A DNA stretch of 61,752 bases, from NCBI GenBank assembly GCA_013821985.1, contig PNJQ01000012.1:1-61752 (forward strand), given 5' to 3'. Under the pieces are notes generated by a model. The model had not been told where the DNA came from. It saw only the letters and a list, made by a program, of their open reading frames with translations, and ran no database searches. Made by a program: the position numbers and the translations under genes. The DNA is from Opitutus sp. (lineage in GTDB: Bacteria > Verrucomicrobiota > Verrucomicrobiia > Opitutales > Opitutaceae). Of this stretch, positions 1 through 61,752 are shown in pieces. How positions within the stretch are numbered: position 1 is the stretch's first letter; each line of letters begins with the position of its first letter.

Positions 1-1
1 G

Positions 2-2569
2 ATCGGCGTGATGGTGGATTTCGGGATCATCATGACCGAAAACATCACGCAGCACCTCGTGGACCTGCAGGAGAAGTGCAAACGGGAGGGCCGGGCGATG
101 CCGACTTCGCCGTTCAACGAGGAGATCACGGACACGGTCGTGCGCGCCGCGCAGGAAGTCGCGCGGCCGCTGCTCACTTCGGCGGCGACAACCGTCATCG
201 GCTTTTTGCCCATTTTCGCGCTCACCGATCAAGCCGGGCGGCTCTTCGAACCGCTCGCGCTGACGAAATCGCTCGCGATCAGCGGCGCCGTCCTATTCGG
301 CACGCTGCTCGTGCCGGTGTTGTGCCGCCTTTTGCTGCCGCCCTGGCACGTGCGCAAGCCGGTGCTGCTGGCGCTGGCCGGCATCGCGGCGGGCACGGCG
401 TTCGGGTGGTTTTTCCGCGACGGTTGGACGATGCCGATGGAATACGGACGTTGGGCGATCACGGTGCCCGGTTGGATCTTCGCGCCGTTGTTCGCGGCGC
501 TGGTCGGCTCGGCGGTGTGGCGCATCGGACGGGAGCGGCTGGTGAACTACGAGGAGAATCCGATGAGTCACGGCATCCACGTTGCCTACGAATGGGCCTA
601 CACGCGCATCCTGCGGCACAAGGTGGTGTTCACGCTCGCGATCGGCACGCTCGCCCTCGGCGGCTATCTGCTCGGCGCGGGTTGGAAGACCGTGAGCTGG
701 CCGCTGCGGCAGGCGTTCGCGGCGGTGGGCGCCGACATCTCACGCACGACGCTCGACCAGGCGATGACGAAGGCGTTTCCCGGCGTCGGCTCGAGTTTCC
801 TGCCGCCGCTCGACGAAGGCAGTCTGCTGTTCATGCCATCGATTCCCGCCAGCGGCGGACTGGGCGAGACGCAGCGCATCATGCTCTCGCAAAACCGGCA
901 GATCGAATCGATCCCGGAAGTCGCCAGCGTCATGGGCAAGATGGGCCGCGCTGAAACCGCACTCGATCCGGCGCCGCTTGGAATGATCGAAACGGTGGTG
1001 TTGCTCAAACCTTACGCGGAATGGCCCGTGCACGAGATCCCGCGTGCCGACGGCACGATGGAAAAACGCCCGCGCACGCTCGCCGAAGTCCGCGCGGCGC
1101 TCGCGGCGATTTCCGACATCCCCGGTGTTGCGCCGAGCTGGCTGCAACCGATCGAGACCCGCGTCGTGATGCTTTCGACCGGCATTCGCAGCTTGATTGC
1201 TCTGCAGGTTCTCGGCGATGACAGCGAGGAACTTGAGCGCTTCGCCGAGGCCGCGGAAAAAATCATCGCTCCGACGCCTGGCGCGGTCGATGTGCAGATG
1301 CAACGCGAAGGCGGCAAGCCTTACGCCGAGATCCGGCTTGATCCGGCGAAGCTCGCGCGTTTCGGCCTGAGCAACGAACAGGTGATGCGCTCCGTCGAAA
1401 CAGCGTTCGGCGGCATGGCGCTGACGTATTCGGTCGAAGGCGCGCTGCGCTATCCGGTGCGCATCCGGTATGCCCGCGAGCGCCGCGACGACGCGGACGA
1501 GCTGCTGCAACTGCAGATTCCCGCCAACGCCGAACACGGTGCCGTGCCGTTGACCAACTTATTGGCGATTCCGCGGGTGCATGTGCTCGAACTCGGGGAC
1601 GACGCGCCGACTGCGGCGGAGTTGAGCGCGAGTCTGCCGTTGGCGGATCAGCGCAATTTTACGATTCTCTCCGAGCGCCGCGCGGAAATCACCGTTGCGG
1701 CGGGCGACGAGCTGCCCGCGCAACTGCATCGGTCGATCGCGGCCGGCGTGATGCGCGTCAGCGCCACGCGACCGAGCGAGGCGGGCCTCACTTACACGAT
1801 CGGGCCGATGGCGATCCGCTCCGAGGGCGGCAAGCGCACGCAATACATCATGCTTAACGTCCGCGACCGTGGGGAGGTCGAGGTCGTGCGCGATGCCGAC
1901 GCGCGTCTGCGCGAAGCTCTCGCCGCCGGCCAGTTGACGTTGCCCGCGGGCGCGACCTACCGCTGGGTTGGCCGTTACGAGCAGAAGATCAAAGCCGACC
2001 GGACGCTGCGCGGCATTATCGCGGTCTCGATGGTGGTCATGATTGTGCTGATCTATGTCGGCACGCGCTCGTGGCTGGTTACGGCGATCATTATTCTGGC
2101 GAACGCCACGGTGACGACGGCCGGAGGATTTTTTCTCGTGTGGCTGTGGGGCGCGGAGATGACGACGGCAGTCGTCGTGGGCTTCCTCGTGTTGCTCGGC
2201 GTGATGTTCAATGACGGCATTCTGCTTGGCAGTTATATCCAGGAACAGTTCAAGACGCATCCCGGCACGCTCGACGAAGTAAACCGCCGCGTGTTCCTCG
2301 CCGGTCTGCGCCGCCGCCGGCCGGCGATCATGACCAATGCCACCACGCTGCTCTCGCTCATCCCGGTGCTCTGGGCGACCGGCCGCGGCGCGGAGCTGAT
2401 GGTGCCGATGGTGCTCCCGGTCGTGGGCGGCATGATCTTCGACATCGTGTCGCTGTTCTCCGTGCCGGTGTTCTACACGTGGTATTGGGAACGACGGCTC
2501 GCGCGCGAAGCCGCGCAGCGCGACGAAGCAGCAGCGCGCGCGACGCCCGTCACGGCGCCGCCGGCGTGA
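2..2569 (+). CDS. cusA: CusA/CzcA-type heavy-metal efflux RND transporter, 3' part
   Basis: This is the C-terminal part of an inner-membrane RND pump that exports metal cations through a tripartite system. The 5' end lies outside the window; the reading frame is open from base 2. The first visible residues, IGVMVDFGIIMTEN, match the TM4 segment of CusA/CzcA with its acidic residue. The PPLDEGSLLFMP signature and the C-terminal transmembrane bundle follow (VVVGFLVLLGVMFNDGILLG, then FSVPVFYTWYWE). About 855 residues remain after TM4, roughly 200 more than CusA normally has there. Extra hydrophobic segments lie near window bases 360-540, and there is an added stretch in the second porter region near bases 1600-1760. 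The substrate (Cu/Ag or Co/Zn/Cd) cannot be read from this part. The 3' end overlaps the convergent GNAT gene by 20 bases. Confidence 0.88.
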   Translation: MGVMVDFGIIMTENITQHLVDLQEKCKREGRAMPTSPFNEEITDTVVRAAQEVARPLLTSAATTVIGFLPIFALTDQAGRLFEPLALTKSLAISGAVLFGTLLVPVLCRLLLPPWHVRKPVLLALAGIAAGTAFGWFFRDGWTMPMEYGRWAITVPGWIFAPLFAALVGSAVWRIGRERLVNYEENPMSHGIHVAYEWAYTRILRHKVVFTLAIGTLALGGYLLGAGWKTVSWPLRQAFAAVGADISRTTLDQAMTKAFPGVGSSFLPPLDEGSLLFMPSIPASGGLGETQRIMLSQNRQIESIPEVASVMGKMGRAETALDPAPLGMIETVVLLKPYAEWPVHEIPRADGTMEKRPRTLAEVRAALAAISDIPGVAPSWLQPIETRVVMLSTGIRSLIALQVLGDDSEELERFAEAAEKIIAPTPGAVDVQMQREGGKPYAEIRLDPAKLARFGLSNEQVMRSVETAFGGMALTYSVEGALRYPVRIRYARERRDDADELLQLQIPANAEHGAVPLTNLLAIPRVHVLELGDDAPTAAELSASLPLADQRNFTILSERRAEITVAAGDELPAQLHRSIAAGVMRVSATRPSEAGLTYTIGPMAIRSEGGKRTQYIMLNVRDRGEVEVVRDADARLREALAAGQLTLPAGATYRWVGRYEQKIKADRTLRGIIAVSMVVMIVLIYVGTRSWLVTAIIILANATVTTAGGFFLVWLWGAEMTTAVVVGFLVLLGVMFNDGILLGSYIQEQFKTHPGTLDEVNRRVFLAGLRRRRPAIMTNATTLLSLIPVLWATGRGAELMVPMVLPVVGGMIFDIVSLFSVPVFYTWYWERRLAREAAQRDEAAARATPVTAPPA

Positions 2570-3017
2570 GCTTCAGGGCGAAGTGGAAGTTATCGATCAC
2601 CATCCTTTGGCGGAAATAGAAGCGGTGCGCCTCGACGCGATGCGTGCCTGAGTCGAGGTGCAGGTCCGTGCAGCCCGCGGCGATCGCGATCTCCTTCACG
2701 TGCAGGAAAAGCTGTTCGCCGAATTGGCGCGAGCGGCTGTCCGCGTCGGTGATGAGATCGTCGATGTAGAGCAGCCGATCGGCCCAGAGAAAATGCTGGA
2801 TGCGGTAACCCGCGAGCGACCGGACGCGACCGTCGGCTTCGAGCGCGGCGAGGCGGTAGCCTTCCTGCCATTGGCGGCGCACGCGTTCGCGAAAGGTCTC
2901 CAGCGTCAGGTGCGGCCGCAGTTGCACGATCACCGGAAACGCCGCGGCGAAGTCAGCGTCGGTCTCGACGTGGAAAAAACGAGGCGATCGAATCGAATCT
3001 GAAGATGACAAATTCAT
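2550..3017 (-). CDS. GNAT family N-acetyltransferase
   Basis: About 155 residues with a single GNAT fold, predicted to transfer an acetyl group from acetyl-CoA to an amine of unknown identity. The core strand-turn LLYIDDLITDADSRSRQFGE matches GNAT motif A in its diverged R/Q-x-x-G-x-G/A form, and SGTHRVEAHRFYFRQRM is the usual C-terminal motif B with the conserved Arg/Tyr pattern (compare H..A..FY). The ATG at 3017 is preferred: it follows a GGGAGA purine run, and the upstream ATG at 3044 would overlap the operator-like palindrome at 3038-3058. It is convergent with and overlaps the metal pump gene. Two palindromes upstream suggest control by a dimeric repressor. Confidence 0.82.
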   Translation of the reverse strand: MNLSSSDSIRSPRFFHVETDADFAAAFPVIVQLRPHLTLETFRERVRRQWQEGYRLAALEADGRVRSLAGYRIQHFLWADRLLYIDDLITDADSRSRQFGEQLFLHVKEIAIAAGCTDLHLDSGTHRVEAHRFYFRQRMVIDNFHFALKLTPAAP

Positions 3018-3037
3018 GGCGGAGACTCTCCCTGTCA

Positions 3038-3058
3038 AAGTCATCTATTTGGTGACTT
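3038..3058. promoter_or_regulatory. operator-like palindrome 1 upstream of GNAT gene
   Basis: AAGTCATCTATTTGGTGACTT is an imperfect inverted repeat with outer arms AAGTCA/TGACTT. It shares GTCATCTA and GGTGAC with the better palindrome at 3091-3113, centred about 54 bases further upstream. Two similar sites about five helical turns apart in front of one gene look like binding sites of a dimeric regulator. I cannot tell which family; no regulator gene is adjacent. Confidence 0.5.
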
Positions 3059-3090
3059 TTGATTCTGGGCGTGAGTGAGGGGCGGACATT

Positions 3091-3113
3091 TTTGTCATCT
3101 AATAGGTGACAAA
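3091..3113. promoter_or_regulatory. operator-like palindrome 2 upstream of GNAT gene
   Basis: A 23-base near-perfect palindrome with arms TTTGTCATCTA and TAGGTGACAAA around a central A. The arms differ at only one symmetric position. It is related to the site at 3038-3058 and lies in the otherwise featureless gap upstream of the leftward GNAT gene (start at 3017). The rest of the gap, to 3236, shows nothing recognisable. Confidence 0.55.
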
Positions 3114-3236
3114 GTCGCGATAGGGGGGCGTCGCTTAGGTGGCGTCTGGCGGATGCGCGCGCGACGAGTGCGTGGCATGCGGGCCGTGGTTAATGGCGGC
3201 GCGACGGGCGAGTGAAGAGCCGGTTCGCTCGGCGGG

Positions 3237-4241
3237 TTAGGTTTTCGCGGACGCGGCGGCGGGCGAATCGCTGGCGCGGAGGGTGGCGGACTCGGTCACC
3301 GTCACGGCGGGTTTCTTCACCTTGGAAATCGTGATGATCGCCACGCCAGCGATGATGATGCTCGCGGCGACGAAGATCCGGGAATCGACGTGTTCATCGA
3401 GGATGAGCCAGCCGAGGAAAACGGCGACGATCGGGTTCACGTAGGTGTAGGTGTAAACCTTCGCGGGTGTGCTGTGCTTCATCAGCCACACGAACGCGGT
3501 GAAACCCACCAGCGAACCGACGAGCGTAAGATAAACCCACGCGCCGACGGCCTTCGGTGTGAACGCGGCGAGCGTGAGCGTCGAGGGCTCACCCGCCAGC
3601 AGACTGGCCGCGAAGAGCCATGCGCTGCCAGTGACCATCTGAATCGCAGACGCGGTGAATGGCTCCGCGGGCTCGGTCGAATAGCGGCCGTAGAGTGAAC
3701 CCGCGCTCCAGAGCCACGTGGCGGCGATGAGCGCGCCGACGGTTAAGAAAGTAAGTCCGCCGGTGCCGTGTGCAACGTCGGGGCCGACGAGGAGCGCGAG
3801 ACCGGCGAAGCCGAGCGCGAGTCCGATCCAGATCGGCAGTGTCGGGCGCGAGCCGCGCTTCTTCGCGGGGTCGGCGGCGTGGATCGCCCAGTCGAGCAAG
3901 ACCACCGCGAGCGGGCCGGCGGACACGAGCAACGTCGCGATGCCGGACGGCACAGTTTGCTCGGCCCAGCACACGAGGCCGTTGCCGCCGAGCATGAGAA
4001 AACCACCGACGATGGTGTTGTCGCGCCACTGCTTCTTCGTGGGCCGGATTTTTTTCGTGAACCAAAGAAACCCGTAGAGCAGCGCGCCCGAGACGGCGAA
4101 GCGCGTCGCGGCCATGAAGAAGGGCGGGATGGTCTCCACCGCGACGCGGATCGCGAGGTAGGTTGAACCCCAGACAACATAAACCGCGGCGAAGGCTGCG
4201 ATCAATTGGCCGCGGGGAGCGGAGGAAAGTTGGGCGGACAC
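3237..4241 (-). CDS. DMT superfamily EamA/RhaT-type permease (YedA-like)
   Basis: A 334-residue inner-membrane protein with about ten hydrophobic helices arranged as two EamA repeats, typical of drug/metabolite exporters. The first repeat opens with AAFAAVYVVWGSTYLAIRVA, a hallmark of the YedA/RhaT branch. The second ends with YTYVNPIVAVFLGWLILDE, the standard EamA end motif. A polar tail of about 30 residues rich in Ala, Ser and Thr follows the last helix. The substrate is unknown; relatives export amino acids or small metabolites. It is leftward, with the DJ-1/PfpI gene about 120 bases upstream across a repeat, so co-transcription is uncertain. Confidence 0.9.
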   Translation of the reverse strand: MSAQLSSAPRGQLIAAFAAVYVVWGSTYLAIRVAVETIPPFFMAATRFAVSGALLYGFLWFTKKIRPTKKQWRDNTIVGGFLMLGGNGLVCWAEQTVPSGIATLLVSAGPLAVVLLDWAIHAADPAKKRGSRPTLPIWIGLALGFAGLALLVGPDVAHGTGGLTFLTVGALIAATWLWSAGSLYGRYSTEPAEPFTASAIQMVTGSAWLFAASLLAGEPSTLTLAAFTPKAVGAWVYLTLVGSLVGFTAFVWLMKHSTPAKVYTYTYVNPIVAVFLGWLILDEHVDSRIFVAASIIIAGVAIITISKVKKPAVTVTESATLRASDSPAAASAKT

Positions 4242-4290
4242 GAAGAAATTGAGAGCTGAGAGTTGAGAGCGCGAGAGTTGGAAGGGGATC

Positions 4291-4358
4291 GTTCTCGTTC
4301 TCTTAACTTTATTGGTTCTCTCGGGGTCGCCGAGGGAGAGAACGATTACGATTACGAG
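4291..4358. repeat. interspersed repeat, left copy (GTTCTCTC hairpin plus GATTACGATTACGAG)
   Basis: This intergenic stretch has GTTCTCGTTCTC (4291-4302), then GTTCTCTC (4315-4322) paired with GAGAGAAC (4336-4343), then GATTACGATTACGAG. The same parts, including the hairpin with arms of the same sequence and 13-base loop, recur in inverted order at 5162-5215 on the other side of the DJ-1/PfpI gene. Confidence 0.6.
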
Positions 4359-4365
4359 TCGGAGC

Positions 4366-4968
4366 TTAGCGCTGGGCGCCGGCGTCGTTGCGCCAGTGGT
4401 ATTCCATGTATTGCGCGGTTCGGGTGGCGGCCGCGTCGCCGTGGAGGCGCGCGACGACGTGCAGCGACACGTCGATGCCGGCGGAAATTCCTGCGGCGGT
4501 CAAAATGCGGCCGTTGTCGTGAAAACGTCGGTTGCCATGGACGCGCGCGCTGGGTGCGAGGCGGGCGAGTTCGTCGAGATTTTCGCGGTGCGTCGTGACA
4601 TCGAGCCCGTCGAGCAATCCGGCTTGCGCCAGGACGAGCGCGCCGGTGCAGACGGAGACGATGACCTCGGCGCCTTTCGCTTGCCGGCGCACCCACTCGA
4701 CAAGCGACGGTTTCTTGAGCAGCGCGCGCGTGCCGTAACCGCCGGGGATGACGAGCACGTTCGCGGCGGGTGCGCTTTCGAGCGTGTGGTCGGGAACGAT
4801 CTTGAGCCCGTTGCGCGCGAGAATGGTGCCGGGTTTTTCCGCGACGGTGTAGACATTGAAGAGCGTGTGCGCCGCCATCTCGTCGGTGACGGAGAACACT
4901 TCAAAGGGTCCGGCGAAGTCGAGGACCTCGACGTCGTCGAAGAGGAGAATGGCGGTGTTGCGGCGCAT
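4366..4968 (-). CDS. DJ-1/PfpI family protein (isonitrile hydratase / GlxA N-domain type)
   Basis: A 200-residue protein with a single class I glutamine-amidotransferase-like domain. It opens with TAILLFDDVEVLDFAGPFEV, the typical start of the GlxA/InhA branch. The nucleophile elbow is VSVCTGA with Cys107, and VLVIPGGYGTR supplies the oxyanion-hole glycines. ILTAAGISAGIDVSLHVV is the usual C-terminal motif of this branch. There is no AraC-type DNA-binding domain, so it is a free-standing enzyme or sensor rather than a GlxA regulator. Isonitrile hydratase is one possible activity, but the family is broad. It is flanked by inverted copies of an interspersed repeat. Confidence 0.87.
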   Translation of the reverse strand: MRRNTAILLFDDVEVLDFAGPFEVFSVTDEMAAHTLFNVYTVAEKPGTILARNGLKIVPDHTLESAPAANVLVIPGGYGTRALLKKPSLVEWVRRQAKGAEVIVSVCTGALVLAQAGLLDGLDVTTHRENLDELARLAPSARVHGNRRFHDNGRILTAAGISAGIDVSLHVVARLHGDAAATRTAQYMEYHWRNDAGAQR

Positions 4969-5044
4969 TGAGGAGAAAGGCTGAAGGACTGAAGGGCTGA
5001 AATGCTGCAGGACGGAAAAGCGGAAGTTGAAACCGTCGGCCGAG

Positions 5045-5115
5045 TGATGGGAGGGGCTTTATGCCCGACTGAGGATTCGCGAGTTGAACGTCGGGGCTTA
5101 AAGCCCCTCCCACCA
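5045..5115. repeat. REP-like palindrome (GGGAGGGGCTTTA family)
   Basis: Arms TGGGAGGGGCTTTATGCCCGAC (5048-5069) and its near-perfect complement (5090-5113) enclose a loop of about 20 bases. This is an intergenic repetitive-extragenic-palindrome type of element. Its architecture (TGGGAG, a GC run, TTTA, a GC run, GAC) matches the perfect palindrome found inside hrpA at 35436-35494. It may form an RNA hairpin between the MocR-like and DJ-1/PfpI genes, but it lacks a T-tract. Confidence 0.75.
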
Positions 5116-5161
5116 AGCAGAGGAAAGGGCGGAAATCGGGCGGGGCTTTTGGTGCCGGTCT

Positions 5162-5215
5162 CGTTCTCTTGATCTTGATCGTAATCGTTCTCTCGTCGTT
5201 CGATTCGGAGAGAAC
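5162..5215. repeat. interspersed repeat, right copy (inverted)
   Basis: CGTTCTC, CTTGATCTTGATCGTAATC, then a hairpin GTTCTCTC (5187-5194) / GAGAGAAC (5208-5215). It is the inverted counterpart of the repeat at 4291-4358; the pair brackets the DJ-1/PfpI gene and the REP-like palindrome. Confidence 0.6.
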
Positions 5216-5240
5216 GCCGAAGCTTACGAGAATGACGGAG

Positions 5241-6710
5241 TCAGAGTTGCTGCTTCACGAGGTCGCCAAGCGTTTTGAGCGCGGCGTCCATCTCGTCGGA
5301 CCAGGGCTGGCTGCAGCTCATGCGGAGGCAGTTGCGGTAACGGTCTTTCACGGCGGAGAAGAGCGAGCCGGGGGCGGTGTTGATCTTGTGTTTCAACGCG
5401 TCCTTGCGGAGGCGCAGCGTGTCCACCTTTACGGGGAACTCGACCCAGATGTAATTGCCGCCTTGCGGACGGCTGTAGCGCGTGCCGTCGGGGAAGTGAC
5501 GCTGCATGCCCTGCAGGAACGAGTGCAGGTGCTCGCGATAGGCGCGGCGCAGCGAGCGGAGATGGTGGTCGTAGCCGCCGTCGCGCAGGAATTCCGCGAT
5601 CGTCTTCTGCAGGATGCGCGGCGTGCCCATCGTGTTGATGAATTTCAGGCGGCGGATGCGCTCGAGGTAGCGCCCCGGCGCGGTCCAGCCGACGTGGAAG
5701 CCGGGCGCGAGCGTCTTGCCGAAAGAGGAGCAGAGCATCACGCGGCCATCGCGGTCCCAGGCCTTCAGCGGCTTCGGGCGCACGTCGCCGAAATGCGTGT
5801 CGCCGTAGATGTCATCTTCGATGATCGGCACGTCGTGGGCCGAGAGCAGTTCGTAGAGGCGCTGCTTTTTTTCGTCCGGCATGAGCGAGCCGAGCGGGTT
5901 GTGGAAATTCGGCATCAGCATCACGACTTTCACGTCGTTGTTCTTCAACGCGTCCTGCAGCGCGTCGAAGCACATGCCTTGGCGCGAGCAGGTCGGGATC
6001 TCGAGCGCGCGGAGGTTGAGCGCCTGGATGATTTCCAGAAAACCAAAGTAGGCGGGCGTCTCGATCGCGACGGTGTCACCGGGTTTAGTGACGGCGCGGA
6101 GGCAAAGATTGAGCGCCTCGGTGGCGCCGGAGGTGACGACCATTTCGTCGTGCGCGATCGGCACACCGGCTTGCAAATAGCGGCGGGCGATCTCGCGCGT
6201 GAGCGGCTCGTAGCCCCAGTTCATGCCCGGGCGGCCGATGAGCGACGGATCACGGCGCGCGACACTGCCGAGCATGCGCGCGAGTTTCTTTGTCGGAAAA
6301 AGCGAGTGGTGCGGACAAGCGCTGCCGAACGGCACGTAGTCCGGGTTGAGCGCGACTTCCATGACGTCGGCCGTGAGATCGTTCACACCGACGAAGGCCG
6401 GTTTACACATCGGTTTCGCCATGCGCGGCTCAGGCGCGCTGGTCAGTGCGCGCGGGCGAACGTAGTAGCCGGATTGCGGGCGCGCCTCGAGGTAGCCGCG
6501 GTTTTCCAGCACCGTGTAGGCCTGCAACACCGTCGCGATCGAGACATCGCGTTGACGCGACATGATGCGGACCGAAGGCACGCGATGACCTGGGCGCAGC
6601 GTGCCCTGTTCGATGAGGTTTTGGAGCGAGTCAGCGAGCTCCGCGTAGAGCGGGCGCGCGGCGGCTTTCGCGAGGGAAAGCGGCTTGGGGGTAATGACGG
6701 TCTGGATCAT
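5241..6710 (-). CDS. MocR-like regulator: GntR-type HTH fused to aminotransferase I domain
   Basis: A 489-residue fusion. Residues 15-85 form a winged helix of the GntR family (RPLYAELADSLQNLIEQGTL, then the VLQAYTVLENRGYLEARPQSG helix-wing). Residues 110-489 form a fold-type I aminotransferase domain with the PLP lysine K332 in SSFGKTLAPGFHVGW and NPLG in the substrate region. MocR proteins usually bind PLP, act as transcription factors and often regulate a divergent or adjacent gene. The start at 6710 is chosen because the domain begins there; the frame extends 38 residues upstream without homology. Unusually for the family no divergent partner is present, since the next gene is also leftward. 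Confidence 0.88.
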   Translation of the reverse strand: MIQTVITPKPLSLAKAAARPLYAELADSLQNLIEQGTLRPGHRVPSVRIMSRQRDVSIATVLQAYTVLENRGYLEARPQSGYYVRPRALTSAPEPRMAKPMCKPAFVGVNDLTADVMEVALNPDYVPFGSACPHHSLFPTKKLARMLGSVARRDPSLIGRPGMNWGYEPLTREIARRYLQAGVPIAHDEMVVTSGATEALNLCLRAVTKPGDTVAIETPAYFGFLEIIQALNLRALEIPTCSRQGMCFDALQDALKNNDVKVVMLMPNFHNPLGSLMPDEKKQRLYELLSAHDVPIIEDDIYGDTHFGDVRPKPLKAWDRDGRVMLCSSFGKTLAPGFHVGWTAPGRYLERIRRLKFINTMGTPRILQKTIAEFLRDGGYDHHLRSLRRAYREHLHSFLQGMQRHFPDGTRYSRPQGGNYIWVEFPVKVDTLRLRKDALKHKINTAPGSLFSAVKDRYRNCLRMSCSQPWSDEMDAALKTLGDLVKQQL

Positions 6711-6778
6711 GGCGTGGAAGCGAAGGCCGCAGACGATACGCGAAAATGGCCCGGCGCAGTAGCGGCAGCGCGTGGGGA

Positions 6779-6806
6779 TTGATACCAGCACAGATTCTCG
6801 AAACAA
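6779..6806 (-). promoter_or_regulatory. possible sigma70 promoter for the MocR-like gene
   Basis: Read leftward, TTGTTT and TATCAA are separated by 16 bases, about 70 bases upstream of the start codon. The boxes are reasonable but not perfect. The palindrome at 6838-6856 lies just upstream of the -35 box, which is where an activator would bind. Confidence 0.4.
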
Positions 6807-6837
6807 GCACTGTGACCATGACAATTACTCAGGTCGC

Positions 6838-6856
6838 CGTTGAATTCCATTCAACG
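6838..6856. promoter_or_regulatory. operator-like palindrome upstream of MocR-like gene
   Basis: CGTTGAATTCCATTCAACG is a perfect inverted repeat with 8-base arms and a 3-base centre, unusual in AT content for this genome. It may be the site of the MocR-like protein itself, or of another dimeric regulator. The remaining gap to 6977 shows nothing clear. Confidence 0.45.
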
Positions 6857-6977
6857 AAAACTGCGCCTTTCCGAGGGAAGCGCGTGGGAGAGGGCGCGGC
6901 GCGGCACGGGCGCACGCCGGGAGCGGACGGGGGAAACCGCGTCTTAGCCGTTCGGCTAAGAGTCTTCGATCAACGCC

Positions 6978-7865
6978 TCAGAACGAGCCCTTGAGCGCCA
7001 GCGCGACGAACAGGCCGCCGTCGCCGTCGAGGCGGTAGTTCTTGTCGAAGTAGTCGAACTTTCGATCGGTGACCGCGCCGACATCGAGCGACAGCGACGT
7101 CTGCTCGGTGAACGCGTAATCGGCGCCGACGCCGACGCGCACTTCGCGAAAATCCAGGAATGTCCGCGAGAGTCGCGCGATTCCCGGCGCGGGCACGCCG
7201 AGATTGCGCGAGAGACGAAAGCTGCCGCCCGAAAAACTCGCGCCCGCGCGGAGCGTCAGCCGATCGTTGAGTTCGTAGGCGAAGCCGGTGCGCGGAAAGC
7301 CGACGCTGAACAGCCACTGGGGCGCGAATTGCCAGCGCACGCCCGCGATCGGCAGCACGGGGTTATCGGAGAATCCGTTCACGTTCAGGCCGAAGCTCCA
7401 GACGAGCTCTCTCGATTGCGCGAACATCGCCATCACGAGCAGCGGCGCGTTGAAGCTGTCGCTGCTCAGGCCCTCCTCGAAGTCGCCATAGAAGCCGGGG
7501 CGCAGGTAAGCCGCGCCACTCCAGCGTGCGTCGAACCGGCGTTGCACCCCGAGGTTGAGCGAGAACTCGCTGAGATCTTCGGGAAGCGGCAACAGCGGGC
7601 TGCTCAATTCGAGATCGTGCACATTTACCGCGGCGCCGAAGATCAAGGTGGTCGATTCGTTCCATGGGCGGCGGGCGGCGACGCTCACGCCGTATTGCCG
7701 CACGCCGACTTGGCCGAGCACGGCCGATCCGCGGGCGAGGTCCTCGTCGGAGGAGAAGGAAGCGTTGGATTCGACGGTCGCGAGGAGTTCGGGACGCATC
7801 GTAGCGGAGGGCTGGGCCAAGCCGGCGCCAGCGGTGACCAGGAAAAGGAGGAAGAAGCGGTTCAT
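6978..7865 (-). CDS. DUF6268-like outer membrane beta-barrel protein
   Basis: A 295-residue protein with a signal peptide (MNRFFLLFLVTAGAGLAQ) followed by alternating amphipathic strands. It ends in GGLFVALALKGSF, a terminal Phe as recognised by the outer-membrane assembly machinery. Segments such as WNESTTLIFGAAVNVHDLE and NVNGFSDNPVLPIAGVRWQF resemble the DUF6268 barrels found in Verrucomicrobiota and Bacteroidota; this is recognition from memory and not certain. Function unknown. The frame runs far upstream of 7865, but the signal peptide fixes the start. It may be co-transcribed with the PhzF-like gene 71 bases upstream. Confidence 0.7.
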   Translation of the reverse strand: MNRFFLLFLVTAGAGLAQPSATMRPELLATVESNASFSSDEDLARGSAVLGQVGVRQYGVSVAARRPWNESTTLIFGAAVNVHDLELSSPLLPLPEDLSEFSLNLGVQRRFDARWSGAAYLRPGFYGDFEEGLSSDSFNAPLLVMAMFAQSRELVWSFGLNVNGFSDNPVLPIAGVRWQFAPQWLFSVGFPRTGFAYELNDRLTLRAGASFSGGSFRLSRNLGVPAPGIARLSRTFLDFREVRVGVGADYAFTEQTSLSLDVGAVTDRKFDYFDKNYRLDGDGGLFVALALKGSF

Positions 7866-7936
7866 GGTGAGATGCGTTACGGGCGAAACCTGCGTTGGGA
7901 CGCGCTCTCGGACGAAATCGTGCTCCCGCCCCGAAC

Positions 7937-8734
7937 TCAATCGGCGAGTTCGCCCCGCAGATAGAGGACGGCGCGGCCGGCGAGGCGCACACGATCGCCG
8001 GCGAGAACGCACGCGAGATCGCCGCCGCGCCGGGAAACCTGGCGCGCCTGCAAATCGGATTTGCCCAGTTGCGCCGACCAATAGGGCACGAGGGCGCAAT
8101 GCGCGGAGCCCGTCACCGGATCCTCGGGCACGCCGGCTTGCGGGGCGAAGAAGCGGGACACGAAATCCACGCCGGCGGGTCCCCCGGCGGCGGTGACGAT
8201 CAAGCCGCGACCGCCGAGGGCGGCGATTTTTGGCATGTCCGGCTCCACCGCGGCGACGGCAGCGGCGTCCGCGACGACGGCGAAATGGTCGAACGGCGAG
8301 CGGCCGAGCCATTGCAGGGGCTGGCCGATAGACCTCTCAACTTGCGCGCGGAGGGCAGCGTCAGACTCGGCGCGGGGCGGCGTGGCGGGAAAATCGAGTT
8401 CGAGCGCACCGTCCGGCCGGCGTGTGACGACGAGCGGGCCGCTGCGCGAGTCAAACGTGATGCGGTCACCGGTTTGCCTGAGTTCGCTGAACACGACGAA
8501 CGCCGTCGCGAGCGTCGCATGACCGCAGAGGTCCACTTCGACCGCCGGCGTGAACCAACGGAGGTGAAACCGTTCGTCGCCGGTGCGCACGAAGAAAGCC
8601 GTCTCCGCCAGACCGTTTTCGAACGCGATCTGCTGCATCAAGGTGTCGTCCGGCCACGATTCGAGCGGCACAACGCCGGCGGGATTGCCGGTGAACGGTT
8701 GCGCGGCGAAGGCGTCGATCCAGAAGAGCTTCAT
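7937..8734 (-). CDS. PhzF family isomerase/epimerase-like protein
   Basis: A 265-residue cytoplasmic protein of the PhzF/diaminopimelate-epimerase fold, with two similar halves. It starts with IDAFAAQPFTGNPAGVV, the family signature, and has the catalytic Glu44 in GLAETAFF. HLRWFTPAVEVDLCGHATLA is the second signature, and EDPVTGSAHCAL in the second half is the matching motif. In phenazine producers PhzF isomerises dihydro-hydroxyanthranilate, but there are no phenazine genes here, so the substrate is unknown. The length is normal for the family (260-300). Confidence 0.93.
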   Translation of the reverse strand: MKLFWIDAFAAQPFTGNPAGVVPLESWPDDTLMQQIAFENGLAETAFFVRTGDERFHLRWFTPAVEVDLCGHATLATAFVVFSELRQTGDRITFDSRSGPLVVTRRPDGALELDFPATPPRAESDAALRAQVERSIGQPLQWLGRSPFDHFAVVADAAAVAAVEPDMPKIAALGGRGLIVTAAGGPAGVDFVSRFFAPQAGVPEDPVTGSAHCALVPYWSAQLGKSDLQARQVSRRGGDLACVLAGDRVRLAGRAVLYLRGELAD

Positions 8735-8742
8735 GATGCGAA

Positions 8743-8880
8743 TTGCGGATTGGGGATTTCGGATTGCGGAATGCCAGAGGCGACCGAGCCAGGTCGAACT
8801 CGTTCTCTGTGTTTAGTTGGAAATCCAGGCGACTGTCTCAAACCGTTGTCAGATCCGCCTTCCGCAATCTGTCATTCCAA
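8743..8880. repeat. intergenic inverted repeat of the GCGGATTGGGGATTTCGGATT type
   Basis: Two segments rich in ATTGCGGATT/ATCCGCAAT (about 8743-8772 and 8850-8880) are roughly inverted relative to each other: GGATTGCGGAATG against TTCCGCAATCTGTCATTCC. The stretch fills the gap between the PhzF-like and GNAT genes. It looks like an interspersed repeat rather than a promoter. Confidence 0.45.
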
Positions 8881-8882
8881 CG

Positions 8883-9362
8883 TCAGGCATACTTCGCGAG
8901 CGCGGCGCCGGTCAGCCGGAAGACGGTCCATTCGTTCATCGGGACAGCGCCGAGTTTTTCGTAGAATTCGATCGCGGGTTTGTTCCAGTCGAGCACCCAC
9001 CACTCCATGCGACCGCATCCGAGTTCATTTGCGGTCTTCGCGAGATGGAGCAGGAGTGATTTGCCGACGCCGTGGCCGCGAAATTCCGGTTTCACGAACA
9101 GGTCTTCGAGGTAGAGCCCGGGTTGGGCGAGGAAGGTGGAGTAGTTGAAAAAATAAAGAGCGAAACCGGCGGGCTGGTCAGTGACGAACGCCAGCACGCA
9201 ACGCGCGGCCGCGGTGCCCGTGGCCGGAAAAAGCGTGGCGGCGAGCTTCTCTTCGGTGGCGACGACCTCGTGGGCGAGTTTCTCGTAATCGGCGAGCTCG
9301 CGGATGAATTGAAGGATGAGCGGCACGTCGGCGCGCGTGGCGGAGCGGAGGACGAGGGGCAT
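8883..9362 (-). CDS. GNAT family N-acetyltransferase (diamine acetyltransferase-like)
   Basis: A 159-residue GNAT. The order of motifs follows the spermidine/spermine acetyltransferase branch: LRSATRADVPLILQFIRELA at the start, LYLEDLFVKPEFRGHGVGKS as the acetyl-CoA motif A (RGHGVG loop), and WVLDWNKPAIEFYEKLGA as motif B with the conserved Tyr. The substrate is probably a small diamine or amino-acid-like amine, but this is inferred from similarity only. The start at 9362 is where homology begins; the upstream extension is Arg/Pro-rich and non-homologous. It is divergent from the hybrid kinase gene. Confidence 0.88.
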   Translation of the reverse strand: MPLVLRSATRADVPLILQFIRELADYEKLAHEVVATEEKLAATLFPATGTAAARCVLAFVTDQPAGFALYFFNYSTFLAQPGLYLEDLFVKPEFRGHGVGKSLLLHLAKTANELGCGRMEWWVLDWNKPAIEFYEKLGAVPMNEWTVFRLTGAALAKYA

Positions 9363-9472
9363 GCCGGAAAGTGAGGCGGAGTTTGCCGCGGGGCGCGAGC
9401 CCACAGGCCGGCGATGCGGGCGGTTTGCGGCTCGACAGCCCCGGGGGCGGGAGAGTTGATTTTCATTCCCCA

Positions 9473-12400
9473 ATGGAGCGGACGGTCACCACCATTCTGC
9501 GGTCGTTCCGGCGCCTGGTTGCGCTCGGCGGCGTCGCGCTCGCTGGGGCCGTCGCTGCAGGGGCGCAAGAGGACGGGCGCGTGGTGCTGCAGTTGTCGTT
9601 CACGCACCAATTCGAATTCGCGGGTTACTACGCCGCGCAGTTCAAGGGCTACTTTGCGGAGGAAGGTCTGGAGGTCGAACTCCGCGAAGGCAGTTTCGCG
9701 CGGCGGCCGAACGTGGAACTCAATGAGGGCCGCGCGCACTACGGGACGGGCTCGGCGACCTATCTGCTCGACCGGTTGAACGGCATGCGCCTCGTGCTCG
9801 TCTCGACGATCTATCAACACTCGCTGCTCGGATTGATGGTGCCGAAGGCGTCCGACATCCGCTCGCCCGAGGACCTGCGGGGCAAACGCCTCGCGACGTC
9901 CGGCCGGCACCCGGAGATCGCCGCGATGTTTCTGGCCGAGGGCGTGCCGCCGGAGGCGGTCGTGCGCGTCGAGGACAATTGGGAGGTGAACGAAATCGTG
10001 ACGGGAGCGGCCGACGCGCAGGTGGTGTTCATCACGGATGTTCCTTACGACATGGAAAAGCTCGGCTTCGCCGTGCGTCTGATCCGGCCGCAGGACTACG
10101 GGGTGGATTTTTATGGCGATTCGCTGTTCGCGTCGGAAATCGAGGCGGCGCAACACCCGGAGCGCGTTGCCGCGATGCGCCGCGCGGTGCTCCGCGGCTG
10201 GCAATACGCGCTCGAGCATCCGGAGGAGGTGATCGACTACATCATTCGCCGCTACCCAAATCTGCCCGCCAAGGTGACGCGCGACCGGTTGCGCTTCGAG
10301 GCGCGGCAGACTGCGCGGCAGATCAACGCGGCTTTGCTCGAACTCGGCCACGTCAATCCGCAACGCTGGCGCCGGGCCGGCGAGATTTTTGTCCAGCTCG
10401 GCTTGGCGAAGGATCTGGCGCGATTCGAGGGCTTCATCGCACCGGTGGCGTTGTCCAGTGCGGAGCGCGGCTTGCCGCGCTGGGTGGTTTGGGGCGGCGC
10501 CGGCACCTTGGCACTCGCGCTCCTCGCGTTGCTGGCCAACTGGCGCTTGCAACGGCTGGTCGAGCGGCGCACGGCGGAATTGCAGAACTCGGAACGGCGC
10601 CAGCGCGAGATCTTCGACCTCGCGCCCACCCCGATCGTCGTGGAAGACGTCACCGGCATCGCGGCGCGGCTGGACGAGTTTCGCGCCGCGGGGGTGACCG
10701 ACGTGCGGCGGCATCTCGCAGCGACGCCGGGGTTGATCGAGGAATTGTTTCGGCTGAAACGCGTCGTCCTCGCCAACCGTTGCGCGCTGCAAACCGCGGG
10801 TTTCACGGACACGGAGCAGATGAATCGCGGGCTGCGCGAAATCATGACGCCGCAATCGCTCGGCACGATTGCCGACGAGGTCGCTGCGATCTGGGAAGGG
10901 CGCGACTCGCTCGTGATGGAGAAGATCTACCACCCGCGCGACGGCCGCCGCGAAGTGCACATGCTCGTCAACTGGTCGGTTGACCAAATCGACGGCCGAC
11001 CGGATTTCGGTCACGTGCGGCTGGTGTTCACCGACATCACGGAGATCAAGGTGACCGAACGCGCGTTGCACGAGAGCGAGGAGCGTTACCGCAGCCTGTT
11101 CGAGACGACGCCCAATCCGATGTATATCTTCGATGCGGAGTCGCTCCGCATCGTGATGGTCAACGATGCGGCCGTGCAGCGCTACGGGTTCTCCCGCGAG
11201 GAATTCCTGGCCATGACCGTCCTCGAATTGCGTCCGCCGGACGAGGCCGGGCGGTTGCAGCGCGCGATGGACGATTTCCGTGCCAGCCCGCCCACGCGGG
11301 CCGGCGCGCACGCGGCGGGGCTCTGGCGGCATCGCTGCAAGGACGGCACAATCCTCATCGTCGAGGTCTTCACGCACGGCCTGGTGATGAACGGCCGGCC
11401 ATGCGTGCTCTCGCTGCCCTTTGACATTACGGCAAAGCTCGCGACCGAACGCGCGCTGCGCGACAGCGAGGCGCGTTACCGCGAGTTGTTCGAGAACGCC
11501 GTCGGCGGTGTCTATCGCTCGACTCCCGACGGGCGGTTCATCGCCGTGAATCCCGCGATGGCGCGCATGTATGGCTTCAACACGCCGGCCGAGATGCTCA
11601 CATGGAACGAGCGGGAAAATTCCGGCATCGCCTACGCGCACGAAGAGGAACACGTGCGGTTCATCGAACTCATCGAGCGCTACGGCAAGGTGGAGAACTT
11701 CGAGTCGCGCATTATCGATCGCCATGGCAACACGCTGTGGGTGTCCGAGACGTCGCGCGCCGTGCGCGACGAGGATGGCCGTCTGCTCTATTACGAAGGA
11801 TTCGTCACCGACATCACGGCGCGCCGCCGGCTGGAGTCGGAGCTGATGCGCGCGTCCAAGCTCGAGGCGGTCGGCATTCTCGCCGGAGGCATTGCGCACG
11901 ATTTCAACAACATCCTCACCGTCGTGCTCGGCAACGTGACGCTGGCGGAAATGGACACCGCGCACGAAAGCTCCGTGCGACGCATGCTGCACGACGCGAA
12001 GCGCGCGACGCTCCGCGCGCGTGATCTCACGCAGCAGCTGCTCACGTTCGCCAAGGGAGGCGATCCCGTGCGCGCGGCGATCGCGCTGCCGGAGTTGTTG
12101 CGCGAGTCCGCGGAGTTCGGCATGCACGGCGCGAAGTCGCGCCTCGAACTCGACCTGCCCGAGGATCTCTGGCCCGCCAACGCCGACAAGGGCCAGCTCG
12201 CGCAGGTCGTGCAGAATCTCGTGATCAACGCGGTGCAGGCGATGCCGAACGGCGGATTCGTGCGCATCCGTGCCGGCAACGCTTCGCTCCCCGCTCAGAC
12301 GGTCGGCAATCTCAATGCCGGGGATTACGTGAAGATTTCCGTCAGCGACACCGGCACCGGCATCGCCCCGGAGCACCTGGCGAAGATTTTCGACCCGTAT

Positions 12401-12985
12401 TTTACGACCAAGCAACAAGGCAGCGGACTCGGTCTCGCGACCGTGTATTCGATTTTGCGGAAGCATCAGGGCCACATCGAGGTCGAGTCGCGTCTCGGGG
12501 AAGGCACGACGTTTCACCTCTGGCTGCCGGCGGCGGAGCACGCCGAAACGCCGGCGGCCATCGAACACGCGGTGGAGGTCTCGTTGCGGGCGCGGGTGTT
12601 GTTCATGGATGACGAGGAACCGATCCGCGAGATGGCGGAGATGTTCATCCGGCGCCTTGGGGCGGATTTCGTCGGCGTGCCGGACGGGGGAGCGGCCTTG
12701 CGGGTCTATGACGAGGCGCGGAAATCCGGGATGCCGTTCGACGTCGTGGTCATGGATTTGACGGTGCCCGGTGGCATGGGCGGGCGCGAAGCGATCGAAA
12801 AACTTCGCATGCTTGATCCGAAGGTGCGGGCGATCGTTTCGAGCGGCTATTCGCGGGATCCGGTGCTCGGCAGTTTCCGCCAACACGGATTTTGCGCCAT
12901 CCTGCCGAAGCCCTACGGCTTGGACCAGTTGCGCAGAGTGTTGACGGAGGTCGTGACCCAACGGAATTCCACGCACCCGTTTTAA
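9473..12985 (+). CDS. hybrid sensor histidine kinase with periplasmic NMT1/THI5-like domain
   Basis: A 1170-residue one-protein phosphorelay. It has a signal peptide (residues 1-28), then a periplasmic substrate-binding domain of the NMT1/THI5 type (about 30-300, starting VLQLSFTHQFEFAGYYAAQF). A transmembrane helix near 337-357 and a short coiled linker follow, then three PAS-like domains between about 370 and 785. The HisKA motif GGIAHDFNNILTVV carries His809. The ATPase domain has N-box NAVQAM, DTGTGIAP and GSGLGLATV. The C-terminal receiver starts at about 1041 with acceptor Asp1095 in VVVMDLTVPG. THI5-like domains bind pyrimidine or sulfonate/taurine-like ligands, so the signal may be a thiamin precursor or similar. 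There is no adjacent output regulator. Confidence 0.9.
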   Translation: MERTVTTILRSFRRLVALGGVALAGAVAAGAQEDGRVVLQLSFTHQFEFAGYYAAQFKGYFAEEGLEVELREGSFARRPNVELNEGRAHYGTGSATYLLDRLNGMRLVLVSTIYQHSLLGLMVPKASDIRSPEDLRGKRLATSGRHPEIAAMFLAEGVPPEAVVRVEDNWEVNEIVTGAADAQVVFITDVPYDMEKLGFAVRLIRPQDYGVDFYGDSLFASEIEAAQHPERVAAMRRAVLRGWQYALEHPEEVIDYIIRRYPNLPAKVTRDRLRFEARQTARQINAALLELGHVNPQRWRRAGEIFVQLGLAKDLARFEGFIAPVALSSAERGLPRWVVWGGAGTLALALLALLANWRLQRLVERRTAELQNSERRQREIFDLAPTPIVVEDVTGIAARLDEFRAAGVTDVRRHLAATPGLIEELFRLKRVVLANRCALQTAGFTDTEQMNRGLREIMTPQSLGTIADEVAAIWEGRDSLVMEKIYHPRDGRREVHMLVNWSVDQIDGRPDFGHVRLVFTDITEIKVTERALHESEERYRSLFETTPNPMYIFDAESLRIVMVNDAAVQRYGFSREEFLAMTVLELRPPDEAGRLQRAMDDFRASPPTRAGAHAAGLWRHRCKDGTILIVEVFTHGLVMNGRPCVLSLPFDITAKLATERALRDSEARYRELFENAVGGVYRSTPDGRFIAVNPAMARMYGFNTPAEMLTWNERENSGIAYAHEEEHVRFIELIERYGKVENFESRIIDRHGNTLWVSETSRAVRDEDGRLLYYEGFVTDITARRRLESELMRASKLEAVGILAGGIAHDFNNILTVVLGNVTLAEMDTAHESSVRRMLHDAKRATLRARDLTQQLLTFAKGGDPVRAAIALPELLRESAEFGMHGAKSRLELDLPEDLWPANADKGQLAQVVQNLVINAVQAMPNGGFVRIRAGNASLPAQTVGNLNAGDYVKISVSDTGTGIAPEHLAKIFDPYFTTKQQGSGLGLATVYSILRKHQGHIEVESRLGEGTTFHLWLPAAEHAETPAAIEHAVEVSLRARVLFMDDEEPIREMAEMFIRRLGADFVGVPDGGAALRVYDEARKSGMPFDVVVMDLTVPGGMGGREAIEKLRMLDPKVRAIVSSGYSRDPVLGSFRQHGFCAILPKPYGLDQLRRVLTEVVTQRNSTHPF

Positions 12986-13046
12986 AGTTTTTTGGCGGAG
13001 CAAAACCCGGGCGAACCGGTCAGTGTCCGGGAAACCATCCCCCCGC

Positions 13047-13475
13047 ATGAACCACCCCTCCGCTCCGATCCGTGTCTCTCCGTTCGCGCGCGCGCGCGTC
13101 GCCGTGGCAGCGCTCTTGCTCGGCGTCATTGCCGTCTTCACCTCGACCGGCTGTGTCGCCGTCGCCGCCGCCGGAGCGGCGGGAGCCGGCGTCGCTTGGA
13201 TTCGTGGCGCGCTCGAGGTCAATCTCGAGGAGAATCTCGATCAAGTTTACAAGGCGTCGCAGAATGCCGTCCGCGGACTCGAGTTTGCGCCGGTCAGCGA
13301 ACGCAAGAGCGGGGTCGATGCTGCGATCCTGGCGCGGACGGCTTTGGACAAGCGGGTCGAAATCGTCCTCAAGAAAATCGGTCCGAACACCACTCACGTC
13401 TCCATCCGGGTGGGGGTTTTCGGTGACGAGACGATGTCGATGGCGGTCCTTGACCGGATCAAGGCGGGGCTTTGA
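13047..13475 (+). CDS. DUF3568 family lipoprotein
   Basis: A 142-residue small lipoprotein. The hydrophobic leader VAVAALLLGVIAVFTSTGC ends at a lipobox cysteine, and the mature part starts VAVAAAGAAGAGVAWIRG, which is the DUF3568 pattern. The rest is a small alpha/beta domain ending in VSIRVGVFGDETMSMAVLDRI. It should be anchored to a membrane from the periplasmic side; its function is unknown. The ATG at 13047 places a short positively charged segment before the hydrophobic core. An upstream start at 13023 is possible but gives an over-long leader. Confidence 0.85.
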   Translation: MNHPSAPIRVSPFARARVAVAALLLGVIAVFTSTGCVAVAAAGAAGAGVAWIRGALEVNLEENLDQVYKASQNAVRGLEFAPVSERKSGVDAAILARTALDKRVEIVLKKIGPNTTHVSIRVGVFGDETMSMAVLDRIKAGL

Positions 13476-13578
13476 CCCGGCCCCAGCCGGCCCCGCTCTC
13501 GGGGGGGACACCCGATGGCGCGGGAGTTTGCGGGGTTGCAATGCCTCGGAGGGCTCGCGATAAGCGCACCTCGTTACA

Positions 13579-15186
13579 ATGCTCCGCAAGCTCCTCTCGA
13601 AGATCAAACAGTCGTTCAAGTCCGGCCCCAAGGCCGAGTCCAAGCCCGCGCACGCGCCGCGCGCCGGCAAGCCCGCGCACCCGCGCGGCGAGAAGAAGTC
13701 GCACGGCGGCCATTCCCCTTCGCCGGCGCCCGGCGGCCGGCCCGGCGAACGGACGCCGCGAGCGGGCGGCGAGCGCGCCGAAAGGCCGGAACGCAGCGGC
13801 GGCGACCGTTCGACCCGCGGTCGCGGTCGCGGCCAGGGTGGCGGGAGCCACGGTCATGGCGGCGGTCGCGATTCGCGCGAGGCGCGTGATCCGCGCGATT
13901 TCCGCGACGGCCCGCGTCCGGCGCCGCGCGCGGCCCGCGCGGACGAACCCGCGAAGCCATTGCCGGAGGTGCCGAAGATGGATACAGCGTTCACGGCGCT
14001 CGGACTGAACGATCGGCTCGCATTTGCCGTGCAGGAAATGGGCTACGAGACCCCGACCCCGATTCAGGCTCAGGCCATCCCGCAGGTGCTCGCCGGCAAG
14101 GACGTCATCGGCTCCGCGCAGACCGGCACGGGCAAGACCGCGGCATTCGCACTGCCGATCCTGCAAAAACTCGAAGGTCGCGGCAAATTGCGCTGCCTCA
14201 TCCTCGAACCGACGCGCGAACTCGCCGTGCAGGTCGAGGAAGCGTTCAAGAGCTTTTCGAAATTCACCGACCTGCGCGTGACGGTGGTTTACGGCGGTGT
14301 CGGTTATGGCAAGCAGCGCGAGGATCTGGCGCGTGGCATCGACGTGCTCGCGGCGACGCCGGGCCGCCTGCTCGACTACATGGAGCAGGGTGAAATCCGC
14401 CTCGATCACGTCGATATTCTCGTGCTCGACGAAGTCGATCGCATGCTCGACATGGGTTTTCTCCCCGACGTGAAGCGCATCGTCGCGAAAGTCCCGAAGA
14501 ACCGCCAGACGCTGTTCTTCACCGCCACGCTGCCGCCCGAGATCGAGCAGCTCGCGGCATGGGCGTTGCGCGATCCGTTTAAGATTTCGGTCAGCCGCGA
14601 GCGTTCGACCGCCGAGACGATTACGCACGCGTTTTATCCGGTCGTGCAGGCGCAGAAATTCGAACTCCTCGCGCATCTGCTCGAGCAGACGCAGTATCAC
14701 TCGGTCATCATTTTCTCGCGCACGAAGAGCGGCGCCGACTACGTCGCGAACCGCCTCGTGCACGCCGGGCACACGTGCGCCGTGATGCACGCCGATCGCT
14801 CGCAACAGGAGCGCATGGACGCGTTGAAGGGTTTTAAGTCCGGCAAATACGAAGTGCTCGTCGCGACCGACCTCGTCGCGCGCGGCCTCGACATCGCCGA
14901 TGTGTCGCACGTCATTAATTTCGACGTCCCGGAAAATCCCGAGGACTACGTCCATCGCATCGGCCGCACGGGCCGTGCGCAGAAGACCGGCGACGCTTTC
15001 ACACTCGTCACCGAGGAAACCTGGCGCGACGCGCGCAGCATCGAGCGTTTCATCGGCCAGGCGATCGAGTGGAAGAAAGTCGAAGGTTTCAACTACACCT
15101 ACTCAGGCATCTTCGACGGCGGCGGCATGCCGCAAGTCGCGCCCGAAAAACCGAAGAGCCGCCTCACGCGCGGCGGACGGCGCTAA
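13579..15186 (+). CDS. DEAD-box RNA helicase (RhlE-like) with RG-rich N-terminal extension
   Basis: A 535-residue ATP-dependent RNA helicase. The first 130 residues are low-complexity (Arg, Gly, Pro, Lys), suggesting RNA-binding disorder. The core begins at FTALGLNDRLAFAVQEMGY with the Q motif (TPTPIQAQAIPQVL). Motif I is AQTGTGKTAA. Motif II reads DEVD instead of DEAD (VLDEVDRMLDMGF), and motif III reads TAT instead of SAT (FFTATLPPE). Motif VI is HRIGRTGR. In RhlE-type proteins the basic extension is usually C-terminal, so its N-terminal position is unusual. The likely roles are ribosome assembly or RNA turnover; no neighbour shows this. Confidence 0.93.
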   Translation: MLRKLLSKIKQSFKSGPKAESKPAHAPRAGKPAHPRGEKKSHGGHSPSPAPGGRPGERTPRAGGERAERPERSGGDRSTRGRGRGQGGGSHGHGGGRDSREARDPRDFRDGPRPAPRAARADEPAKPLPEVPKMDTAFTALGLNDRLAFAVQEMGYETPTPIQAQAIPQVLAGKDVIGSAQTGTGKTAAFALPILQKLEGRGKLRCLILEPTRELAVQVEEAFKSFSKFTDLRVTVVYGGVGYGKQREDLARGIDVLAATPGRLLDYMEQGEIRLDHVDILVLDEVDRMLDMGFLPDVKRIVAKVPKNRQTLFFTATLPPEIEQLAAWALRDPFKISVSRERSTAETITHAFYPVVQAQKFELLAHLLEQTQYHSVIIFSRTKSGADYVANRLVHAGHTCAVMHADRSQQERMDALKGFKSGKYEVLVATDLVARGLDIADVSHVINFDVPENPEDYVHRIGRTGRAQKTGDAFTLVTEETWRDARSIERFIGQAIEWKKVEGFNYTYSGIFDGGGMPQVAPEKPKSRLTRGGRR

Positions 15187-15193
15187 AGGGGAA

Positions 15194-15222
15194 GGGAGTA
15201 GCCAGTCTTTGACTGGCTCCCC
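15194..15222. repeat. REP-like hairpin after the DEAD-box gene
   Basis: GGGGAAGGGAGTAGCCAGTC, a TTT loop, then GACTGGCTCCCCC. The stem has GCCAGTC/GACTGGC plus a GGG/CCC extension. There is no T-tract, so it is either a weak terminator or an interspersed palindrome. A second hairpin, GGGGCGCCCTGGCCCC, lies near 15309-15324. Confidence 0.5.
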
Positions 15223-15377
15223 CTGCCTGTGCGGGGCGGGTTTTCCAATAACGGCGATCTGCGACGTCTGGCCCGGTTAACATCCGCCGACGCTGATCTG
15301 TTTTGGAGCCGGGGCGCCCTGGCCCCGAGAGAATCACTAACGCCGCGAGGGCGCTGTCTCCAGGTGTCGGGTTTCGC

Positions 15378-16148
15378 TCAGCACGCGTAAACGCCGCCGT
15401 TGATGTCGAGCGTCGCGCCGGTGATGAATCCGTCGTATTCGCTCGCAAGAAACGTGGCGGCGCGCGCGATGTCGTTCGCGTGGCCGGCGCGGCCGAGCGG
15501 GATGCCGGCGACGGTCGCCTGCGCTGATTCCGCCGTCGTGTGCGTGTTGTGGAAACTCGTGCCGAGGATCAAGCCGGGCGCGAGCGCGTTGACGCGCACG
15601 CCGTGCGGCCCGAGTTCGCCCGCAAGCGAGCGCGTGAATGTGAGCACCGCGCCTTTCGCGGTGGAGTAGGCGAGTGAACCAGCGTGGCCTCCCTTGCGCC
15701 CGGCGAGGGAGGAGAGGTTGACGACGCTCGCGCCGCCGTTTTGACCGGCGGCGATCAGGTGCGGCGCGGCAGCGCGCGTCACGCGTCGCAGGCTGTCCAC
15801 GTTGAGCGCGAGGACTTCAGTCCAGAAGGCGTCGTCGGCCTCCGCGAGAGTGCGGCGCGCCACGAGCGAACCGGCGTTGTTGATCAGAATGTCGAGCCCG
15901 CCGAGGAATCCGACGGCGGCGGCCACGAGTTCGTCGCCGCCGGGCGGCGTCGTGAGGTCCGCGCTTGCGGCGCGGCAGCGGCGTCCGAGCGCGGCTTGCT
16001 CTGCGACGAGGGCGTGCGCGGCGTCGGCGCTCGAACGATAATGCACGAACACGGCGCAACCCGCGTCGAGCAGGTGGCGGGAAATGGCGAGGCCGATACC
16101 TTGCGCGCCGGCGGTAACAAGTGCGCGTTTTCCGAGGAGAGAGCCCAT
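15378..16148 (-). CDS. SDR family NAD(P)-dependent oxidoreductase
   Basis: A 256-residue classical short-chain dehydrogenase. The cofactor motif is TAGAQGIG (the TGxxxGxG site) in ALVTAGAQGIGLAISRHLLD. NNAG is present in LDILINNAGSLVA. The catalytic Ser is in VVNLSSLAG and the YxxxK motif is YSTAKGAV. The C-terminal part has RVNALAPGLI and ends DINGGVYAC, as in FabG-like reductases. HYRSS after strand 2 suggests NADP preference, a weak inference. Substrate unknown. The start is taken at the ATG at 16148, immediately before the cofactor motif; the frame continues upstream without homology. Confidence 0.93.
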   Translation of the reverse strand: MGSLLGKRALVTAGAQGIGLAISRHLLDAGCAVFVHYRSSADAAHALVAEQAALGRRCRAASADLTTPPGGDELVAAAVGFLGGLDILINNAGSLVARRTLAEADDAFWTEVLALNVDSLRRVTRAAAPHLIAAGQNGGASVVNLSSLAGRKGGHAGSLAYSTAKGAVLTFTRSLAGELGPHGVRVNALAPGLILGTSFHNTHTTAESAQATVAGIPLGRAGHANDIARAATFLASEYDGFITGATLDINGGVYAC

Positions 16149-16397
16149 GATGCGAGACGATGGCGCGGTTCGCGCCGGAGCGTCAACGGCGCGGCGCGTC
16201 ACGCGGGCGGGCGTTCGCAGGAAGGCTGGCTTCGGCCGCCGCATGCGGTTTTCTTGCGGTCGCGCGCCGCCGTGTCGGTGGCGACCACGTTGTTGGCGGC
16301 GAAGTCGCGGCTGGTTCGGCGACGAACGAGTTAGGTCAGTTTCCGCTCCAAAAAGCGATTGCCCGACCGACGGCGCGTGGTTGGCTGAGCCTTTGCG

Positions 16398-17006
16398 ATG
16401 AAGCTCGACCTCCCTCCGGAAAAATTCGCCGGCTACATTTTCGATTGTGACGGCACGCTCGTGGACACGATGCCACTGCATTTCCGCGCGTGGAACGCCG
16501 CGATGCAGCGTGCCGGTTTGCGCGGGGAGTTGAGCGAGGACTTGTTCTATTCGCTCGGCGGCGTGCCGACGCGGCGCGTGGCGGAGTTGCTCGGCCAGCA
16601 CTACGCGCTCCCGCTCGATGCGGACCGGGTGTTTGTGGAGAAGGAGGAGATTTTTCTTGAGCTGCAGGGGGAGCTGCAGGTGATCGCGCCGGTGGTCGAT
16701 TTTGCGCGGCACATTGCCAGACATTTCCCGGTCAGCGTTGCGTCGGGCGGGCCGAAGCCGATCGTGCGCCAGACGTTGGAACGGGTGGGCTTGCTCGATT
16801 TGTTTCCGATCATCGTGACGCCCGAGGATGTGGTGCACGGCAAGCCGGCGCCGGACATGTTTCTGCTCGCCGCGGCCAAAATGGGTGTGCCACCCACGCA
16901 ATGTCTCGTCTTCGAAGACGCCGACCCCGGCGTGAAGGCAGCGCAGGCGGCGGGGATGCGCTGGGTGTTCGTGCCGAGTCGCGCCATGGCGCGATCGACG
17001 GGTTGA
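16398..17006 (+). CDS. HAD family phosphatase/phosphomutase (beta-phosphoglucomutase-like)
   Basis: A 202-residue HAD hydrolase of subfamily IA. Motif 1 is FDCDGTLVDTMPLHFRAW, with the nucleophile and acid/base Asp pair. Motif 2 is the Ser of VSVASGGPK and motif 3 is the Lys of HGKPAPDMF. Motif 4 is VFEDADPGVKAA. The sequence order and the cap helices resemble beta-phosphoglucomutase and YqaB-like sugar-phosphate phosphatases. The likely substrate is a small sugar phosphate. The 250-base gap before it, shared with the divergent SDR gene, holds no clear promoter. Confidence 0.92.
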   Translation: MKLDLPPEKFAGYIFDCDGTLVDTMPLHFRAWNAAMQRAGLRGELSEDLFYSLGGVPTRRVAELLGQHYALPLDADRVFVEKEEIFLELQGELQVIAPVVDFARHIARHFPVSVASGGPKPIVRQTLERVGLLDLFPIIVTPEDVVHGKPAPDMFLLAAAKMGVPPTQCLVFEDADPGVKAAQAAGMRWVFVPSRAMARSTG

Positions 17007-17021
17007 AACGCCCGCGCCGGG

Positions 17022-18122
17022 TTATTGGTCGCGCAAGCGGCGCAGGGTTACCTTGTCTCCCGCCCTGAGACCGGAAACGGCGGCCGCATTGCCGCGGAAG
17101 ACCGCGAACAGCATCCACCCTTCGGCTTCCGGCAGTGCCATCCAGTCGCCCGGCTTTGCTCGGCGGAGATTTTGGCCGTAGAGCACGCGCAGCGTGCGCG
17201 CGCCGCCGGCGCGGTTCACGATCGCGGCGAAGAACGTGCCACGCGCAATGCCGAGCTGCTCGAGATCGGCGGGCTGGAAATTCAGCGTGAGGTCGCCGCG
17301 CAGCGGGTCGAGCCCGAGGACCTCACCGACCGCCTCGGTGCGATCCGCGGAAAATTCGACCACCGAGTCGCGCATGGGCGGCGGCGCGGTGGCGTCGAAA
17401 TTCTGCGGTGGGCGGGTGCCATCCTCCGCCCAGCTCACCAGCGCGGCGAGGGCGGCGAGTTTTTCGGCTGCGTTGGTATTTGCCCGACCATCGCGGGCGA
17501 TGTGCCAGAGCACGGGCGGCACGAGCGCGCGCGCAGCCGCTTTGACATAGGCGTTGGGCGCGTCGCTTTCGGATCGGTTGGGCAACAGGAGCAACGGACG
17601 TTGCGGGGAGAAGGCGACGCCGATCGTCGGCGCCGGCTCCTGCAGATCGAACGCACCGCCGACGGCGAGCGCGCCGGCGTAGTCGTCGGGATAATTTTCC
17701 ATCATGCGCACGGCAATCGCGGCTCCGAGACTCTCGCCGAGCACGTAAACGCGATCGGGTTGACCGTGCGTGGCGGCGAGTTGTGCGCGCAGTTGCTCGA
17801 GGTCTTCCATGCTATCTTTCAAAACGACGCCGCTGCGGCGGTAAGCGGCAGTGGCGACGAGCCAGCCTTCGCTCAACAGCGTGCGCACGAGCGGCTGGGC
17901 ATAGTCGAGCGGGGCGTCCGCCGATTGCGCTTCGGCGCGTTGCGCGGGTGCATAGAGCAGCAGACGATGACGATCCCAATTCGTCGGCTTCAGCGCGAGA
18001 TAGGTCACGCCACTGGGCAGCGTGCCGCGCTCGCTGACAAACGAACTCGCGGCCGATGCCGCGGGCGCGGCGAACGCGAGCAGCAGGCCGAACAGACGCA
18101 GGAGCGCGCGGAAGGGAGACAT
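17022..18122 (-). CDS. exported alpha/beta hydrolase fused to a DUF62 C-terminal-like domain
   Basis: A 366-residue protein with a signal peptide (residues 1-24, cleaved near ASAAS). An alpha/beta-hydrolase-like domain (about 35-240) follows with nucleophile elbow VLGESLGAAIAV, Ser131. The C-terminal 110 residues look different: VLGLDPLRGDLTLNFQPADL, then LGIARGTFF, then VFRGNAAAV and LRAGDKVTL. This order resembles the C-terminal beta-barrel of SAM hydroxide adenosyltransferases (DUF62: iDrfGNlitNi, then GnAa..L.l..GD.V). The His and Asp of the hydrolase triad could not be placed with confidence. The function is unknown; an esterase or peptidase with an accessory nucleoside-binding-like domain is one reading. 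Confidence 0.72.
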   Translation of the reverse strand: MSPFRALLRLFGLLLAFAAPAASAASSFVSERGTLPSGVTYLALKPTNWDRHRLLLYAPAQRAEAQSADAPLDYAQPLVRTLLSEGWLVATAAYRRSGVVLKDSMEDLEQLRAQLAATHGQPDRVYVLGESLGAAIAVRMMENYPDDYAGALAVGGAFDLQEPAPTIGVAFSPQRPLLLLPNRSESDAPNAYVKAAARALVPPVLWHIARDGRANTNAAEKLAALAALVSWAEDGTRPPQNFDATAPPPMRDSVVEFSADRTEAVGEVLGLDPLRGDLTLNFQPADLEQLGIARGTFFAAIVNRAGGARTLRVLYGQNLRRAKPGDWMALPEAEGWMLFAVFRGNAAAVSGLRAGDKVTLRRLRDQ

Positions 18123-18166
18123 GTTTAGGTTTGAACCGCGCCCGCCGGCGCGGTGAGTTACCCGAC

Positions 18167-19267
18167 ATGACTTACGCAGAGCTGGCCAACAAGGGCATTC
18201 TTACGCAGCCGGTCTATGAGCCCGGCAAGCCGATCGATCAGGTCGCGCGCGAACTGGGCCTCGACCCGGCCGGCATCGTGAAGCTGGCGTCGAACGAGAA
18301 TCCGCTCGGCTCCTCGCCCAAGGCGATCGCAGCGGCGATGCGCGCGTTGCAGGACGCGCAGCTCTATCCGGACGGCGGCTACTACCTGCTGCGTGAGCGG
18401 CTGGCGAAGAAGTGGAATCTCGGCATGGATCAGTTCGTCATCGGCGACGGTTCGAATGAAATCATCGAGCTCCTCGGCCACGCGTTCCTCGCGCCCGGCG
18501 TCGAATGCGTGATGCACCAGGCATCATTCGTCGTTTACAAGCTCGTGACGCTGATGTTTGGCGCGACGCCGGTCGAGGTGCCGCTCGCGGCCGGATTAAA
18601 GCAGGATTTGAAGGCGCTGGCCGCCGCCGTGACGCCGCGCACGCGGCTGGTTTTTCTCGCGAGTCCGGCGAATCCGATCGGCACGACGAATACCGAGGCT
18701 GAAATCGTCGAGTTGGCGCGCGCACTGCCGCCGCATGTCATTCTCGTGTTTGACGAAGCTTATGCGGAATACCTCGAAAAGGCGCCGGACCTGCGGCCGC
18801 TGCTGGCGGAGGGGAGGAAGATCATCTGCCTGCGTACGTTTTCGAAAATCTACGGTCTCGCGTCGCTGCGGGTCGGCTACGCCTATGCACCGAAGGAGTT
18901 GATCGCGATCGTGCAGCGCGCGCGCCAGCCGTTTAACGTGAGCGCAATCGCGAGCGCGGCGGCGGTGGCGGCGCTGGACGATGTGGAGTTCGTCGAACAT
19001 TGCCGGCGCGAAAACCGCGCGGGTCTGACGCAACTGGGCGATGGCTTCGCAAAGCTCCGCCTGGATTACGTGCGCGGCGAGGGTAACTTTCTGCTCGTGA
19101 AGGTCGGCGACGGTGTGGCGGTGTTCGATGCCCTGCAGCGCCGCGGCCTGATCACACGGCCGGTCAAGCCTTATGGCTTGCCCGAGTGGCTGCGAGTGAG
19201 CGTCGGCACGCGCGAACAAAACGCGCGGTTGCTCGACACGCTGGCGGCGGTGCTCGCGCCGAACTGA
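18167..19267 (+). CDS. hisC: histidinol-phosphate aminotransferase HisC
   Basis: A 366-residue PLP enzyme converting imidazole acetol-phosphate and glutamate to histidinol phosphate in histidine synthesis. VKLASNENPLGSSPKA is the HisC N-terminal signature, LASPANPIGT contains the PLP-ring-binding Asn, VFDEAYAEY the Asp and Tyr, and RTFSKIYGLASLRVGY the PLP lysine K227. The C-terminal RVSVGTREQN supplies the substrate Arg. Length and order are standard. The start at 18167 matches the family; the frame extends upstream without homology. No other his gene is adjacent, so this copy is outside a his operon. Activity on aromatic amino acids is also possible in this family. Confidence 0.95.
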   Translation: MTYAELANKGILTQPVYEPGKPIDQVARELGLDPAGIVKLASNENPLGSSPKAIAAAMRALQDAQLYPDGGYYLLRERLAKKWNLGMDQFVIGDGSNEIIELLGHAFLAPGVECVMHQASFVVYKLVTLMFGATPVEVPLAAGLKQDLKALAAAVTPRTRLVFLASPANPIGTTNTEAEIVELARALPPHVILVFDEAYAEYLEKAPDLRPLLAEGRKIICLRTFSKIYGLASLRVGYAYAPKELIAIVQRARQPFNVSAIASAAAVAALDDVEFVEHCRRENRAGLTQLGDGFAKLRLDYVRGEGNFLLVKVGDGVAVFDALQRRGLITRPVKPYGLPEWLRVSVGTREQNARLLDTLAAVLAPN

Positions 19268-19277
19268 ATCCGGCGCG

Positions 19278-20879
19278 TCAGTTGCCGACGGCAGCGGATA
19301 TGCCGGCGTTTGCGCGGAGCTCGGCCAGCAGCGCGGCCTGCTCCGGATGGAGCAGATTCAAATCGCTGCCCCACGCGCGGGCGACTTCGATCAGCACTTC
19401 GCGCGATGGCTTGCGCATCGCCATCAGGCGGCGGACGTGCGCCGGCAGGCCGCGGAAATGTTTTTGCTGCGCGGCGACACGGACGAGTTCGGTCAGCGCG
19501 GCCTGGTTGAGGGGATCGAGCGTCACGGCGCGTTCGAGGAGCGCCCGAGCGTGGGAGGCATGGCCGAGGGCAACGAGGCGGGTGGCGACGACGTGGAGAT
19601 TTGCCGCGCGGAGATTCGGCTGAGTGAGAAGGTGCTCGAGATGGAGGCGCGCTTCGTCGGGGCGATTGAGGCCGAAAAGCGCGACGGCTTGCAGGCCGTC
19701 GAGAACGGCGCCGAAGCGTTTTCCCGCGTCGGGGTCGAACCGGCGGACCGACTCGAGAGAACGCAGGCCATCGGCATGGTGGCCGGCGACGAGGCTCGCC
19801 TCGGCCGCGAGCAGGCTGGGGGCGTCGGCCGGCCAGTCGCGCTGACGGAAGAGTTCCTCGATGCGGCGCGCGAGATCGGCCCGGCCGGTGTTGGCGGCAA
19901 AATCGCCCAGCGCGAGCAAAGCGGCTTGATCATTGCCGAAGAAGGCGAGGAACGAGTCGATTTCGCGGGCCAGGGCGTCGGCTTGGCCGCGCTCGTGATG
20001 CAGGTGCAGGAAATCGATGCGCGGGAACGGGGAGAGCGGGTTGTTGGCGAGGCGGAGGGTGGCGTTCAGTTCGATTTCGCGTGTTTGGCCGAGCTTCCGG
20101 TGGACCTGCCCGAGCAGCACGTAGACCGTATCGAGGGCGATGCCGCGCTGCACGAGATCTTTCAGGCGCAGGAGGGCGAGGGTGGGGAAATCGCGTTCGA
20201 GATCCGCGCGGGCGAACAGCAAGCCGCCTTCCGGCGTGTTTTCCAGACGATGCTGCAGCAGGAGCGACTCGCATCGGTCGTAGTTACCTCGTTGGAAGGC
20301 AACGTTGGCGGCGTAGAGCGCGACGAGCTTTTCGGTGTCGGGCGTTAGGGGACGTTCGAGGAGCTCTGCGCACGCGGCGGCGAGATCGGCGTCGAACTGG
20401 TAATCGAGCAGGAATTGAAAGGCTTTCTGCAGGTAGTCGCGGTCGTCGAGGAATTGAGAGAGACGGTCGGTCAGGATCGGCCGGGCCAATTCAGGCCTCC
20501 GGCAGGCCACATAGAGCTGAGCCAATCCGAGGCGGCCGGCCAAATTTTCGGGTGAGCGGGAAATGCCGGCTCGATAAAGGTGCAGTGCCTGATCGAAGGC
20601 CTGCGCTTCCGCCGCCGCCTCTGCGAGAGTCACGTAGTGATCGCCGAGGGCGCGTTGCACCCGAGTCCAGCGCGGCGGGAGAATGGTATCAACCCATGTC
20701 GCGTCCTGAACGCCGCGTCCGAAATGCAGGTAAATCCAAGCAGCCGTGAGAACTATCAGCCAAAGGCCGATACCTGCAGCGGTGCCGGCCAGAAGGACCC
20801 GTCTCCAGTGAGGTCTGGTGTAGCCCGGCCGCCCCCTCACCGGCTGTCGGTTCCAGAAAAATTCTGCGAGCCGGTGCAT
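19278..20879 (-). CDS. TPR-repeat membrane protein next to polysaccharide export genes
   Basis: A 533-residue protein with one transmembrane helix near residues 27-52 (VLLAGTAAGIGLWLIVLTAA). A long alpha-helical region of TPR-like repeats follows (for example AQAFDQALHLYRAGISRSPE and NLHVVATRLVALGHASHARA). The topology suggests a small cytoplasmic N-terminus and a large periplasmic repeat domain, a scaffold arrangement. It is divergent from the export cluster at 21038, sharing a 158-base control region, which suggests a role in assembly of the polysaccharide machinery. This is inference from position; no catalytic motif is visible. Confidence 0.78.
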   Translation of the reverse strand: MHRLAEFFWNRQPVRGRPGYTRPHWRRVLLAGTAAGIGLWLIVLTAAWIYLHFGRGVQDATWVDTILPPRWTRVQRALGDHYVTLAEAAAEAQAFDQALHLYRAGISRSPENLAGRLGLAQLYVACRRPELARPILTDRLSQFLDDRDYLQKAFQFLLDYQFDADLAAACAELLERPLTPDTEKLVALYAANVAFQRGNYDRCESLLLQHRLENTPEGGLLFARADLERDFPTLALLRLKDLVQRGIALDTVYVLLGQVHRKLGQTREIELNATLRLANNPLSPFPRIDFLHLHHERGQADALAREIDSFLAFFGNDQAALLALGDFAANTGRADLARRIEELFRQRDWPADAPSLLAAEASLVAGHHADGLRSLESVRRFDPDAGKRFGAVLDGLQAVALFGLNRPDEARLHLEHLLTQPNLRAANLHVVATRLVALGHASHARALLERAVTLDPLNQAALTELVRVAAQQKHFRGLPAHVRRLMAMRKPSREVLIEVARAWGSDLNLLHPEQAALLAELRANAGISAAVGN

Positions 20880-20931
20880 GCCGAACCTGTTTACCTACAT
20901 CGGAAAAAGCGCCAAGCAGAGACTCAGGAAA

Positions 20932-20957
20932 AATTACCTGAAAAATCTAGGTAAATT
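20932..20957. promoter_or_regulatory. inverted repeat in the divergent control region of the export cluster
   Basis: AATTACCT (20932-20939) and AGGTAAATT (20949-20957) form an inverted repeat with a 9-base AT-rich centre. A third TTACCT lies at 20891-20896. It sits midway between the divergent TPR gene and barrel gene, so it could serve as an operator for both. I could not identify convincing -35/-10 pairs. Confidence 0.45.
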
Positions 20958-21037
20958 GCCTTGCTCGAGAAATTCTTTTGCATCTTCCTCATACGACGTA
21001 GCCCCGACCTGTCCGACCACACCTGACCATTCCTTGT

Positions 21038-22150
21038 ATGAAATCCAACGCACGCCTTTGGGCACTTGCCGTTTTGCTGAGCGCGAACGCATCCGCCGCG
21101 CCCTTTGTGGCGATCGGCGACAATGCTGAGCTTTTTCTGACGGCATCCACTTCAGTGAGCATCGACGACAACATCTACCTGCGCTCCGCGGGTGAAGTTG
21201 ACGACACCATTCTGAATTTCGCTCCCGGACTGGATTTGGTCTTCGGCCGGAATGCAGCGACCTCGGGCAATGTGTTCTATCGCCACGAGTTCCTGAAATA
21301 CATGGACGTCTCGCAGCAGGACACGAACCTGGCGCATGCGGGCATCAACACGCTTTACCAGAACGGCAAGTCGAAGCTCGATTTCGGCGTCGGTTACGAC
21401 GAATTTGCCACCAACGAGCCGTCGGCCCCGGGTGCGATTGTCGAGCGCACCGTCACGGCGGTTCGCGCGGTGGGTGAGGTTGGTGTCACGGAAAAAACGT
21501 CCGTGGGCGGCGGCGTCCGCTTTGAGAATACCGATTACGCTCTCGGCGGTTCCTACAAGGACAGCGATATCGTGACGATTCCTCTCGACGTGTATTTCGA
21601 GTATTCGCCCAAGCTGCAGGCGAGCTTGGGTTATCGCTATCGTTCGACTGATCTCGCCGCCGGCGGCATTGGCAGCAAGGACCACTTTCTTAACGTCGGC
21701 GCCCGCGGTGAGTTCACCCCGAAGCTCGTCGGCCAAGTTCGACTGGGTTATGTGACGCGCAAGTTCGACAACTCACGCGACGATTCCAGCTTCGGTGCCG
21801 ATGCGAACCTGAATTTCGCCGCGACGGCCAAGACGTCGCTCACGCTTGGTTTCACGAGCGATTACGGCAGCTCGGCCACGGGCGACTCCACCCAGACGAC
21901 CTCCTTCAATGCGGGCTTGAACAACCGCATCGACGACCAGTGGTCGTGGAATGCGAATCTCGCCTACCGCGCGATCGATTATCCGACGCGTTCGGATGAT
22001 TTCTTCCAAGGTGGCGTGGGCATTGCCTACACCTACAACTCGTTTGTGAACTTCGCGGGCTCCATCACGCACCGCAGCCAGAGCTCCCCGCTCGCGTCGG
22101 CTGAGTTCGACAACAACGTCTTCAGTCTGGCGGCCAATATCCGCTACTGA
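21038..22150 (+). CDS. outer membrane beta-barrel protein of the exopolysaccharide cluster (BBP2_2-like)
   Basis: A 370-residue barrel. It has a signal peptide (MKSNARLWALAVLLSANASA) and then SVSIDDNIYLRSAGEVDDTI, the opening typical of capsular/exopolysaccharide outer-membrane barrel proteins in Verrucomicrobiota. Repeated amphipathic strands follow, and it ends in NNVFSLAANIRY with a terminal aromatic residue. Such proteins may form the outer-membrane pore when the Wza-like partner is short and lacks a transmembrane helix, as is the case here. It is the first gene of the cluster and is followed by an intrinsic terminator before the Wza-like gene. Confidence 0.82.
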   Translation: MKSNARLWALAVLLSANASAAPFVAIGDNAELFLTASTSVSIDDNIYLRSAGEVDDTILNFAPGLDLVFGRNAATSGNVFYRHEFLKYMDVSQQDTNLAHAGINTLYQNGKSKLDFGVGYDEFATNEPSAPGAIVERTVTAVRAVGEVGVTEKTSVGGGVRFENTDYALGGSYKDSDIVTIPLDVYFEYSPKLQASLGYRYRSTDLAAGGIGSKDHFLNVGARGEFTPKLVGQVRLGYVTRKFDNSRDDSSFGADANLNFAATAKTSLTLGFTSDYGSSATGDSTQTTSFNAGLNNRIDDQWSWNANLAYRAIDYPTRSDDFFQGGVGIAYTYNSFVNFAGSITHRSQSSPLASAEFDNNVFSLAANIRY

Positions 22151-22170
22151 TTCTTCTGGATTTTTCTCGA

Positions 22171-22205
22171 CGGAAGAAGGTCGCTGACGCCTTCTTCCGT
22201 TTTTC
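22171..22205 (+). terminator. intrinsic terminator between barrel gene and wza-like gene
   Basis: CGGAAGAAGG (22171-22180) pairs perfectly with CCTTCTTCCG (22190-22199) across a 9-base loop, followed by TTTTTCATTT. It lies 21 bases after the barrel stop codon and 11 bases before the next start codon. Some transcripts should end here, so the barrel would be made in excess of the Wza/Wzc-like proteins. Confidence 0.85.
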
Positions 22206-22215
22206 ATTTCCGACT

Positions 22216-22803
22216 ATGAGAGCTTTGCTTTTAACGGTGGCATTCGTGCTGGGCGTGGGTGGGTCGATTGCGGCAGAAGGGACGACAGGGACGCCCAGCG
22301 TCGACTACGTTCTTCAGCCGCTCGATTTGCTCCGCATTGTCGTGTTTCAAGAGCCCGATCTGGAACGGCAGGTGCGAATCAGCCAGGAATACACCATCAA
22401 CCTGCCGCTCATCGGATCGGTCGATCTGACCGGCAAATCGGCGCGCCAAGCCGAAGAGATGATTCGGGCGCGCTACGACGCCGATTTTCTCAAGAATCCC
22501 CAGATCACCATCACCGTAATTGAATACACCCCTCGCACGGTCCAGGTGCTCGGCGCGGTTAATTCGCCCGGTGCCATTGCGTTCACACCCGAGCAGCAGA
22601 TGGGTCTCATGGAAGCGATTGCTCGCGCCGGCGGTCAGGCTCGCATCGCAGACCTTAAGCGCGTCCGTCTCACGCGTCCCGTCGCCGACGGCAAATCCGA
22701 GACGTTCACCATCAACATCGACGAAATCATGAAGGGCACCTCAAGCGAGAAGTGGCCGCTCCAGAAAGGCGACGTGATCTTCGTTCCCGAACGCATCCTT
22801 TGA
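22216..22803 (+). CDS. polysaccharide biosynthesis/export protein (Wza-like)
   Basis: A 195-residue periplasmic protein. A signal peptide (about 1-20) is followed by the Poly_export domain: VDYVLQPLDLLRIVVFQEPD, then INLPLIGSVDLTGKSARQAE. An SLBB-like domain follows: RTVQVLGAVNSPGAIAFTPE. It is about half the length of E. coli Wza and has no lipobox Cys and no C-terminal transmembrane helix. It therefore cannot form the outer-membrane pore alone and probably works with the upstream barrel. The Wzc-like gene starts 6 bases after its stop, so the two are translationally linked. Confidence 0.9.
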   Translation: MRALLLTVAFVLGVGGSIAAEGTTGTPSVDYVLQPLDLLRIVVFQEPDLERQVRISQEYTINLPLIGSVDLTGKSARQAEEMIRARYDADFLKNPQITITVIEYTPRTVQVLGAVNSPGAIAFTPEQQMGLMEAIARAGGQARIADLKRVRLTRPVADGKSETFTINIDEIMKGTSSEKWPLQKGDVIFVPERIL

Positions 22804-22808
22804 GCTCA

Positions 22809-25034
22809 ATGGAATCGAAACAATTTGATAAGGGCTCCGGCTCCGGCGCCTACCCTTACACCTACTACGGCAACAATTACGGCGGCGGCTATGGCGGCTA
22901 TAGCGGCGCGGGCGGCGAATCCACCGTGCAGCGGAGTTTCCAAGACTACGTGCTAATCCTTCGCGAACGCGTCTGGTATATCATCGTTGTATTCCTCTTG
23001 GTGTTCAGCTCCGCCGTCGTTTACACCTTCACGCGGACACCGAATTTTCTTTCGACCGCGAGCGTGCAGGTCTTCCGCCGCGATCCTGTCGTCATGCAGG
23101 TGCAGGGAGTCGTGGACAACGAAATCCGCTCGGCGGAGGACTTGAACACGCAGGTCAAGGTCCTCGAGAGTCTCGCGATTGTGCAAGGCGTCGCTGACCG
23201 GCTATCAGGCGACCGCGAGGCACTCCGGCAATTCATGGCGCCATATGCGAAGGACACCGACGAGGGCCCCGTCGATCCCGCCGGCATAATCTTCCGCAAC
23301 CGCAAGATCGTGCCCGTCCGCCTCTCGCTCATCCTCCAAGTCCAATACACGCATCCCGACCGCTTCATCGCGGCGAAAATCGCGAACTACTTCCTCGACG
23401 AATACATCACACACAACTCGCGCCTTCGCATCGAAGAATCGATGAAGGCCGTCGATGAACTCAAGGAACGCGCCGAGCAGCAGAAGACCAAGGTCGCGGA
23501 AATGGCTCTCAATCTTCAAGCTTACCGCGAGAGAAACAATCTTGTCTCCCTCGACCAGCGCAAAGACATCGTCACCGAGAAACTGAAGGCCCTGAGCAAC
23601 AACGTCACTGCCACGGGTTCTCGCTTGAAGGATGCCGAAGTGCGCTGGAAGCAGGTGCAGGAACGCCGCGAGCCACTCACCGGGCTGCTCGATCTCCCGT
23701 TCATTTCAGGCCAGCAGCTCATCACCCAGCTGGTGCAGCAAATCGCTTCGCAACAGATTGTGCTCGCTCAGCTGCGCGAACGCTACCGCGACAAGCACCC
23801 AAAGATGATTGAAGCCGTCAACTCGCTCTCCCAAACCGAACGCGAACTGATGCGGGCGCTCACGACCTCGGCGGCGATGGTTGAGGCTGACTACCAGACT
23901 GCCGTGCGAAACGATGCCGAAGCGCGCTCTGCCCTCACGCGCCAGGAAACCGAATCGCTCGACCTCGATCGCGCGGCGGTCGAATACACCAATCTCGAAC
24001 GCGACCTGCGCATCAGCGAACAATTGCTCCAGAACACGCTCGCGCGCATGAAAGAGACTTCGATGACGAGCACCATCGAGACGCAGAATGCCCGCATCAT
24101 CGACCGCGCCACGCCCGCGTCGCGGCCGTATTCGCCGAACATTCCGCTGAATCTCGCCCTCGGTCTCCTCGGCGGTCTCGCGCTCGGCACTGCTTTCGCG
24201 TTCTTCGTCGCGTTCATCGACGACCGGGTGAAAAGCTCCTTCGATATTGAAGGCGTCATCGGCCTGCCGCTCGTCGGAATCATCCCGGAAATCAAGCGCA
24301 TGGAGCAGCCCGACAAGGCGCAGATCGCAATCAATCATCAGGACAAGCAGGTCGCCGAAGCCTTTCTCGCGCTCCACTCCAGCCTTCGTCTGAAGGACGA
24401 GAGCAAGAACGCTCAGGCAGTTCTGACGACCAGCACGATTCCGGGCGAAGGCAAATCCTTCGTCTCGACGAACCTCGCGCTCACGTTTGCCTCGCACGGC
24501 GAACGCGTCGTAATCGTCGATTGCGATCTCCGAAAACCGAACGTTCACAAATCGTTTCGCATCGAGAATCTCAAGGGCGTCATCGATATCTGCGCAGGCA
24601 CCGCCACGATCGACGACGTCGCCGTGAAAGGCATTCATCCCAATCTCGACGTCATTCCCGCCGGCGGCCGCGCGAAGAACCCGACGCAAATTCTCAACAG
24701 CAAGGGTTTCGAGGTGATGATCGCCGAGCTGCGCAAGAAATACGACCGCATCTTCATCGACACGCCGCCGCTCGCGGCGGTGAGCGATGCGTTGATTATT
24801 CTCCCGCTCGTCGATGGGTCGGTGTTCACGATTTACTTCAATCGCGTGCGCCGCAAAGCCGCGCAGTTCGCCGCCCGTCGCTTGCTCGAGGTCAACGTTC
24901 CTTGCTTCGGCGCGGTCCTTAACGGCCTCAACCTCGCGGTCTCCGGTTACTACTACGCGCAATACTACGACAAATCCTACAAGGACTACTACGTCACGAT
25001 GGCAAAGCGCGAAGGCGAAGAGCCCGCGCGCTGA
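22809..25034 (+). CDS. polysaccharide co-polymerase / BY-type tyrosine kinase (Wzc-like)
   Basis: A 741-residue inner-membrane protein. The N-terminal tail is Gly/Tyr-rich (YPYTYYGNNYGGGYGGYSG). A Wzz domain follows with the first membrane helix (VWYIIVVFLLVFSSAVVYTF), then long periplasmic coiled-coil segments, the GNVR-type end RPYSPNIPLNLALGLLGGLA and the second membrane helix. The cytoplasmic kinase has Walker A PGEGKS (545-550), Walker A' VIVDCDLRKP and Walker B FIDTPPLAAVSDA. The last 40 residues hold a Tyr cluster (SGYYYAQYYDKSYKDYY) for autophosphorylation. It controls chain length and export. No glycosyltransferase or polymerase gene lies nearby. Confidence 0.93.
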   Translation: MESKQFDKGSGSGAYPYTYYGNNYGGGYGGYSGAGGESTVQRSFQDYVLILRERVWYIIVVFLLVFSSAVVYTFTRTPNFLSTASVQVFRRDPVVMQVQGVVDNEIRSAEDLNTQVKVLESLAIVQGVADRLSGDREALRQFMAPYAKDTDEGPVDPAGIIFRNRKIVPVRLSLILQVQYTHPDRFIAAKIANYFLDEYITHNSRLRIEESMKAVDELKERAEQQKTKVAEMALNLQAYRERNNLVSLDQRKDIVTEKLKALSNNVTATGSRLKDAEVRWKQVQERREPLTGLLDLPFISGQQLITQLVQQIASQQIVLAQLRERYRDKHPKMIEAVNSLSQTERELMRALTTSAAMVEADYQTAVRNDAEARSALTRQETESLDLDRAAVEYTNLERDLRISEQLLQNTLARMKETSMTSTIETQNARIIDRATPASRPYSPNIPLNLALGLLGGLALGTAFAFFVAFIDDRVKSSFDIEGVIGLPLVGIIPEIKRMEQPDKAQIAINHQDKQVAEAFLALHSSLRLKDESKNAQAVLTTSTIPGEGKSFVSTNLALTFASHGERVVIVDCDLRKPNVHKSFRIENLKGVIDICAGTATIDDVAVKGIHPNLDVIPAGGRAKNPTQILNSKGFEVMIAELRKKYDRIFIDTPPLAAVSDALIILPLVDGSVFTIYFNRVRRKAAQFAARRLLEVNVPCFGAVLNGLNLAVSGYYYAQYYDKSYKDYYVTMAKREGEEPAR

Positions 25035-25036
25035 CT

Positions 25037-26035
25037 TTAACCCCGCCGTCGCTTCCCGGCGGCGCGCCTCAGGCGATCGTTGATTGCCTCTCCCAAAGCA
25101 CCGGCACCGGCCGGTGCTTTTTCGCAAACGAGCGCCGCAAAGCCGCGCGCGTCCGCCGCACGCAAGACCGCGTAAAGTGTCCGGGCCGCTTCCGTTGCGG
25201 AGCCGCTTTCCGTCAGGACGAATTGATTCGTCGCCGCGCGGGCGGCTCGGCTGCGCCGCTTGCGCCAGAAAATCACGCCGACGTTCGGATCGCCCTTCGG
25301 CTTCGCGTGCGCCACCAAATTGAGCGGTGTATGCGGGCTGTAGTGTTGATCGAGCAAGCCCGGCGCGAGCGTCTGCTCACGCGGTTTTGAGCCGACCGTC
25401 ACGGACTCGCCGCGCTGAGCGAGCGCGTTGCGCAGCTCTCGCGCAGAAATGGCTCCAGGCCGGAGCACAATCAGGCGCCGCGGGTCGGTCACATCGACGA
25501 TCGTCGATTCCACTCCCACCGCGCACGCGCCACCGTCGAGCACATGTGGGATGCGTCCAGCGAGACCATCGAGCACATGGGCGGCTGTCGTCGGGCTGAC
25601 GTAACCGAACGGATTTGCGCTCGGTGCCGCGAGCGGCACGCGCGCGAGTCGCAGGATTCTTCGCGCCAGCGGGTGTGCCGGCGACCGCAGCGCCACCGTC
25701 GCCTGACCGGAGGTCACGATTGCTGGCACGCCGGGTCTTTTGGGCAGCACGAGACTCAGAGGTCCCGGCCAAAATGCTCGCGCGAGGATGCGCGCCGCGT
25801 CGTTGAATTCCGCCAGTTGTTCGGCGGCGCGCAGGTCGGTGACATGCACGATGAGCGGATCGTTCGCGGGACGGCGTTTGGCGGTGAAAATTTTCCGACA
25901 GGCACGCGCATCGAGTGCATTCGCGGCGAGGCCGTAAACCGTCTCGGTGGGCAACGCCACCAGTTCCCCGCCTCGCAACGCCGCCGCCAGGCGCCGGAGC
26001 GCGGCTGGGGTCGGCGGGTGAACACGGGTTTTCAT
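25037..26035 (-). CDS. tsaC: L-threonylcarbamoyladenylate synthase (TsaC/Sua5 type)
   Basis: A 332-residue enzyme making threonylcarbamoyl-AMP from threonine, bicarbonate and ATP, the first step of t6A37 tRNA modification. The YrdC domain (about 1-200) starts with LRGGELVALPTETVYGLAAN and has IFTAKRRPANDPLIVHV (the KxR motif), APSANPFGYVSPTTA (SxN) and VGVESTIVDV. The extra C-terminal Sua5 domain (about 215-332) includes APGLLDQHYSPHTPL. It is therefore the long Sua5 form rather than the short E. coli TsaC. The start at 26035 fits the family; a start at 26074 would read into the rpsR terminator. Its stop codon lies 2 bases from the stop of the convergent Wzc-like gene. Confidence 0.94.
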   Translation of the reverse strand: MKTRVHPPTPAALRRLAAALRGGELVALPTETVYGLAANALDARACRKIFTAKRRPANDPLIVHVTDLRAAEQLAEFNDAARILARAFWPGPLSLVLPKRPGVPAIVTSGQATVALRSPAHPLARRILRLARVPLAAPSANPFGYVSPTTAAHVLDGLAGRIPHVLDGGACAVGVESTIVDVTDPRRLIVLRPGAISARELRNALAQRGESVTVGSKPREQTLAPGLLDQHYSPHTPLNLVAHAKPKGDPNVGVIFWRKRRSRAARAATNQFVLTESGSATEAARTLYAVLRAADARGFAALVCEKAPAGAGALGEAINDRLRRAAGKRRRG

Positions 26036-26045
26036 TCGACCAAAC

Positions 26046-26071
26046 AAAAAGCCGGAGCGGTTGCTCCGGCT
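26046..26071 (-). terminator. intrinsic terminator of rpsR
   Basis: Read leftward, AGCCGGAGC, loop AACC, GCTCCGGCT, followed by a TTTTTG tract. It lies about 30 bases after the rpsR stop codon and 11 bases before the tsaC start, so it separates the two leftward genes. Confidence 0.87.
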
Positions 26072-26098
26072 CAATGCGAAAGGAGGTCGAGCTCCGGC

Positions 26099-26290
26099 TT
26101 ACAGCATCACCAGCATCGCGCGCGCACGCTTGATCTTCTTGGTCACCTTGCGCTGCTGCTTGGCCGACATGCCGGTGTATTTGCGCGGGAGGATCTTACC
26201 CGTGTCAGTGATGTAGCGGGACATCAGCTGAGGTTGGGTCATCGGAATCTCCTCGGGCTTGAGGCTCTGTTGCTTCTGTTCGGTGCTCAT
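26099..26290 (-). CDS. rpsR: 30S ribosomal protein bS18
   Basis: A 63-residue protein of the small ribosomal subunit. The core [20 protein letters not shown], followed by [21 protein letters not shown], matches bS18 (usual motif: L..Yi...GKI.prR.TG...k.QR.l..aIKRAR...llP). It is short compared with the usual 70-80 residues, and the N-terminal part ([15 protein letters not shown]) is unrelated to common forms. The gene stands alone with its own terminator, without rpsF, ssb or rplI beside it. The start at 26290 is preferred over the in-frame codon at 26347. Confidence 0.92.
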
Positions 26291-26397
26291 GTGAATTGGA
26301 AAAGGGGAGCAGATGTTGCTTCCGGCACCTGCCCTGTCAACGGGCATTTTTTAGCTTTGCCCGCTCGCCGCGTGATGCCTTCGCTGACCGAAGATTA

Positions 26398-26470
26398 GTC
26401 CCCGTAGCTCAACTGGATAGAGCAGCGGTTTCCTAAACCGCGGATCCCGGTTCAAGTCCGGGCGGGGGCA
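26398..26470 (+). tRNA. tRNA-Arg (CCT anticodon)
   Basis: A 73-base cloverleaf. The acceptor is GTCCCCG/CGGGGGC with one U-G pair and discriminator A. The D arm is GCTC..GAGC, and the anticodon stem GCGGT/ACCGC has loop TTCCTAA with anticodon CCT. The variable loop is GGAT and the T arm is CCCGG-TTCAAGT-CCGGG. CCA is not encoded. It reads AGG codons. Its end lies 3 bases from the stop codon of the convergent FMN reductase gene. Confidence 0.95.
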
Positions 26471-26473
26471 CTC

Positions 26474-27082
26474 TCACATGCCGCTCCGGAAAGTCCTGTG
26501 ATCCACCACGCCGCTCGAACGCACCGTGGCGAGCGCCTTCCCATACGCGCCGAGCAACCGCAGTCCGTAACGCAACCGCGCACGAATCGTCGCGTCTTCC
26601 CTCGCGATCTCCGGTGCGCCGTCGGGCGCGTTTAGGTTCGCTTCGACGTGTTGCACGATCACGTGCTCCGGTAACCACGCGAGGCGGTTGTTTTTCGTGC
26701 CGCTCATCCGAAGTTCGGCGACGGGATAACTGCCGCCCCGGCCCGCCGAGACCGTCACGATCAACCCGGGCTTGTGACCGATTTCGTCCGCGCCGCAGTT
26801 CATCAAAAAATTCTTCACGCCGGGCGTGACCATGCCATTCCATTCCGGAGTCACGACGACAAGCGCGTCCGCCGCCTTCAATTCGCGCGAGATTGGATCC
26901 CACAACTCGTCCGGTGCGCCGCCGCTTGCCTCGTCCCACAGCGGCAGCGGGTTTCCACTCAAACTGTAGAGAAAAATTTCCGCCCCCGGCACTTCCTGCG
27001 GGAGCGCCGCGACCAGATACTTCGCGACCTTGAGCGACTGCGCCTCGACCCGATGACTGCCGCTGAGCACGAAAAATTTCAT
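26474..27082 (-). CDS. NADPH-dependent FMN reductase family protein
   Basis: A 202-residue flavodoxin-like reductase. The N-terminus MKFFVLSGSHRVEAQSLKVA holds the phosphate-binding GSxR-S motif of this family. ALVVVTPEWNGMVTPGVKNF is the conserved PEYNxxxPGxLKN segment, here with EWNG. VTVSAGRGGSYPVAELRM completes the flavin site. It probably reduces FMN or quinones with NADPH. The C-terminal 40 residues extend beyond the minimal domain. The start at 27082 is where homology begins; the frame continues far upstream antisense to aroC. It is divergent from aroC with a 60-base gap. Confidence 0.9.
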   Translation of the reverse strand: MKFFVLSGSHRVEAQSLKVAKYLVAALPQEVPGAEIFLYSLSGNPLPLWDEASGGAPDELWDPISRELKAADALVVVTPEWNGMVTPGVKNFLMNCGADEIGHKPGLIVTVSAGRGGSYPVAELRMSGTKNNRLAWLPEHVIVQHVEANLNAPDGAPEIAREDATIRARLRYGLRLLGAYGKALATVRSSGVVDHRTFRSGM

Positions 27083-27142
27083 GACGGACACGATGCGGAG
27101 CAGGGGCTTGCTTGCAAGCGGGGTTAGCCTAACCCTTCCGTC

Positions 27143-28234
27143 GTGCCCAATTCCTTCGGAAAACTCTTCCGCATCACCACGTGGGGCGAGAGCCACGGCC
27201 CGTCGGTGGGCGTCGTGATCGACGGCTGCCCGCCGCGGCTGCCGCTGGACGAATCCGAAATCCAAACCGACCTCGACCGCCGCCGCCCAGGCCAAAGCGA
27301 CATCACGACGCCGCGCAAAGAAGCTGACCGCGTGGAGTTTCTCTCGGGCCTTTTCGAGGGCCGCACGACTGGCCAGCCGCTGGCGATGCTCGTCCGGAAT
27401 TCCGACGCCCGGCCCGAGGCTTATGCGGAAATGAAGAGCGCGTTCCGCCCGTCGCATGCCGATTTCACCTACCAAACGAAATTCGGCATCCGCGATCATC
27501 GCGGCGGCGGGCGCTCCTCCGCGCGCGAGACGATCGGCCGCGTCGCGGCGGGTGCGGTGGCGCGGAAGATTCTTTCGCGCGCCGGCAACGTCGAGGTGCG
27601 CGCGTTCGTCACGCACATCCACCACATCGCCGCGCCGTCGCCCGACCACTTTCCGACGCTCGCCGAAGTCGATGCCAACGCCGTCCGCTGCCCGCACGCG
27701 CCGACGGCCGAAAAAATGATCGAGACGATCAAACAGGCGCGCGCCGCCGGCGATTCCGTTGGAGGCATCATCGAGTGTCGCGTGCGCGGCGTGCCGGCCG
27801 GACTTGGCGAACCCGTCTTCGACCGCCTCGAGGCCGACCTTGGCAAAGCGATGTTGTCGCTGCCGGCGACGAAAGGTTTCGAGATTGGCAGCGGTTTCAC
27901 CGGCACGCTCCTCAAAGGCTCGCAACACAACGACGCTTTCGTCGCCCGCGAAGGCGTCGTGCACACCGCGACGAACAAATCCGGCGGCGTGCAGGGCGGG
28001 ATCAGCAACGGTCAGGAAATCGTCTTCCGCGTGGCGTTCAAACCCACTGCCACGATCATGCAAAACCAGTCCACCGTCGATGTGCACGGTCAACCCGCGG
28101 AGTTGCACGCCCGCGGGCGCCACGACCCTTGCGTCGTGCCCCGCGCAGTCGTCATCGTCGAAGCGATGGCGGCGCTGGTGCTCGTCGATCACTGGATGCG
28201 GCACACGGCGCAAAACCACACTTTCAAGTTCTGA
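27143..28234 (+). CDS. aroC: chorismate synthase AroC
   Basis: A 363-residue enzyme converting 5-enolpyruvylshikimate 3-phosphate to chorismate with reduced [24 protein letters not shown] is cut here to its key parts: FGKLFR and GESHG, with the catalytic His. [13 protein letters not shown] and the [10 protein letters not shown] signature follow, then [20 protein letters not shown]. The end part has [11 protein letters not shown] and [11 protein letters not shown]. The start is a GTG at 27143, fixed by the family N-terminus; no Shine-Dalgarno site is visible. A GGTTAGCCTAACC palindrome lies just upstream. The neighbouring FMN reductase, divergently transcribed, could supply reduced flavin, but this is inference. 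Confidence 0.97.
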
Positions 28235-28271
28235 CTTGTCGGACGCTTCCGTCCGAATTTCTTCGCCCGCG

Positions 28272-29051
28272 ATGAACTCCAGCGCCGCCTCCGTCTATTT
28301 CGTTCTCGGCACGCCCGGCTCCGGTCGGCGCGCGATCCTGCACGACCTGATCGAAAACGGCCTTAAGCCCGAGGATCGCGTGCTCGTCTTGCTCGCCTCC
28401 AGCGAGGCCGTCGATCCGGCCGATGAAAAACTCGCCACGCGCGCCAATACCGAAGTGCGCCGCTGGACCGCGACGGGAGCGGAGCTGCTTACGGACGAAC
28501 AGCTGCCCGTCGATGGTCATGTTTTTCTCGTCGCAGATTCGCACGCCGACATCGTCACGCAGATCGAGTCGCTCAAACCCTGGCTGGTTCGCCATGACGC
28601 CGAACTCGCGCGGGTCATCACCGTGGTGAACTGCCAGTTTGTGGAAAAAAATCCACCGGCGCTCGCGTGGTTCGACGCGTGCATCCATTTTTCCGACGTC
28701 GTGTTTCTCACCAAACGCGAAGGCGTGGAGAACAAGTGGCTCAGCAGCTTCATCCGCCGCTACGAAGACCAATTTTATCCCTGTCACTTCATCCAATTGA
28801 AGAAGGGCGGCATCGCCAATCCCGCGCTGGTGCTCGAGCCACAACCGCGCCGTGTCTCGCAGTATTTCGAGGACGAGGAACCGCTCCCGGCCGATCTCGT
28901 GATCGAAACCGACGACGAAGAGGACGAGGACGAACCCGACGAGGACGCGACGCCGCTCGAACCGTATTTCGAGCGCAACCGCAACGGGCGCCGCGTGAAA
29001 GAACTGCCGGACATTCGGAAGCTCTACGAGACCCAGGCTCCCGCGGGCTAG
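28272..29051 (+). CDS. CobW-like P-loop protein, degenerate, with acidic C-terminal region
   Basis: A 259-residue protein I do not recognise as a named family. It starts with a strand-loop VYFVLGTPGSGRRAIL that resembles a Walker A motif but has RR in place of K-S/T. ITVVNCQFVEKNPPALAWFD and FSDVVFLTKREGVENKWL follow the layout of CobW-type GTPases, where an NKxD motif would sit near TKRE. A very acidic stretch (about residues 215-235, ETDDEEDEDEPDEDATPLEP) precedes a basic tail. It may be a GTPase relative that no longer binds nucleotide. It follows aroC by 37 bases and may be co-transcribed with it. Confidence 0.7.
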   Translation: MNSSAASVYFVLGTPGSGRRAILHDLIENGLKPEDRVLVLLASSEAVDPADEKLATRANTEVRRWTATGAELLTDEQLPVDGHVFLVADSHADIVTQIESLKPWLVRHDAELARVITVVNCQFVEKNPPALAWFDACIHFSDVVFLTKREGVENKWLSSFIRRYEDQFYPCHFIQLKKGGIANPALVLEPQPRRVSQYFEDEEPLPADLVIETDDEEDEDEPDEDATPLEPYFERNRNGRRVKELPDIRKLYETQAPAG

Positions 29052-29069
29052 AGCGTTTCCGAAAAATCG

Positions 29070-29142
29070 TAGCCGGGGTCGCTGCCCCAGGTGAGGACCC
29101 GCGCCGAAAAGACGCCCCGACCGGGCGCAACGAGCCCGGCTA
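29070..29142. repeat. REP-like palindrome TAGCCGGG/CCCGGCTA
   Basis: TAGCCGGGGTCG (29070-29081) and an imperfect complement ending CCCGGCTA (29135-29142) enclose smaller GC-rich hairpins. It fills the gap between the convergent CobW-like and cdd genes. It may work as a bidirectional transcription end, but no T-tract is present. Confidence 0.5.
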
Positions 29143-29160
29143 TAGAATTGCCGCAACGGT

Positions 29161-30126
29161 CTAGCCGAGCCGCGCGGCGAAGTATTCCAGCTTCACCTTC
29201 GGCGCCACCACCGCGAGCAACGCCGCGGTCGCGATTTCCTGGCTCGCCAGCGTCGGCACTTCGACCAGCACGCAGCGGCGTAAAGTGCGCGATGCCGCGC
29301 CCGAGCGATTCAGATGTGCAAACGCCAGCGCGGACTGAAGCGGAGAGAGGCTCGGGTTGTAGGCCGCATTTCCCGCATAACGTCCCGTGACGACCGCGCC
29401 GTCCGAAAATTCGAGCGCGACGCCGGAAAATTGACCGGCATCCGGAGTCGGGTAGGGGGCGTAGCTCGCACGCGCGGCGTCCAACGCCATTGCCACGACA
29501 TGGTCGCGCGCCGCACCGCGCTTGATCGTGAGTGTCGGGGCGCCCTGCGGCGGATCCATGAGGCCGCCGCGCACGCCCAAGGCGGACGGACCGAACGCCT
29601 GGGGCAGAAGGTCGCCGAGCGGGTTGGATCTCCACGCGCCGGATTTCGCCGCGGGCATGAAGATCGGCAGTTCGCCGCCTGTCGCCAATTCGTTGAGGAA
29701 TTGCCGGCAATGGCCGCATGGGGCCGCGCTCACTGCGAGTGCGCTGAGTCCACGTTCACCATTGAGCCAGGCGTTGTTCACCGCGCACTGCTCGGCGTGC
29801 AGCGTGAAGTTCAGAGCGATCCCGCTGAATTCGATGTTCGCGCCGAAATAGAGAGTCGGTGCGTCGCCCGCACCGAGTTCACCGGCGACCACCACGCCGA
29901 CCTGATACGCCGAAACCGGAACGATCGCGTAGTGTTGGGCGACGGGCACGAGCATCATCATCCAGCCCGGCAAATCCAGTCGCAGCGTGCGCATCATCTC
30001 CGCGCTGATCGCGGCGGGAACCACGCCGCCGGTGTCCCACAATGCATCGATCGGCGCCCGCGCCGCGCGCGGCAGACGGGCGATTTGGGCTTTCCATGCC
30101 GCCGAACGCGAAGAGCTCGATTTCAT
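29161..30126 (-). CDS. cdd: cytidine deaminase (E. coli-type dimeric)
   Basis: A 321-residue pyrimidine salvage enzyme that hydrolyses cytidine and deoxycytidine to uridine and deoxyuridine. The zinc site is LHAEQ (His110, catalytic Glu112) plus APCGHC (Cys137, Cys140), in the pattern of the long two-domain E. coli Cdd in which one Zn ligand is His. A second, catalytically empty domain follows (about 200-321, with YAPYPTPDAGQFSGVALEF). It is slightly longer than E. coli Cdd (294). The start at 30126 is the first ATG before the homologous region. A deoA homologue nearby acts in the same salvage route. Confidence 0.94.
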   Translation of the reverse strand: MKSSSSRSAAWKAQIARLPRAARAPIDALWDTGGVVPAAISAEMMRTLRLDLPGWMMMLVPVAQHYAIVPVSAYQVGVVVAGELGAGDAPTLYFGANIEFSGIALNFTLHAEQCAVNNAWLNGERGLSALAVSAAPCGHCRQFLNELATGGELPIFMPAAKSGAWRSNPLGDLLPQAFGPSALGVRGGLMDPPQGAPTLTIKRGAARDHVVAMALDAARASYAPYPTPDAGQFSGVALEFSDGAVVTGRYAGNAAYNPSLSPLQSALAFAHLNRSGAASRTLRRCVLVEVPTLASQEIATAALLAVVAPKVKLEYFAARLG

Positions 30127-30231
30127 CGTGCGGCGAGTGAATGCCCGCGCCCTTGGCGGGTCAATGCGCCGCCGATTCCCTTGCCCGAAAATCGGCCGCG
30201 GACTTGCACCCGTTCCCGCTATGCTGGCAGC

Positions 30232-31320
30232 ATGATTCAGCTCGAACATCCCGTTCCCGTGACTGCCGCCGTCCACCAATTGCCCTCGTTTCGCACGATG
30301 TATCGCGCGATCTCGCGGCGCGACCCGGCTTATGAAGGCGTGTTTTACACCTGCGTCAAAACCACCGGAATCTTTTGTCGGCCGACGTGCCGCGCGAAAT
30401 TTGCGAAGGCGGAGAATGTCGAATTTGTCGCCTCCGTTACCGAGGCGCTCCACGGCGGCTATCGCCCGTGCCGCTTGTGTCATCCGATGGATGCAAATCG
30501 TCCGGTGCCCGCGCTCGTCGAGCGGTTGCGCCGCGCCGTGGAGGAATCCGCGGAAGGCCGCGTGACCGACAAGGATCTCGCCGCGATGGCCATCGAACCA
30601 TCGACCGCGCGTCGGCAATTCAAGGCGTATTATTCAATGACGTTCCACGCCTACCAGCGGGCGCGCCGCATGGGTCTGGCACTGCACGGCATCAAGTCCG
30701 GCAAACCCGTCGTCGAGGCGCAGCTCGAAGGCGGCTACGAATCGACCAGCGGATTCCGCGAGGCATTTGCGCGTATTTTTGGCGACGCACCAAGCGCAGC
30801 GAAGGGCCGCGCGTGCCTCGTCGGCCGTCGCATTGAGACGCCGCTCGGCACCATGCTGGCCCTCGCAGACGATGCGGGCTTGCGCCTGCTGGAATTCGTC
30901 GATCGTCGCGGACTCGAGCGCGAACTCATGCTTTTGCGCCGCCGGCTGAAGTGCGTGATCGTTCCCGGCAACAACCCCACGCTCGACGCGACGGCGGCGC
31001 AGCTCGCCCGCTATTTCGCCGGCGAGTCACTGACGTTCGATTTGCCGCTCGCGCCGGTCGGCTCGGATTTTCAACGCCGTGTTTGGGCGGAATTACAACG
31101 CATCCCGCCCGCCCGGACGCGGAGTTATTTGGAGATGGCCGGCCACGTCGGCGTGCCGAAGGCCGCCCGCGCCATCGGTCGCGCCAACGGTTCGAACATG
31201 ATCGCACTCGTGATCCCGTGCCACCGCGTGATCAATGCGAATGGCACGCTTTGCGGCTATGCGGGCGGTCTCTGGCGCAAGCAGCGGCTGCTCGATCACG
31301 AGCGGAAATTCGCCTCCTGA
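30232..31320 (+). CDS. ada: Ada-type bifunctional regulator / O6-methylguanine-DNA methyltransferase
   Basis: A 362-residue DNA repair protein. The N-terminal Ada domain has the zinc/methyl-acceptor cysteines TTGIFCRPTCRAK (Cys49, Cys53) and YRPCRLCHP (Cys80, Cys83). An AraC-type HTH follows (about 95-185, VEAQLEGGYESTSGFREAFA). The C-terminal methyltransferase has GTxxSY-type RTRSYLEMAG and the active site IPCHRV with Cys330. In E. coli, methylated Ada activates its own gene; the same is likely here. It is divergent from cdd with a 105-base gap. The start at 30232 gives the family N-terminus, although the frame is open far upstream. Confidence 0.95.
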   Translation: MIQLEHPVPVTAAVHQLPSFRTMYRAISRRDPAYEGVFYTCVKTTGIFCRPTCRAKFAKAENVEFVASVTEALHGGYRPCRLCHPMDANRPVPALVERLRRAVEESAEGRVTDKDLAAMAIEPSTARRQFKAYYSMTFHAYQRARRMGLALHGIKSGKPVVEAQLEGGYESTSGFREAFARIFGDAPSAAKGRACLVGRRIETPLGTMLALADDAGLRLLEFVDRRGLERELMLLRRRLKCVIVPGNNPTLDATAAQLARYFAGESLTFDLPLAPVGSDFQRRVWAELQRIPPARTRSYLEMAGHVGVPKAARAIGRANGSNMIALVIPCHRVINANGTLCGYAGGLWRKQRLLDHERKFAS

Positions 31321-31348
31321 CGCTCCGGCGCGCGGGTGCACAAAATCC

Positions 31349-31376
31349 TTGCACCACTCGGGGCGGAGCCTATCCA
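31349..31376 (+). promoter_or_regulatory. sigma70-type promoter of tRNA-Leu
   Basis: TTGCAC and TATCCA are separated by 16 bases, with the -10 box ending 15 bases before the mature tRNA 5' end. Spacing and position fit a short tRNA leader. Confidence 0.55.
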
Positions 31377-31391
31377 TGCCCTTTCCCCTCC

Positions 31392-31476
31392 GCTCGGGTG
31401 GTGGAACTGGTAGACACGCAGGTCTCAGAAGCCTGTGCTTAACCGCATGGGGGTTCGAGTCCCCCCCCGAGCACCA
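31392..31476 (+). tRNA. tRNA-Leu (CAG anticodon), CCA encoded
   Basis: An 85-base class II tRNA. The acceptor is GCTCGGG/CCCGAGC with discriminator A and encoded CCA. The D arm contains TGGTAGACAC. The anticodon stem CAGGT/GCCTG has loop CTCAGAA, anticodon CAG. A long variable arm (about TGCTTAACCGCA) and the T loop GGTTCGAGTCC follow. It reads CUG codons, the dominant Leu codon expected in this GC-rich genome. Confidence 0.95.
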
Positions 31477-31477
31477 G

Positions 31478-31588
31478 CCTTCGCCAAGGCTTCGGCTGGC
31501 AGGCCAGCCTGAGCGAGTGAGGATTTTATCGGCGCAGGAGGGTCCGAATTAACAGGGAGAAGGCTGCCGTCCGAAGCCTTGGCGAAGG
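31478..31588. repeat. 18-base inverted repeat directly after tRNA-Leu
   Basis: CCTTCGCCAAGGCTTCGG (31478-31495) and its perfect complement CCGAAGCCTTGGCGAAGG (31571-31588) enclose 75 bases. It starts 1 base after the CCA end. It could be an interspersed mobile palindrome inserted next to the tRNA or part of transcript termination; no T-tract follows either arm. No integrase gene is present. Confidence 0.65.
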
Positions 31589-31651
31589 ACGGCTTCGATC
31601 TCCGCAGCGTGCTAAGCTTACCCGTCGCGGCGCCGCGTCCGCCGCCGAAAC

Positions 31652-32980
31652 TCAGGAAATCAACTCCTGCACCAGCGGCTCAAGCGTCGGCGCCGCGGCC
31701 GTGAACTTCACTGCTTCGCGCACGAGCGCTTCGGCACGCGTGCCTTTCGCGTCGTCGTTGACGTGCAGCGTGCACAGCAGCGTGCCGGGTGCAACGGGTT
31801 CGCCGATCTTGATCAGGTCGGCGATGCCGACGGCGTGATCGACCTTGTCGGTGACCGCCGCGCGTCCGCCACCGAGCGCCATGATGGCATGGCCACATCG
31901 CAGCGCATCAACTTCGCTGACGAAGCCGCTCGCATCGGCGCCGCGGGCCCGGACTTCAATTTTCTTATTCGCGGTCGGCAAAATCGAATAATCCTCGATG
32001 ACGCGCGGGTCGCCGCCTTGGGCGACGCACATCTCGTGGAATTTCTGCAGCGCGCGGCCGTTCGCGATCGCGGTGTCCATCTTCGTGCGCGCTTCGGCCA
32101 TGTCCTTCGCCGCGCCGCCGAGCACGAGCATGTGACCGGTGAGCGCGAACGTGACTTCCATCAGATCGTCCGGGCCGCGACCCTTGAGGCACTCGATCGA
32201 CTCGATGACCTCCGTCGTGTGGCCGGCGCAGCGGCCGAGCGGCTGGTTCATCGCGGTGAGTTGCGCCCAGACCGGTTTGCCGGCGGCCTGGCCGACGGCG
32301 ACCATCGCACGCGCGAGCGTGAGCGCGTCTTCTTTTTTCTTCATGAACGCGCCTTGGCCGAACTTCACGTCGAGCACGAGCGAGTCGATGCCCTCCGCCA
32401 GTTTCTTCGACATGATGCTCGCGCAAATGAGCGGGATGCACTCGACCGTGCCGGTAACGTCGCGCAGCGAGTAAAGTTTTCGATCGGCCGGCACGACTTG
32501 AGGGGTCTGGCCGATCATTGCCATGCCGACCTTTTGCAGGATCGCGCGGAATTCCGGCACGTCGAGCATCACGCGAAATCCCGGGATCGCCTCGAGCTTG
32601 TCGAGCGTGCCGCCGGTGTGACCGAGGCCGCGTCCGGACATCATGGGCACCGTGATGCCGCACGCGGCGGCGAGCGGCGCGAGGATGAGCGAGACCTTGT
32701 CGCCGACGCCGCCGGTGGAGTGCTTGTCCACTTTCGCGCCGGGCAGGTCGCGCAGGTCGATGACGTCGCCGGAGCGCATCATCGCGTCGGTGAGCCACGC
32801 CGTTTCCTGCGGCGTCATGCCGCGCCAGAAAATCGCCATCAACAACGCCGTCGCCTGGTAGTCGGCGAACTGGCCGTTCACCACGCCGCGCGCGAAAAAT
32901 CCGATCTCGTCCTGGGTGAGCGCTCCGCCGTCGCGCTTTTTGATGATGATGTTCTGCGGGAAATACGTGCCGCTGCTCAT
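31652..32980 (-). CDS. deoA: thymidine/pyrimidine-nucleoside phosphorylase
   Basis: A 442-residue enzyme of the thymidine phosphorylase family, which splits (deoxy)pyrimidine nucleosides with phosphate. It starts FPQNIIIKKRDGGALTQDEI, and the phosphate and nucleoside site is VDKHSTGGVGDKVSLILAP. SGRGLGHTGGTLDKLEAIPG and VLDVKFGQGAFMK follow. The C-terminal domain has VDHAVGIADLIKIGEPV. I cannot separate DeoA from the broader pyrimidine phosphorylase Pdp by eye. It is preceded by a membrane-protein gene 11 bases away in the same direction, suggesting co-transcription. Together with cdd it covers pyrimidine nucleoside salvage. Confidence 0.93.
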   Translation of the reverse strand: MSSGTYFPQNIIIKKRDGGALTQDEIGFFARGVVNGQFADYQATALLMAIFWRGMTPQETAWLTDAMMRSGDVIDLRDLPGAKVDKHSTGGVGDKVSLILAPLAAACGITVPMMSGRGLGHTGGTLDKLEAIPGFRVMLDVPEFRAILQKVGMAMIGQTPQVVPADRKLYSLRDVTGTVECIPLICASIMSKKLAEGIDSLVLDVKFGQGAFMKKKEDALTLARAMVAVGQAAGKPVWAQLTAMNQPLGRCAGHTTEVIESIECLKGRGPDDLMEVTFALTGHMLVLGGAAKDMAEARTKMDTAIANGRALQKFHEMCVAQGGDPRVIEDYSILPTANKKIEVRARGADASGFVSEVDALRCGHAIMALGGGRAAVTDKVDHAVGIADLIKIGEPVAPGTLLCTLHVNDDAKGTRAEALVREAVKFTAAAPTLEPLVQELIS

Positions 32981-32991
32981 GAGCCGCGGAT

Positions 32992-33552
32992 TCAATCCAC
33001 GGAGCGTTCGCGCGTCGAGGGGTTTTCCGCGAGCGCCGCAGCGATGTCCTCGCGCTGAGCTCGATACCACCAGGCGAGTCCGACTTGGTAGAGCGTGCTG
33101 ACGCCGAGCAAGACGGAACCGACGAGCGAATTCATCGAGCGCAGCAGCAGGTCGCGGTCCGCCACCGGATCGAGTCCGGCTTCGGTCATCTGCGCCTTGA
33201 GCTTGTCCTGCGCGGCCGTGGGAATCTCCGCCCAGTAGGTTGCGGCGTCGAAGTGCTGCCACCGCCACAGCACATAGCCGAGGATGACAGTGTAGAGGCA
33301 GGCTTGCGCGCCCACCAGCCATTGCAGCCCGCCGAAGTCGCCCGCGCGCAAACGATCCTGACCGAAAAATTCCATCGCGCCGCAAACCAGCGCCAGTGCC
33401 GAGAAGCCCGCAAACACCCAGTTTTCCGCGGGGACGCTGACCAGCAGGCTAAATCCGGCGCACACGATCACACCGACGCTGTCCGCGCGGGCGAGGCGGA
33501 CGACACGCTCGAGTTTCACCTCGGGCAGCACGGGCGGGACGTTGGCGGACAT
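32992..33552 (-). CDS. conserved four-helix membrane protein, function unknown
   Basis: A 186-residue protein with about four predicted membrane helices: near VGVIVCAGFSLLVSV, WVFAGFSALALVCGAMEFF, LVGAQACLYTVILGYVLW and LVGSVLLGVSTLYQVGLAWW. A soluble loop of about 45 residues lies between helices 3 and 4 (AEIPTAAQDKLKAQMTEAGL). I do not recognise the family and see no catalytic motif. It is probably in one transcript with the phosphorylase gene 11 bases downstream and is divergent from hrpA. The start at 33552 follows from the position of the first helix. Confidence 0.72.
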   Translation of the reverse strand: MSANVPPVLPEVKLERVVRLARADSVGVIVCAGFSLLVSVPAENWVFAGFSALALVCGAMEFFGQDRLRAGDFGGLQWLVGAQACLYTVILGYVLWRWQHFDAATYWAEIPTAAQDKLKAQMTEAGLDPVADRDLLLRSMNSLVGSVLLGVSTLYQVGLAWWYRAQREDIAAALAENPSTRERSVD

Positions 33553-33698
33553 GAAGGGCGATGATGGGCGCAGCGCGCGGCGCGCGCCAAGCGAGATATT
33601 TGCCCAGAAGCGGATGTTTCGTGCCATCCGTGCCGGAAGGGCGGCACTTTCATGCCTCGACGCGGCAACGTTCACGCTTTCACTCTGTCGGTTCGCGC

Positions 33699-36600
33699 AT
33701 GCCGCCCCGCCGTCCCACTCCCAGCTTTCGCATCGAGTTTCCGCCGGAACTCCCGATCAGCGCGCGTGCGGACGAGATCATCGGCCTGCTGCTGAAACAT
33801 CAGGTGATCGTGCTCGCAGGCGAAACCGGCTCGGGTAAGACGACGCAAATTCCCAAAATGGTCCTTGCGGCCGGCGGCGGCACGCGCGGGAAGATTGCCT
33901 GCACGCAACCGCGGCGCGTGGCGGCGACTTCCGTGTCGCGGCGTGTCGCCGAAGAGCTGAACGTCACCTATGGCCGCGAGGTCGGCTGCAAAATCCGGTT
34001 CGCCGATCAGACCTCCGACGCGACCGTCATCAAGTTCATGACCGACGGCATGCTGCTCGCCGAATTACAGGGCGACCCGGAGCTGCGCGACTACGACACC
34101 ATCATCGTCGATGAGGCGCACGAGCGTTCGCTCAATATCGATTTTATCCTCGGTCACCTCCGCCGCCTGCGCGTGCGCCGGCCGGAGCTGAAAATCGTCA
34201 TCACGTCCGCCACGATCGACACCCAGGCATTTTCCGAGGCATTCGACGGCGCGCCGATCATCGAAGTGTCGGGTCGGACTTATCCGGTTGAGGTTATTTA
34301 TGCGCCGCTGGAGGAGTTGGTAGGGGCCGTTGCCCCCAACGGCCCGTCCGAGAAGGCGGTAGAGGGCAACCGCCCCTCCCAGAACCGGAGCGACGAGTTC
34401 ACCTACATCGACGGCGCGGTCGAAGCGGTGGAGCGTGTGCTGCAGGAGAGCGCGAGCGGCGACATTCTCGTTTTTCTGCCGACGGAGCGCGATATCCGCG
34501 AGGTCACCGATCTCCTCGAAGGCCGGAAAGGGCGCACCGTCGAAGTCGTGCCCTTGTTCGGGCGGCTGACCAACGCGGAGCAGCAACGCGTGTTTTCGCC
34601 CACGCAGAAGCGCAAGGTTGTCGTCGCGACGAACATCGCCGAAACCTCGCTGACGATCCCGGGCATTCGCTTCGTCATCGATACGGGCCTCGCGCGCATC
34701 AGCCGCTATGTGCCGCAGAGCCGCACGCGCCGCTTGCCGGTCGAGCCCATCGCGCAGAGCAGCGCCGATCAACGCAAGGGCCGCTGCGGCCGCGTGAGCG
34801 ACGGCGTGTGCATCCGCCTCTATTCGGAGCAGGACTTCAGCGAGCGTCCGCGTTTCGCCCAGCCGGAAATCCAGCGCAGCAATCTCGCGGATGTCATCCT
34901 CCGGATGAAGGCATTCGGGCTCGGCGACATTGAAGAGTTTCCCTTTCTCAACGCGCCGCCCGCGAAAGGCATTCGTTCCGGTTACGGGCTGCTTCACGAA
35001 CTCGGCGCGATCGACGACGCCGGCGTGCTGACCGATCTCGGCCGCGACCTCGCGCACCTGCCGGTTGATCCGACGGTCGGCCGCATGATTTTGCAGGCGC
35101 GGAACGAGAAAGCGCTGCGCGAGGTGCTCGTCATCGCCGCCGCGCTCAGCATTCAGGATCCGCGGGAGCGTCCGCTCGATCAACAGGCCAAGGCCGACGC
35201 CGCGCACCGGCGTTTCACGCATCCGGACTCGGACTTTCTCACGCTGCTGGCGATCTGGGAGGCTTATCACGACGACTTCGAGGGGCTGTCGCTCGGCAAG
35301 CTCCGTAAATTCTGCACGGCGCACTTTCTCTCGTTCATGCGCATGCGCGAGTGGCGTGACGTCCACGCGCAACTCGTCGATGTGATCGAAGGCCGCGAGG
35401 GATTCGAGCCGACGTCGGTTTACGACGGTGTGACGGTGGGAGCGGGTTTACCCCGCGACGCGAGACCAACGTCGCGGGGTAAACCCGCTCCCACCCCCGA
35501 GTCGGTCCGCGATCTCACGATGCTCACGCCGGCGTTCCGCGCGATTCATCGCTCCATCCTCGCCGGCCTGCTCGGCAACATCGCGACGCGCCTCGATGAC
35601 GGCACGTATCACGCGGCTCACGATCGGAAGGTCGCAGTGTTTCCCGGCTCGGCATTATTCGAACGGCAGCAGCGGGAGAAAGCAGTCGCGCCCCGCAAGG
35701 AGGGCGCCGCGAAGCCCAAAGTCGCGCGGTGGATCATGGCCTCCGAGATCATGGAGACGGGCCGGCTCTACGCGCGGACCTGCGCGCGCATCGACCCGCA
35801 TTGGGCGCTGGACCTCGGCGCACACCTACTGCGCGTGTCACACAGCGAACCGTTCTGGAGCATCGACGCTGGTCGCGTGCTCGTGAAGGAACGTCGCCGC
35901 CTTTACAACCTTGAGCTCGAAACGCGTTCGGTGAGTTACGGGAAAATCAATCCGCGCGAAGCGACGGAAATTTTCATCCGGGAGGGATTGGTGGGCGACA
36001 CCGTGACGTTCCCGCTCGACTTCATCGCGCACAATCGGCGCATCCGCGAAAAGGCGGAGAACGTGCTCACGCGCCTGCGCGCGGCGGGTTACATGAACCT
36101 CGATGAAGCGGTGTATCGCTTCTACGCGCGGCGGTTGCTGCCGGAGACGGGGGACGCGTCGCTCTCGGGGCGTTTGGACCGGGGCGAAGGCGCCGCGGCG
36201 CCAGGAGAGGCGGCTGCGCTCTTCCTCGGCGTGAGCAGTGTGCCGGAGCTCGTCGATCTTGTTCGTCACCGGCAGACGACCGAGCCGAAGTTTTTGTTTT
36301 TGGGTGAGGACGACCTAAAGCCGCAGGTCGAGGAGACGCATGATCACACGGCTTTTCCGGAATCGGTGCCGATCGAGAATCGTGCGCTGCCGCTCAATTA
36401 CGCTTACAAACCCGGACAGGAGGACGACGGAGTGACGTTGCGCGTGTCGCTCGACGAAGCGGCGGAGCTTTCGCCCGCGACGCTCGATTGGGCCGTGCCC
36501 GGACATCTGACGGAGAAAATCGAACTCCTGCTCAAGGCGCTGCCGAAGGAGCAGCGGCGTTCGCTCATCCCGCTCGCGGAGACGGCCCAAGAGCTTGCCG

Positions 36601-37889
36601 CGGACATTCAGCTGATCGCTGCGCGCGAGCCGCAGCCCACGCTCACGCAGGCGCTCGCCGAGGTGCTCACCCAGCGGCTCGGACTGCACATCGATCCGCG
36701 GACGTGGGCTGGCAAAATCCTGCCCGATCACCTCCGTGTGCGTGTTGAAGTGGTCGATCAGCGCGGGACGGTGCTTGGCGCGAGTCGCGAGCTCGCGGAA
36801 TTGCAGACGCAGCTTGGCACGAAACAGCGCGAGGTCAGCCAGCACGCCGCCAGGAAGGACACGGGCGCCTGGCGCGCGGCCCGGGAGAAATGGGAGACTG
36901 CGCCCGCGGCGGACTGGAAATTCGGCGATCTGCCGGAGTCGATCATCGTGGCGGAGCACGCCGGCGTGCCGGTGCGCGCTTATCCGGGGCTCGCGGCGAG
37001 CGACGCGGGCGTCGCCGTGAAACTTTTCGCCACCGCGGACGACGCGCGCGAAGCGACGCGCGTCGGACTGCGACGATTAATGGAAACGGCGCTGCGCTAC
37101 GAACTCGGCTGGTTGGAAAAAGATCTGCGCGACTTGCGGGCGATCGGCACGTTGACGGTGACTCTGGCGCCGCTGGAGAAATTGCAGGCCGACGCACTGG
37201 AAGCGATCCGGCGCTGGGTGACGGACGGCGCGCGGGTAGGGGCCGTCGCCCTCAACGGACCTTCGCTCTCGACGGGAAAGGCGGTTGAGGGCAACCGCCC
37301 CTACCTCACGAAGGCGAACTTCGAACGCGCGGTGACGGCGGCGAAAGCCGAATTGCGCGGGCTCGTGCCGAAACTGACCGACTGGTTGCGCGAAATCCTC
37401 ACGCTCCGCTTGGCATTGCAGACGCACAAGACGCCGTATCCCGGGATGGAAAACGACCTCGCGACGCTCTTGCCGCCGGACTTGCTGCGCCGCACGCCGT
37501 TCGCACGGCTGAAGGAATTGCCACGCTACTTGAAGGGCATGCAGGCACGTGCGGAGCGTTGGAAGCGCGACCCGTCGAAGGATGCGTCGCGCGCGCGCGA
37601 GTTGCAGCCGTTCGTTCAAGCCACCCAGCGGCTCGGTGAGCGGGCGGGATACTTCCGGTGGCTGGTGGAAGAGTTTCGCGTGAGCCTCTTCGCGCAGGAG
37701 CTCGGCACGGCGGAGCCGGTTTCAGCCGTGCGACTCGAGCGCGCTTTGCAGGAAACGGTCGCAGGGAAATCGGGCGGCGCGGCGGAGCCCGGCGCACCGG
37801 CCACCCCGCCGAAGGTCAGCGTGCCATTGCCCACGAAGGGGCGCACGGTCCTGAAGAGCCTGGATGCCCTCGGGAATTTGCCGCGTTGA
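33699..37889 (+). CDS. hrpA: DEAH-box ATP-dependent RNA helicase HrpA with palindrome-derived insertions
   Basis: A 1396-residue helicase. Motif I is GETGSGKTTQ, motif Ia TQPRRVAATS, motif II DEAHERS, motif III SATID, and motif VI QRKGRCGR. The winged-helix/ratchet and OB regions follow, and the long C-terminal DUF3418 domain (about 760-1390) identifies HrpA rather than HrpB. E. coli HrpA has 1300 residues; part of the excess comes from three in-frame palindromic insertions at residues about 207-227, 580-599 and 1180-1202. Each lies between conserved blocks, in regions that vary between homologues. In E. coli HrpA helps resolve stalled ribosomes. The ATG at 33699 fits the family; the frame is open upstream. 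Confidence 0.95.
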   Translation: MPPRRPTPSFRIEFPPELPISARADEIIGLLLKHQVIVLAGETGSGKTTQIPKMVLAAGGGTRGKIACTQPRRVAATSVSRRVAEELNVTYGREVGCKIRFADQTSDATVIKFMTDGMLLAELQGDPELRDYDTIIVDEAHERSLNIDFILGHLRRLRVRRPELKIVITSATIDTQAFSEAFDGAPIIEVSGRTYPVEVIYAPLEELVGAVAPNGPSEKAVEGNRPSQNRSDEFTYIDGAVEAVERVLQESASGDILVFLPTERDIREVTDLLEGRKGRTVEVVPLFGRLTNAEQQRVFSPTQKRKVVVATNIAETSLTIPGIRFVIDTGLARISRYVPQSRTRRLPVEPIAQSSADQRKGRCGRVSDGVCIRLYSEQDFSERPRFAQPEIQRSNLADVILRMKAFGLGDIEEFPFLNAPPAKGIRSGYGLLHELGAIDDAGVLTDLGRDLAHLPVDPTVGRMILQARNEKALREVLVIAAALSIQDPRERPLDQQAKADAAHRRFTHPDSDFLTLLAIWEAYHDDFEGLSLGKLRKFCTAHFLSFMRMREWRDVHAQLVDVIEGREGFEPTSVYDGVTVGAGLPRDARPTSRGKPAPTPESVRDLTMLTPAFRAIHRSILAGLLGNIATRLDDGTYHAAHDRKVAVFPGSALFERQQREKAVAPRKEGAAKPKVARWIMASEIMETGRLYARTCARIDPHWALDLGAHLLRVSHSEPFWSIDAGRVLVKERRRLYNLELETRSVSYGKINPREATEIFIREGLVGDTVTFPLDFIAHNRRIREKAENVLTRLRAAGYMNLDEAVYRFYARRLLPETGDASLSGRLDRGEGAAAPGEAAALFLGVSSVPELVDLVRHRQTTEPKFLFLGEDDLKPQVEETHDHTAFPESVPIENRALPLNYAYKPGQEDDGVTLRVSLDEAAELSPATLDWAVPGHLTEKIELLLKALPKEQRRSLIPLAETAQELAADIQLIAAREPQPTLTQALAEVLTQRLGLHIDPRTWAGKILPDHLRVRVEVVDQRGTVLGASRELAELQTQLGTKQREVSQHAARKDTGAWRAAREKWETAPAADWKFGDLPESIIVAEHAGVPVRAYPGLAASDAGVAVKLFATADDAREATRVGLRRLMETALRYELGWLEKDLRDLRAIGTLTVTLAPLEKLQADALEAIRRWVTDGARVGAVALNGPSLSTGKAVEGNRPYLTKANFERAVTAAKAELRGLVPKLTDWLREILTLRLALQTHKTPYPGMENDLATLLPPDLLRRTPFARLKELPRYLKGMQARAERWKRDPSKDASRARELQPFVQATQRLGERAGYFRWLVEEFRVSLFAQELGTAEPVSAVRLERALQETVAGKSGGAAEPGAPATPPKVSVPLPTKGRTVLKSLDALGNLPR
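34319..34380. repeat. REP-like palindrome in hrpA, family GGTAGGGGCCGT, copy 1
   Basis: Arms GGTAGGGGCCGTTGCCCCC and GAGGGCAACCGCCCCTCCC are near-complementary over 19 bases. The element is 62 bases long and is translated in frame as VGAVAPNGPSEKAVEGNRPS between TYPVEVIYAPLEE and the YIDGAVEAVERVL block. Copy 2 at 37235-37305 has the same reading frame. Confidence 0.85.
35436..35494. repeat. perfect REP-like palindrome in hrpA, family GTGGGAGCGGGTTTA
   Basis: 25-base arms (35436-35460 and 35470-35494) are perfectly complementary around a 9-base loop, CGAGACCAA. The left arm begins GTGGGAGCGGGTTTACCCCG. It is translated as VGAGLPRDARPTSRGKPAPT without a stop. The design matches the intergenic palindrome at 5045-5115. 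A perfect 25-base stem in an mRNA implies recent insertion or selection on RNA structure. Confidence 0.9.
37235..37305. repeat. REP-like palindrome in hrpA, family GGTAGGGGCCGT, copy 2
   Basis: Left arm GGTAGGGGCCGTCGCCCTCA and right arm GAGGGCAACCGCCCCTACC are complementary with two mismatches over 22 bases. Translated in frame as VGAVALNGPSLSTGKAVEGN followed by RPYL, almost the peptide of copy 1. Confidence 0.88.
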
Positions 37890-37966
37890 GGCTGCGGAGG
37901 GGGCTTTGAGATTGCCGGAGGAAAGTGGCGCACGTAGGTTTTGCGCACCCCAACCCCCAAGGAAAA

Positions 37967-38410
37967 ATGAACACCTCGATCGCGACGTTGTTGCAGCATA
38001 AAGGCGGTGCCGTGCGGACGGTGCCGGTGAGCGTCTCTGTGGCCGAAGCCGTGAAAGAAATGAACCGCCACAAGATCGGTTGTGTGCTCGTGATGGATGG
38101 CGCCCGGCTGGCGGGCGTCTTCACCGAACGCGACGTGCTGACGCGCGTCGTGGCCGCCGACCTCGATCCGAAATCGACGCCGATCACCCGCGTGATGACC
38201 GGCAACGTGCTCACCGTCGCGCCCGAGACGAGCGTGCAACAGATGATGGATACTTTTGCCGAGAAGCGCTGCCGTCACATGCCGGTGGTGAAAGACGGTC
38301 AGGTGATCGGACTGATTTCCATCGGCGACGTCTCGCGCTGGGTCGCCGGGGCGCACCGCGCCGAGGCGGAATCGCTGCGGCAATACATCGCCGGCGGCCT
38401 GTCGGCCTAG
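37967..38410 (+). CDS. CBS-domain pair protein
   Basis: A 147-residue cytoplasmic protein made only of two CBS domains. CBS1 covers about residues 12-70 (VSVAEAVKEMNRHKIGCVLV, then GVFTERDVLTRVV). CBS2 covers about 78-135 (VLTVAPETSVQQMMDTFAEK, then VIGLISIGDVSRWV). Such stand-alone pairs bind adenine nucleotides and serve as energy or nucleotide sensors, usually by contacting a partner. The start at 37967 follows an AAGGAAAA ribosome-binding site. It lies 77 bases after hrpA; a GC hairpin without T-tract follows it (GCGGCCGG..CCGGCCGC near 38431-38449). Confidence 0.93.
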   Translation: MNTSIATLLQHKGGAVRTVPVSVSVAEAVKEMNRHKIGCVLVMDGARLAGVFTERDVLTRVVAADLDPKSTPITRVMTGNVLTVAPETSVQQMMDTFAEKRCRHMPVVKDGQVIGLISIGDVSRWVAGAHRAEAESLRQYIAGGLSA

Positions 38411-38515
38411 AAGCGGCGCAAAACGGGCAAGCGGCCGGCTCCCGGCCGCGCCGGACGGGTCGGCTAAGGTCAATCAGGCGTGCACGCGTAGGGATTTTTT
38501 CCGCGGTGTATTCCC

Positions 38516-40345
38516 TTGCTAGCGCTTTTCGGCGCGCGTGTGCTTCCGCTCGTGGCGGATCAGCAAGCAGAGCGTGCCGGCGCAGAGTTGACGCGCGGGA
38601 TCGAGTTTCGCGTCGAAGCGGAGATGACGCGGTTACTTTACCGCTCGGCCGGCTTTGGCCTGTTTTCCAACTTCGTGCTCGCGGCGGTGCTCGTCGCGGG
38701 TGTGTGGAGTTATTTTCCGGCCCGGGTGACTCTGGGTTGGCTGGCTGGAGTGCTCGCGATCTCCATCGTGAGGCTGGCCACGAATCTCGCCTTCGCCCGC
38801 CGCGCGCGCGCCGATGGCGAGCTGAGCTGGTGGCGGCGGATCTTCGTGGTCGAACTCGTGGTGGCCGGCCTCGCGTGGGGCGCCGGCGCGTGGCTCTTTC
38901 TCGACACGGACGAACTGCTGCCGCAGTGCCTCGCGGTCTTCATCATTGCCGGCATGAATGCCGGGGCGGCGCGCTCGCTCGCGCCGGTGCGCGCGTGCTA
39001 TCTCGGCTACGTTGCGGTGACGCTCACGCCGGCCCTCGGACGATTCGTGCAGCTCGACGTCGCGGGCGCGTGGACGCTGGCGGCGATCACGTTCACTTAC
39101 GCGCTGTTTCTCATCAACACGGCGCGCATGCACCACGCCGACCTGCAGAAACTCTACCGGCTGATCTACGAGAACGATGAACTCGTCGGCACGCTGAGCG
39201 ATGCGAAGCGCCGCGCCGAGGCCGCCAATCAGGCGAAGAGTGAATTCCTCGCCACGATGAGCCACGAAATCCGCACCCCGATGAACGGCATCATCGGCAT
39301 GCTCCAGTTGCTCGGCGACTCCCCGCTCAACTCCGAGCAGCGGCAACAGCTCGCGGTGGCGGCGAAATCCGCGGACACGCTGCTTCATCTTCTCAACGAC
39401 ATCCTCGATCTCTCGAAGATCGAGAGCGGCAAGCTCGAATTCGAAGAGCTGGATTTTTCTCCCGCGGAAGTTGGGGAGGAAGTCGTCGCGTTGTTCAGCA
39501 TCCGGGCCGATGCGAAGGGCATCGCGCTGGACCTCCGCACGAGTCCGGCCGTGCCCGCGCTGGTGCGCGGCGACCCGATGCGGTTGCGGCAGGTGCTGCT
39601 CAACCTCATCGGTAATGCCGTGAAATTCACGGACCGCGGCTCGGTGAGTGTCGCGATCGAGAACGCCGCGGGTGGTGGCGTCTTGTTCCGCGTGGCGGAC
39701 ACCGGCATCGGGATCGACGAGGCGACGCGGCGGCGCTTGTTCGAAAAATTCACGCAGGGCGACAGTTCGACGACGCGGCGTTATGGCGGGTCGGGGCTCG
39801 GGCTCGCGATCTCGCAGAGCCTCGTGCGCCAGATGGGCGGCGAAATCCAGGTGAAGAGCGTGCCCGGCGCAGGCAGCGAATTCTGGTTCGAGCTGCCGTT
39901 GCCCGCGGCGGACCGCGCGGGCGGCGTCGCGCTCCCCGGCACCTTGCCGGCGCTCCCGCAGCTCAGCGGACGCGTGCTCGTGGCCGAGGACGATTGGGGC
40001 AACCAGAAGGTCATCGAGGTCATGCTGCGCCGCGCGGGGTTGTCCGTTGAGGTGGTCGATAACGGCGTCGAGGCCGTGGCGCGCGCGTTGCACGGCGAGT
40101 GGGCGCTCATGTTCATGGATATGCAGATGCCCGGCATGGACGGCATCGAGGCGACGAAACGAATCCGCGAGCGACTCGAAGGCCGGCCGCTTACGATCGT
40201 CGCGTTGACCGCCAATGCGCGCGCCGAGGATCGCGCCGCGTGTCTCGCGGGGGGCATGGATGATTTTCTCTCCAAGCCGGTGCGGCAGGAGGAACTGCGG
40301 CGGTGCCTGGAAAAGTGGCTCGTGCAGGGAGCCGGTGGCAGGTGA
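38516..40345 (+). CDS. membrane hybrid histidine kinase with receiver domain
   Basis: A protein of up to 609 residues. The N-terminal third has about five to six membrane helices without a recognisable ligand domain (for example [20 protein letters not shown] and [18 protein letters not shown]). A short coiled linker ([20 protein letters not shown]) leads to the HisKA motif [10 protein letters not shown] with His250. The ATPase domain has [16 protein letters not shown] and [10 protein letters not shown]. The C-terminal receiver (about 485-600) has acceptor Asp535 in [12 protein letters not shown] and KPV. The TTG start at 38516 is uncertain; GTG codons at 38537-38555 are alternatives. No output regulator is adjacent, so phosphotransfer probably goes to a distant protein. 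Confidence 0.9.
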
Positions 40346-40404
40346 CGCCGGCGGTCACCTCCCGCGGCGTTGCGTTGGCCGGGGCGGGAACCTAGTTTAC
40401 TGTC

Positions 40405-40938
40405 ATGATCCCCGCGCGCATCGAAGTTCGCCTGCGCGAGCTGGCCCAGCTCTTCAACTCGCTCGATCCCTCGCCATTTATCGACCGCGACCTCGATGCC
40501 GGGGCGGAGGAATTCATCGTCAGCTGGGCGCGGGAGCTGCCGCATCACGGCGAACTCGAACTGCTCATTCATCTCGCCGCGCCGCCCGAGCCGGAGCGCG
40601 CGGCCGGTGTGGAGGCAGCGGTGCAGCATTACTTCGCGAGCCGGGCGGAGATCAAGAAGCGCGAACTGCGTCTGTTGTTCCGCCGTGGGCGCGTAAGCCT
40701 GGCCATCGGCATCGCGTTTTTGGCGGCCTGTTTCGCGCTCGGCGTAGCGTTGCGGCCGGTGCTGCCGGCCGGTTGGGTCGATTTTGCGGAGTTGGGCCTC
40801 CAAATCGTCGGTTGGGTCGCCATGTGGCGACCGCTTGAGATTTACCTCTACGATTGGTGGCCGGTGCGCAGCGATTTGCGGATGCTGGAGCGCCTGGCGC
40901 GCATGAAAGTGCGTTTGCAGGGCGCCGTCGGCGGATGA
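40405..40938 (+). CDS. conserved hypothetical membrane protein
   Basis: A 177-residue protein. A soluble N-terminal part (LRELAQLFNSLDPSPFIDRD, then GAEEFIVSWARELPHHGELE) precedes a basic segment and two membrane helices (VSLAIGIAFLAACFALGVAL and FAELGLQIVGWVAMWRPLEI). A basic cytoplasmic tail follows the second helix. The segment DPSPFIDRDLD and the tail RPLEIYLYDWWP look conserved in nature, but I do not know the family. It lies between the hybrid kinase and the DUF4097 gene, all in the same direction with gaps of 55-60 bases, so they may form one unit. Confidence 0.75.
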   Translation: MIPARIEVRLRELAQLFNSLDPSPFIDRDLDAGAEEFIVSWARELPHHGELELLIHLAAPPEPERAAGVEAAVQHYFASRAEIKKRELRLLFRRGRVSLAIGIAFLAACFALGVALRPVLPAGWVDFAELGLQIVGWVAMWRPLEIYLYDWWPVRSDLRMLERLARMKVRLQGAVGG

Positions 40939-40993
40939 CGGCAATTTTGTTGTAACTCCTCCCGCGAGGTCGGGTTCTTATCGGCACACCCGC

Positions 40994-41932
40994 ATGAAAA
41001 CCCTCATTTGTCTGCTCACCGTCGGCGCGCTGGCCCTTGCGCCTGCCACGCTCGAAGCCAAAATCGTCCGGAAAGTCGAAAAGACGTTCACGGTGCAAAC
41101 CGGAGGGAATTTCGAAGCGTTCACCGAAGGCGGCTACATCAAGGTCGAGACAGCCGACGTGAACGAAGTCCGCATCACCGCGCGCCAGACGTTCCGCACC
41201 GATGATGAGGCCAAGGCCAACGAGCTCTTGGAGGACCTCGAGCTCACGATTGAGCAGCGCGGGAACACCGTCGTCGCCGAATCGCGTTACGCCAAGCGTG
41301 GACCGAACTGGTTCGGCAACTGGCCGCCGGTTACCGTGGATTTCACCGTGACGGTGCCACGCAATTTCAACCTCAACATGAAAACGTCCGGGGGCGACAT
41401 TGTGGTCGGCAACCTGAAGGGCAATGTCCGGGCGCGCACCAGCGGGGGCGACCTGCGGTTTGCCCGCATCGAAGGGGAAATCGACGGCCAGACTTCCGGC
41501 GGCAACGTCCGCCTTGAGGAAGGCACCGCCAGCGCGAAGCTCCACACCTCCGGCGGCAATGTTTATGTGGACCGTGCCGGCGGACCGACCTCCGTCTCCA
41601 CGTCCGGCGGCAGCATCGAATTGAACTCCGTGGCGGAACTCCTCTCCGCCACCACTTCCGGCGGCAACATTTACGCCAAGATCACGACGCCGATCAAACA
41701 GGACACCACGTTGAGCACCTCCGGCGGACGCGTGAAGCTTTCCGTTCCGTCCGGTTCCGGATTTCAACTCGACGCGAGCACGTCGGGTGGCGACGTCGAT
41801 GCCGAGGGTCTCACGCTGACGATTCAAAAAGGCGGCATCGGCAAGAGCCGGCTCATCGGTTCGGTCAACGGCGGCGGGCCGAAGCTGAAGCTTCGCTCGA
41901 GCGGCGGCGACATCATCATCCGCGCCGAATAA
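40994..41932 (+). CDS. DUF4097-type beta-strand repeat protein, exported
   Basis: A 312-residue protein with a signal peptide (MKTLICLLTVGALALAPATLEA) and a beta-helix-like region. It contains eight TSGG motifs (for example KTSGGDIVVGNLKG, RTSGGDLRFARIEG, QTSGGNVRLEEG) and a final SSGGDIIIRAE, spaced about 16-25 residues apart. This is the DUF4097/adhesin-like family of periplasmic or envelope proteins; members often accompany envelope-stress systems. The binding partner is unknown. A strong terminator follows 35 bases after its stop. Confidence 0.9.
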   Translation: MKTLICLLTVGALALAPATLEAKIVRKVEKTFTVQTGGNFEAFTEGGYIKVETADVNEVRITARQTFRTDDEAKANELLEDLELTIEQRGNTVVAESRYAKRGPNWFGNWPPVTVDFTVTVPRNFNLNMKTSGGDIVVGNLKGNVRARTSGGDLRFARIEGEIDGQTSGGNVRLEEGTASAKLHTSGGNVYVDRAGGPTSVSTSGGSIELNSVAELLSATTSGGNIYAKITTPIKQDTTLSTSGGRVKLSVPSGSGFQLDASTSGGDVDAEGLTLTIQKGGIGKSRLIGSVNGGGPKLKLRSSGGDIIIRAE

Positions 41933-41967
41933 ATTTCATACCGGCAAACGCCAGGTGTGTGTGCAAG

Positions 41968-42001
41968 GAAGCCAGCGCGAAAGCGCTGGCTTCTCTGTTT
42001 T
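41968..42001 (+). terminator. intrinsic terminator after the DUF4097 gene
   Basis: GAAGCCAGCGC (41968-41978), GAAA tetraloop, GCGCTGGCTTC (41983-41993), then TCTGTTTTC. A perfect 11-base stem with a GNRA loop and a T-rich tail. It separates the DUF4097 gene from tatD, whose start lies 21 bases beyond. Confidence 0.9.
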
Positions 42002-42021
42002 CGGGACGTTCAATCGCCCGC

Positions 42022-42873
42022 ATGGGCCTGATCGACACCCACACGCACCTCGAATCCTTCGCGCGCCGCGGTGATTTGCCGGCGATTCTGCGACGTGCAC
42101 GCGAAGCCGGAGTCGAGACGATGGTCACGATCGGCACCGATGCGGACGATTGGGGCCTTTATCGTGACCTCGCGGCGGCGAATGCCGGATTTGTCCATTA
42201 CACGGCCGGTCTTCATCCATGCAGCGTGGACGAAGGGTGGGAGGAGCGATTTGCGACGCTCGAGAGCTTTTGGGCTGAGGCGCGAGCGGCGGGCGCGCGG
42301 GCGATTGCGGCCGAGGCGGCGTGTCCGGCGGTCGCGCCCTGCCCGGTCGCGCTCGGCGAGGTGGGGTTGGATCGGTTCCATCTGCCCAAGGACGACGCGG
42401 TGGCGGCCGAACGGATCTTCGGCTGGCAACGCGCGGCGTTCGCGGCGGCGTTGGAGCTGACGGGAAAACTGGGCTGCCCGCTCGTGGTGCATTCGCGCGG
42501 CGCGTTCCGGGAATGCGTGGAAATGATCGACGCGAGCGGCCTGGACTGGTCCCGCGTGGTGTTTCACTGTTTTACGGAAGGCCCGGAAGAGATGGCTGAG
42601 CTGACTCGCCGCGGCGGGTTCGGGTCGTTTACCGGCATCATCACCTACAAGACGGCGGAGAACATCCGGCAGGCGGCACGCGCACAGGGGCTGGACCGGC
42701 TGATGATTGAAACCGACGCGCCGTATCTCACTCCGATGCCGCATCGCGGAAAACCCAACGAGCCAGCCTACGTCCGACACACGGCGGAGTTTTGCGCGGG
42801 GTTGTTTGGGGTGAGCGTCGAGGAGCTGGCGACACGCACGACCGCGAGTGCACGGGCGTTTTTCGGGCTTTGA
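42022..42873 (+). CDS. TatD family metal-dependent hydrolase
   Basis: A 283-residue TIM-barrel hydrolase. The metal ligands are LIDTHTHLE near the N-terminus, the Glu of VALGEVGLDRF, the His of LVVHSRGAFRE, the His of VVFHCFTEGPEEM and the Asp of MIETDAPYLTPMPHRGKPNE. TatD proteins are nucleases or D-aminoacyl deacylases in DNA repair and quality control; which applies here is unknown. The start at 42022 puts the first metal motif at residue 5, as in the family. An insertion of about 20 residues (AAEAACPAVAPCPVALGEVG) precedes the Glu motif. Confidence 0.93.
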   Translation: MGLIDTHTHLESFARRGDLPAILRRAREAGVETMVTIGTDADDWGLYRDLAAANAGFVHYTAGLHPCSVDEGWEERFATLESFWAEARAAGARAIAAEAACPAVAPCPVALGEVGLDRFHLPKDDAVAAERIFGWQRAAFAAALELTGKLGCPLVVHSRGAFRECVEMIDASGLDWSRVVFHCFTEGPEEMAELTRRGGFGSFTGIITYKTAENIRQAARAQGLDRLMIETDAPYLTPMPHRGKPNEPAYVRHTAEFCAGLFGVSVEELATRTTASARAFFGL

Positions 42874-42880
42874 CAGGGGG

Positions 42881-42996
42881 AGGGGGGCGTCGCCGTCCCA
42901 GCGACGGCGTTCGATTTCGCGGCGAGAGCGATAGGCGAAGTCGGAAGATGTGTTCGGTGCGTGGGGTTGGCACCGCCGGGACGGCCGCGCCCACCT
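42881..42996 (+). repeat. MITE-like element with terminal inverted repeats, copy A
   Basis: Starts GGGGGGCGTCGCCGTCCCAG and ends GGGACGGCCGCGCCCACC; the ends are imperfect inverted repeats. The interior, with GACGGCGTTCGATTTCGCGG, aligns with copy B at 44247-44364. It lies between the tatD and ptsH genes. Confidence 0.65.
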
Positions 42997-43002
42997 CAAA
43001 CA

Positions 43003-43025
43003 GAAAAGGCCGGCGTTAGCCGGCC
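43003..43025 (-). terminator. intrinsic terminator of ptsH
   Basis: Read leftward, GGCCGGC, loop TAAC, GCCGGCC, followed by TTTTCTG. It lies about 33 bases after the ptsH stop codon. Confidence 0.82.
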
Positions 43026-43057
43026 CGACATTGTCCGCGTAACTCGCCGCGCGTGGC

Positions 43058-43354
43058 TTACGCCTCGTCAAACTTGCGGTCGAACAGCCCGGCCAGCTCG
43101 TTGAGCATGGTTTCCGCGTCCTCGCCGGTGGCGATGAACTTGATCTTCGAACCCTTGGCCGCGGCCAGCATCATGAGGCCCATGATGCTCTTGCCGTTGA
43201 CCTGTTCGTCGTCTTTTTCGACGAAAACGTCCGATTTGAACTTGTTGGTGACCCGCACGATCATGGCTGCCGGGCGGGCGTGGATGCCCATCTTGTTTTG
43301 CACAAGAAGTTCCCGGATGTGGGTGGCGGCGGTATTGGTGTCACTCTTTTCCAT
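43058..43354 (-). CDS. ptsH: HPr phosphocarrier family protein
   Basis: A 98-residue HPr. The phosphorylated histidine is His25 in [12 protein letters not shown], and the regulatory serine is Ser56 in [13 protein letters not shown]. Both match the His15 and Ser46 sites of Gram-positive-type HPr, so regulation by an HPr kinase is possible. The N-terminus carries about ten extra residues ([10 protein letters not shown]). No enzyme I or PTS permease is adjacent; in many non-enteric bacteria HPr acts mainly as a regulator. It is divergent from kdsB with a 78-base gap. Confidence 0.95.
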
Positions 43355-43432
43355 TGCTGGAGCCTATCGGCTCAAAATAAAGGTTTATGCACAAAGCCGG
43401 ACGCTCCCCGGCTTGCAATCAGATTCCCTAAA

Positions 43433-44185
43433 ATGCCCGCATTCGCCGTCATCGTGCCCTGCCGATTGGAGTCCACGCGCTTCCCCAGAAAGCTGTTGCA
43501 TCTAATTAAAGGCAAGCCGCTTGTGCTATGGGTGGCGGAACGGATTTCGACCGAAGCGCCGGATTTGCCGCTCTGGTTTGCGGTGGATCACCCGCTCCTC
43601 GCCGAATGCGTCGAAGGCGCCGGCTACCGGGCGATTTTGACCGACGCGAACCATCCCAGCGGCACCGACCGCCTCGCCGAGGCCAACCGAACCGTCCGCG
43701 CCAGCTACGTCCTGAACGTCCAGGCGGACGAGCCGTTGGTGACTGGAGCCCAGATCCGGGCGCTCGCGCGGCTCATCCAAGGCGACGCCCCGATGGCGAC
43801 GCTGTGCACGCCATTCCAGCGGGCGGAGGATTTCTTCAACCCGAACCAGGTGAAGGTCGTGCGCTCGCCCGCGGCGAACCGCGCGCTGTATTTCTCGCGC
43901 TCCCCGATGCCTTACGCCCGCGATTTCGCCGGCAAGATCGACGATGCCTGGTTGGCCGCGAACCCGTGCTACAAGCACCTCGGACTCTACGCATATCAGG
44001 GCGATTTTTTGGAGAAATTCGTGCGAATGCCGCCCGGCAAGTTGGAGCAGATCGAGAAACTCGAGCAGCTCCGCGTGCTGGAGAACGGTTTTCCCATCGC
44101 CATCGACGTCACCGACGATCCGACCATCGGGGTCGATACGGCGGAGGATGCGGCGCGCTTCGAGCGGGCGCTGGAGGGGAAGTAA
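43433..44185 (+). CDS. kdsB: 3-deoxy-manno-octulosonate cytidylyltransferase KdsB
   Basis: A 250-residue enzyme that couples CTP and Kdo to CMP-Kdo for lipopolysaccharide. The N-terminus [20 protein letters not shown] is the nucleotide-binding loop with the R-S-T-R-P-K pattern. [23 protein letters not shown] and [14 protein letters not shown] are standard KdsB motifs, as is [15 protein letters not shown]. The end segment [16 protein letters not shown] completes it. It shows that the organism makes a Kdo-containing LPS. The start at 43433 is fixed by the family. Confidence 0.96.
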
Positions 44186-44246
44186 CAGGTAGCGCGGGAC
44201 AATTAACAAGAGGGATGAGTGGCGGTGTGCGCCGGTGCGAGTCCGA

Positions 44247-44364
44247 GGTGGTCGTCGAGGTCCCGGCGACGACGTTCGACGGCGCAGCGAAAACGAAACG
44301 CGAGATCGAAGGTAATGTTCGTTCCCCCGAGTGCTTGGCGCCGGCGGGACGCCGGCGCCCACCC
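44247..44364 (+). repeat. MITE-like element with terminal inverted repeats, copy B
   Basis: Starts GGTGGTCGTCGAGGTCCCGG and ends CGGGACGCCGGCGCCCACC. The two ends are inverted repeats over about 20 bases. The interior aligns with copy A and, more loosely, with copy C at 57380-57493. Confidence 0.7.
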
Positions 44365-44373
44365 TTCCGAACG

Positions 44374-44398
44374 CAAAAAAGCCGGTCAAAGACCGGCT
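44374..44398 (-). terminator. intrinsic terminator of carA
   Basis: Read leftward, AGCCGGTC, TTT loop, GACCGGCT, then TTTTTGCG. It lies about 65 bases after the carA stop codon. Confidence 0.83.
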
Positions 44399-44462
44399 CT
44401 AATGGGCACTTGTTGCTTGCCCCTTGTGACTTCGAGGCGCGCGTGCCCGCAACGCCGCGCGC

Positions 44463-45635
44463 TCAGATTTTCCCAGCTTTCCGCTTCTCCACCAGCTTGT
44501 AGAAATCCTCGAAGAGCGGGTCGGCGTCGTTCGGGCCGGGCGCCGCTTCGGGATGATACTGCACGCAGAACACGGGCAGCTCCTTGTGGCGGAGACCTTC
44601 GACTGTGTTGTCGTTGAGATTGATCTCGGTGATCATCGCGCCGCGGTTCTCGATCGACTTCGGGTCGGTCGCAAAACCGTGGTTCTGCGCGGTGATCGAC
44701 ACCTTGCCGGTCTCGATGTTCTTCACCGGCTGGTTGCCGCCGCGGTGGCCGAACTTAAGCTTGTAGGTCGTGCCGCCGAGCGCGTGGGTCACCATCTGGT
44801 GCCCGAGGCAGATGCCGAACGTCGGATAGTCCGGAATCAGCGCGCTGACCGTCTCGTGGATGTAGGGCAGGGCGGCGGGGTCGCCGGGGCCGTTCGAGAG
44901 GAACAGGCAATCGACGCCGCTCTCGCGGATCTGCTCATGTGTGGCGGTGGCCGGAAAGACATGCACCTCGAAACCGTGACGCACGAGTTTGCGGAAGATC
45001 GTGTATTTCGCGCCGTAATCGAACGCCGCAACCTTAAACTTCTTCGCGTGCGGCGCGGTGACGCCGAGCGTCGTGCCGACGGGCAGATAAATTTCGTTGT
45101 GCCGCGACGGGTCGTTCTCGCGCCAGATATAAGGCGCGGCGCAGGTCGTGTCCTTCACGTAGTCGCTGCCGGCCATGTCGTGCCAGTCGCGGGCGCGCTT
45201 GATCGCTTCCTCGTCGGAGATCGGCAACGTGCTGAGGCAGCACTTCATCGCCCCCGTGACGCGGAGTTTTTTGGTCAGCGCACGGGTGTCGATTTCGCTG
45301 ATGCCAGGGATGCCGTATTTTTTGAGATACGCATCGAGCGACATCTGACTGCGCCAGTTGCTGACCACGGGCGAGACTTCGCGGACGACGAAGCCGGAAA
45401 CTTTCGGCGCGGCCGATTCTTCGTCCGCAGCATTGATGCCGTAGTTGCCGATTTGCACGGCGGTCATCGTCACGATTTGCCCGAAGTAGGACGGGTCGGT
45501 GAGGATCTCCTGATAGCCGGTCATCGAGGTGTTGAAAACACACTCGCCGGCAATGGTCGCGTCAGCGCCGAAGGCGGCGCCGCGGAACACCGTGCCATCT
45601 TCCAGGGCCAGGATCGCAGGTTGGGGAGCGGACAT
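44463..45635 (-). CDS. carA: carbamoyl-phosphate synthase small subunit CarA
   Basis: A 390-residue glutaminase subunit feeding ammonia to CarB for arginine and pyrimidine synthesis. The N-terminal CPSase domain has LEDGTVFRGAAFGADATIAG and FNTSMTGYQEILTDPSYFGQ. The class I amidotransferase domain has FLSNGPGDP, the nucleophile Cys276 in FGICLGHQM and the His/Glu pair in QYHPEAAPGP. Length and order are standard. No carB gene is adjacent; carA has its own terminator and 417 bases of upstream gap shared with the divergent riboswitch, so it is transcribed alone. Confidence 0.96.
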   Translation of the reverse strand: MSAPQPAILALEDGTVFRGAAFGADATIAGECVFNTSMTGYQEILTDPSYFGQIVTMTAVQIGNYGINAADEESAAPKVSGFVVREVSPVVSNWRSQMSLDAYLKKYGIPGISEIDTRALTKKLRVTGAMKCCLSTLPISDEEAIKRARDWHDMAGSDYVKDTTCAAPYIWRENDPSRHNEIYLPVGTTLGVTAPHAKKFKVAAFDYGAKYTIFRKLVRHGFEVHVFPATATHEQIRESGVDCLFLSNGPGDPAALPYIHETVSALIPDYPTFGICLGHQMVTHALGGTTYKLKFGHRGGNQPVKNIETGKVSITAQNHGFATDPKSIENRGAMITEINLNDNTVEGLRHKELPVFCVQYHPEAAPGPNDADPLFEDFYKLVEKRKAGKI

Positions 45636-45809
45636 TAAAGAGGCACGAAATGCAGTTCGCTCCGCGCTGTCTAGTGGTTTTCCGAAAAGTTAAAAAAATG
45701 ACGCAAGCTGTCGCGCGCGGCCCGGTTGTGCGGCCTAGGGTGTCGAGTGCGTTGACGGGCGTCGCGCGAACCGCTTTCTCGGCGGCTTGACAGTTCAGCA
45801 GCCTAAGCC
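45636..45809. other. gene-free region upstream of carA and the riboswitch
   Basis: About 170 bases between carA and the riboswitch. It has an AT-richer patch (AGTTAAAAAAATGACG near 45688-45704) that may hold the carA promoter, and TTGACA at 45787-45792 that could be a -35 box for the riboswitch transcript. I could not find matching -10 boxes with confidence. Confidence 0.4.
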
Positions 45810-45946
45810 GGCGGGCATCCCCGCTCGTCGGCCCGGGGGACCCAAATTACCGGTGCACGCGAGTGCGCCGGTCGGGGCGAAAGGATTCGGGTAACCGGAT
45901 CCAAGGCCACTTCTCAGGCCGAGCCCGTCAGCTAACCTCGTCGGCA
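45810..45946 (+). ncRNA. c-di-AMP riboswitch (ydaO/yuaA type)
   Basis: The strongly conserved segments of this class are present in order: GGGGGACCCAAAT (45835-45847) and CCGTCAGCTAACCTCG (45925-45940). Between them are two helices with GNRA loops: ACCGGTGCAC-GCGA-GTGCGCCGGT (45849-45872) and GGATTCGG-GTAA-CCGGATCC (45883-45902). The riboswitch lies about 107 bases upstream of a KimA-like potassium importer, one of the best known target classes; c-di-AMP binding normally shuts the gene off. The outer limits are approximate because I could not settle the closing stem. Confidence 0.88.
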
Positions 45947-45989
45947 TCGGGAAGGGCGATCGGTGGGAGCGCGAAGTCCGCGCCACCTT

Positions 45990-46049
45990 GGTTGCCTCGG
46001 TAAACATAGCCGCTCGCGCGCTGTCCGCGGCTGGCGTTTCAAGGCAACC
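45990..46049 (+). promoter_or_regulatory. long-range stem next to the kimA-like start codon
   Basis: GGTTGCCT (45990-45997) is perfectly complementary to AGGCAACC (46042-46049), which lies 3 bases before the ATG at 46053. Pairing would cover the ribosome-binding region, so the riboswitch may act on translation rather than by a terminator; no T-tract hairpin is visible in this interval. Confidence 0.45.
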
Positions 46050-46052
46050 ACC

Positions 46053-48053
46053 ATGTCAGGCCACTCCGTTCTCCGGGCGGTGAAGCGTGTCTTCATCGGC
46101 CGTTCGCGCGAACTCAACGATCAGTCCCTCTTCCACAAACTCTCCCTCGCCGCCCTGCTGGCGTGGGTCGGACTCGGCGCCGACGGCTTGTCGTCGTCGT
46201 GTTACGGTCCGGAGGAAACTTACCGCGCGCTCCTCGCGCATCCGGCGCTCGCGCTGATCGTCGCGGGCATGTCGGCCGTGACGATCACGCTGATCTGCGT
46301 CAGCTACGCGCAAATCATCGCGCTGTTTCCAGCGGGCGGTGGCGGCTATGTCGTGGCGAGTCGGTTATTGTCACCGGCGGCGGGCGCCGTGTCCGGCTCA
46401 GCGCTGTTGATCGACTACGTGCTTACGATCGCGATCTCGGTGGCGAGCGCGATGGACGCAGTGTTCAGTTTTCTGCCGCCGGAATGGCTCGGGGCCAAAC
46501 TTGCCGCCGGCGCGGTGGGTGTCGGCCTTCTCACGGTGCTCAATCTGCGCGGCGTGCGCGAATCGGTCGTGATCTGGTTGCCGGTGTTCTTCCTTTTTCT
46601 CGTCACGCATGTGTTCGCGATCGGTTACGCCGTTGCGACACATGGCAGTGGGCTCACAACGCTCGTCGGCCAGACGGTTCGAACTGGGGCGACGGTGTCC
46701 GCGGAAATCGGTTTCGTCGGACTCGCGGCGTTGTTGTTGCGCGCCTACAGCATGGGTGCGGGCACTTACACGGGCATCGAGGCGGTGAGCAATGGTCTGC
46801 CGATTTTGCGCGAACCGCGGGTGCAAACCGGTCGGCGCACGATGTTGCTCATGGCGCTGTCGCTCGGCGGCATGGTAGCGGGTTTGCTGGTCGCTTATCT
46901 GCTCGTGCGCGTGGTGCCGGTGACCGGCAAGACGCTCAACGCGGTGCTGTTCGAAAACATCACCGCGGGTTGGCCGGCTTGGTGGGGGGGATTTTTCGTG
47001 AAGGCTGCGCTCACGAGTGCGGCGGCGCTGCTCTTCATCGCGGCGCAGGCAGGCTTCCTCGATGGTCCGCGCGTGTTGGCGAGCATGGCGCTCGATCGCT
47101 GGATGCCGGCTCGCTTCGCGGCCTTGAGCGATCGGTTCGTGACGCTGAACGGCGTCGTGCTGATGGGCGGCGCGGCTCTGGTGGTGCTGTTGCTCACGCG
47201 CGGCGCGGTGGAGTTGCTGGTCGTGCTTTACAGCATCAACGTCTTTGCGACCTTCAGCCTCTCGCAACTGGGCATGGTGCGACATTGGTGGCAAGTGCGG
47301 CGCGACGAGCCGCGCTGGCGTCGCCGGCTCGCGGTCAACGCGTCCGGCTTGGCGCTGACGTCGTTCATTCTCGCGACGCTGGTGGCGCTGAAATTCCACG
47401 ACGGTGGCTGGGTGACGCTGCTGCTCACGGGCGCGCTCGTGGCATTGACGTTCGCGGTGCGACGACATTACGACGGCGTGCGGCGTCAGCTCGCGCAGCT
47501 CGACACGATTCTCGACGCGGTGCGCGAGTCCACGGGCGCGGGCCGGGAATTCGCGCTGCCGTCCGACGCGCGCGCGCCGCGCACGGCCGTCGTGCTCGTG
47601 AACGGTTTCAATGGCCTTGGCCTGCACACACTGTTCGGAGCGCTGCGCATGTTTGGCGGGGCGTTTCGGCGTTTTGTCTTCGTGCACATCGGCGTCGTCG
47701 ATGCGGGCAATTTCAAGGGTGCCGACGAGATCGGGCGGATGCGTGCCCACGCGGGAGCCGAGGCGCAGCGCTACGTGGAGTTTGTGGCGCGTCACGGCGG
47801 CACGGCTGAAGCGGTGACGGCCATCGGCCACGATGTGGTCGGCGAGTTCGAAAAACTGCTGCCGGCGCTAACGGCGGCGCATCCGGACGCGGTATTTTTC
47901 GGCGGGCAGCTCGTGTTTGAACGCGAGACGGTGTTCACGCGCTGGCTGCACAACTACACGGCGTTCGCTTTGCAGCGGCGGTTGTTTCTCAACGGCCTCC
48001 CGTGTGCCGTGGTGCCCGTCCGGCTTGCCGAACCAGTCGCGGCGCCGGTTTGA
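46053..48053 (+). CDS. kimA: KimA-like high-affinity potassium importer (APC superfamily)
   Basis: A 666-residue inner-membrane protein with about 12 helices and a cytoplasmic C-terminal domain of about 190 residues. It follows B. subtilis KimA (YdaO) in order: RVFIGRSREL, GLGADGLSSSCYGPEETYRA, LFPAGGGGYVVASRLL, ALLIDYVLTIAISVASAMDA, LNLRGVRES, YTGIEAVSNGLPILREP and FSLSQLGMVRHW. The KUP family shares this fold, but these segments look closer to KimA. It should import K+ with protons when K+ is low. The upstream c-di-AMP riboswitch fits: c-di-AMP represses K+ uptake in several phyla. The start at 46053 puts the first conserved motif at residue 13. Confidence 0.88.
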   Translation: MSGHSVLRAVKRVFIGRSRELNDQSLFHKLSLAALLAWVGLGADGLSSSCYGPEETYRALLAHPALALIVAGMSAVTITLICVSYAQIIALFPAGGGGYVVASRLLSPAAGAVSGSALLIDYVLTIAISVASAMDAVFSFLPPEWLGAKLAAGAVGVGLLTVLNLRGVRESVVIWLPVFFLFLVTHVFAIGYAVATHGSGLTTLVGQTVRTGATVSAEIGFVGLAALLLRAYSMGAGTYTGIEAVSNGLPILREPRVQTGRRTMLLMALSLGGMVAGLLVAYLLVRVVPVTGKTLNAVLFENITAGWPAWWGGFFVKAALTSAAALLFIAAQAGFLDGPRVLASMALDRWMPARFAALSDRFVTLNGVVLMGGAALVVLLLTRGAVELLVVLYSINVFATFSLSQLGMVRHWWQVRRDEPRWRRRLAVNASGLALTSFILATLVALKFHDGGWVTLLLTGALVALTFAVRRHYDGVRRQLAQLDTILDAVRESTGAGREFALPSDARAPRTAVVLVNGFNGLGLHTLFGALRMFGGAFRRFVFVHIGVVDAGNFKGADEIGRMRAHAGAEAQRYVEFVARHGGTAEAVTAIGHDVVGEFEKLLPALTAAHPDAVFFGGQLVFERETVFTRWLHNYTAFALQRRLFLNGLPCAVVPVRLAEPVAAPV

Positions 48054-48167
48054 CCGCGCCCCACGTGTCCCCGGTCGCCCCAGCTGTCCCCGATGCCGAC
48101 GTCGGGGACTGTGCCGCAACCGCCGTTTGACACCCCTCCCTAACCGGATAGCCGTCATTCGCTGAAA

Positions 48168-49358
48168 ATGTCCTACACTGAAGACCGCGCCACCTGGTTC
48201 GAGGGCCAGGGCCTCTGGCAGCACATCCCCCCGGCCGACTGGCGCGACTGGACGTGGCAGCTGAAAAATCGCGTCACTTCGATCGAGCAACTCGAGCGTC
48301 TGATGACGCTCACGCCCGAGGAGAAGGCCGGATGCCTCTTCGCCGCCCACAAGCTCGCCCTCGCGATCACCCCGTATTTTTTCAACCTGATCGACCGCAA
48401 CGACCCGAATTGCCCAATCCGCAAGCAGGTCATCCCGCGGATCGACGAGAGCATCGTGTCGCAGGAGGAGATGCTGGATTCGCTCGGCGAGGACGAACAC
48501 TCACCCGTCCCCGGTCTCGTGCACCGTTATCCGGATCGTGTGCTGTTTCTCGTGACCGATCGCTGCGCGAGTTACTGCCGTTACTGCACGCGCAGTCGCC
48601 TCGTTTCCAACGCGCAGGACTACAACTTCCATCCGGAATACGAACAGGCGCTCCGCTACATCGAGGCACATCCAGAGATTCGCGATGTGCTGCTCTCCGG
48701 GGGCGATCCGCTGCTGCTTTCGGACAAGAAACTCGATCACCTGCTGGGCCGGCTGCGTGCGATCAAGCACGTGGAGTTCATCCGCATTGGGTCGCGCATT
48801 CCGGTGTTCCTGCCGCAACGCATCACACCGGAGCTCGGCGAAATTTTCAAAAAGCACGGCCCGATTTGGATGAGCATTCACGTCAATCATCCGAAGGAAG
48901 CGACGCAGGAGCTGAGGGACGCGTGCGAGCGGCTCTCGTTCGCCGGCGTGCCGCTCGGCAACCAGAGCGTGCTGCTCCGCGGCGTGAACGACGATGTCGA
49001 GGTGATGAAGGCGCTCGTGCATCGGCTGCTCCGCATGCGCGTGCGGCCGTATTATCTCTACCAAATGGACCTCATCACGGGCGGCGCGCACTTCAAGGCC
49101 GACGTCCGCAAGGGGCTCGAGATCATCCAGGCACTTCGCGGCCACACCACGGGTTACGCCGTGCCGCAATACGTCATCGATGCGCCCGGCGGCGGGGGCA
49201 AGGTGCCGATTAATCCCGACTACGTGGAAAAAATCACCGACGACGAAGTGGTCTTCCGGAATTTCGAAGGCCGCCAGTTCCGCTACCCGCTGAAGAATAC
49301 GCCCGTGCCGGAAAAGCAAAACGCCGGCAAGGTTCTCCCCGTGGAGATTCACCTTTGA
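48168..49358 (+). CDS. kamA: lysine 2,3-aminomutase family radical SAM protein
   Basis: A 396-residue radical SAM/PLP enzyme converting L-lysine to beta-lysine. The iron-sulfur motif is DRCASYCRYCTRSR with Cys133, Cys137 and Cys140. GGDPLLLSDKKL is the SAM-binding GGD region, and the PLP lysine is K345 in DAPGGGGKVPI. The N-terminal segment WRDWTWQLKNRVTSIEQLE is characteristic of KamA/AblA. EpmB, which modifies EF-P, is shorter (about 340), so KamA/AblA fits better by length. No AblB acetyltransferase or EpmA is adjacent. It follows the potassium importer by 115 bases in the same direction; beta-lysine derivatives are osmolytes in some organisms, so a shared osmotic role is possible. Confidence 0.9.
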   Translation: MSYTEDRATWFEGQGLWQHIPPADWRDWTWQLKNRVTSIEQLERLMTLTPEEKAGCLFAAHKLALAITPYFFNLIDRNDPNCPIRKQVIPRIDESIVSQEEMLDSLGEDEHSPVPGLVHRYPDRVLFLVTDRCASYCRYCTRSRLVSNAQDYNFHPEYEQALRYIEAHPEIRDVLLSGGDPLLLSDKKLDHLLGRLRAIKHVEFIRIGSRIPVFLPQRITPELGEIFKKHGPIWMSIHVNHPKEATQELRDACERLSFAGVPLGNQSVLLRGVNDDVEVMKALVHRLLRMRVRPYYLYQMDLITGGAHFKADVRKGLEIIQALRGHTTGYAVPQYVIDAPGGGGKVPINPDYVEKITDDEVVFRNFEGRQFRYPLKNTPVPEKQNAGKVLPVEIHL

Positions 49359-49690
49359 GGTAGCGCCAGTTTGCCGTCGGCGGAAGCGACGCGCGAGAGA
49401 TGGGCCTCGTTGCGATTCCGTGACGACGTTGCGAACGGGCTGAGTGCCATTGCGATTCCGCCGGTGCCGCCCGCTGTTGCCAAGGTGGTCCCGACGTCTC
49501 GAGGGCGACAAGCGTTGCCGTGAAAGGAATGTGTAGCGGGGAGCAGGGCACGTCGGCTCGCTTCCCGCTCGCCGCAACTTCGGGCCCGCTGAGCCAGCGC
49601 TACCGCGATGCCCTTTCGCCGCGCCCCCGCCGGAAAGTCGTGGCGACCGTTCATGATTTTGCGTGTTTATGACAAACCCGGGCGCTTCGC
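49359..49690. other. gene-free region, GC-rich half
   Basis: No credible coding frame. ATTGCGATTCCG-like segments recur near 49410 and 49450, and GGTGGTCCCGACGTCTCG near 49484 resembles one end of the MITE-like element at 44247 without a matching second end. It may be a decayed copy. Confidence 0.4.
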
Positions 49691-49731
49691 CGCCCACCGA
49701 AATAAAAGTCAAATCACGCATAACTCGTTAT

Positions 49732-49930
49732 TTTCCAACGCAAAACACCGCGCGTTATTTGGAAAATCCCTGCGCGAAACTTCCTGCAAGTTTTTTTCAA
49801 CGTTTCGCGAGGCACCTGCGTCTATCAGAGCGACATCAGTGCGTCGTGCTTCACGAAACATTGTTTGTAGTTCTTACGGTTTGCTTGGTGTTAGGTCATG
49901 CAGGGCGTTCCGCAAGGGGCGCCCTTCATG
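49732..49930 (+). ncRNA. candidate structured RNA unit 1 (orientation assumed)
   Basis: An AT-richer stretch with stacked inverted repeats: ATTTTCCAA paired with TTGGAAAAT near 49732-49768, and CGCGAAAC (49773-49780) with GTTTCGCG (49802-49809). It ends with TTTGTAGTTCTTACGG, TTTGCTTGGTGTTAGGTCAT, GCAGGGCG and a GC hairpin closing in CGCCCTTCATGATTTA. The last 65 bases are a direct repeat of unit 2, 154 bases downstream. No protein frame is conserved between the two units. A small RNA on the plus strand is proposed; it could instead be the transcript end of the RND operon on the other strand. Confidence 0.45.
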
Positions 49931-49950
49931 ATTTACGGACCAAAAGACGC

Positions 49951-50093
49951 GCCGAAAAAATTTCTCAGAAAAGATTCAACGTTTTCGCGAATGCGACGTC
50001 TTTCCCAGTGAATCTAGTTTGTAGTTCAAAAGGTTTGCTTGGTGTTAGGTCATGCAGGGGCGGCTCAAAAGGCCGCCCCTTCATGTTTTTCCA
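49951..50093 (+). ncRNA. candidate structured RNA unit 2 (tandem copy, orientation assumed)
   Basis: Repeats the layout of unit 1: TTCAACGTTTTCGCGA (49975-49990), then TTTGTAGTTCAAAAGG and TTTGCTTGGTGTTAGGTCAT (about 50018-50053), then a hairpin GGGGCGG..CCGCCCC followed by TTCATGTTTTTCC, which is terminator-like. An extra stem AAAGACG/CGTCTTT (about 49943-50003) surrounds its 5' part. The middle differs in length from unit 1 by about 25 bases, so this is an old duplication with the 3' part conserved. Confidence 0.45.
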
Positions 50094-50137
50094 GCCTGCC
50101 GCATCGGGTCGCGCGAATCTCCGAACGACTACGCGGG

Positions 50138-53100
50138 CTACGCGTGCTGGGGCGCGGCGGTCGCCGAGCCGTCTGGGCTCTTCGCCGTGGCCCGGCGATC
50201 ACTCGCCAACAGGGTGTAGAACGCGGGCACCACGAAGAGCGTGAACAGCGTGCCGATGCTCATGCCGGTCGCGATCACCAGTCCGATGCTGAACCGGCTT
50301 TCCGCGCCTGCGCCGCTCGCACGGAGCAACGGGAGCACGCCGAGCACCATCGCGGCAGTCGTCATCAAGATCGGACGCAACCGCACCGCTGCCGCGTGCT
50401 CCGCCGCTTGGCGGATCGTCATCCCCTCGCGCTCCTGCAGCTTGTTCGCGAACTCCACGATGAGAATACCGTGCTTCGTGATGAGTCCCACGAGCGTGAT
50501 GAGTCCCACCTGCGTGTAGATGTTGAGGGTCGCGACGCCGAAAAACAAAAATACCATCGCGCCGGCGATCGAGAGCGGCACCGCCATCATGATGATGAAC
50601 GGATCGCGCCAGCTCTCGTATTGCGCGGCGAGCACGAGGAAGATGACCACGACCGCAAGCAGGAAGGTCGTCATGAGCGACGCGCCTTCCTGCATGAACT
50701 GCCGCGAGTCGCCGTTGTAATCGATCGTGAAGCCCTGCGGGAAGAACGTCGCCGCCTCCGCGCGCAGCCAGTCGAGCGCCTGGCCTTGCGAGACGCCGGG
50801 CGCGGGCAGAAACGAGAGCGTGGCCGCGTTCAATTGCTGGAAGCGCCGGAGCTCGCGCGGCTGCACGACACTTTCCTGTTTCGCGATCGAGGAGAGCGGC
50901 ACCAGTTCGCCCTTGCTCGTCGCGATGTAGTAATCGCCAAGCTGATCGGGATTCAGCCGTGCCGTGCGCGTCACCTGCGGCACCACGCGGTAAGCGCGGC
51001 CTTGGATCGCGAACCGATTCACGTAACCGCCGCCGAGCATCGAGCCGAGATCCGCACCGAGTTGCTGCATGTTGATGCCGAGCGCCGCGGCCTTCTCGCG
51101 GTCGATCACGAGATTCACCTGCGGCTGGTCGAACTTCAGATTCGTGTCGCCGAAAACGAACAATCCACTCCGCACCGCACGTTGCAGCAGTTCGCCGGAA
51201 ACCTCCGCGACGCGCTCGTGCGACTCGGTGGAACTGATCACGGTCTGCACCGGCAAGCCGCCCGCCGAGCCGGGCAGCGATGGGCGCAGGAACGACGATA
51301 CGCGCAACCCGGCGATCTGACCGAGCTTGCCCTGGATTTCCTGCTGCAGCGATTGCGCGCTGCGCGTGCGTTGGCTCCACGGCTTCAGCCGCCAGCCGAT
51401 GAAAGCCGAGTTCGGCGCGCCGCCGCGACCGACAATGACGAAGATCTCCGCGGTCAGGTCCGCGTAGTCCTTGCGAATCAGCTTCGCGACTTCGCTGGCG
51501 AAGAGCAGCGTCTGCTCCACGGTTGAAGTCGGCGCGCCTTCCGCGCTCATCAGGATGACGCTGCTGTCTTCCGACGGCGCGAGTTCGCTCTTCGTCATCA
51601 TGAAAAACGGGACGATGGAGGCGAACACCAGGGCCGCGACGATGAGGATTGCCGGCCGGGTGTTGAGCGCGCCGTGCAGCCACCGCTCGTAGGTTGCCTG
51701 CAGTTTGCCGAAGCTCCGGTCGAGAAACGCTTCGAAGCCTTTCGGGTTGTGCGAGTGTCGCAGGATGCGCGCGCACATCATCGGCGAGAGCGTCAGCGCG
51801 ACGAAGCCAGAAATGATCACCGCGCCCGCGAGCGTGAAGGCGAATTCGCGGAACAACGCGCCGGTCAGGCCCGATTGAAAGCCAATCGGCGCATACACCG
51901 CCGCGAGCGTGATCGTCATCGCGATCACCGGGCCGACGAGTTCGTGCGCTCCCTTGATCGCCGACTGAAACGGCGTGAGTCCCTCCTCGATGTGGCGGTG
52001 GATGTTCTCCACCACCACGATGGCGTCATCGACCACGAGGCCGATGGCCAGCACCATCGCGAGCAGCGTCAGGAGATTGATCGAGAAACCGAGCGCCAGC
52101 ATTAGCGCGCACGCACCCACGAGCGAAAGCGGAATCGCCACGATGGGAATCACGACGGAGCGAAAGGAGCCGAGAAAAAGATAGATCACGAGGATGACGA
52201 TGGCCATCGCCTCCACGAGTGTCTTCATCACCTCGGAGATCGAGTCGTTGATGAACTCCGTGAAGTCCGCGACGATCTTTCCGCTCAAGCCGGGCGGCAA
52301 CTGCGCTTGAATCTCCGGCATCGCGGCGCGCACGCCCTTGATGACATCGATCGCGTTCGCCGTCGGCAGAACTGAGACGCCGATGAACACGCCGTTCACG
52401 CCGGAAAAATTAACGAGCGAGTCGTAATTCTCCGCGCCGAGCACGACATCGGCGATGTCGCGCAAGCGCACCAGTTCGCCGCCGCTCTCGCGGATGATCA
52501 GATCCTTGAATTCCTCGACCGAGCGCAGGTCGGTCTGCACCGTGAGGTTGACGCTGAGCATGCTGCCCTTCGTCTGGCCGACGGCGGACAGATAATTTTG
52601 CGCGGCCAGCGCGGCGCGCACTTGGGCGGCGCTCAGATTGAGCGCGGCCATGCGGTCGGGTTTCAGCCAGATGCGCATCGCGAAGACGCGTCCACCGAGA
52701 ATGTCCGCTTTCTGCACTCCGGGCACGGTCGCGAGTTTCGGCTGCACCACGCGCGTGAGGTAGTCTGTGATTTGGTTGCCCTGCATCGTCTCGCTTGAGA
52801 AACCCACGAACGCCGACGGCGTCGTTTCGCCGACCGCGACGTCGAAAATCGGATCCTCCGCGCCCGCGGGCAGCTCGCCCTTCACGCGGTTCACCTTCGC
52901 GGTGATTTGCGTCAGCGCGTCGTTGGGATCGTAATTGAGGCGCAGGCGCGCGCTGATGCTCGCGAAGCCCTGCCGGCTCGTCGATTCGACGAAGTCGATG
53001 CCGTCGGCCGAGGAGATTTCGCGCTCGAGCGGCGTCGTGACGAAGCCACGCACGAGGTCGGCGTTGGCGCCAGGGTAGGCGACGCTGACCGTCACGACCG

Positions 53101-53227
53101 CGTTGCTCGTGTAGGGATATTGCCGCACCACCAGCGCGCGAATCGCCTGCCACCCGGCGATGAGCAGGAACACGTTGAGCACCGTCGCGAGAATCGGACG
53201 GCGGATGAAGATCTCGGTAAAGTTCAT
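50138..53227 (-). CDS. RND multidrug efflux transporter, inner-membrane subunit (HAE1 family)
   Basis: A 1029-residue pump of the AcrB/MexB superfamily. It starts MNFTEIFIRRPILATVLNVF, with an aspartate pair in TM4 (LAIGLVVDDAIVVVENIHRH), the GxxxRP-type FFMMTKSELAPSED in the porter region and GLITLVGLITKHGILIVEFA in TM10. The two halves each have a large periplasmic loop. The N-terminal pattern RQYPYTSNAVVTVSVAYPGA resembles the MexK/AcrD-like branch found in soil bacteria, but the substrate is unknown. Its start lies 4 bases after the stop of the adaptor gene, a classical pump operon. No outer-membrane TolC-type gene is in the window. Confidence 0.95.
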   Translation of the reverse strand: MNFTEIFIRRPILATVLNVFLLIAGWQAIRALVVRQYPYTSNAVVTVSVAYPGANADLVRGFVTTPLEREISSADGIDFVESTSRQGFASISARLRLNYDPNDALTQITAKVNRVKGELPAGAEDPIFDVAVGETTPSAFVGFSSETMQGNQITDYLTRVVQPKLATVPGVQKADILGGRVFAMRIWLKPDRMAALNLSAAQVRAALAAQNYLSAVGQTKGSMLSVNLTVQTDLRSVEEFKDLIIRESGGELVRLRDIADVVLGAENYDSLVNFSGVNGVFIGVSVLPTANAIDVIKGVRAAMPEIQAQLPPGLSGKIVADFTEFINDSISEVMKTLVEAMAIVILVIYLFLGSFRSVVIPIVAIPLSLVGACALMLALGFSINLLTLLAMVLAIGLVVDDAIVVVENIHRHIEEGLTPFQSAIKGAHELVGPVIAMTITLAAVYAPIGFQSGLTGALFREFAFTLAGAVIISGFVALTLSPMMCARILRHSHNPKGFEAFLDRSFGKLQATYERWLHGALNTRPAILIVAALVFASIVPFFMMTKSELAPSEDSSVILMSAEGAPTSTVEQTLLFASEVAKLIRKDYADLTAEIFVIVGRGGAPNSAFIGWRLKPWSQRTRSAQSLQQEIQGKLGQIAGLRVSSFLRPSLPGSAGGLPVQTVISSTESHERVAEVSGELLQRAVRSGLFVFGDTNLKFDQPQVNLVIDREKAAALGINMQQLGADLGSMLGGGYVNRFAIQGRAYRVVPQVTRTARLNPDQLGDYYIATSKGELVPLSSIAKQESVVQPRELRRFQQLNAATLSFLPAPGVSQGQALDWLRAEAATFFPQGFTIDYNGDSRQFMQEGASLMTTFLLAVVVIFLVLAAQYESWRDPFIIMMAVPLSIAGAMVFLFFGVATLNIYTQVGLITLVGLITKHGILIVEFANKLQEREGMTIRQAAEHAAAVRLRPILMTTAAMVLGVLPLLRASGAGAESRFSIGLVIATGMSIGTLFTLFVVPAFYTLLASDRRATAKSPDGSATAAPQHA

Positions 53228-53231
53228 CGGC

Positions 53232-54344
53232 TCAGCTTTCCGCCGGCTTCGGCGCGGGGTTGTTTGTCGGCACGACGGTGTTGTTGACGGTCACCGGTGT
53301 GCCGGGCCGCAATTTGCCCTGACCCGCCGTGACCACCTCGTCGCCCGGCGACACGCCCTTAAGCAACGAAATCTGGTCGCCGCGCTTGGCCCCGATTTGC
53401 ACGAAGCGCTGTTGCGCCACGAGCGCGCCGTTTTCCTTTGCGACGACATAGACCGAGTCGCCGTAAGGACTGTAAACGATCGCGGTCGAGGGCAGCACGA
53501 CGACCGTGTTCTCGTCCGGCAATTCGACCTCGACGTGCGCGAACATTCCTGGGCGCAGTGTTTCGTCTTCATTTTTCAACACCGCGCGGACGCGCACGCT
53601 GCGCGTCGCCGTGCTCACGCGAGGATCAGTCGCTTCGATCGTGCCGGTGAAATCCCTTCCCGGAAACGCATCCACGCGCACATGCACCGAAAGGCCCGGC
53701 TGCAGGTGCGTCACCTCCTGCTGCGGCAGCGTGAAGTCGGTGTAAATCGGATTGGTCGCCTCGAGCGAGACGACAGCATCGCCTTTGTTGAGGAACTGGC
53801 CGGGATTCACCTGGCGAAGGCTGACGCGGCCGTCGAACGGCGCCACGATGCGCTTTTTCGCGAGGGTGGCCTTGGTTGATTCGATCGCGGCTTGCGTCTG
53901 CGCGGCGGTGGCCTCGGCCGCATCGAAGTCGGCCTGCGTGTTCGTGCTGTTGCGGCGCAGCTCGTGGGCGCGTTCGAGATTCAACTGCGCAAGGCGCGCG
54001 CTGGCCTCGTTGCTGCGGAGCTGCGCGGCTTCGGTGGCGGTGTCCATTTCCACGAGCACCTCACCCGCCTTCACGAGCGCGCCGGAGTCGAAGTTGACGC
54101 TGACGAGACGTCCCTCGATTTCGGCGCGGATCGTCACGCCGCGAAAGCTTTCGAGCGTGCCCACGGCGCTCAGCGTGGTGCGCCATTTTTCCTGCACGGC
54201 GGTCGCTGTCGTCACCGCCGCCGGCGCGGGCTTGCGGGCGGCTTGGGCGGCGCGGGCGCGCTTGTCTTGCAGAAAGCGGTAGCCGAAAATCGCCGCGAGC
54301 ACTCCCATCGCGACCAGCACCGTCAGGACGACACGTTTTTTCAT
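53232..54344 (-). CDS. RND efflux periplasmic adaptor (membrane fusion protein)
   Basis: A 370-residue adaptor. A membrane anchor (VVLTVLVAMGVLAAIFGYRF) is followed by the lipoyl half-motif GRLVSVNFDSGALVKAGEVL, a coiled-coil hairpin (EASARLAQLNLERAHELRRN to AAQTQAAIESTKATLAKKRI), the second lipoyl half IVAPFDGRVSLRQVNPGQFL, and the beta-barrel and membrane-proximal domains (VRAVLKNEDETLRPGMFAHV). There is no lipobox, so it is held by the N-terminal helix. It is the first gene of the pump operon and is divergent from the TPR kinase with an 88-base gap. Confidence 0.94.
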   Translation of the reverse strand: MKKRVVLTVLVAMGVLAAIFGYRFLQDKRARAAQAARKPAPAAVTTATAVQEKWRTTLSAVGTLESFRGVTIRAEIEGRLVSVNFDSGALVKAGEVLVEMDTATEAAQLRSNEASARLAQLNLERAHELRRNSTNTQADFDAAEATAAQTQAAIESTKATLAKKRIVAPFDGRVSLRQVNPGQFLNKGDAVVSLEATNPIYTDFTLPQQEVTHLQPGLSVHVRVDAFPGRDFTGTIEATDPRVSTATRSVRVRAVLKNEDETLRPGMFAHVEVELPDENTVVVLPSTAIVYSPYGDSVYVVAKENGALVAQQRFVQIGAKRGDQISLLKGVSPGDEVVTAGQGKLRPGTPVTVNNTVVPTNNPAPKPAES

Positions 54345-54432
54345 CGGAAACGGCTAGCGTGCCGGAAAAAGTTGCCGGCGCAAGTGTCGCCATGTCTTCC
54401 GCTGGGACGCGGGCGGAAGGTTGGGGGTTGAA

Positions 54433-56490
54433 ATGCCGCGGTCTCTCTGCCCGATTGCGGGCGTGGACTGTTTTCTCCCGCGTTTCCCGAGTCTCGTGCT
54501 CGCGGCGGCGTTGATCGCGGCCACCGCCTCCGCGCAACAAACGACCGTGCCTCGCGTCGTGCGCGACGCCGGCCCGCCGTTGTCCACCGCGACGGATTCG
54601 GAATTGCCGGACGGCGATGAAGTTTGGGAATCCGCCCAGCAGGCGCTCGCTCAAGCCGCGAACGAACGCGATGCCCTGGCTGCGCTCGTCACCGTCGTGA
54701 ATCTCCAGCGGCGTCGCGGCGATTACACCGAAGGCCTCGCCGGTGCGCGCGATGGCCTTGCTCGCGCGCGCCAGCTCCGCGATGCGCGCCTGCAGGTCGA
54801 TTTCCTCTATCTGCTCGGCCGGCTCTACTGGAATCTCACCGACTATCCGCACTCGCTCGAGAACCACCTTGAGGAACTCCGCCTCGCCGAACCTCTCGGC
54901 GACGCCTCGTTGCTCGCGCGCACGCACGGCGGGCTCGGGCTCACGTATCAACGTTACGGCCGCAACGAGGACGCGCTCCAGCATTTCAAACTCGGCCTCG
55001 ATCTCGCCGTGCGCGCCGGCGACGACCGCATCCGCTCGAGCCTCCTCAACAGCCTGGGCAATTATCACCTGAGCATCCGGAATTTCGACCAGGCCACGAC
55101 GATTCACGAACAGGCACTCAAACTCCGCGAAGGTTACGGCAACCGTCGCGCCATCGCCGAGTCGCTGACCAACCTTGGCCTCATCGCCGACGCGCGCGGC
55201 GATACCGCCAAGGCGCTCGATTACCTCCAGCGCGCGCTCACGACTTTCGAGACGCTGAAATACCGGCGCTACCTCGCCAACACGCATCGCCGGCTCGCGC
55301 TCGTGTTGCGCAAGGCCGGCCGCACCGACGAGGCGCTGGCCCATCTGGAAAAGGCGCGGCAAATCGCCGGCACGCTCGAAAGCGCCGAAGTGCTCGCGGA
55401 TCTTTATCAGGAATTCGCCCTGACGCACGAGGCCCGCGGCGAACTCCCGCTCGCGCTCGAATTCCAGCGCAAACAGGCCGCCGCCACCGACCAGATGCGC
55501 GGCGAGCGGGATCGTCAGCGCATGAGCGAACTGCGCGCCCGCTACAGCGCCGAACAGCGCGAACTCGAAATCGCCCTGCTCAAACGCGGCCAGGAATTAC
55601 AGAACGCCGAAATCGCGCGCCGTCGCACGCAAAGCCTCGCGCTCGGCGCCGGGCTGGTCGGCGGCGTGTTGCTGCTCGGTGCGATCATCATGCTGCAACG
55701 CGCGCGCCTCCGCGCCGAGCGCCGCCTCCATGCCGCCACCGAGCACGCGCGTGAACGCGCCGAGGCGGCCGAACGTCTCAAGTCGCGCCTGCTGCAAATC
55801 GCCTCGCACGACCTCAAGGTCCCGCTCACCGCACTCAATGCCACGGCGGCGATGATCGGCCGCGATCCGACCGACGACGCGACCGTGCGCCGTCTCGCGG
55901 GCGGCATTCAGGCCGATACCGCGCGCATGCGCAGCCTCGTGCGCGATTTTCTCGACGCCGCCGCGATGGAGGACGGCAACTTGCAACTGCACGCCGCCGA
56001 GCACGACCTCGGCGAGATTGCGCGCAACGCCGTCGAGAGCCTCACGCCGGTCGCGCAGGCCAAGGGCCAGCGGTTGATTTTTCATGCCGCGCCCGCGCCG
56101 TTGCCGAAAGTGAATGCCGATGCGGAGCGCTTGCGCCAGGTGTTCGACAATCTCATCGGCAACGCTCTCAAGTTCACCCCACCCGGTGGCGACGTTACCA
56201 TCGCGCTGGGCGAGACGCCCGGTTGGGCCTTCGCCGAGGTGCGTGACAGTGGCCCGGGACTTGGCCCGGCCGACTTCGCCAAAATCTTCGCACCCTACCA
56301 GCGGCTCTCCGCGCAGCCGACCGGCACCGGTGAAGACTCCACCGGCTTGGGCCTCTTCATCGCGCGCGAGTTGCTCACGCTGCAAGGCGGCCGGCTCGAA
56401 GTGCAATCGCAGCCCGGCCGCGGCGCCGTGTTCCGGGTGCTGTTGCCCGTCGCCGCGCGCGAACCGGCGGCCCGCGCGAGCGCTCGCTAA
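54433..56490 (+). CDS. TPR-repeat sensor histidine kinase
   Basis: A 685-residue kinase. A signal-anchor (LVLAAALIAATASA) is followed by a periplasmic TPR array (about residues 55-360, for example THGGLGLTYQRYGRNEDALQ, and SLTNLGLIADARGDTAKALD). A membrane helix follows (SLALGAGLVGGVLLLGAIIM), then a coiled linker. The HisKA motif is IASHDLKVPLTAL with His459 (SHDLK rather than SHELR). The ATPase domain has NLIGNALKFT, DSGPGLG and TGLGLFIARE. There is no receiver, so it needs a partner; the convergent LuxR-type regulator 160 bases away is the obvious candidate. The ATG at 54433 is preferred over a TTG at 54421. Confidence 0.92.
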   Translation: MPRSLCPIAGVDCFLPRFPSLVLAAALIAATASAQQTTVPRVVRDAGPPLSTATDSELPDGDEVWESAQQALAQAANERDALAALVTVVNLQRRRGDYTEGLAGARDGLARARQLRDARLQVDFLYLLGRLYWNLTDYPHSLENHLEELRLAEPLGDASLLARTHGGLGLTYQRYGRNEDALQHFKLGLDLAVRAGDDRIRSSLLNSLGNYHLSIRNFDQATTIHEQALKLREGYGNRRAIAESLTNLGLIADARGDTAKALDYLQRALTTFETLKYRRYLANTHRRLALVLRKAGRTDEALAHLEKARQIAGTLESAEVLADLYQEFALTHEARGELPLALEFQRKQAAATDQMRGERDRQRMSELRARYSAEQRELEIALLKRGQELQNAEIARRRTQSLALGAGLVGGVLLLGAIIMLQRARLRAERRLHAATEHARERAEAAERLKSRLLQIASHDLKVPLTALNATAAMIGRDPTDDATVRRLAGGIQADTARMRSLVRDFLDAAAMEDGNLQLHAAEHDLGEIARNAVESLTPVAQAKGQRLIFHAAPAPLPKVNADAERLRQVFDNLIGNALKFTPPGGDVTIALGETPGWAFAEVRDSGPGLGPADFAKIFAPYQRLSAQPTGTGEDSTGLGLFIARELLTLQGGRLEVQSQPGRGAVFRVLLPVAAREPAARASAR

Positions 56491-56653
56491 AGTTGGCTTC
56501 ATCGGGTTTGCACCGGTGGGCGGGCAGACCCCTCTGTCCGCCAAAAAATCGACGACGCAATCCGCCGGTCTAACCGACGCGCGCCTCTCGGCGCGCAGAG
56601 GGACCTGCGCGTCCACCACGAGCAGTCTCACCGCGGGACCGTCGCGTCCGCGC

Positions 56654-57313
56654 TTAACCCAACCCGTTGCGCAGGCACCACCGCACCAGCGTCGGCACGT
56701 CGTGCAGGCCGAGCTTGGCGAGGATGCGCGCCCGGTGTTTTTCCACCGTGCGCGCGCTCAGGCCAAGTTGATCGGCGACTTCCTTCGACACGAGGCCGCG
56801 CGCGACGAGGCGCACGACTTCCTGCTCGCGCTCGGACAGCAACTCCGCGCCCGCGCGCGGCAACGCCGGTTCGCTCGCGAGCGATGACGGCACCGGCGGA
56901 GGCACGGTGGCCGAGAAAAACATGCCGCCTTCCAACACGCACTGCACGGCGCGGTCGATCTGCTCGAGCGGAGAATTTTTATCCACAAAACCCGCCACGC
57001 CGAGCGAGACGAGTTCCGCGGGCAATTGCGCTTCGGGATGCGCGGTGAGAATCACTACCTTGGTCGCCAATCCCTTTTGCCGGAGTGCGCGGACGATGTC
57101 GCGCCCGTCCATGTCGCGCAGATAAAGATCGGCGATCAAGAGATCCGGCGGCTGCGCGAGACAGGAGGCGAGTGCGTCACACCCATCGCCGAAATCCCGG
57201 AACACCTTCGGTTGAAAGCGCCGTTGCAACGCGTCCTTCAGCAACCCGCGAAATGTCGCCGTGTCATCGACGAGCACGAACGTCTGAGCGGAGGAGGGCA
57301 GGGCAGCGGGCAT
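56654..57313 (-). CDS. NarL/LuxR-type response regulator
   Basis: A 219-residue response regulator. The receiver has the acidic pair in TFVLVDDTATFRG, acceptor Asp62 in LLIADLYLRDMDG, the Thr of VVILTAHPEA and the Lys of VAGFVDKNSPLEQI. The LuxR-type helix-turn-helix is LLSEREQEVVRLVARGLVSK, followed by VADQLGLSARTVEKHRARIL. It probably forms a two-component pair with the convergent TPR kinase. The start at 57313 is preferred; the frame runs into the repeat element upstream. Confidence 0.93.
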   Translation of the reverse strand: MPAALPSSAQTFVLVDDTATFRGLLKDALQRRFQPKVFRDFGDGCDALASCLAQPPDLLIADLYLRDMDGRDIVRALRQKGLATKVVILTAHPEAQLPAELVSLGVAGFVDKNSPLEQIDRAVQCVLEGGMFFSATVPPPVPSSLASEPALPRAGAELLSEREQEVVRLVARGLVSKEVADQLGLSARTVEKHRARILAKLGLHDVPTLVRWCLRNGLG

Positions 57314-57379
57314 CTCGCCTCCAGCAGACGCTTGTCCGCGCGCACTGCAAGTCCGCGCGCATGCCCGATCTGTAAATTG

Positions 57380-57493
57380 AGGTGGGCGTCGGCGTCCGAC
57401 GACGCCGATGAGCGCGCAATGCGTCCCGGTTCTTGGATTTCGCGCGCGCCATTCGTGCAAAACCAATCGCCGCCGGGACGTCGGCGACCACCT
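57380..57493 (-). repeat. MITE-like element with terminal inverted repeats, copy C
   Basis: On the minus strand it starts GGTGGTCGCCGACGTCCCGG and ends GTCGGACGCCGACGCCCACC. The ends are inverted repeats over about 17 bases. It aligns with copies A and B but in the opposite orientation. The rest of the 340-base gap (57314-57379 and 57494-57653) shows no gene or clear signal. Confidence 0.65.
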
Positions 57494-57653
57494 TGAACCA
57501 TGGATCGGTCTTGATTACGTAGAACTACGCCATCGGCGCGGGCAGGCTTCACCCTAGTCGGCCGCGGCGCCGCCCGGTAGAGTGCCGCACCCCTTTCCCC
57601 GTGTTCCGCGGAGTTCCTCCCGGACCGTCCACCGTTTCCGCTTTGCTATCGGC

Positions 57654-58511
57654 ATGAAATTTTTGCGCGTTCTTCTTCCGTTGCTGTTTTCGATCGGCGT
57701 AGCCCGTGCCTGCGCCGCGGACCCCGCGGCTCATGCGAGCTTCGTGTTCGAGCAGGCCGGGCATCAGGTGAAGGTCTGGCATCACCGACCTGCCGGCCTC
57801 GCGGCGGATGCGCCCGTGCTGTTCGTCATTCACGGCGTTGGCCGCAACGGGGAGGAATACCTTACGGACTGGATCGAGTTGGCCGACGCGAAGAAATTTC
57901 TCCTCATCGTCCCGGAGTTTTCGAAGAAGGAGTTCCCCGGCGAGGAGTCGTTCAACTCCGGTAATCTCTTCGATGCCGCGGGCGCACTCAGACCGCGCGA
58001 GCAATGGTCGTTCAGCATGATCGAACCGATCTTCGACGCCGTGCGCACGAAACTCGGCAGCACGCGCGGCGAATATCTCATCTACGGCCACTCGGCCGGG
58101 GCGCAGTTCGTGCAGCGTCTGCTTTATTTCGTGCCCGACGCGCGCGTCGCCCGCGCCGTCGCCGCCAACGCCGGCTGGTATATGCTGCCGGAACTCGCGA
58201 CGGAGTTTCCTTACGGGTTGCGCGGCACGCCGGCCGATGCCGCGGCGCTGCGCGGGACGTTCTCCCGCCCGATGGTCGTCCTGCTGGGGGAAGCCGACAC
58301 CGACGCCAAACACCCGTCTCTGCGTCATACGCCGGAGTCGGACGCGCAAGGCTTGCATCGTTTCGCGCGCGGCCAATTTTTCTTCGCTCGCGCCCGCGCC
58401 GTTGCCGCCGAAATGAACACGCCCTTTCACTGGACCCTCGCCACCGCCCCGGGTATTGCCCACTCCAACAAAGGCATGGCGCCCTTCGCCGTCCCGCACC
58501 TCTTTCCCTGA
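57654..58511 (+). CDS. exported alpha/beta hydrolase (PHB depolymerase/esterase-like)
   Basis: A 285-residue protein with a signal peptide (MKFLRVLLPLLFSIGVARACA) and an alpha/beta-hydrolase domain. The oxyanion region is LFVIHGVGRNGEEYL, the nucleophile is Ser147 in LIYGHSAGAQFVQ, a likely acid lies in VVLLGEADTDAKHPS and the His in ATAPGIAHSNKGM. The layout fits the polyhydroxybutyrate depolymerase/feruloyl esterase-like group that acts outside the cytoplasm; the substrate is not shown by sequence. It precedes the TonB receptor gene by 24 bases and is probably co-transcribed with it, suggesting the two process and import related material. Confidence 0.85.
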   Translation: MKFLRVLLPLLFSIGVARACAADPAAHASFVFEQAGHQVKVWHHRPAGLAADAPVLFVIHGVGRNGEEYLTDWIELADAKKFLLIVPEFSKKEFPGEESFNSGNLFDAAGALRPREQWSFSMIEPIFDAVRTKLGSTRGEYLIYGHSAGAQFVQRLLYFVPDARVARAVAANAGWYMLPELATEFPYGLRGTPADAAALRGTFSRPMVVLLGEADTDAKHPSLRHTPESDAQGLHRFARGQFFFARARAVAAEMNTPFHWTLATAPGIAHSNKGMAPFAVPHLFP

Positions 58512-58535
58512 CCGTTTGACTGACCCCCGAACACC

Positions 58536-61500
58536 ATGAGCCATCCCACACTCCTCCTCCGCCGAACTCTCGGTGCCGCCCTGCTGGCGGGCACCGCTTT
58601 CGCGCTGAACGTCCACGCCCAACAGGCCGCGCCCGCGCCGGCGCAGCCCGAGCCGGAAAACGTCGTGAAGCTCGAACAGTTCACCGTCACCGGCTCGAAC
58701 ATCAAACGCCTCGACCAGGAAAAAACCCTCCCGATCACGATCATCGATCGCGAAACGATGGAGCTGCGCGATGCGTCGCAACCCTCCGAGTTGCTCACCG
58801 CGATGTCGCAGGTCACCGGCCTGCCGGGCAACGAAACCGCCACGCTCGGCGCCACCGCGCGCGGCGACAACGCCTCCGTCTCGCTCCGCGGCATCCCGTC
58901 CAGCAACACGCTCATGCTGCTCAACGGCCGCCGCCTGCCGCCGCATCCGATCAGCCAGGCCGAAGCCGGCGTCCCCACGCTTTCCACCAACGTCAACCAG
59001 CTCCCGAATCGCGGCATCGAACGCATTGACGTCCTCCGCGACGGTGCCTCGTCCATCTACGGCACCGATGCGGTCGCCGGCGTCATCAACTACATCATGC
59101 GCGACAACTTTCGCGGCACCGAGCTGACGCTCCGCTTGGGCGAAACTAAATACGGCGACGGCCGCGAATACCGCGCCACTCTCACGCATGGTTTGGACTT
59201 CGCCGGCGGCAAGGGCCGCGCGATGCTCGTCGCGGATTTCTACGACCGCGCCGCCATGTATGCGCGCGACCGCAGCTTTTCCGCCGAAGCGGACAACAGC
59301 TACCGCGCGCCCGCGCCATGGAATGTCTCCACCGACACGACGTTCAATCTCCGCTCGGCCACCACGCCGTTCGGTAACTTCTCCACCGGCACCGTGAACA
59401 ACAGCGGCGTCTTCACTGCTTCGCGCCCCGCCGGCGTCCCCGCCTCGCTCGTCGCGACCTCGGGCACGTTCTTCCTCGTGCCGACCGCTGCCGGCGGCGT
59501 GGGTTTTCAAACCACCACGCCGAGCCGCGCCGGCGTCACGCGCGAATATTATTGGAACAACAACGACTATCGCGTCATCCAGCCGGAGTCGAAGCGCGGC
59601 AACTTTTTCGCCAGCACCGAATACGACCTCCTGCCGAACCTCACCGCGTTCGCCGAGTTCAACGCCTACAAGGCCCGCTCGATCACCTATCGCGAGCCGG
59701 ACGGCATCACCGCCTCCACTGACGGCGACATCGTCGTGCCCGCCACGAATCCCTTCAACCCGTTCGGCACGCGCTTCTGGTCGCCGACCGGTGCGCCGAA
59801 CACTGACGGCACGGCTCGCCTCACCGGAACGCCCGCCGCCGTCCGCATCACCAACAAGCGCCTCACCGACCTCATGACGCGCACCTCCACGGTCACGACC
59901 GACACCTACCGCGGCGTTGCCGGCGTGCGCGGCAAGCTTTTCGATTCATGGAGCTGGGAAGCCGCGCTCCTCTGGGCCGAGTCCCGCGTCACCGACGACG
60001 AGGACGGCCCGAGCCGAAAGAGCCTGCTTCGCAACGCCATTAACCAGACCGACCCCGCGCTCGCGTTCAATCCCTTCACCCGCACTTTCGCGGTGCAAAA
60101 CGGCGCGCTCGTCGTCACCGGTCCTTACGTGAATCCCGAGAGCGTCCAGTCCACGTTCCGTTCCGAATTCATCCGCCAAGGCATCACGAAACTCGGCAGC
60201 GGCGACTTCCGTGCGAGCGGCGACGTGCTGCCGATCTGGGGCGGCAACACCATCGGAGCGGCCTTCGGCGGTGAATTTCGCTACGAAGTTTACGACGACT
60301 TTCGCCCGCCCTACGCCGGCCTGAATCCGGCCGACTCCGGCCTCGATCCGACATCGAACGACTTCCTCGGCTTTTCGCCGAATTCCGACACGCACGGCAA
60401 TCGCCACGTCGCCGCGCTCTACGCCGAGACCGTCGTGCCGCTCGTCGGCAACAAATTCCGCCTGCCGCTGATCGAGTCGCTCGAGTTGTCCGCCTCGGCG
60501 CGTTTCGAGAGCTACACCGATTTCGGCGACACCACGAAACCGAAAGTCGGCCTCAACTGGCGCCCGGTCTCCTGGATGATGGTGCGCTCGTCCTACAACG
60601 AAGGTTTCCACGCGCCGAATCTCGCGCAGCTCTTTACCGGCACGCTCATCCGCACGGTCACCGGCAGCACGGACTCGTATCGCAGCGCCGTGACCGGCCT
60701 GCCGACCGACGGCCCTTCGAACCGCCGCAGCATCGCCTCCGGCAATCCGAATCTGCAACCCGAGGAGTCCACCGGTAAGTCCGCCGGCGTCGTCTTCGAA
60801 GTGCCGCGCGTGAAGGGTCTTTCTGTCGGCGTCGACTACTGGGAAATTCGCCAGAAGAACGTCATCGCCTCCGCCGGCTCGATCGCCGACGACACCGCCG
60901 CGCTCAACGCCGCCACGCAAGCCGCCCTCGCGGCCGGCCAGGGCATTGCCAACATCGACCTCGGCTCCGGCACCGGAAATTACCAAGGCGACCCGGCCGT
61001 GGTGCGCCTGCCCGTCACGCAGGCCGATCGCGATTTCTTCGCCGCCTACAACGCCACGCGCACGCCGGGCAACCAGCGCGCCGTCGTCGGTGCGATCGAT
61101 TTTCTCCGCACCTCGTATTTCAATCGCTCGTCCGAATTCGTGAACGGCTTCGACTTCGACGTGACGTATCGCCTGCCGAAAAACGCGTTCGGCAACTTCA
61201 CGCTGAACACAAACTGGACCTACCTGAACAGCTTCTACACTTACGCCGCGCCCGGTTCGCCGCGCACGGAACTGCGCGACACCAACGCCGCCGCCGTCGG
61301 TGGCGCGTCGCCGAAGTGGCGCGGCAGCGCGTCGATCACCTGGCGCAAGGGCGCATGGGGCGCCGGCCTCGCTGGCTACTACATCGGCGACTACACCGAC
61401 AGCGGCGCGACCACCTCCGCGGCGACCTACGCCTCGCTCGGCGAACCCGGTTACATCCGCCCGTTCTTCACCAACGGCAACACGAGCTACCGCTACATCG

Positions 61501-61715
61501 TCCGCGATTCGATCAGCTACAACGGCTACGTTTCGTATCGCATCTCCGCGAAACAGAGCAAGTGGCTGCACGACACCTCGATTCGCCTCGGCGTCGTCAA
61601 CCTCCTCAATTCGAAGCCGCCGCTCTCGAGCGATTCGCGCGGCTACGACCCGTCGCTCTACAACACGATGGCGCGCGGCTTCGCCTGGTCCGTCCAGGTG
61701 ACGAAGCGGCTCTGA
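58536..61715 (+). CDS. TonB-dependent receptor (large, Opitutaceae type)
   Basis: A 1059-residue outer-membrane receptor. A signal peptide (about 1-29, ending VHAQQ) is followed by a TonB-box-like LEQFTVTGSNIKRL, a plug domain (about 60-180: LPITIIDRETMELR, SVSLRGIPSSNTLMLLNGRR, GIERIDVLRDGASSIYGTDA) and a long barrel with insertions (about 190-1059) ending GFAWSVQVTKRL. Length and the FTVTGSNIKR motif are typical of the many receptors in Opitutaceae that import oligosaccharides or other large substrates. The substrate is unknown; the upstream exported hydrolase is the only clue. It ends 37 bases before the window edge, with nothing recognisable beyond. Confidence 0.95.
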   Translation: MSHPTLLLRRTLGAALLAGTAFALNVHAQQAAPAPAQPEPENVVKLEQFTVTGSNIKRLDQEKTLPITIIDRETMELRDASQPSELLTAMSQVTGLPGNETATLGATARGDNASVSLRGIPSSNTLMLLNGRRLPPHPISQAEAGVPTLSTNVNQLPNRGIERIDVLRDGASSIYGTDAVAGVINYIMRDNFRGTELTLRLGETKYGDGREYRATLTHGLDFAGGKGRAMLVADFYDRAAMYARDRSFSAEADNSYRAPAPWNVSTDTTFNLRSATTPFGNFSTGTVNNSGVFTASRPAGVPASLVATSGTFFLVPTAAGGVGFQTTTPSRAGVTREYYWNNNDYRVIQPESKRGNFFASTEYDLLPNLTAFAEFNAYKARSITYREPDGITASTDGDIVVPATNPFNPFGTRFWSPTGAPNTDGTARLTGTPAAVRITNKRLTDLMTRTSTVTTDTYRGVAGVRGKLFDSWSWEAALLWAESRVTDDEDGPSRKSLLRNAINQTDPALAFNPFTRTFAVQNGALVVTGPYVNPESVQSTFRSEFIRQGITKLGSGDFRASGDVLPIWGGNTIGAAFGGEFRYEVYDDFRPPYAGLNPADSGLDPTSNDFLGFSPNSDTHGNRHVAALYAETVVPLVGNKFRLPLIESLELSASARFESYTDFGDTTKPKVGLNWRPVSWMMVRSSYNEGFHAPNLAQLFTGTLIRTVTGSTDSYRSAVTGLPTDGPSNRRSIASGNPNLQPEESTGKSAGVVFEVPRVKGLSVGVDYWEIRQKNVIASAGSIADDTAALNAATQAALAAGQGIANIDLGSGTGNYQGDPAVVRLPVTQADRDFFAAYNATRTPGNQRAVVGAIDFLRTSYFNRSSEFVNGFDFDVTYRLPKNAFGNFTLNTNWTYLNSFYTYAAPGSPRTELRDTNAAAVGGASPKWRGSASITWRKGAWGAGLAGYYIGDYTDSGATTSAATYASLGEPGYIRPFFTNGNTSYRYIVRDSISYNGYVSYRISAKQSKWLHDTSIRLGVVNLLNSKPPLSSDSRGYDPSLYNTMARGFAWSVQVTKRL

Positions 61716-61752
61716 GGACATGATTGCGGCGCGGCCCGTAGCGCCGGTCTCC

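Follow-up and report, generated by a model that had tools for sequence, protein, structure and literature searches.

RAYT (REP-associated tyrosine) transposases are believed to copy REP dimers and to insert the copies, and in REPINs the REP units are reportedly paired head to head, as Bertels and Rainey are said to have set out for REPINs and RAYTs in 2011. In Gammaproteobacteria, a RAYT gene stands between two REPs of opposite orientation whose head is GT(A/G)G (Nunvar et al., 2010; PMC2817692). The limits of the GTAG superfamily, a stem of 5-13 bp and a loop of 2-20 nt, are given in Table 1 of Di Nocera et al. (2013; PMC3733652), and the same paper found the highest number of intragenic GTAG repeats in Opitutus terrae, with RNA helicases among the carriers. 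It also reports REPs in both uvrA genes of O. terrae, and different REPs at about one site in recB of two Xanthomonas species. Rickettsia palindromic elements (RPEs) are described there as in-frame palindromic repeats in genes of likely functional proteins; in the part of the paper available to us, the intragenic RPE-4 and RPE-6 of R. conorii belong to the CGTC class and have no linked transposase, and RPE-1 is longer. Within the open-licence literature searched, PMC3733652 was the only source bearing on REPs inside Opitutaceae genes (the available part of PMC8049555 held nothing on them), and we found no publication on HrpA loop reuse or frame choice.

The window, that is, the whole 61,752-nucleotide stretch of DNA that was analyzed, is contig C12 of an Opitutus sp. 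genome (G000; 3.74 Mb, 117 contigs, 79% complete); below, G-numbers denote genomes of the genus comparison, L-numbers loci, and C-numbers contigs of G000. The product of its hrpA gene has the Pfam domains DEAD, Helicase_C, HA2, OB_NTP_bind, and DUF3418, the HrpA domain set, and by sequence its nearest solved structures are the HrpA entries 9ggr and 9gft. Comparison of this gene with four congeners gave a dN/dS of 0.11-0.13. An earlier reading of the window, made from its letters only (the sequence-only reading), had placed three palindromes in hrpA, and repeat search together with unit matching confirmed them (Table 1). That reading held protein-coding palindromes to be non-standard in this phylum, which is wrong given the intragenic GTAG repeats of O. 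terrae (PMC3733652), and it cited the RPEs as a known parallel; the closest are GTAG REPs, the intragenic RPE-4 and RPE-6 being of the CGTC class in the available part of that paper.

Table 1. Positions of hrpA, its three in-frame elements, and the other REP dimers discussed
Feature	Position or locus	Strand	Remarks
hrpA, DEAH-box RNA helicase, 1396 aa	33699..37889	+	ATG at 33699; host of the three elements
Element 1, site S1, family-1 GTAG REP head-head dimer	34319..34380		encodes residues 208-227
Element 2, site S2, family-2 GTGG REP head-head dimer	35435..35495		encodes residues 580-599
Element 3, site S3, family-1 GTAG REP head-head dimer	37235..37305		encodes residues 1180-1202
Intergenic family-2-type REP dimer, fourth REP dimer in the window	5045..5115		arms 5045-5066/5094-5115, 91% complementary
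In-frame REP dimers in nine other genes of G007	L292, L293, L296, L297, L301, L304, L308, L313, L273		

All three palindromes are head-to-head dimers of GTAG-type REP elements (candidate REPINs): they show the geometry of two inverted REP units and a spacer, which in a REPIN would move as one. The units of element 1 lie at 34320-34344 (+, no mismatches to the family-1 unit) and 34355-34379 (-, 2 mismatches); the head at the 34379 end is worn, with CTCC for CTACC, and this element was missed by the inverted-repeat search. Element 2 consists of two 26-nt arms (35435-35460 and 35470-35495) that are 100% complementary, with units at 35436-35459 (+) and 35471-35494 (-); the perfect stem and 9-base loop of the sequence-only reading therefore stood, and its 25-base arm did not. 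The arms of element 3 (37235-37264 and 37276-37305) are 83% complementary and contain units at 37236-37260 (+) and 37280-37304 (-). Family 1 has the head GTAG and family 2 the head GTGG, both heads of the GTAG superfamily, and one of the six heads, that at 34379, is worn. By eye, the family-1 unit of element 1 forms a stem in which GGGCCGTTG pairs with CAACGGCCC around CCCC, and in the family-2 unit GCGGG pairs with CCCGC around TTTAC; the unit stem-loops of both families fit the superfamily limits.

Elements 1, 2, and 3 encode the peptides VGAVAPNGPSEKAVEGNRPS, VGAGLPRDARPTSRGKPAPT, and VGAVALNGPSLSTGKAVEGNRPY, respectively, and all are open in the hrpA frame with no stop, as had been claimed. 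The further claim that both family-1 copies are read in one frame also held, but is in part a constraint, as stops are frequent in the other frames and element 3 is open in just one. Codon usage in the three elements is foreign to hrpA (-0.16, -0.57, and -0.07 bits per codon, against a mean of 0.37 for the hrpA ORF). Across 33 HrpA coding sequences, from our genome and relatives whose reading frames were picked by a homology rule, we counted 24 inverted repeats, among which a few are short and unlike REPs, versus 1, 3, 4, 2, and 5 in five synonymous-codon shuffles.

Family 1 is a dispersed repeat family found mostly between genes. In the 223 kb of G000 that were read around matches, we observed it at 27 places (at least one unit with no more than 3 mismatches, units within 60 nt being counted once), 22 of them intergenic by the gene caller and two in hrpA; the sequence-only reading had proposed this count, and its expectation of copies elsewhere in the genome proved right. 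All ten unit patterns together, weak units with up to 5 mismatches included, marked 56 places in the same 223 kb, and 11 of these were flagged inside gene calls. Four trusted internal dimers were found there: three in hrpA and one in frame in uvrA (a GTAG dimer at G000:C57:20301-20355, L106, in a gene for which the UvrA domain was found). We dropped C39:14489 (an over-long ORF upstream of an apparent PII, by eye), C17:43581 (C-terminal in an 88-aa ORF), and C68:4490, C68:5729, and C57:20748 (5 mismatches per unit, so that the matches are probably accidental). We did not count as internal dimers C6:71467, where one family-2 unit lies within an ORF of 427 aa, or C70:15742-15794 (L107), where a REP dimer extends the C terminus of a HypC protein. 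A generic GTAG dimer pattern matched 17 places in G000, versus 2 for the reversed control. The fourth REP dimer of the window lies between gene calls ending at 4968 and starting at 5244. Separately, an inverted repeat with 25-nt arms (92% complementary and separated by 61 nt) occurs at 31478-31588, past the gene call at 29314-31320, and a core related to it, CGCCAAGGCTTCGG, is present once each in 7 of 313 loci.

We also searched for RAYT and Y1 transposases, another check that had been proposed. PF01797 matched seven places in our genome, and Y1_Tnp matches were present in 12 of the 13 genus genomes, ours included. Among five G000 proteins scanned, the one on contig C14 scored 85.4 bits against the NCBIfam model for REP-associated tyrosine transposase (cut-off 80 bits), and the other four scored 60-63 bits, under the cut-off. 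The C14 RAYT gene sits between inverted copies of the GTGGGAGGGGCTTTACGCCCC unit, which is the same type as the dimer at 5045-5115 and is of the element 2 type with a changed stem; RAYT-type genes are thus present, and this one is flanked by family-2-type REPs. RAYT genes of the genus also have other repeat types known from HrpA on either side: Fh inverted and exact (G001, L253), Fk inverted (G008 L229 and G005 L244), and Fg in direct orientation with 2-3 mismatches (G002 L246 and G007 L257). The direct orientation of Fg counts against its link, because RAYT units should be inverted. No RAYT gene flanked by family 1 was found in the loci scanned, which cover part of the Y1_Tnp matches of the genus and, for G000, a genome that is 79% complete. 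Overall, GTAG-type dimers, dispersed copies, and RAYT-type genes bear out the earlier description of REP-like mobile palindromes. A second, larger class of Y1 transposase (∼270-340 aa, with an MRNHYH motif in several) occurs at L036, L037, L038, and similar loci; the gene in L037 has an internal stop, and in the flank scan, flanking GTAG units were absent from most genes of this class.

We think it very likely that the three elements are selfish REP dimers that were spread by RAYTs and survive just in tolerant loops and frames. RAYT transposases would copy and insert the dimers, and most copies would land, or be kept, between genes. To survive inside a gene, an insert would have to keep the frame, bring no stop, encode a harmless peptide, and fall in a surface loop that tolerates ∼20-25 extra residues. 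HrpA would offer at least six such loops, which within the genus would have gained copies, lost them to wear, and gained others from different REP families; the inserts would be neutral for HrpA, and selection would act after insertion.

Comparison of HrpA across the genus showed REPs in six loops, five of them in more than one species. The further loops are Sa near residue 442, Sb near 814-845, and Sc near 1311 (Sc clearly in G005 alone). At S1, a short loop with no palindromic insert was seen in G006, G010, G009, and G004, family 1 in G005, another repeat in G012 and G003, a third, worn repeat in G002 and G007, and other or worn sequence in G001 and G008. S2 holds a worn family-2 copy in G002 and another repeat in G007; the loop is short in G005, G006, and G010, and longer with no palindrome in G001, G008, G012, and G003. 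At S3, we observed family 1 in G001, two other repeats in G005 and G007, worn sequence in G002 and G008, and no insert in G012, G003, G006, and G021. By eye, Sa, Sb, and S3 each contain GTAG units in the HrpA of G015. The segments are hence absent or different in relatives, as the sequence-only reading had expected, and neither of the outcomes that it had named as speaking against it (homologues with the same residues and no palindrome, or elements missing elsewhere in the genome) came true. In G000 itself, Sb (36138-36230, residues 814-845) is a stretch of ∼30 aa with no palindrome where congeners have REP dimers; it may be a worn-out REP copy.

Farther afield, 79 HrpA sequences from named genomes contained 13 inverted repeats, namely 2 runs of N, 4 GTAG/GTGG dimers, and 7 repeats without such ends. 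The GTAG- or GTGG-headed dimers were confined to L143 (three) and L183 (one), both from Verrucomicrobia/Opitutaceae. L143 carries a family-2-like dimer at S2 and an extra REP site near residues 970-981 that lies outside the six-site test described below; of the outgroup junctions there, 977-981 takes 7 lengths and 970-976 takes 2.

Could each loop have received one ancient insertion that was inherited and later made uniform, or exchanged, through recombination with REP copies elsewhere in the genome? On the HrpA tree, all five members of the G000 clade (G000, G001, G002, G007, and G008; support 0.96) have a long S3 loop, the right-hand junction of S3 falls by eye at one same base in six species, and the S3 arms of G000 and G001 (24/26 and 25/26 identical, 49/52 bases) are far more alike than the synonymous sites of the two genes (synonymous divergence 0.63), all of which would suit such a history. 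The S3 spacers, however, match at only 7/19 positions. Shared descent without homogenization would not give arms alike and a spacer unlike, and the simplest reading of these sequences points to two family-1 dimers that landed independently at the same S3 codon; gene conversion is a possible account of the likeness of the arms. Also against a single ancient insertion, G005 has family 1 at S1 while its tree neighbors G006 and G010, outside the G000 clade (weak support, 0.27 and 0.69), are empty, and L143, elsewhere in the tree, has its family-2-like dimer at S2. We therefore consider one inherited insertion per loop unlikely, if still the best of the alternatives.

The RAYT-spread reading supposes that the loops tolerate inserts, as the sequence-only reading had suggested for long helicase loops. 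In 41 outgroup HrpA sequences, in which no GTAG-headed dimers were found, 25 of 1173 core junctions take at least three lengths, and these 25 include every one of the six REP sites (hypergeometric P 5e-11). The test leans somewhat toward REP sites, where inserts leave fewer core columns and hence longer intervals. In AlphaFold models (mean pLDDT 85.1 and 82.6), the three inserts are unstructured and lie between helices, with pLDDT <50 at residues 212-232 for element 1, 580-586 for element 2, and 1185-1197 (model residues 630-642) for element 3; all three are thus predicted to be disordered. The variable length of the six sites and this predicted disorder support the claim of tolerance.

Another possibility is that RAYTs pick HrpA loops as targets for a DNA sequence or single-strand structure present there, tolerance being secondary. 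A strict pattern found 296 dimers in the 13 genus genomes, five of them in hrpA (G000 1, G001 1, G005 2, and G007 1) versus 0.28 expected by length, an ∼18-fold excess (P 1.2e-5, or 2.2e-4 for four) from a test in which some gene and genome lengths were rounded and the gene was chosen because it had dimers. The pattern spans 42-72 bases and misses longer dimers, so that the hrpA counts are low (in G007, 1 counted and 4 visible). We take this excess as a lead, and tolerance alone may fall short as its cause; the coinciding S3 right-hand junctions could likewise mean a target preference. Against targeting, the flanks of 74 dimers showed no strong common motif except one G adjoining GTAG (112/148), and the length of all six loops also varies where REPs are absent. 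Furthermore, 9 of the about 50 dimers read in G007 (50 of 82 places; 51 dimers, or 50 with identical elements merged) lie inside other genes. Eight of these nine genes have Pfam assignments (PurL-like, FMN dehydrogenase, GH43, MenD-like TPP enzyme, DUF58, SpoU methylase, RND pump, and GHL10), and in the ninth no Pfam domain was found. Of 18 dimers in 17 other genus loci, one is in a gene, for an FGGY-family sugar kinase (L129). In-gene status outside hrpA comes from a simple codon-usage gene caller, and in-frame status there is partly by construction, as a copy out of frame would have terminated the gene call. The sequences nevertheless indicate that translated REPs are probably not rare in the genus, hrpA being the richest gene seen, and we regard targeting as quite improbable. 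A function of the stems in hrpA mRNA (pausing, decay control, or helicase autoregulation), the other option of the sequence-only reading, would fit the perfect 26-nt palindrome of element 2 and the several genus HrpA genes with at least two strong palindromes, but deserves very little credence, because worn copies at S1 and S3 in G002 and G008 have by eye lost the pairing and kept the frame, the hrpA of G008 has no scoring palindrome and the same constraint (dN/dS 0.13 vs G000), stem sequence and site vary between species, and fresh REPs are expected to have stems anyway.

We also examined the frame in which the dimers are read. In hrpA, the phase tracks the element family and not the site: GTAGGGG, GTGGGAG, and GTAGGAG types are read GTA- or GTG-first, and at these same sites the phase of GTAGGGC types is GGT-AGG or TGT-AGG; outside hrpA, 3 of 10 GTAGGGC-type dimers are read GTA-first. 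Among HrpA dimers with at least two open frames, the least basic frame is the one used in 11 of 13, with 1 tie and 1 opposite case, which is element 2 itself, by one charge; this count draws on 17 HrpA dimers defined by a strict end pattern, under which at least three dimers that the eye can make out (G000 S1, G003 S1, and G007 S2) go undetected. In other genes, the least basic of at least two open frames is used in 8 of 9, the exception being L129. The sign test for the combined 19/21 gave 2e-4, a value that is overstated as the sequences are related. This bias suggests that the encoded peptide is under selection after insertion.

A more far-reaching version, which we hold to be doubtful, is that the HrpA loops are standing landing sites, where REP families that are not related, several having a RAYT of their own, repeatedly enter the same few bases and leave segments that are filtered by frame and charge and remodel the loops, possibly with some targeting of hrpA. 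If true, mobile elements would be driving the evolution of loops in a conserved protein. The genus in any case offers a repeated natural experiment in which selfish palindromes become protein sequence, in one gene with six loops and several REP families, and with filled, worn, and empty loop states all present in close relatives. Whether RAYT target choice or selection decides where copies persist, and whether peptide charge decides the surviving frame, can now be tested. There is also a warning here, in that the long loops that models of Opitutaceae proteins render with low confidence may stem from mobile DNA acquired recently.

With the Rickettsia RPEs, the HrpA elements share palindromes in frame inside genes; unlike them, they have GTAG or GTGG heads and linked RAYTs (for several families), and we rejected membership of the RPE CGTC class on these grounds. 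The likeness to REPINs and RAYTs lies in units that stand head to head and in a RAYT gene between inverted GT(A/G)G-headed REPs, whereas, compared with the gammaproteobacterial REPs and RAYTs as far as the available text describes them, the copies here are translated, occur in Opitutaceae, and include one type, Fg, that flanks its RAYT in direct orientation. Closest are the GTAG REPs of O. terrae, with the same GTAG/GTGG heads, short stem-loops, head-to-head dimers, and, for some of the families here, RAYT linkage, and with RNA helicases and uvrA also as carriers in the same bacterial family. In its available part, PMC3733652 mainly lists occurrences, and here six HrpA loops were compared genus-wide, their tolerance was tested, and a frame bias was seen. 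In-gene GTAG repeats were thus already known in Opitutaceae, and what is added is that different repeats have repeatedly come to occupy the same HrpA loops in related species.
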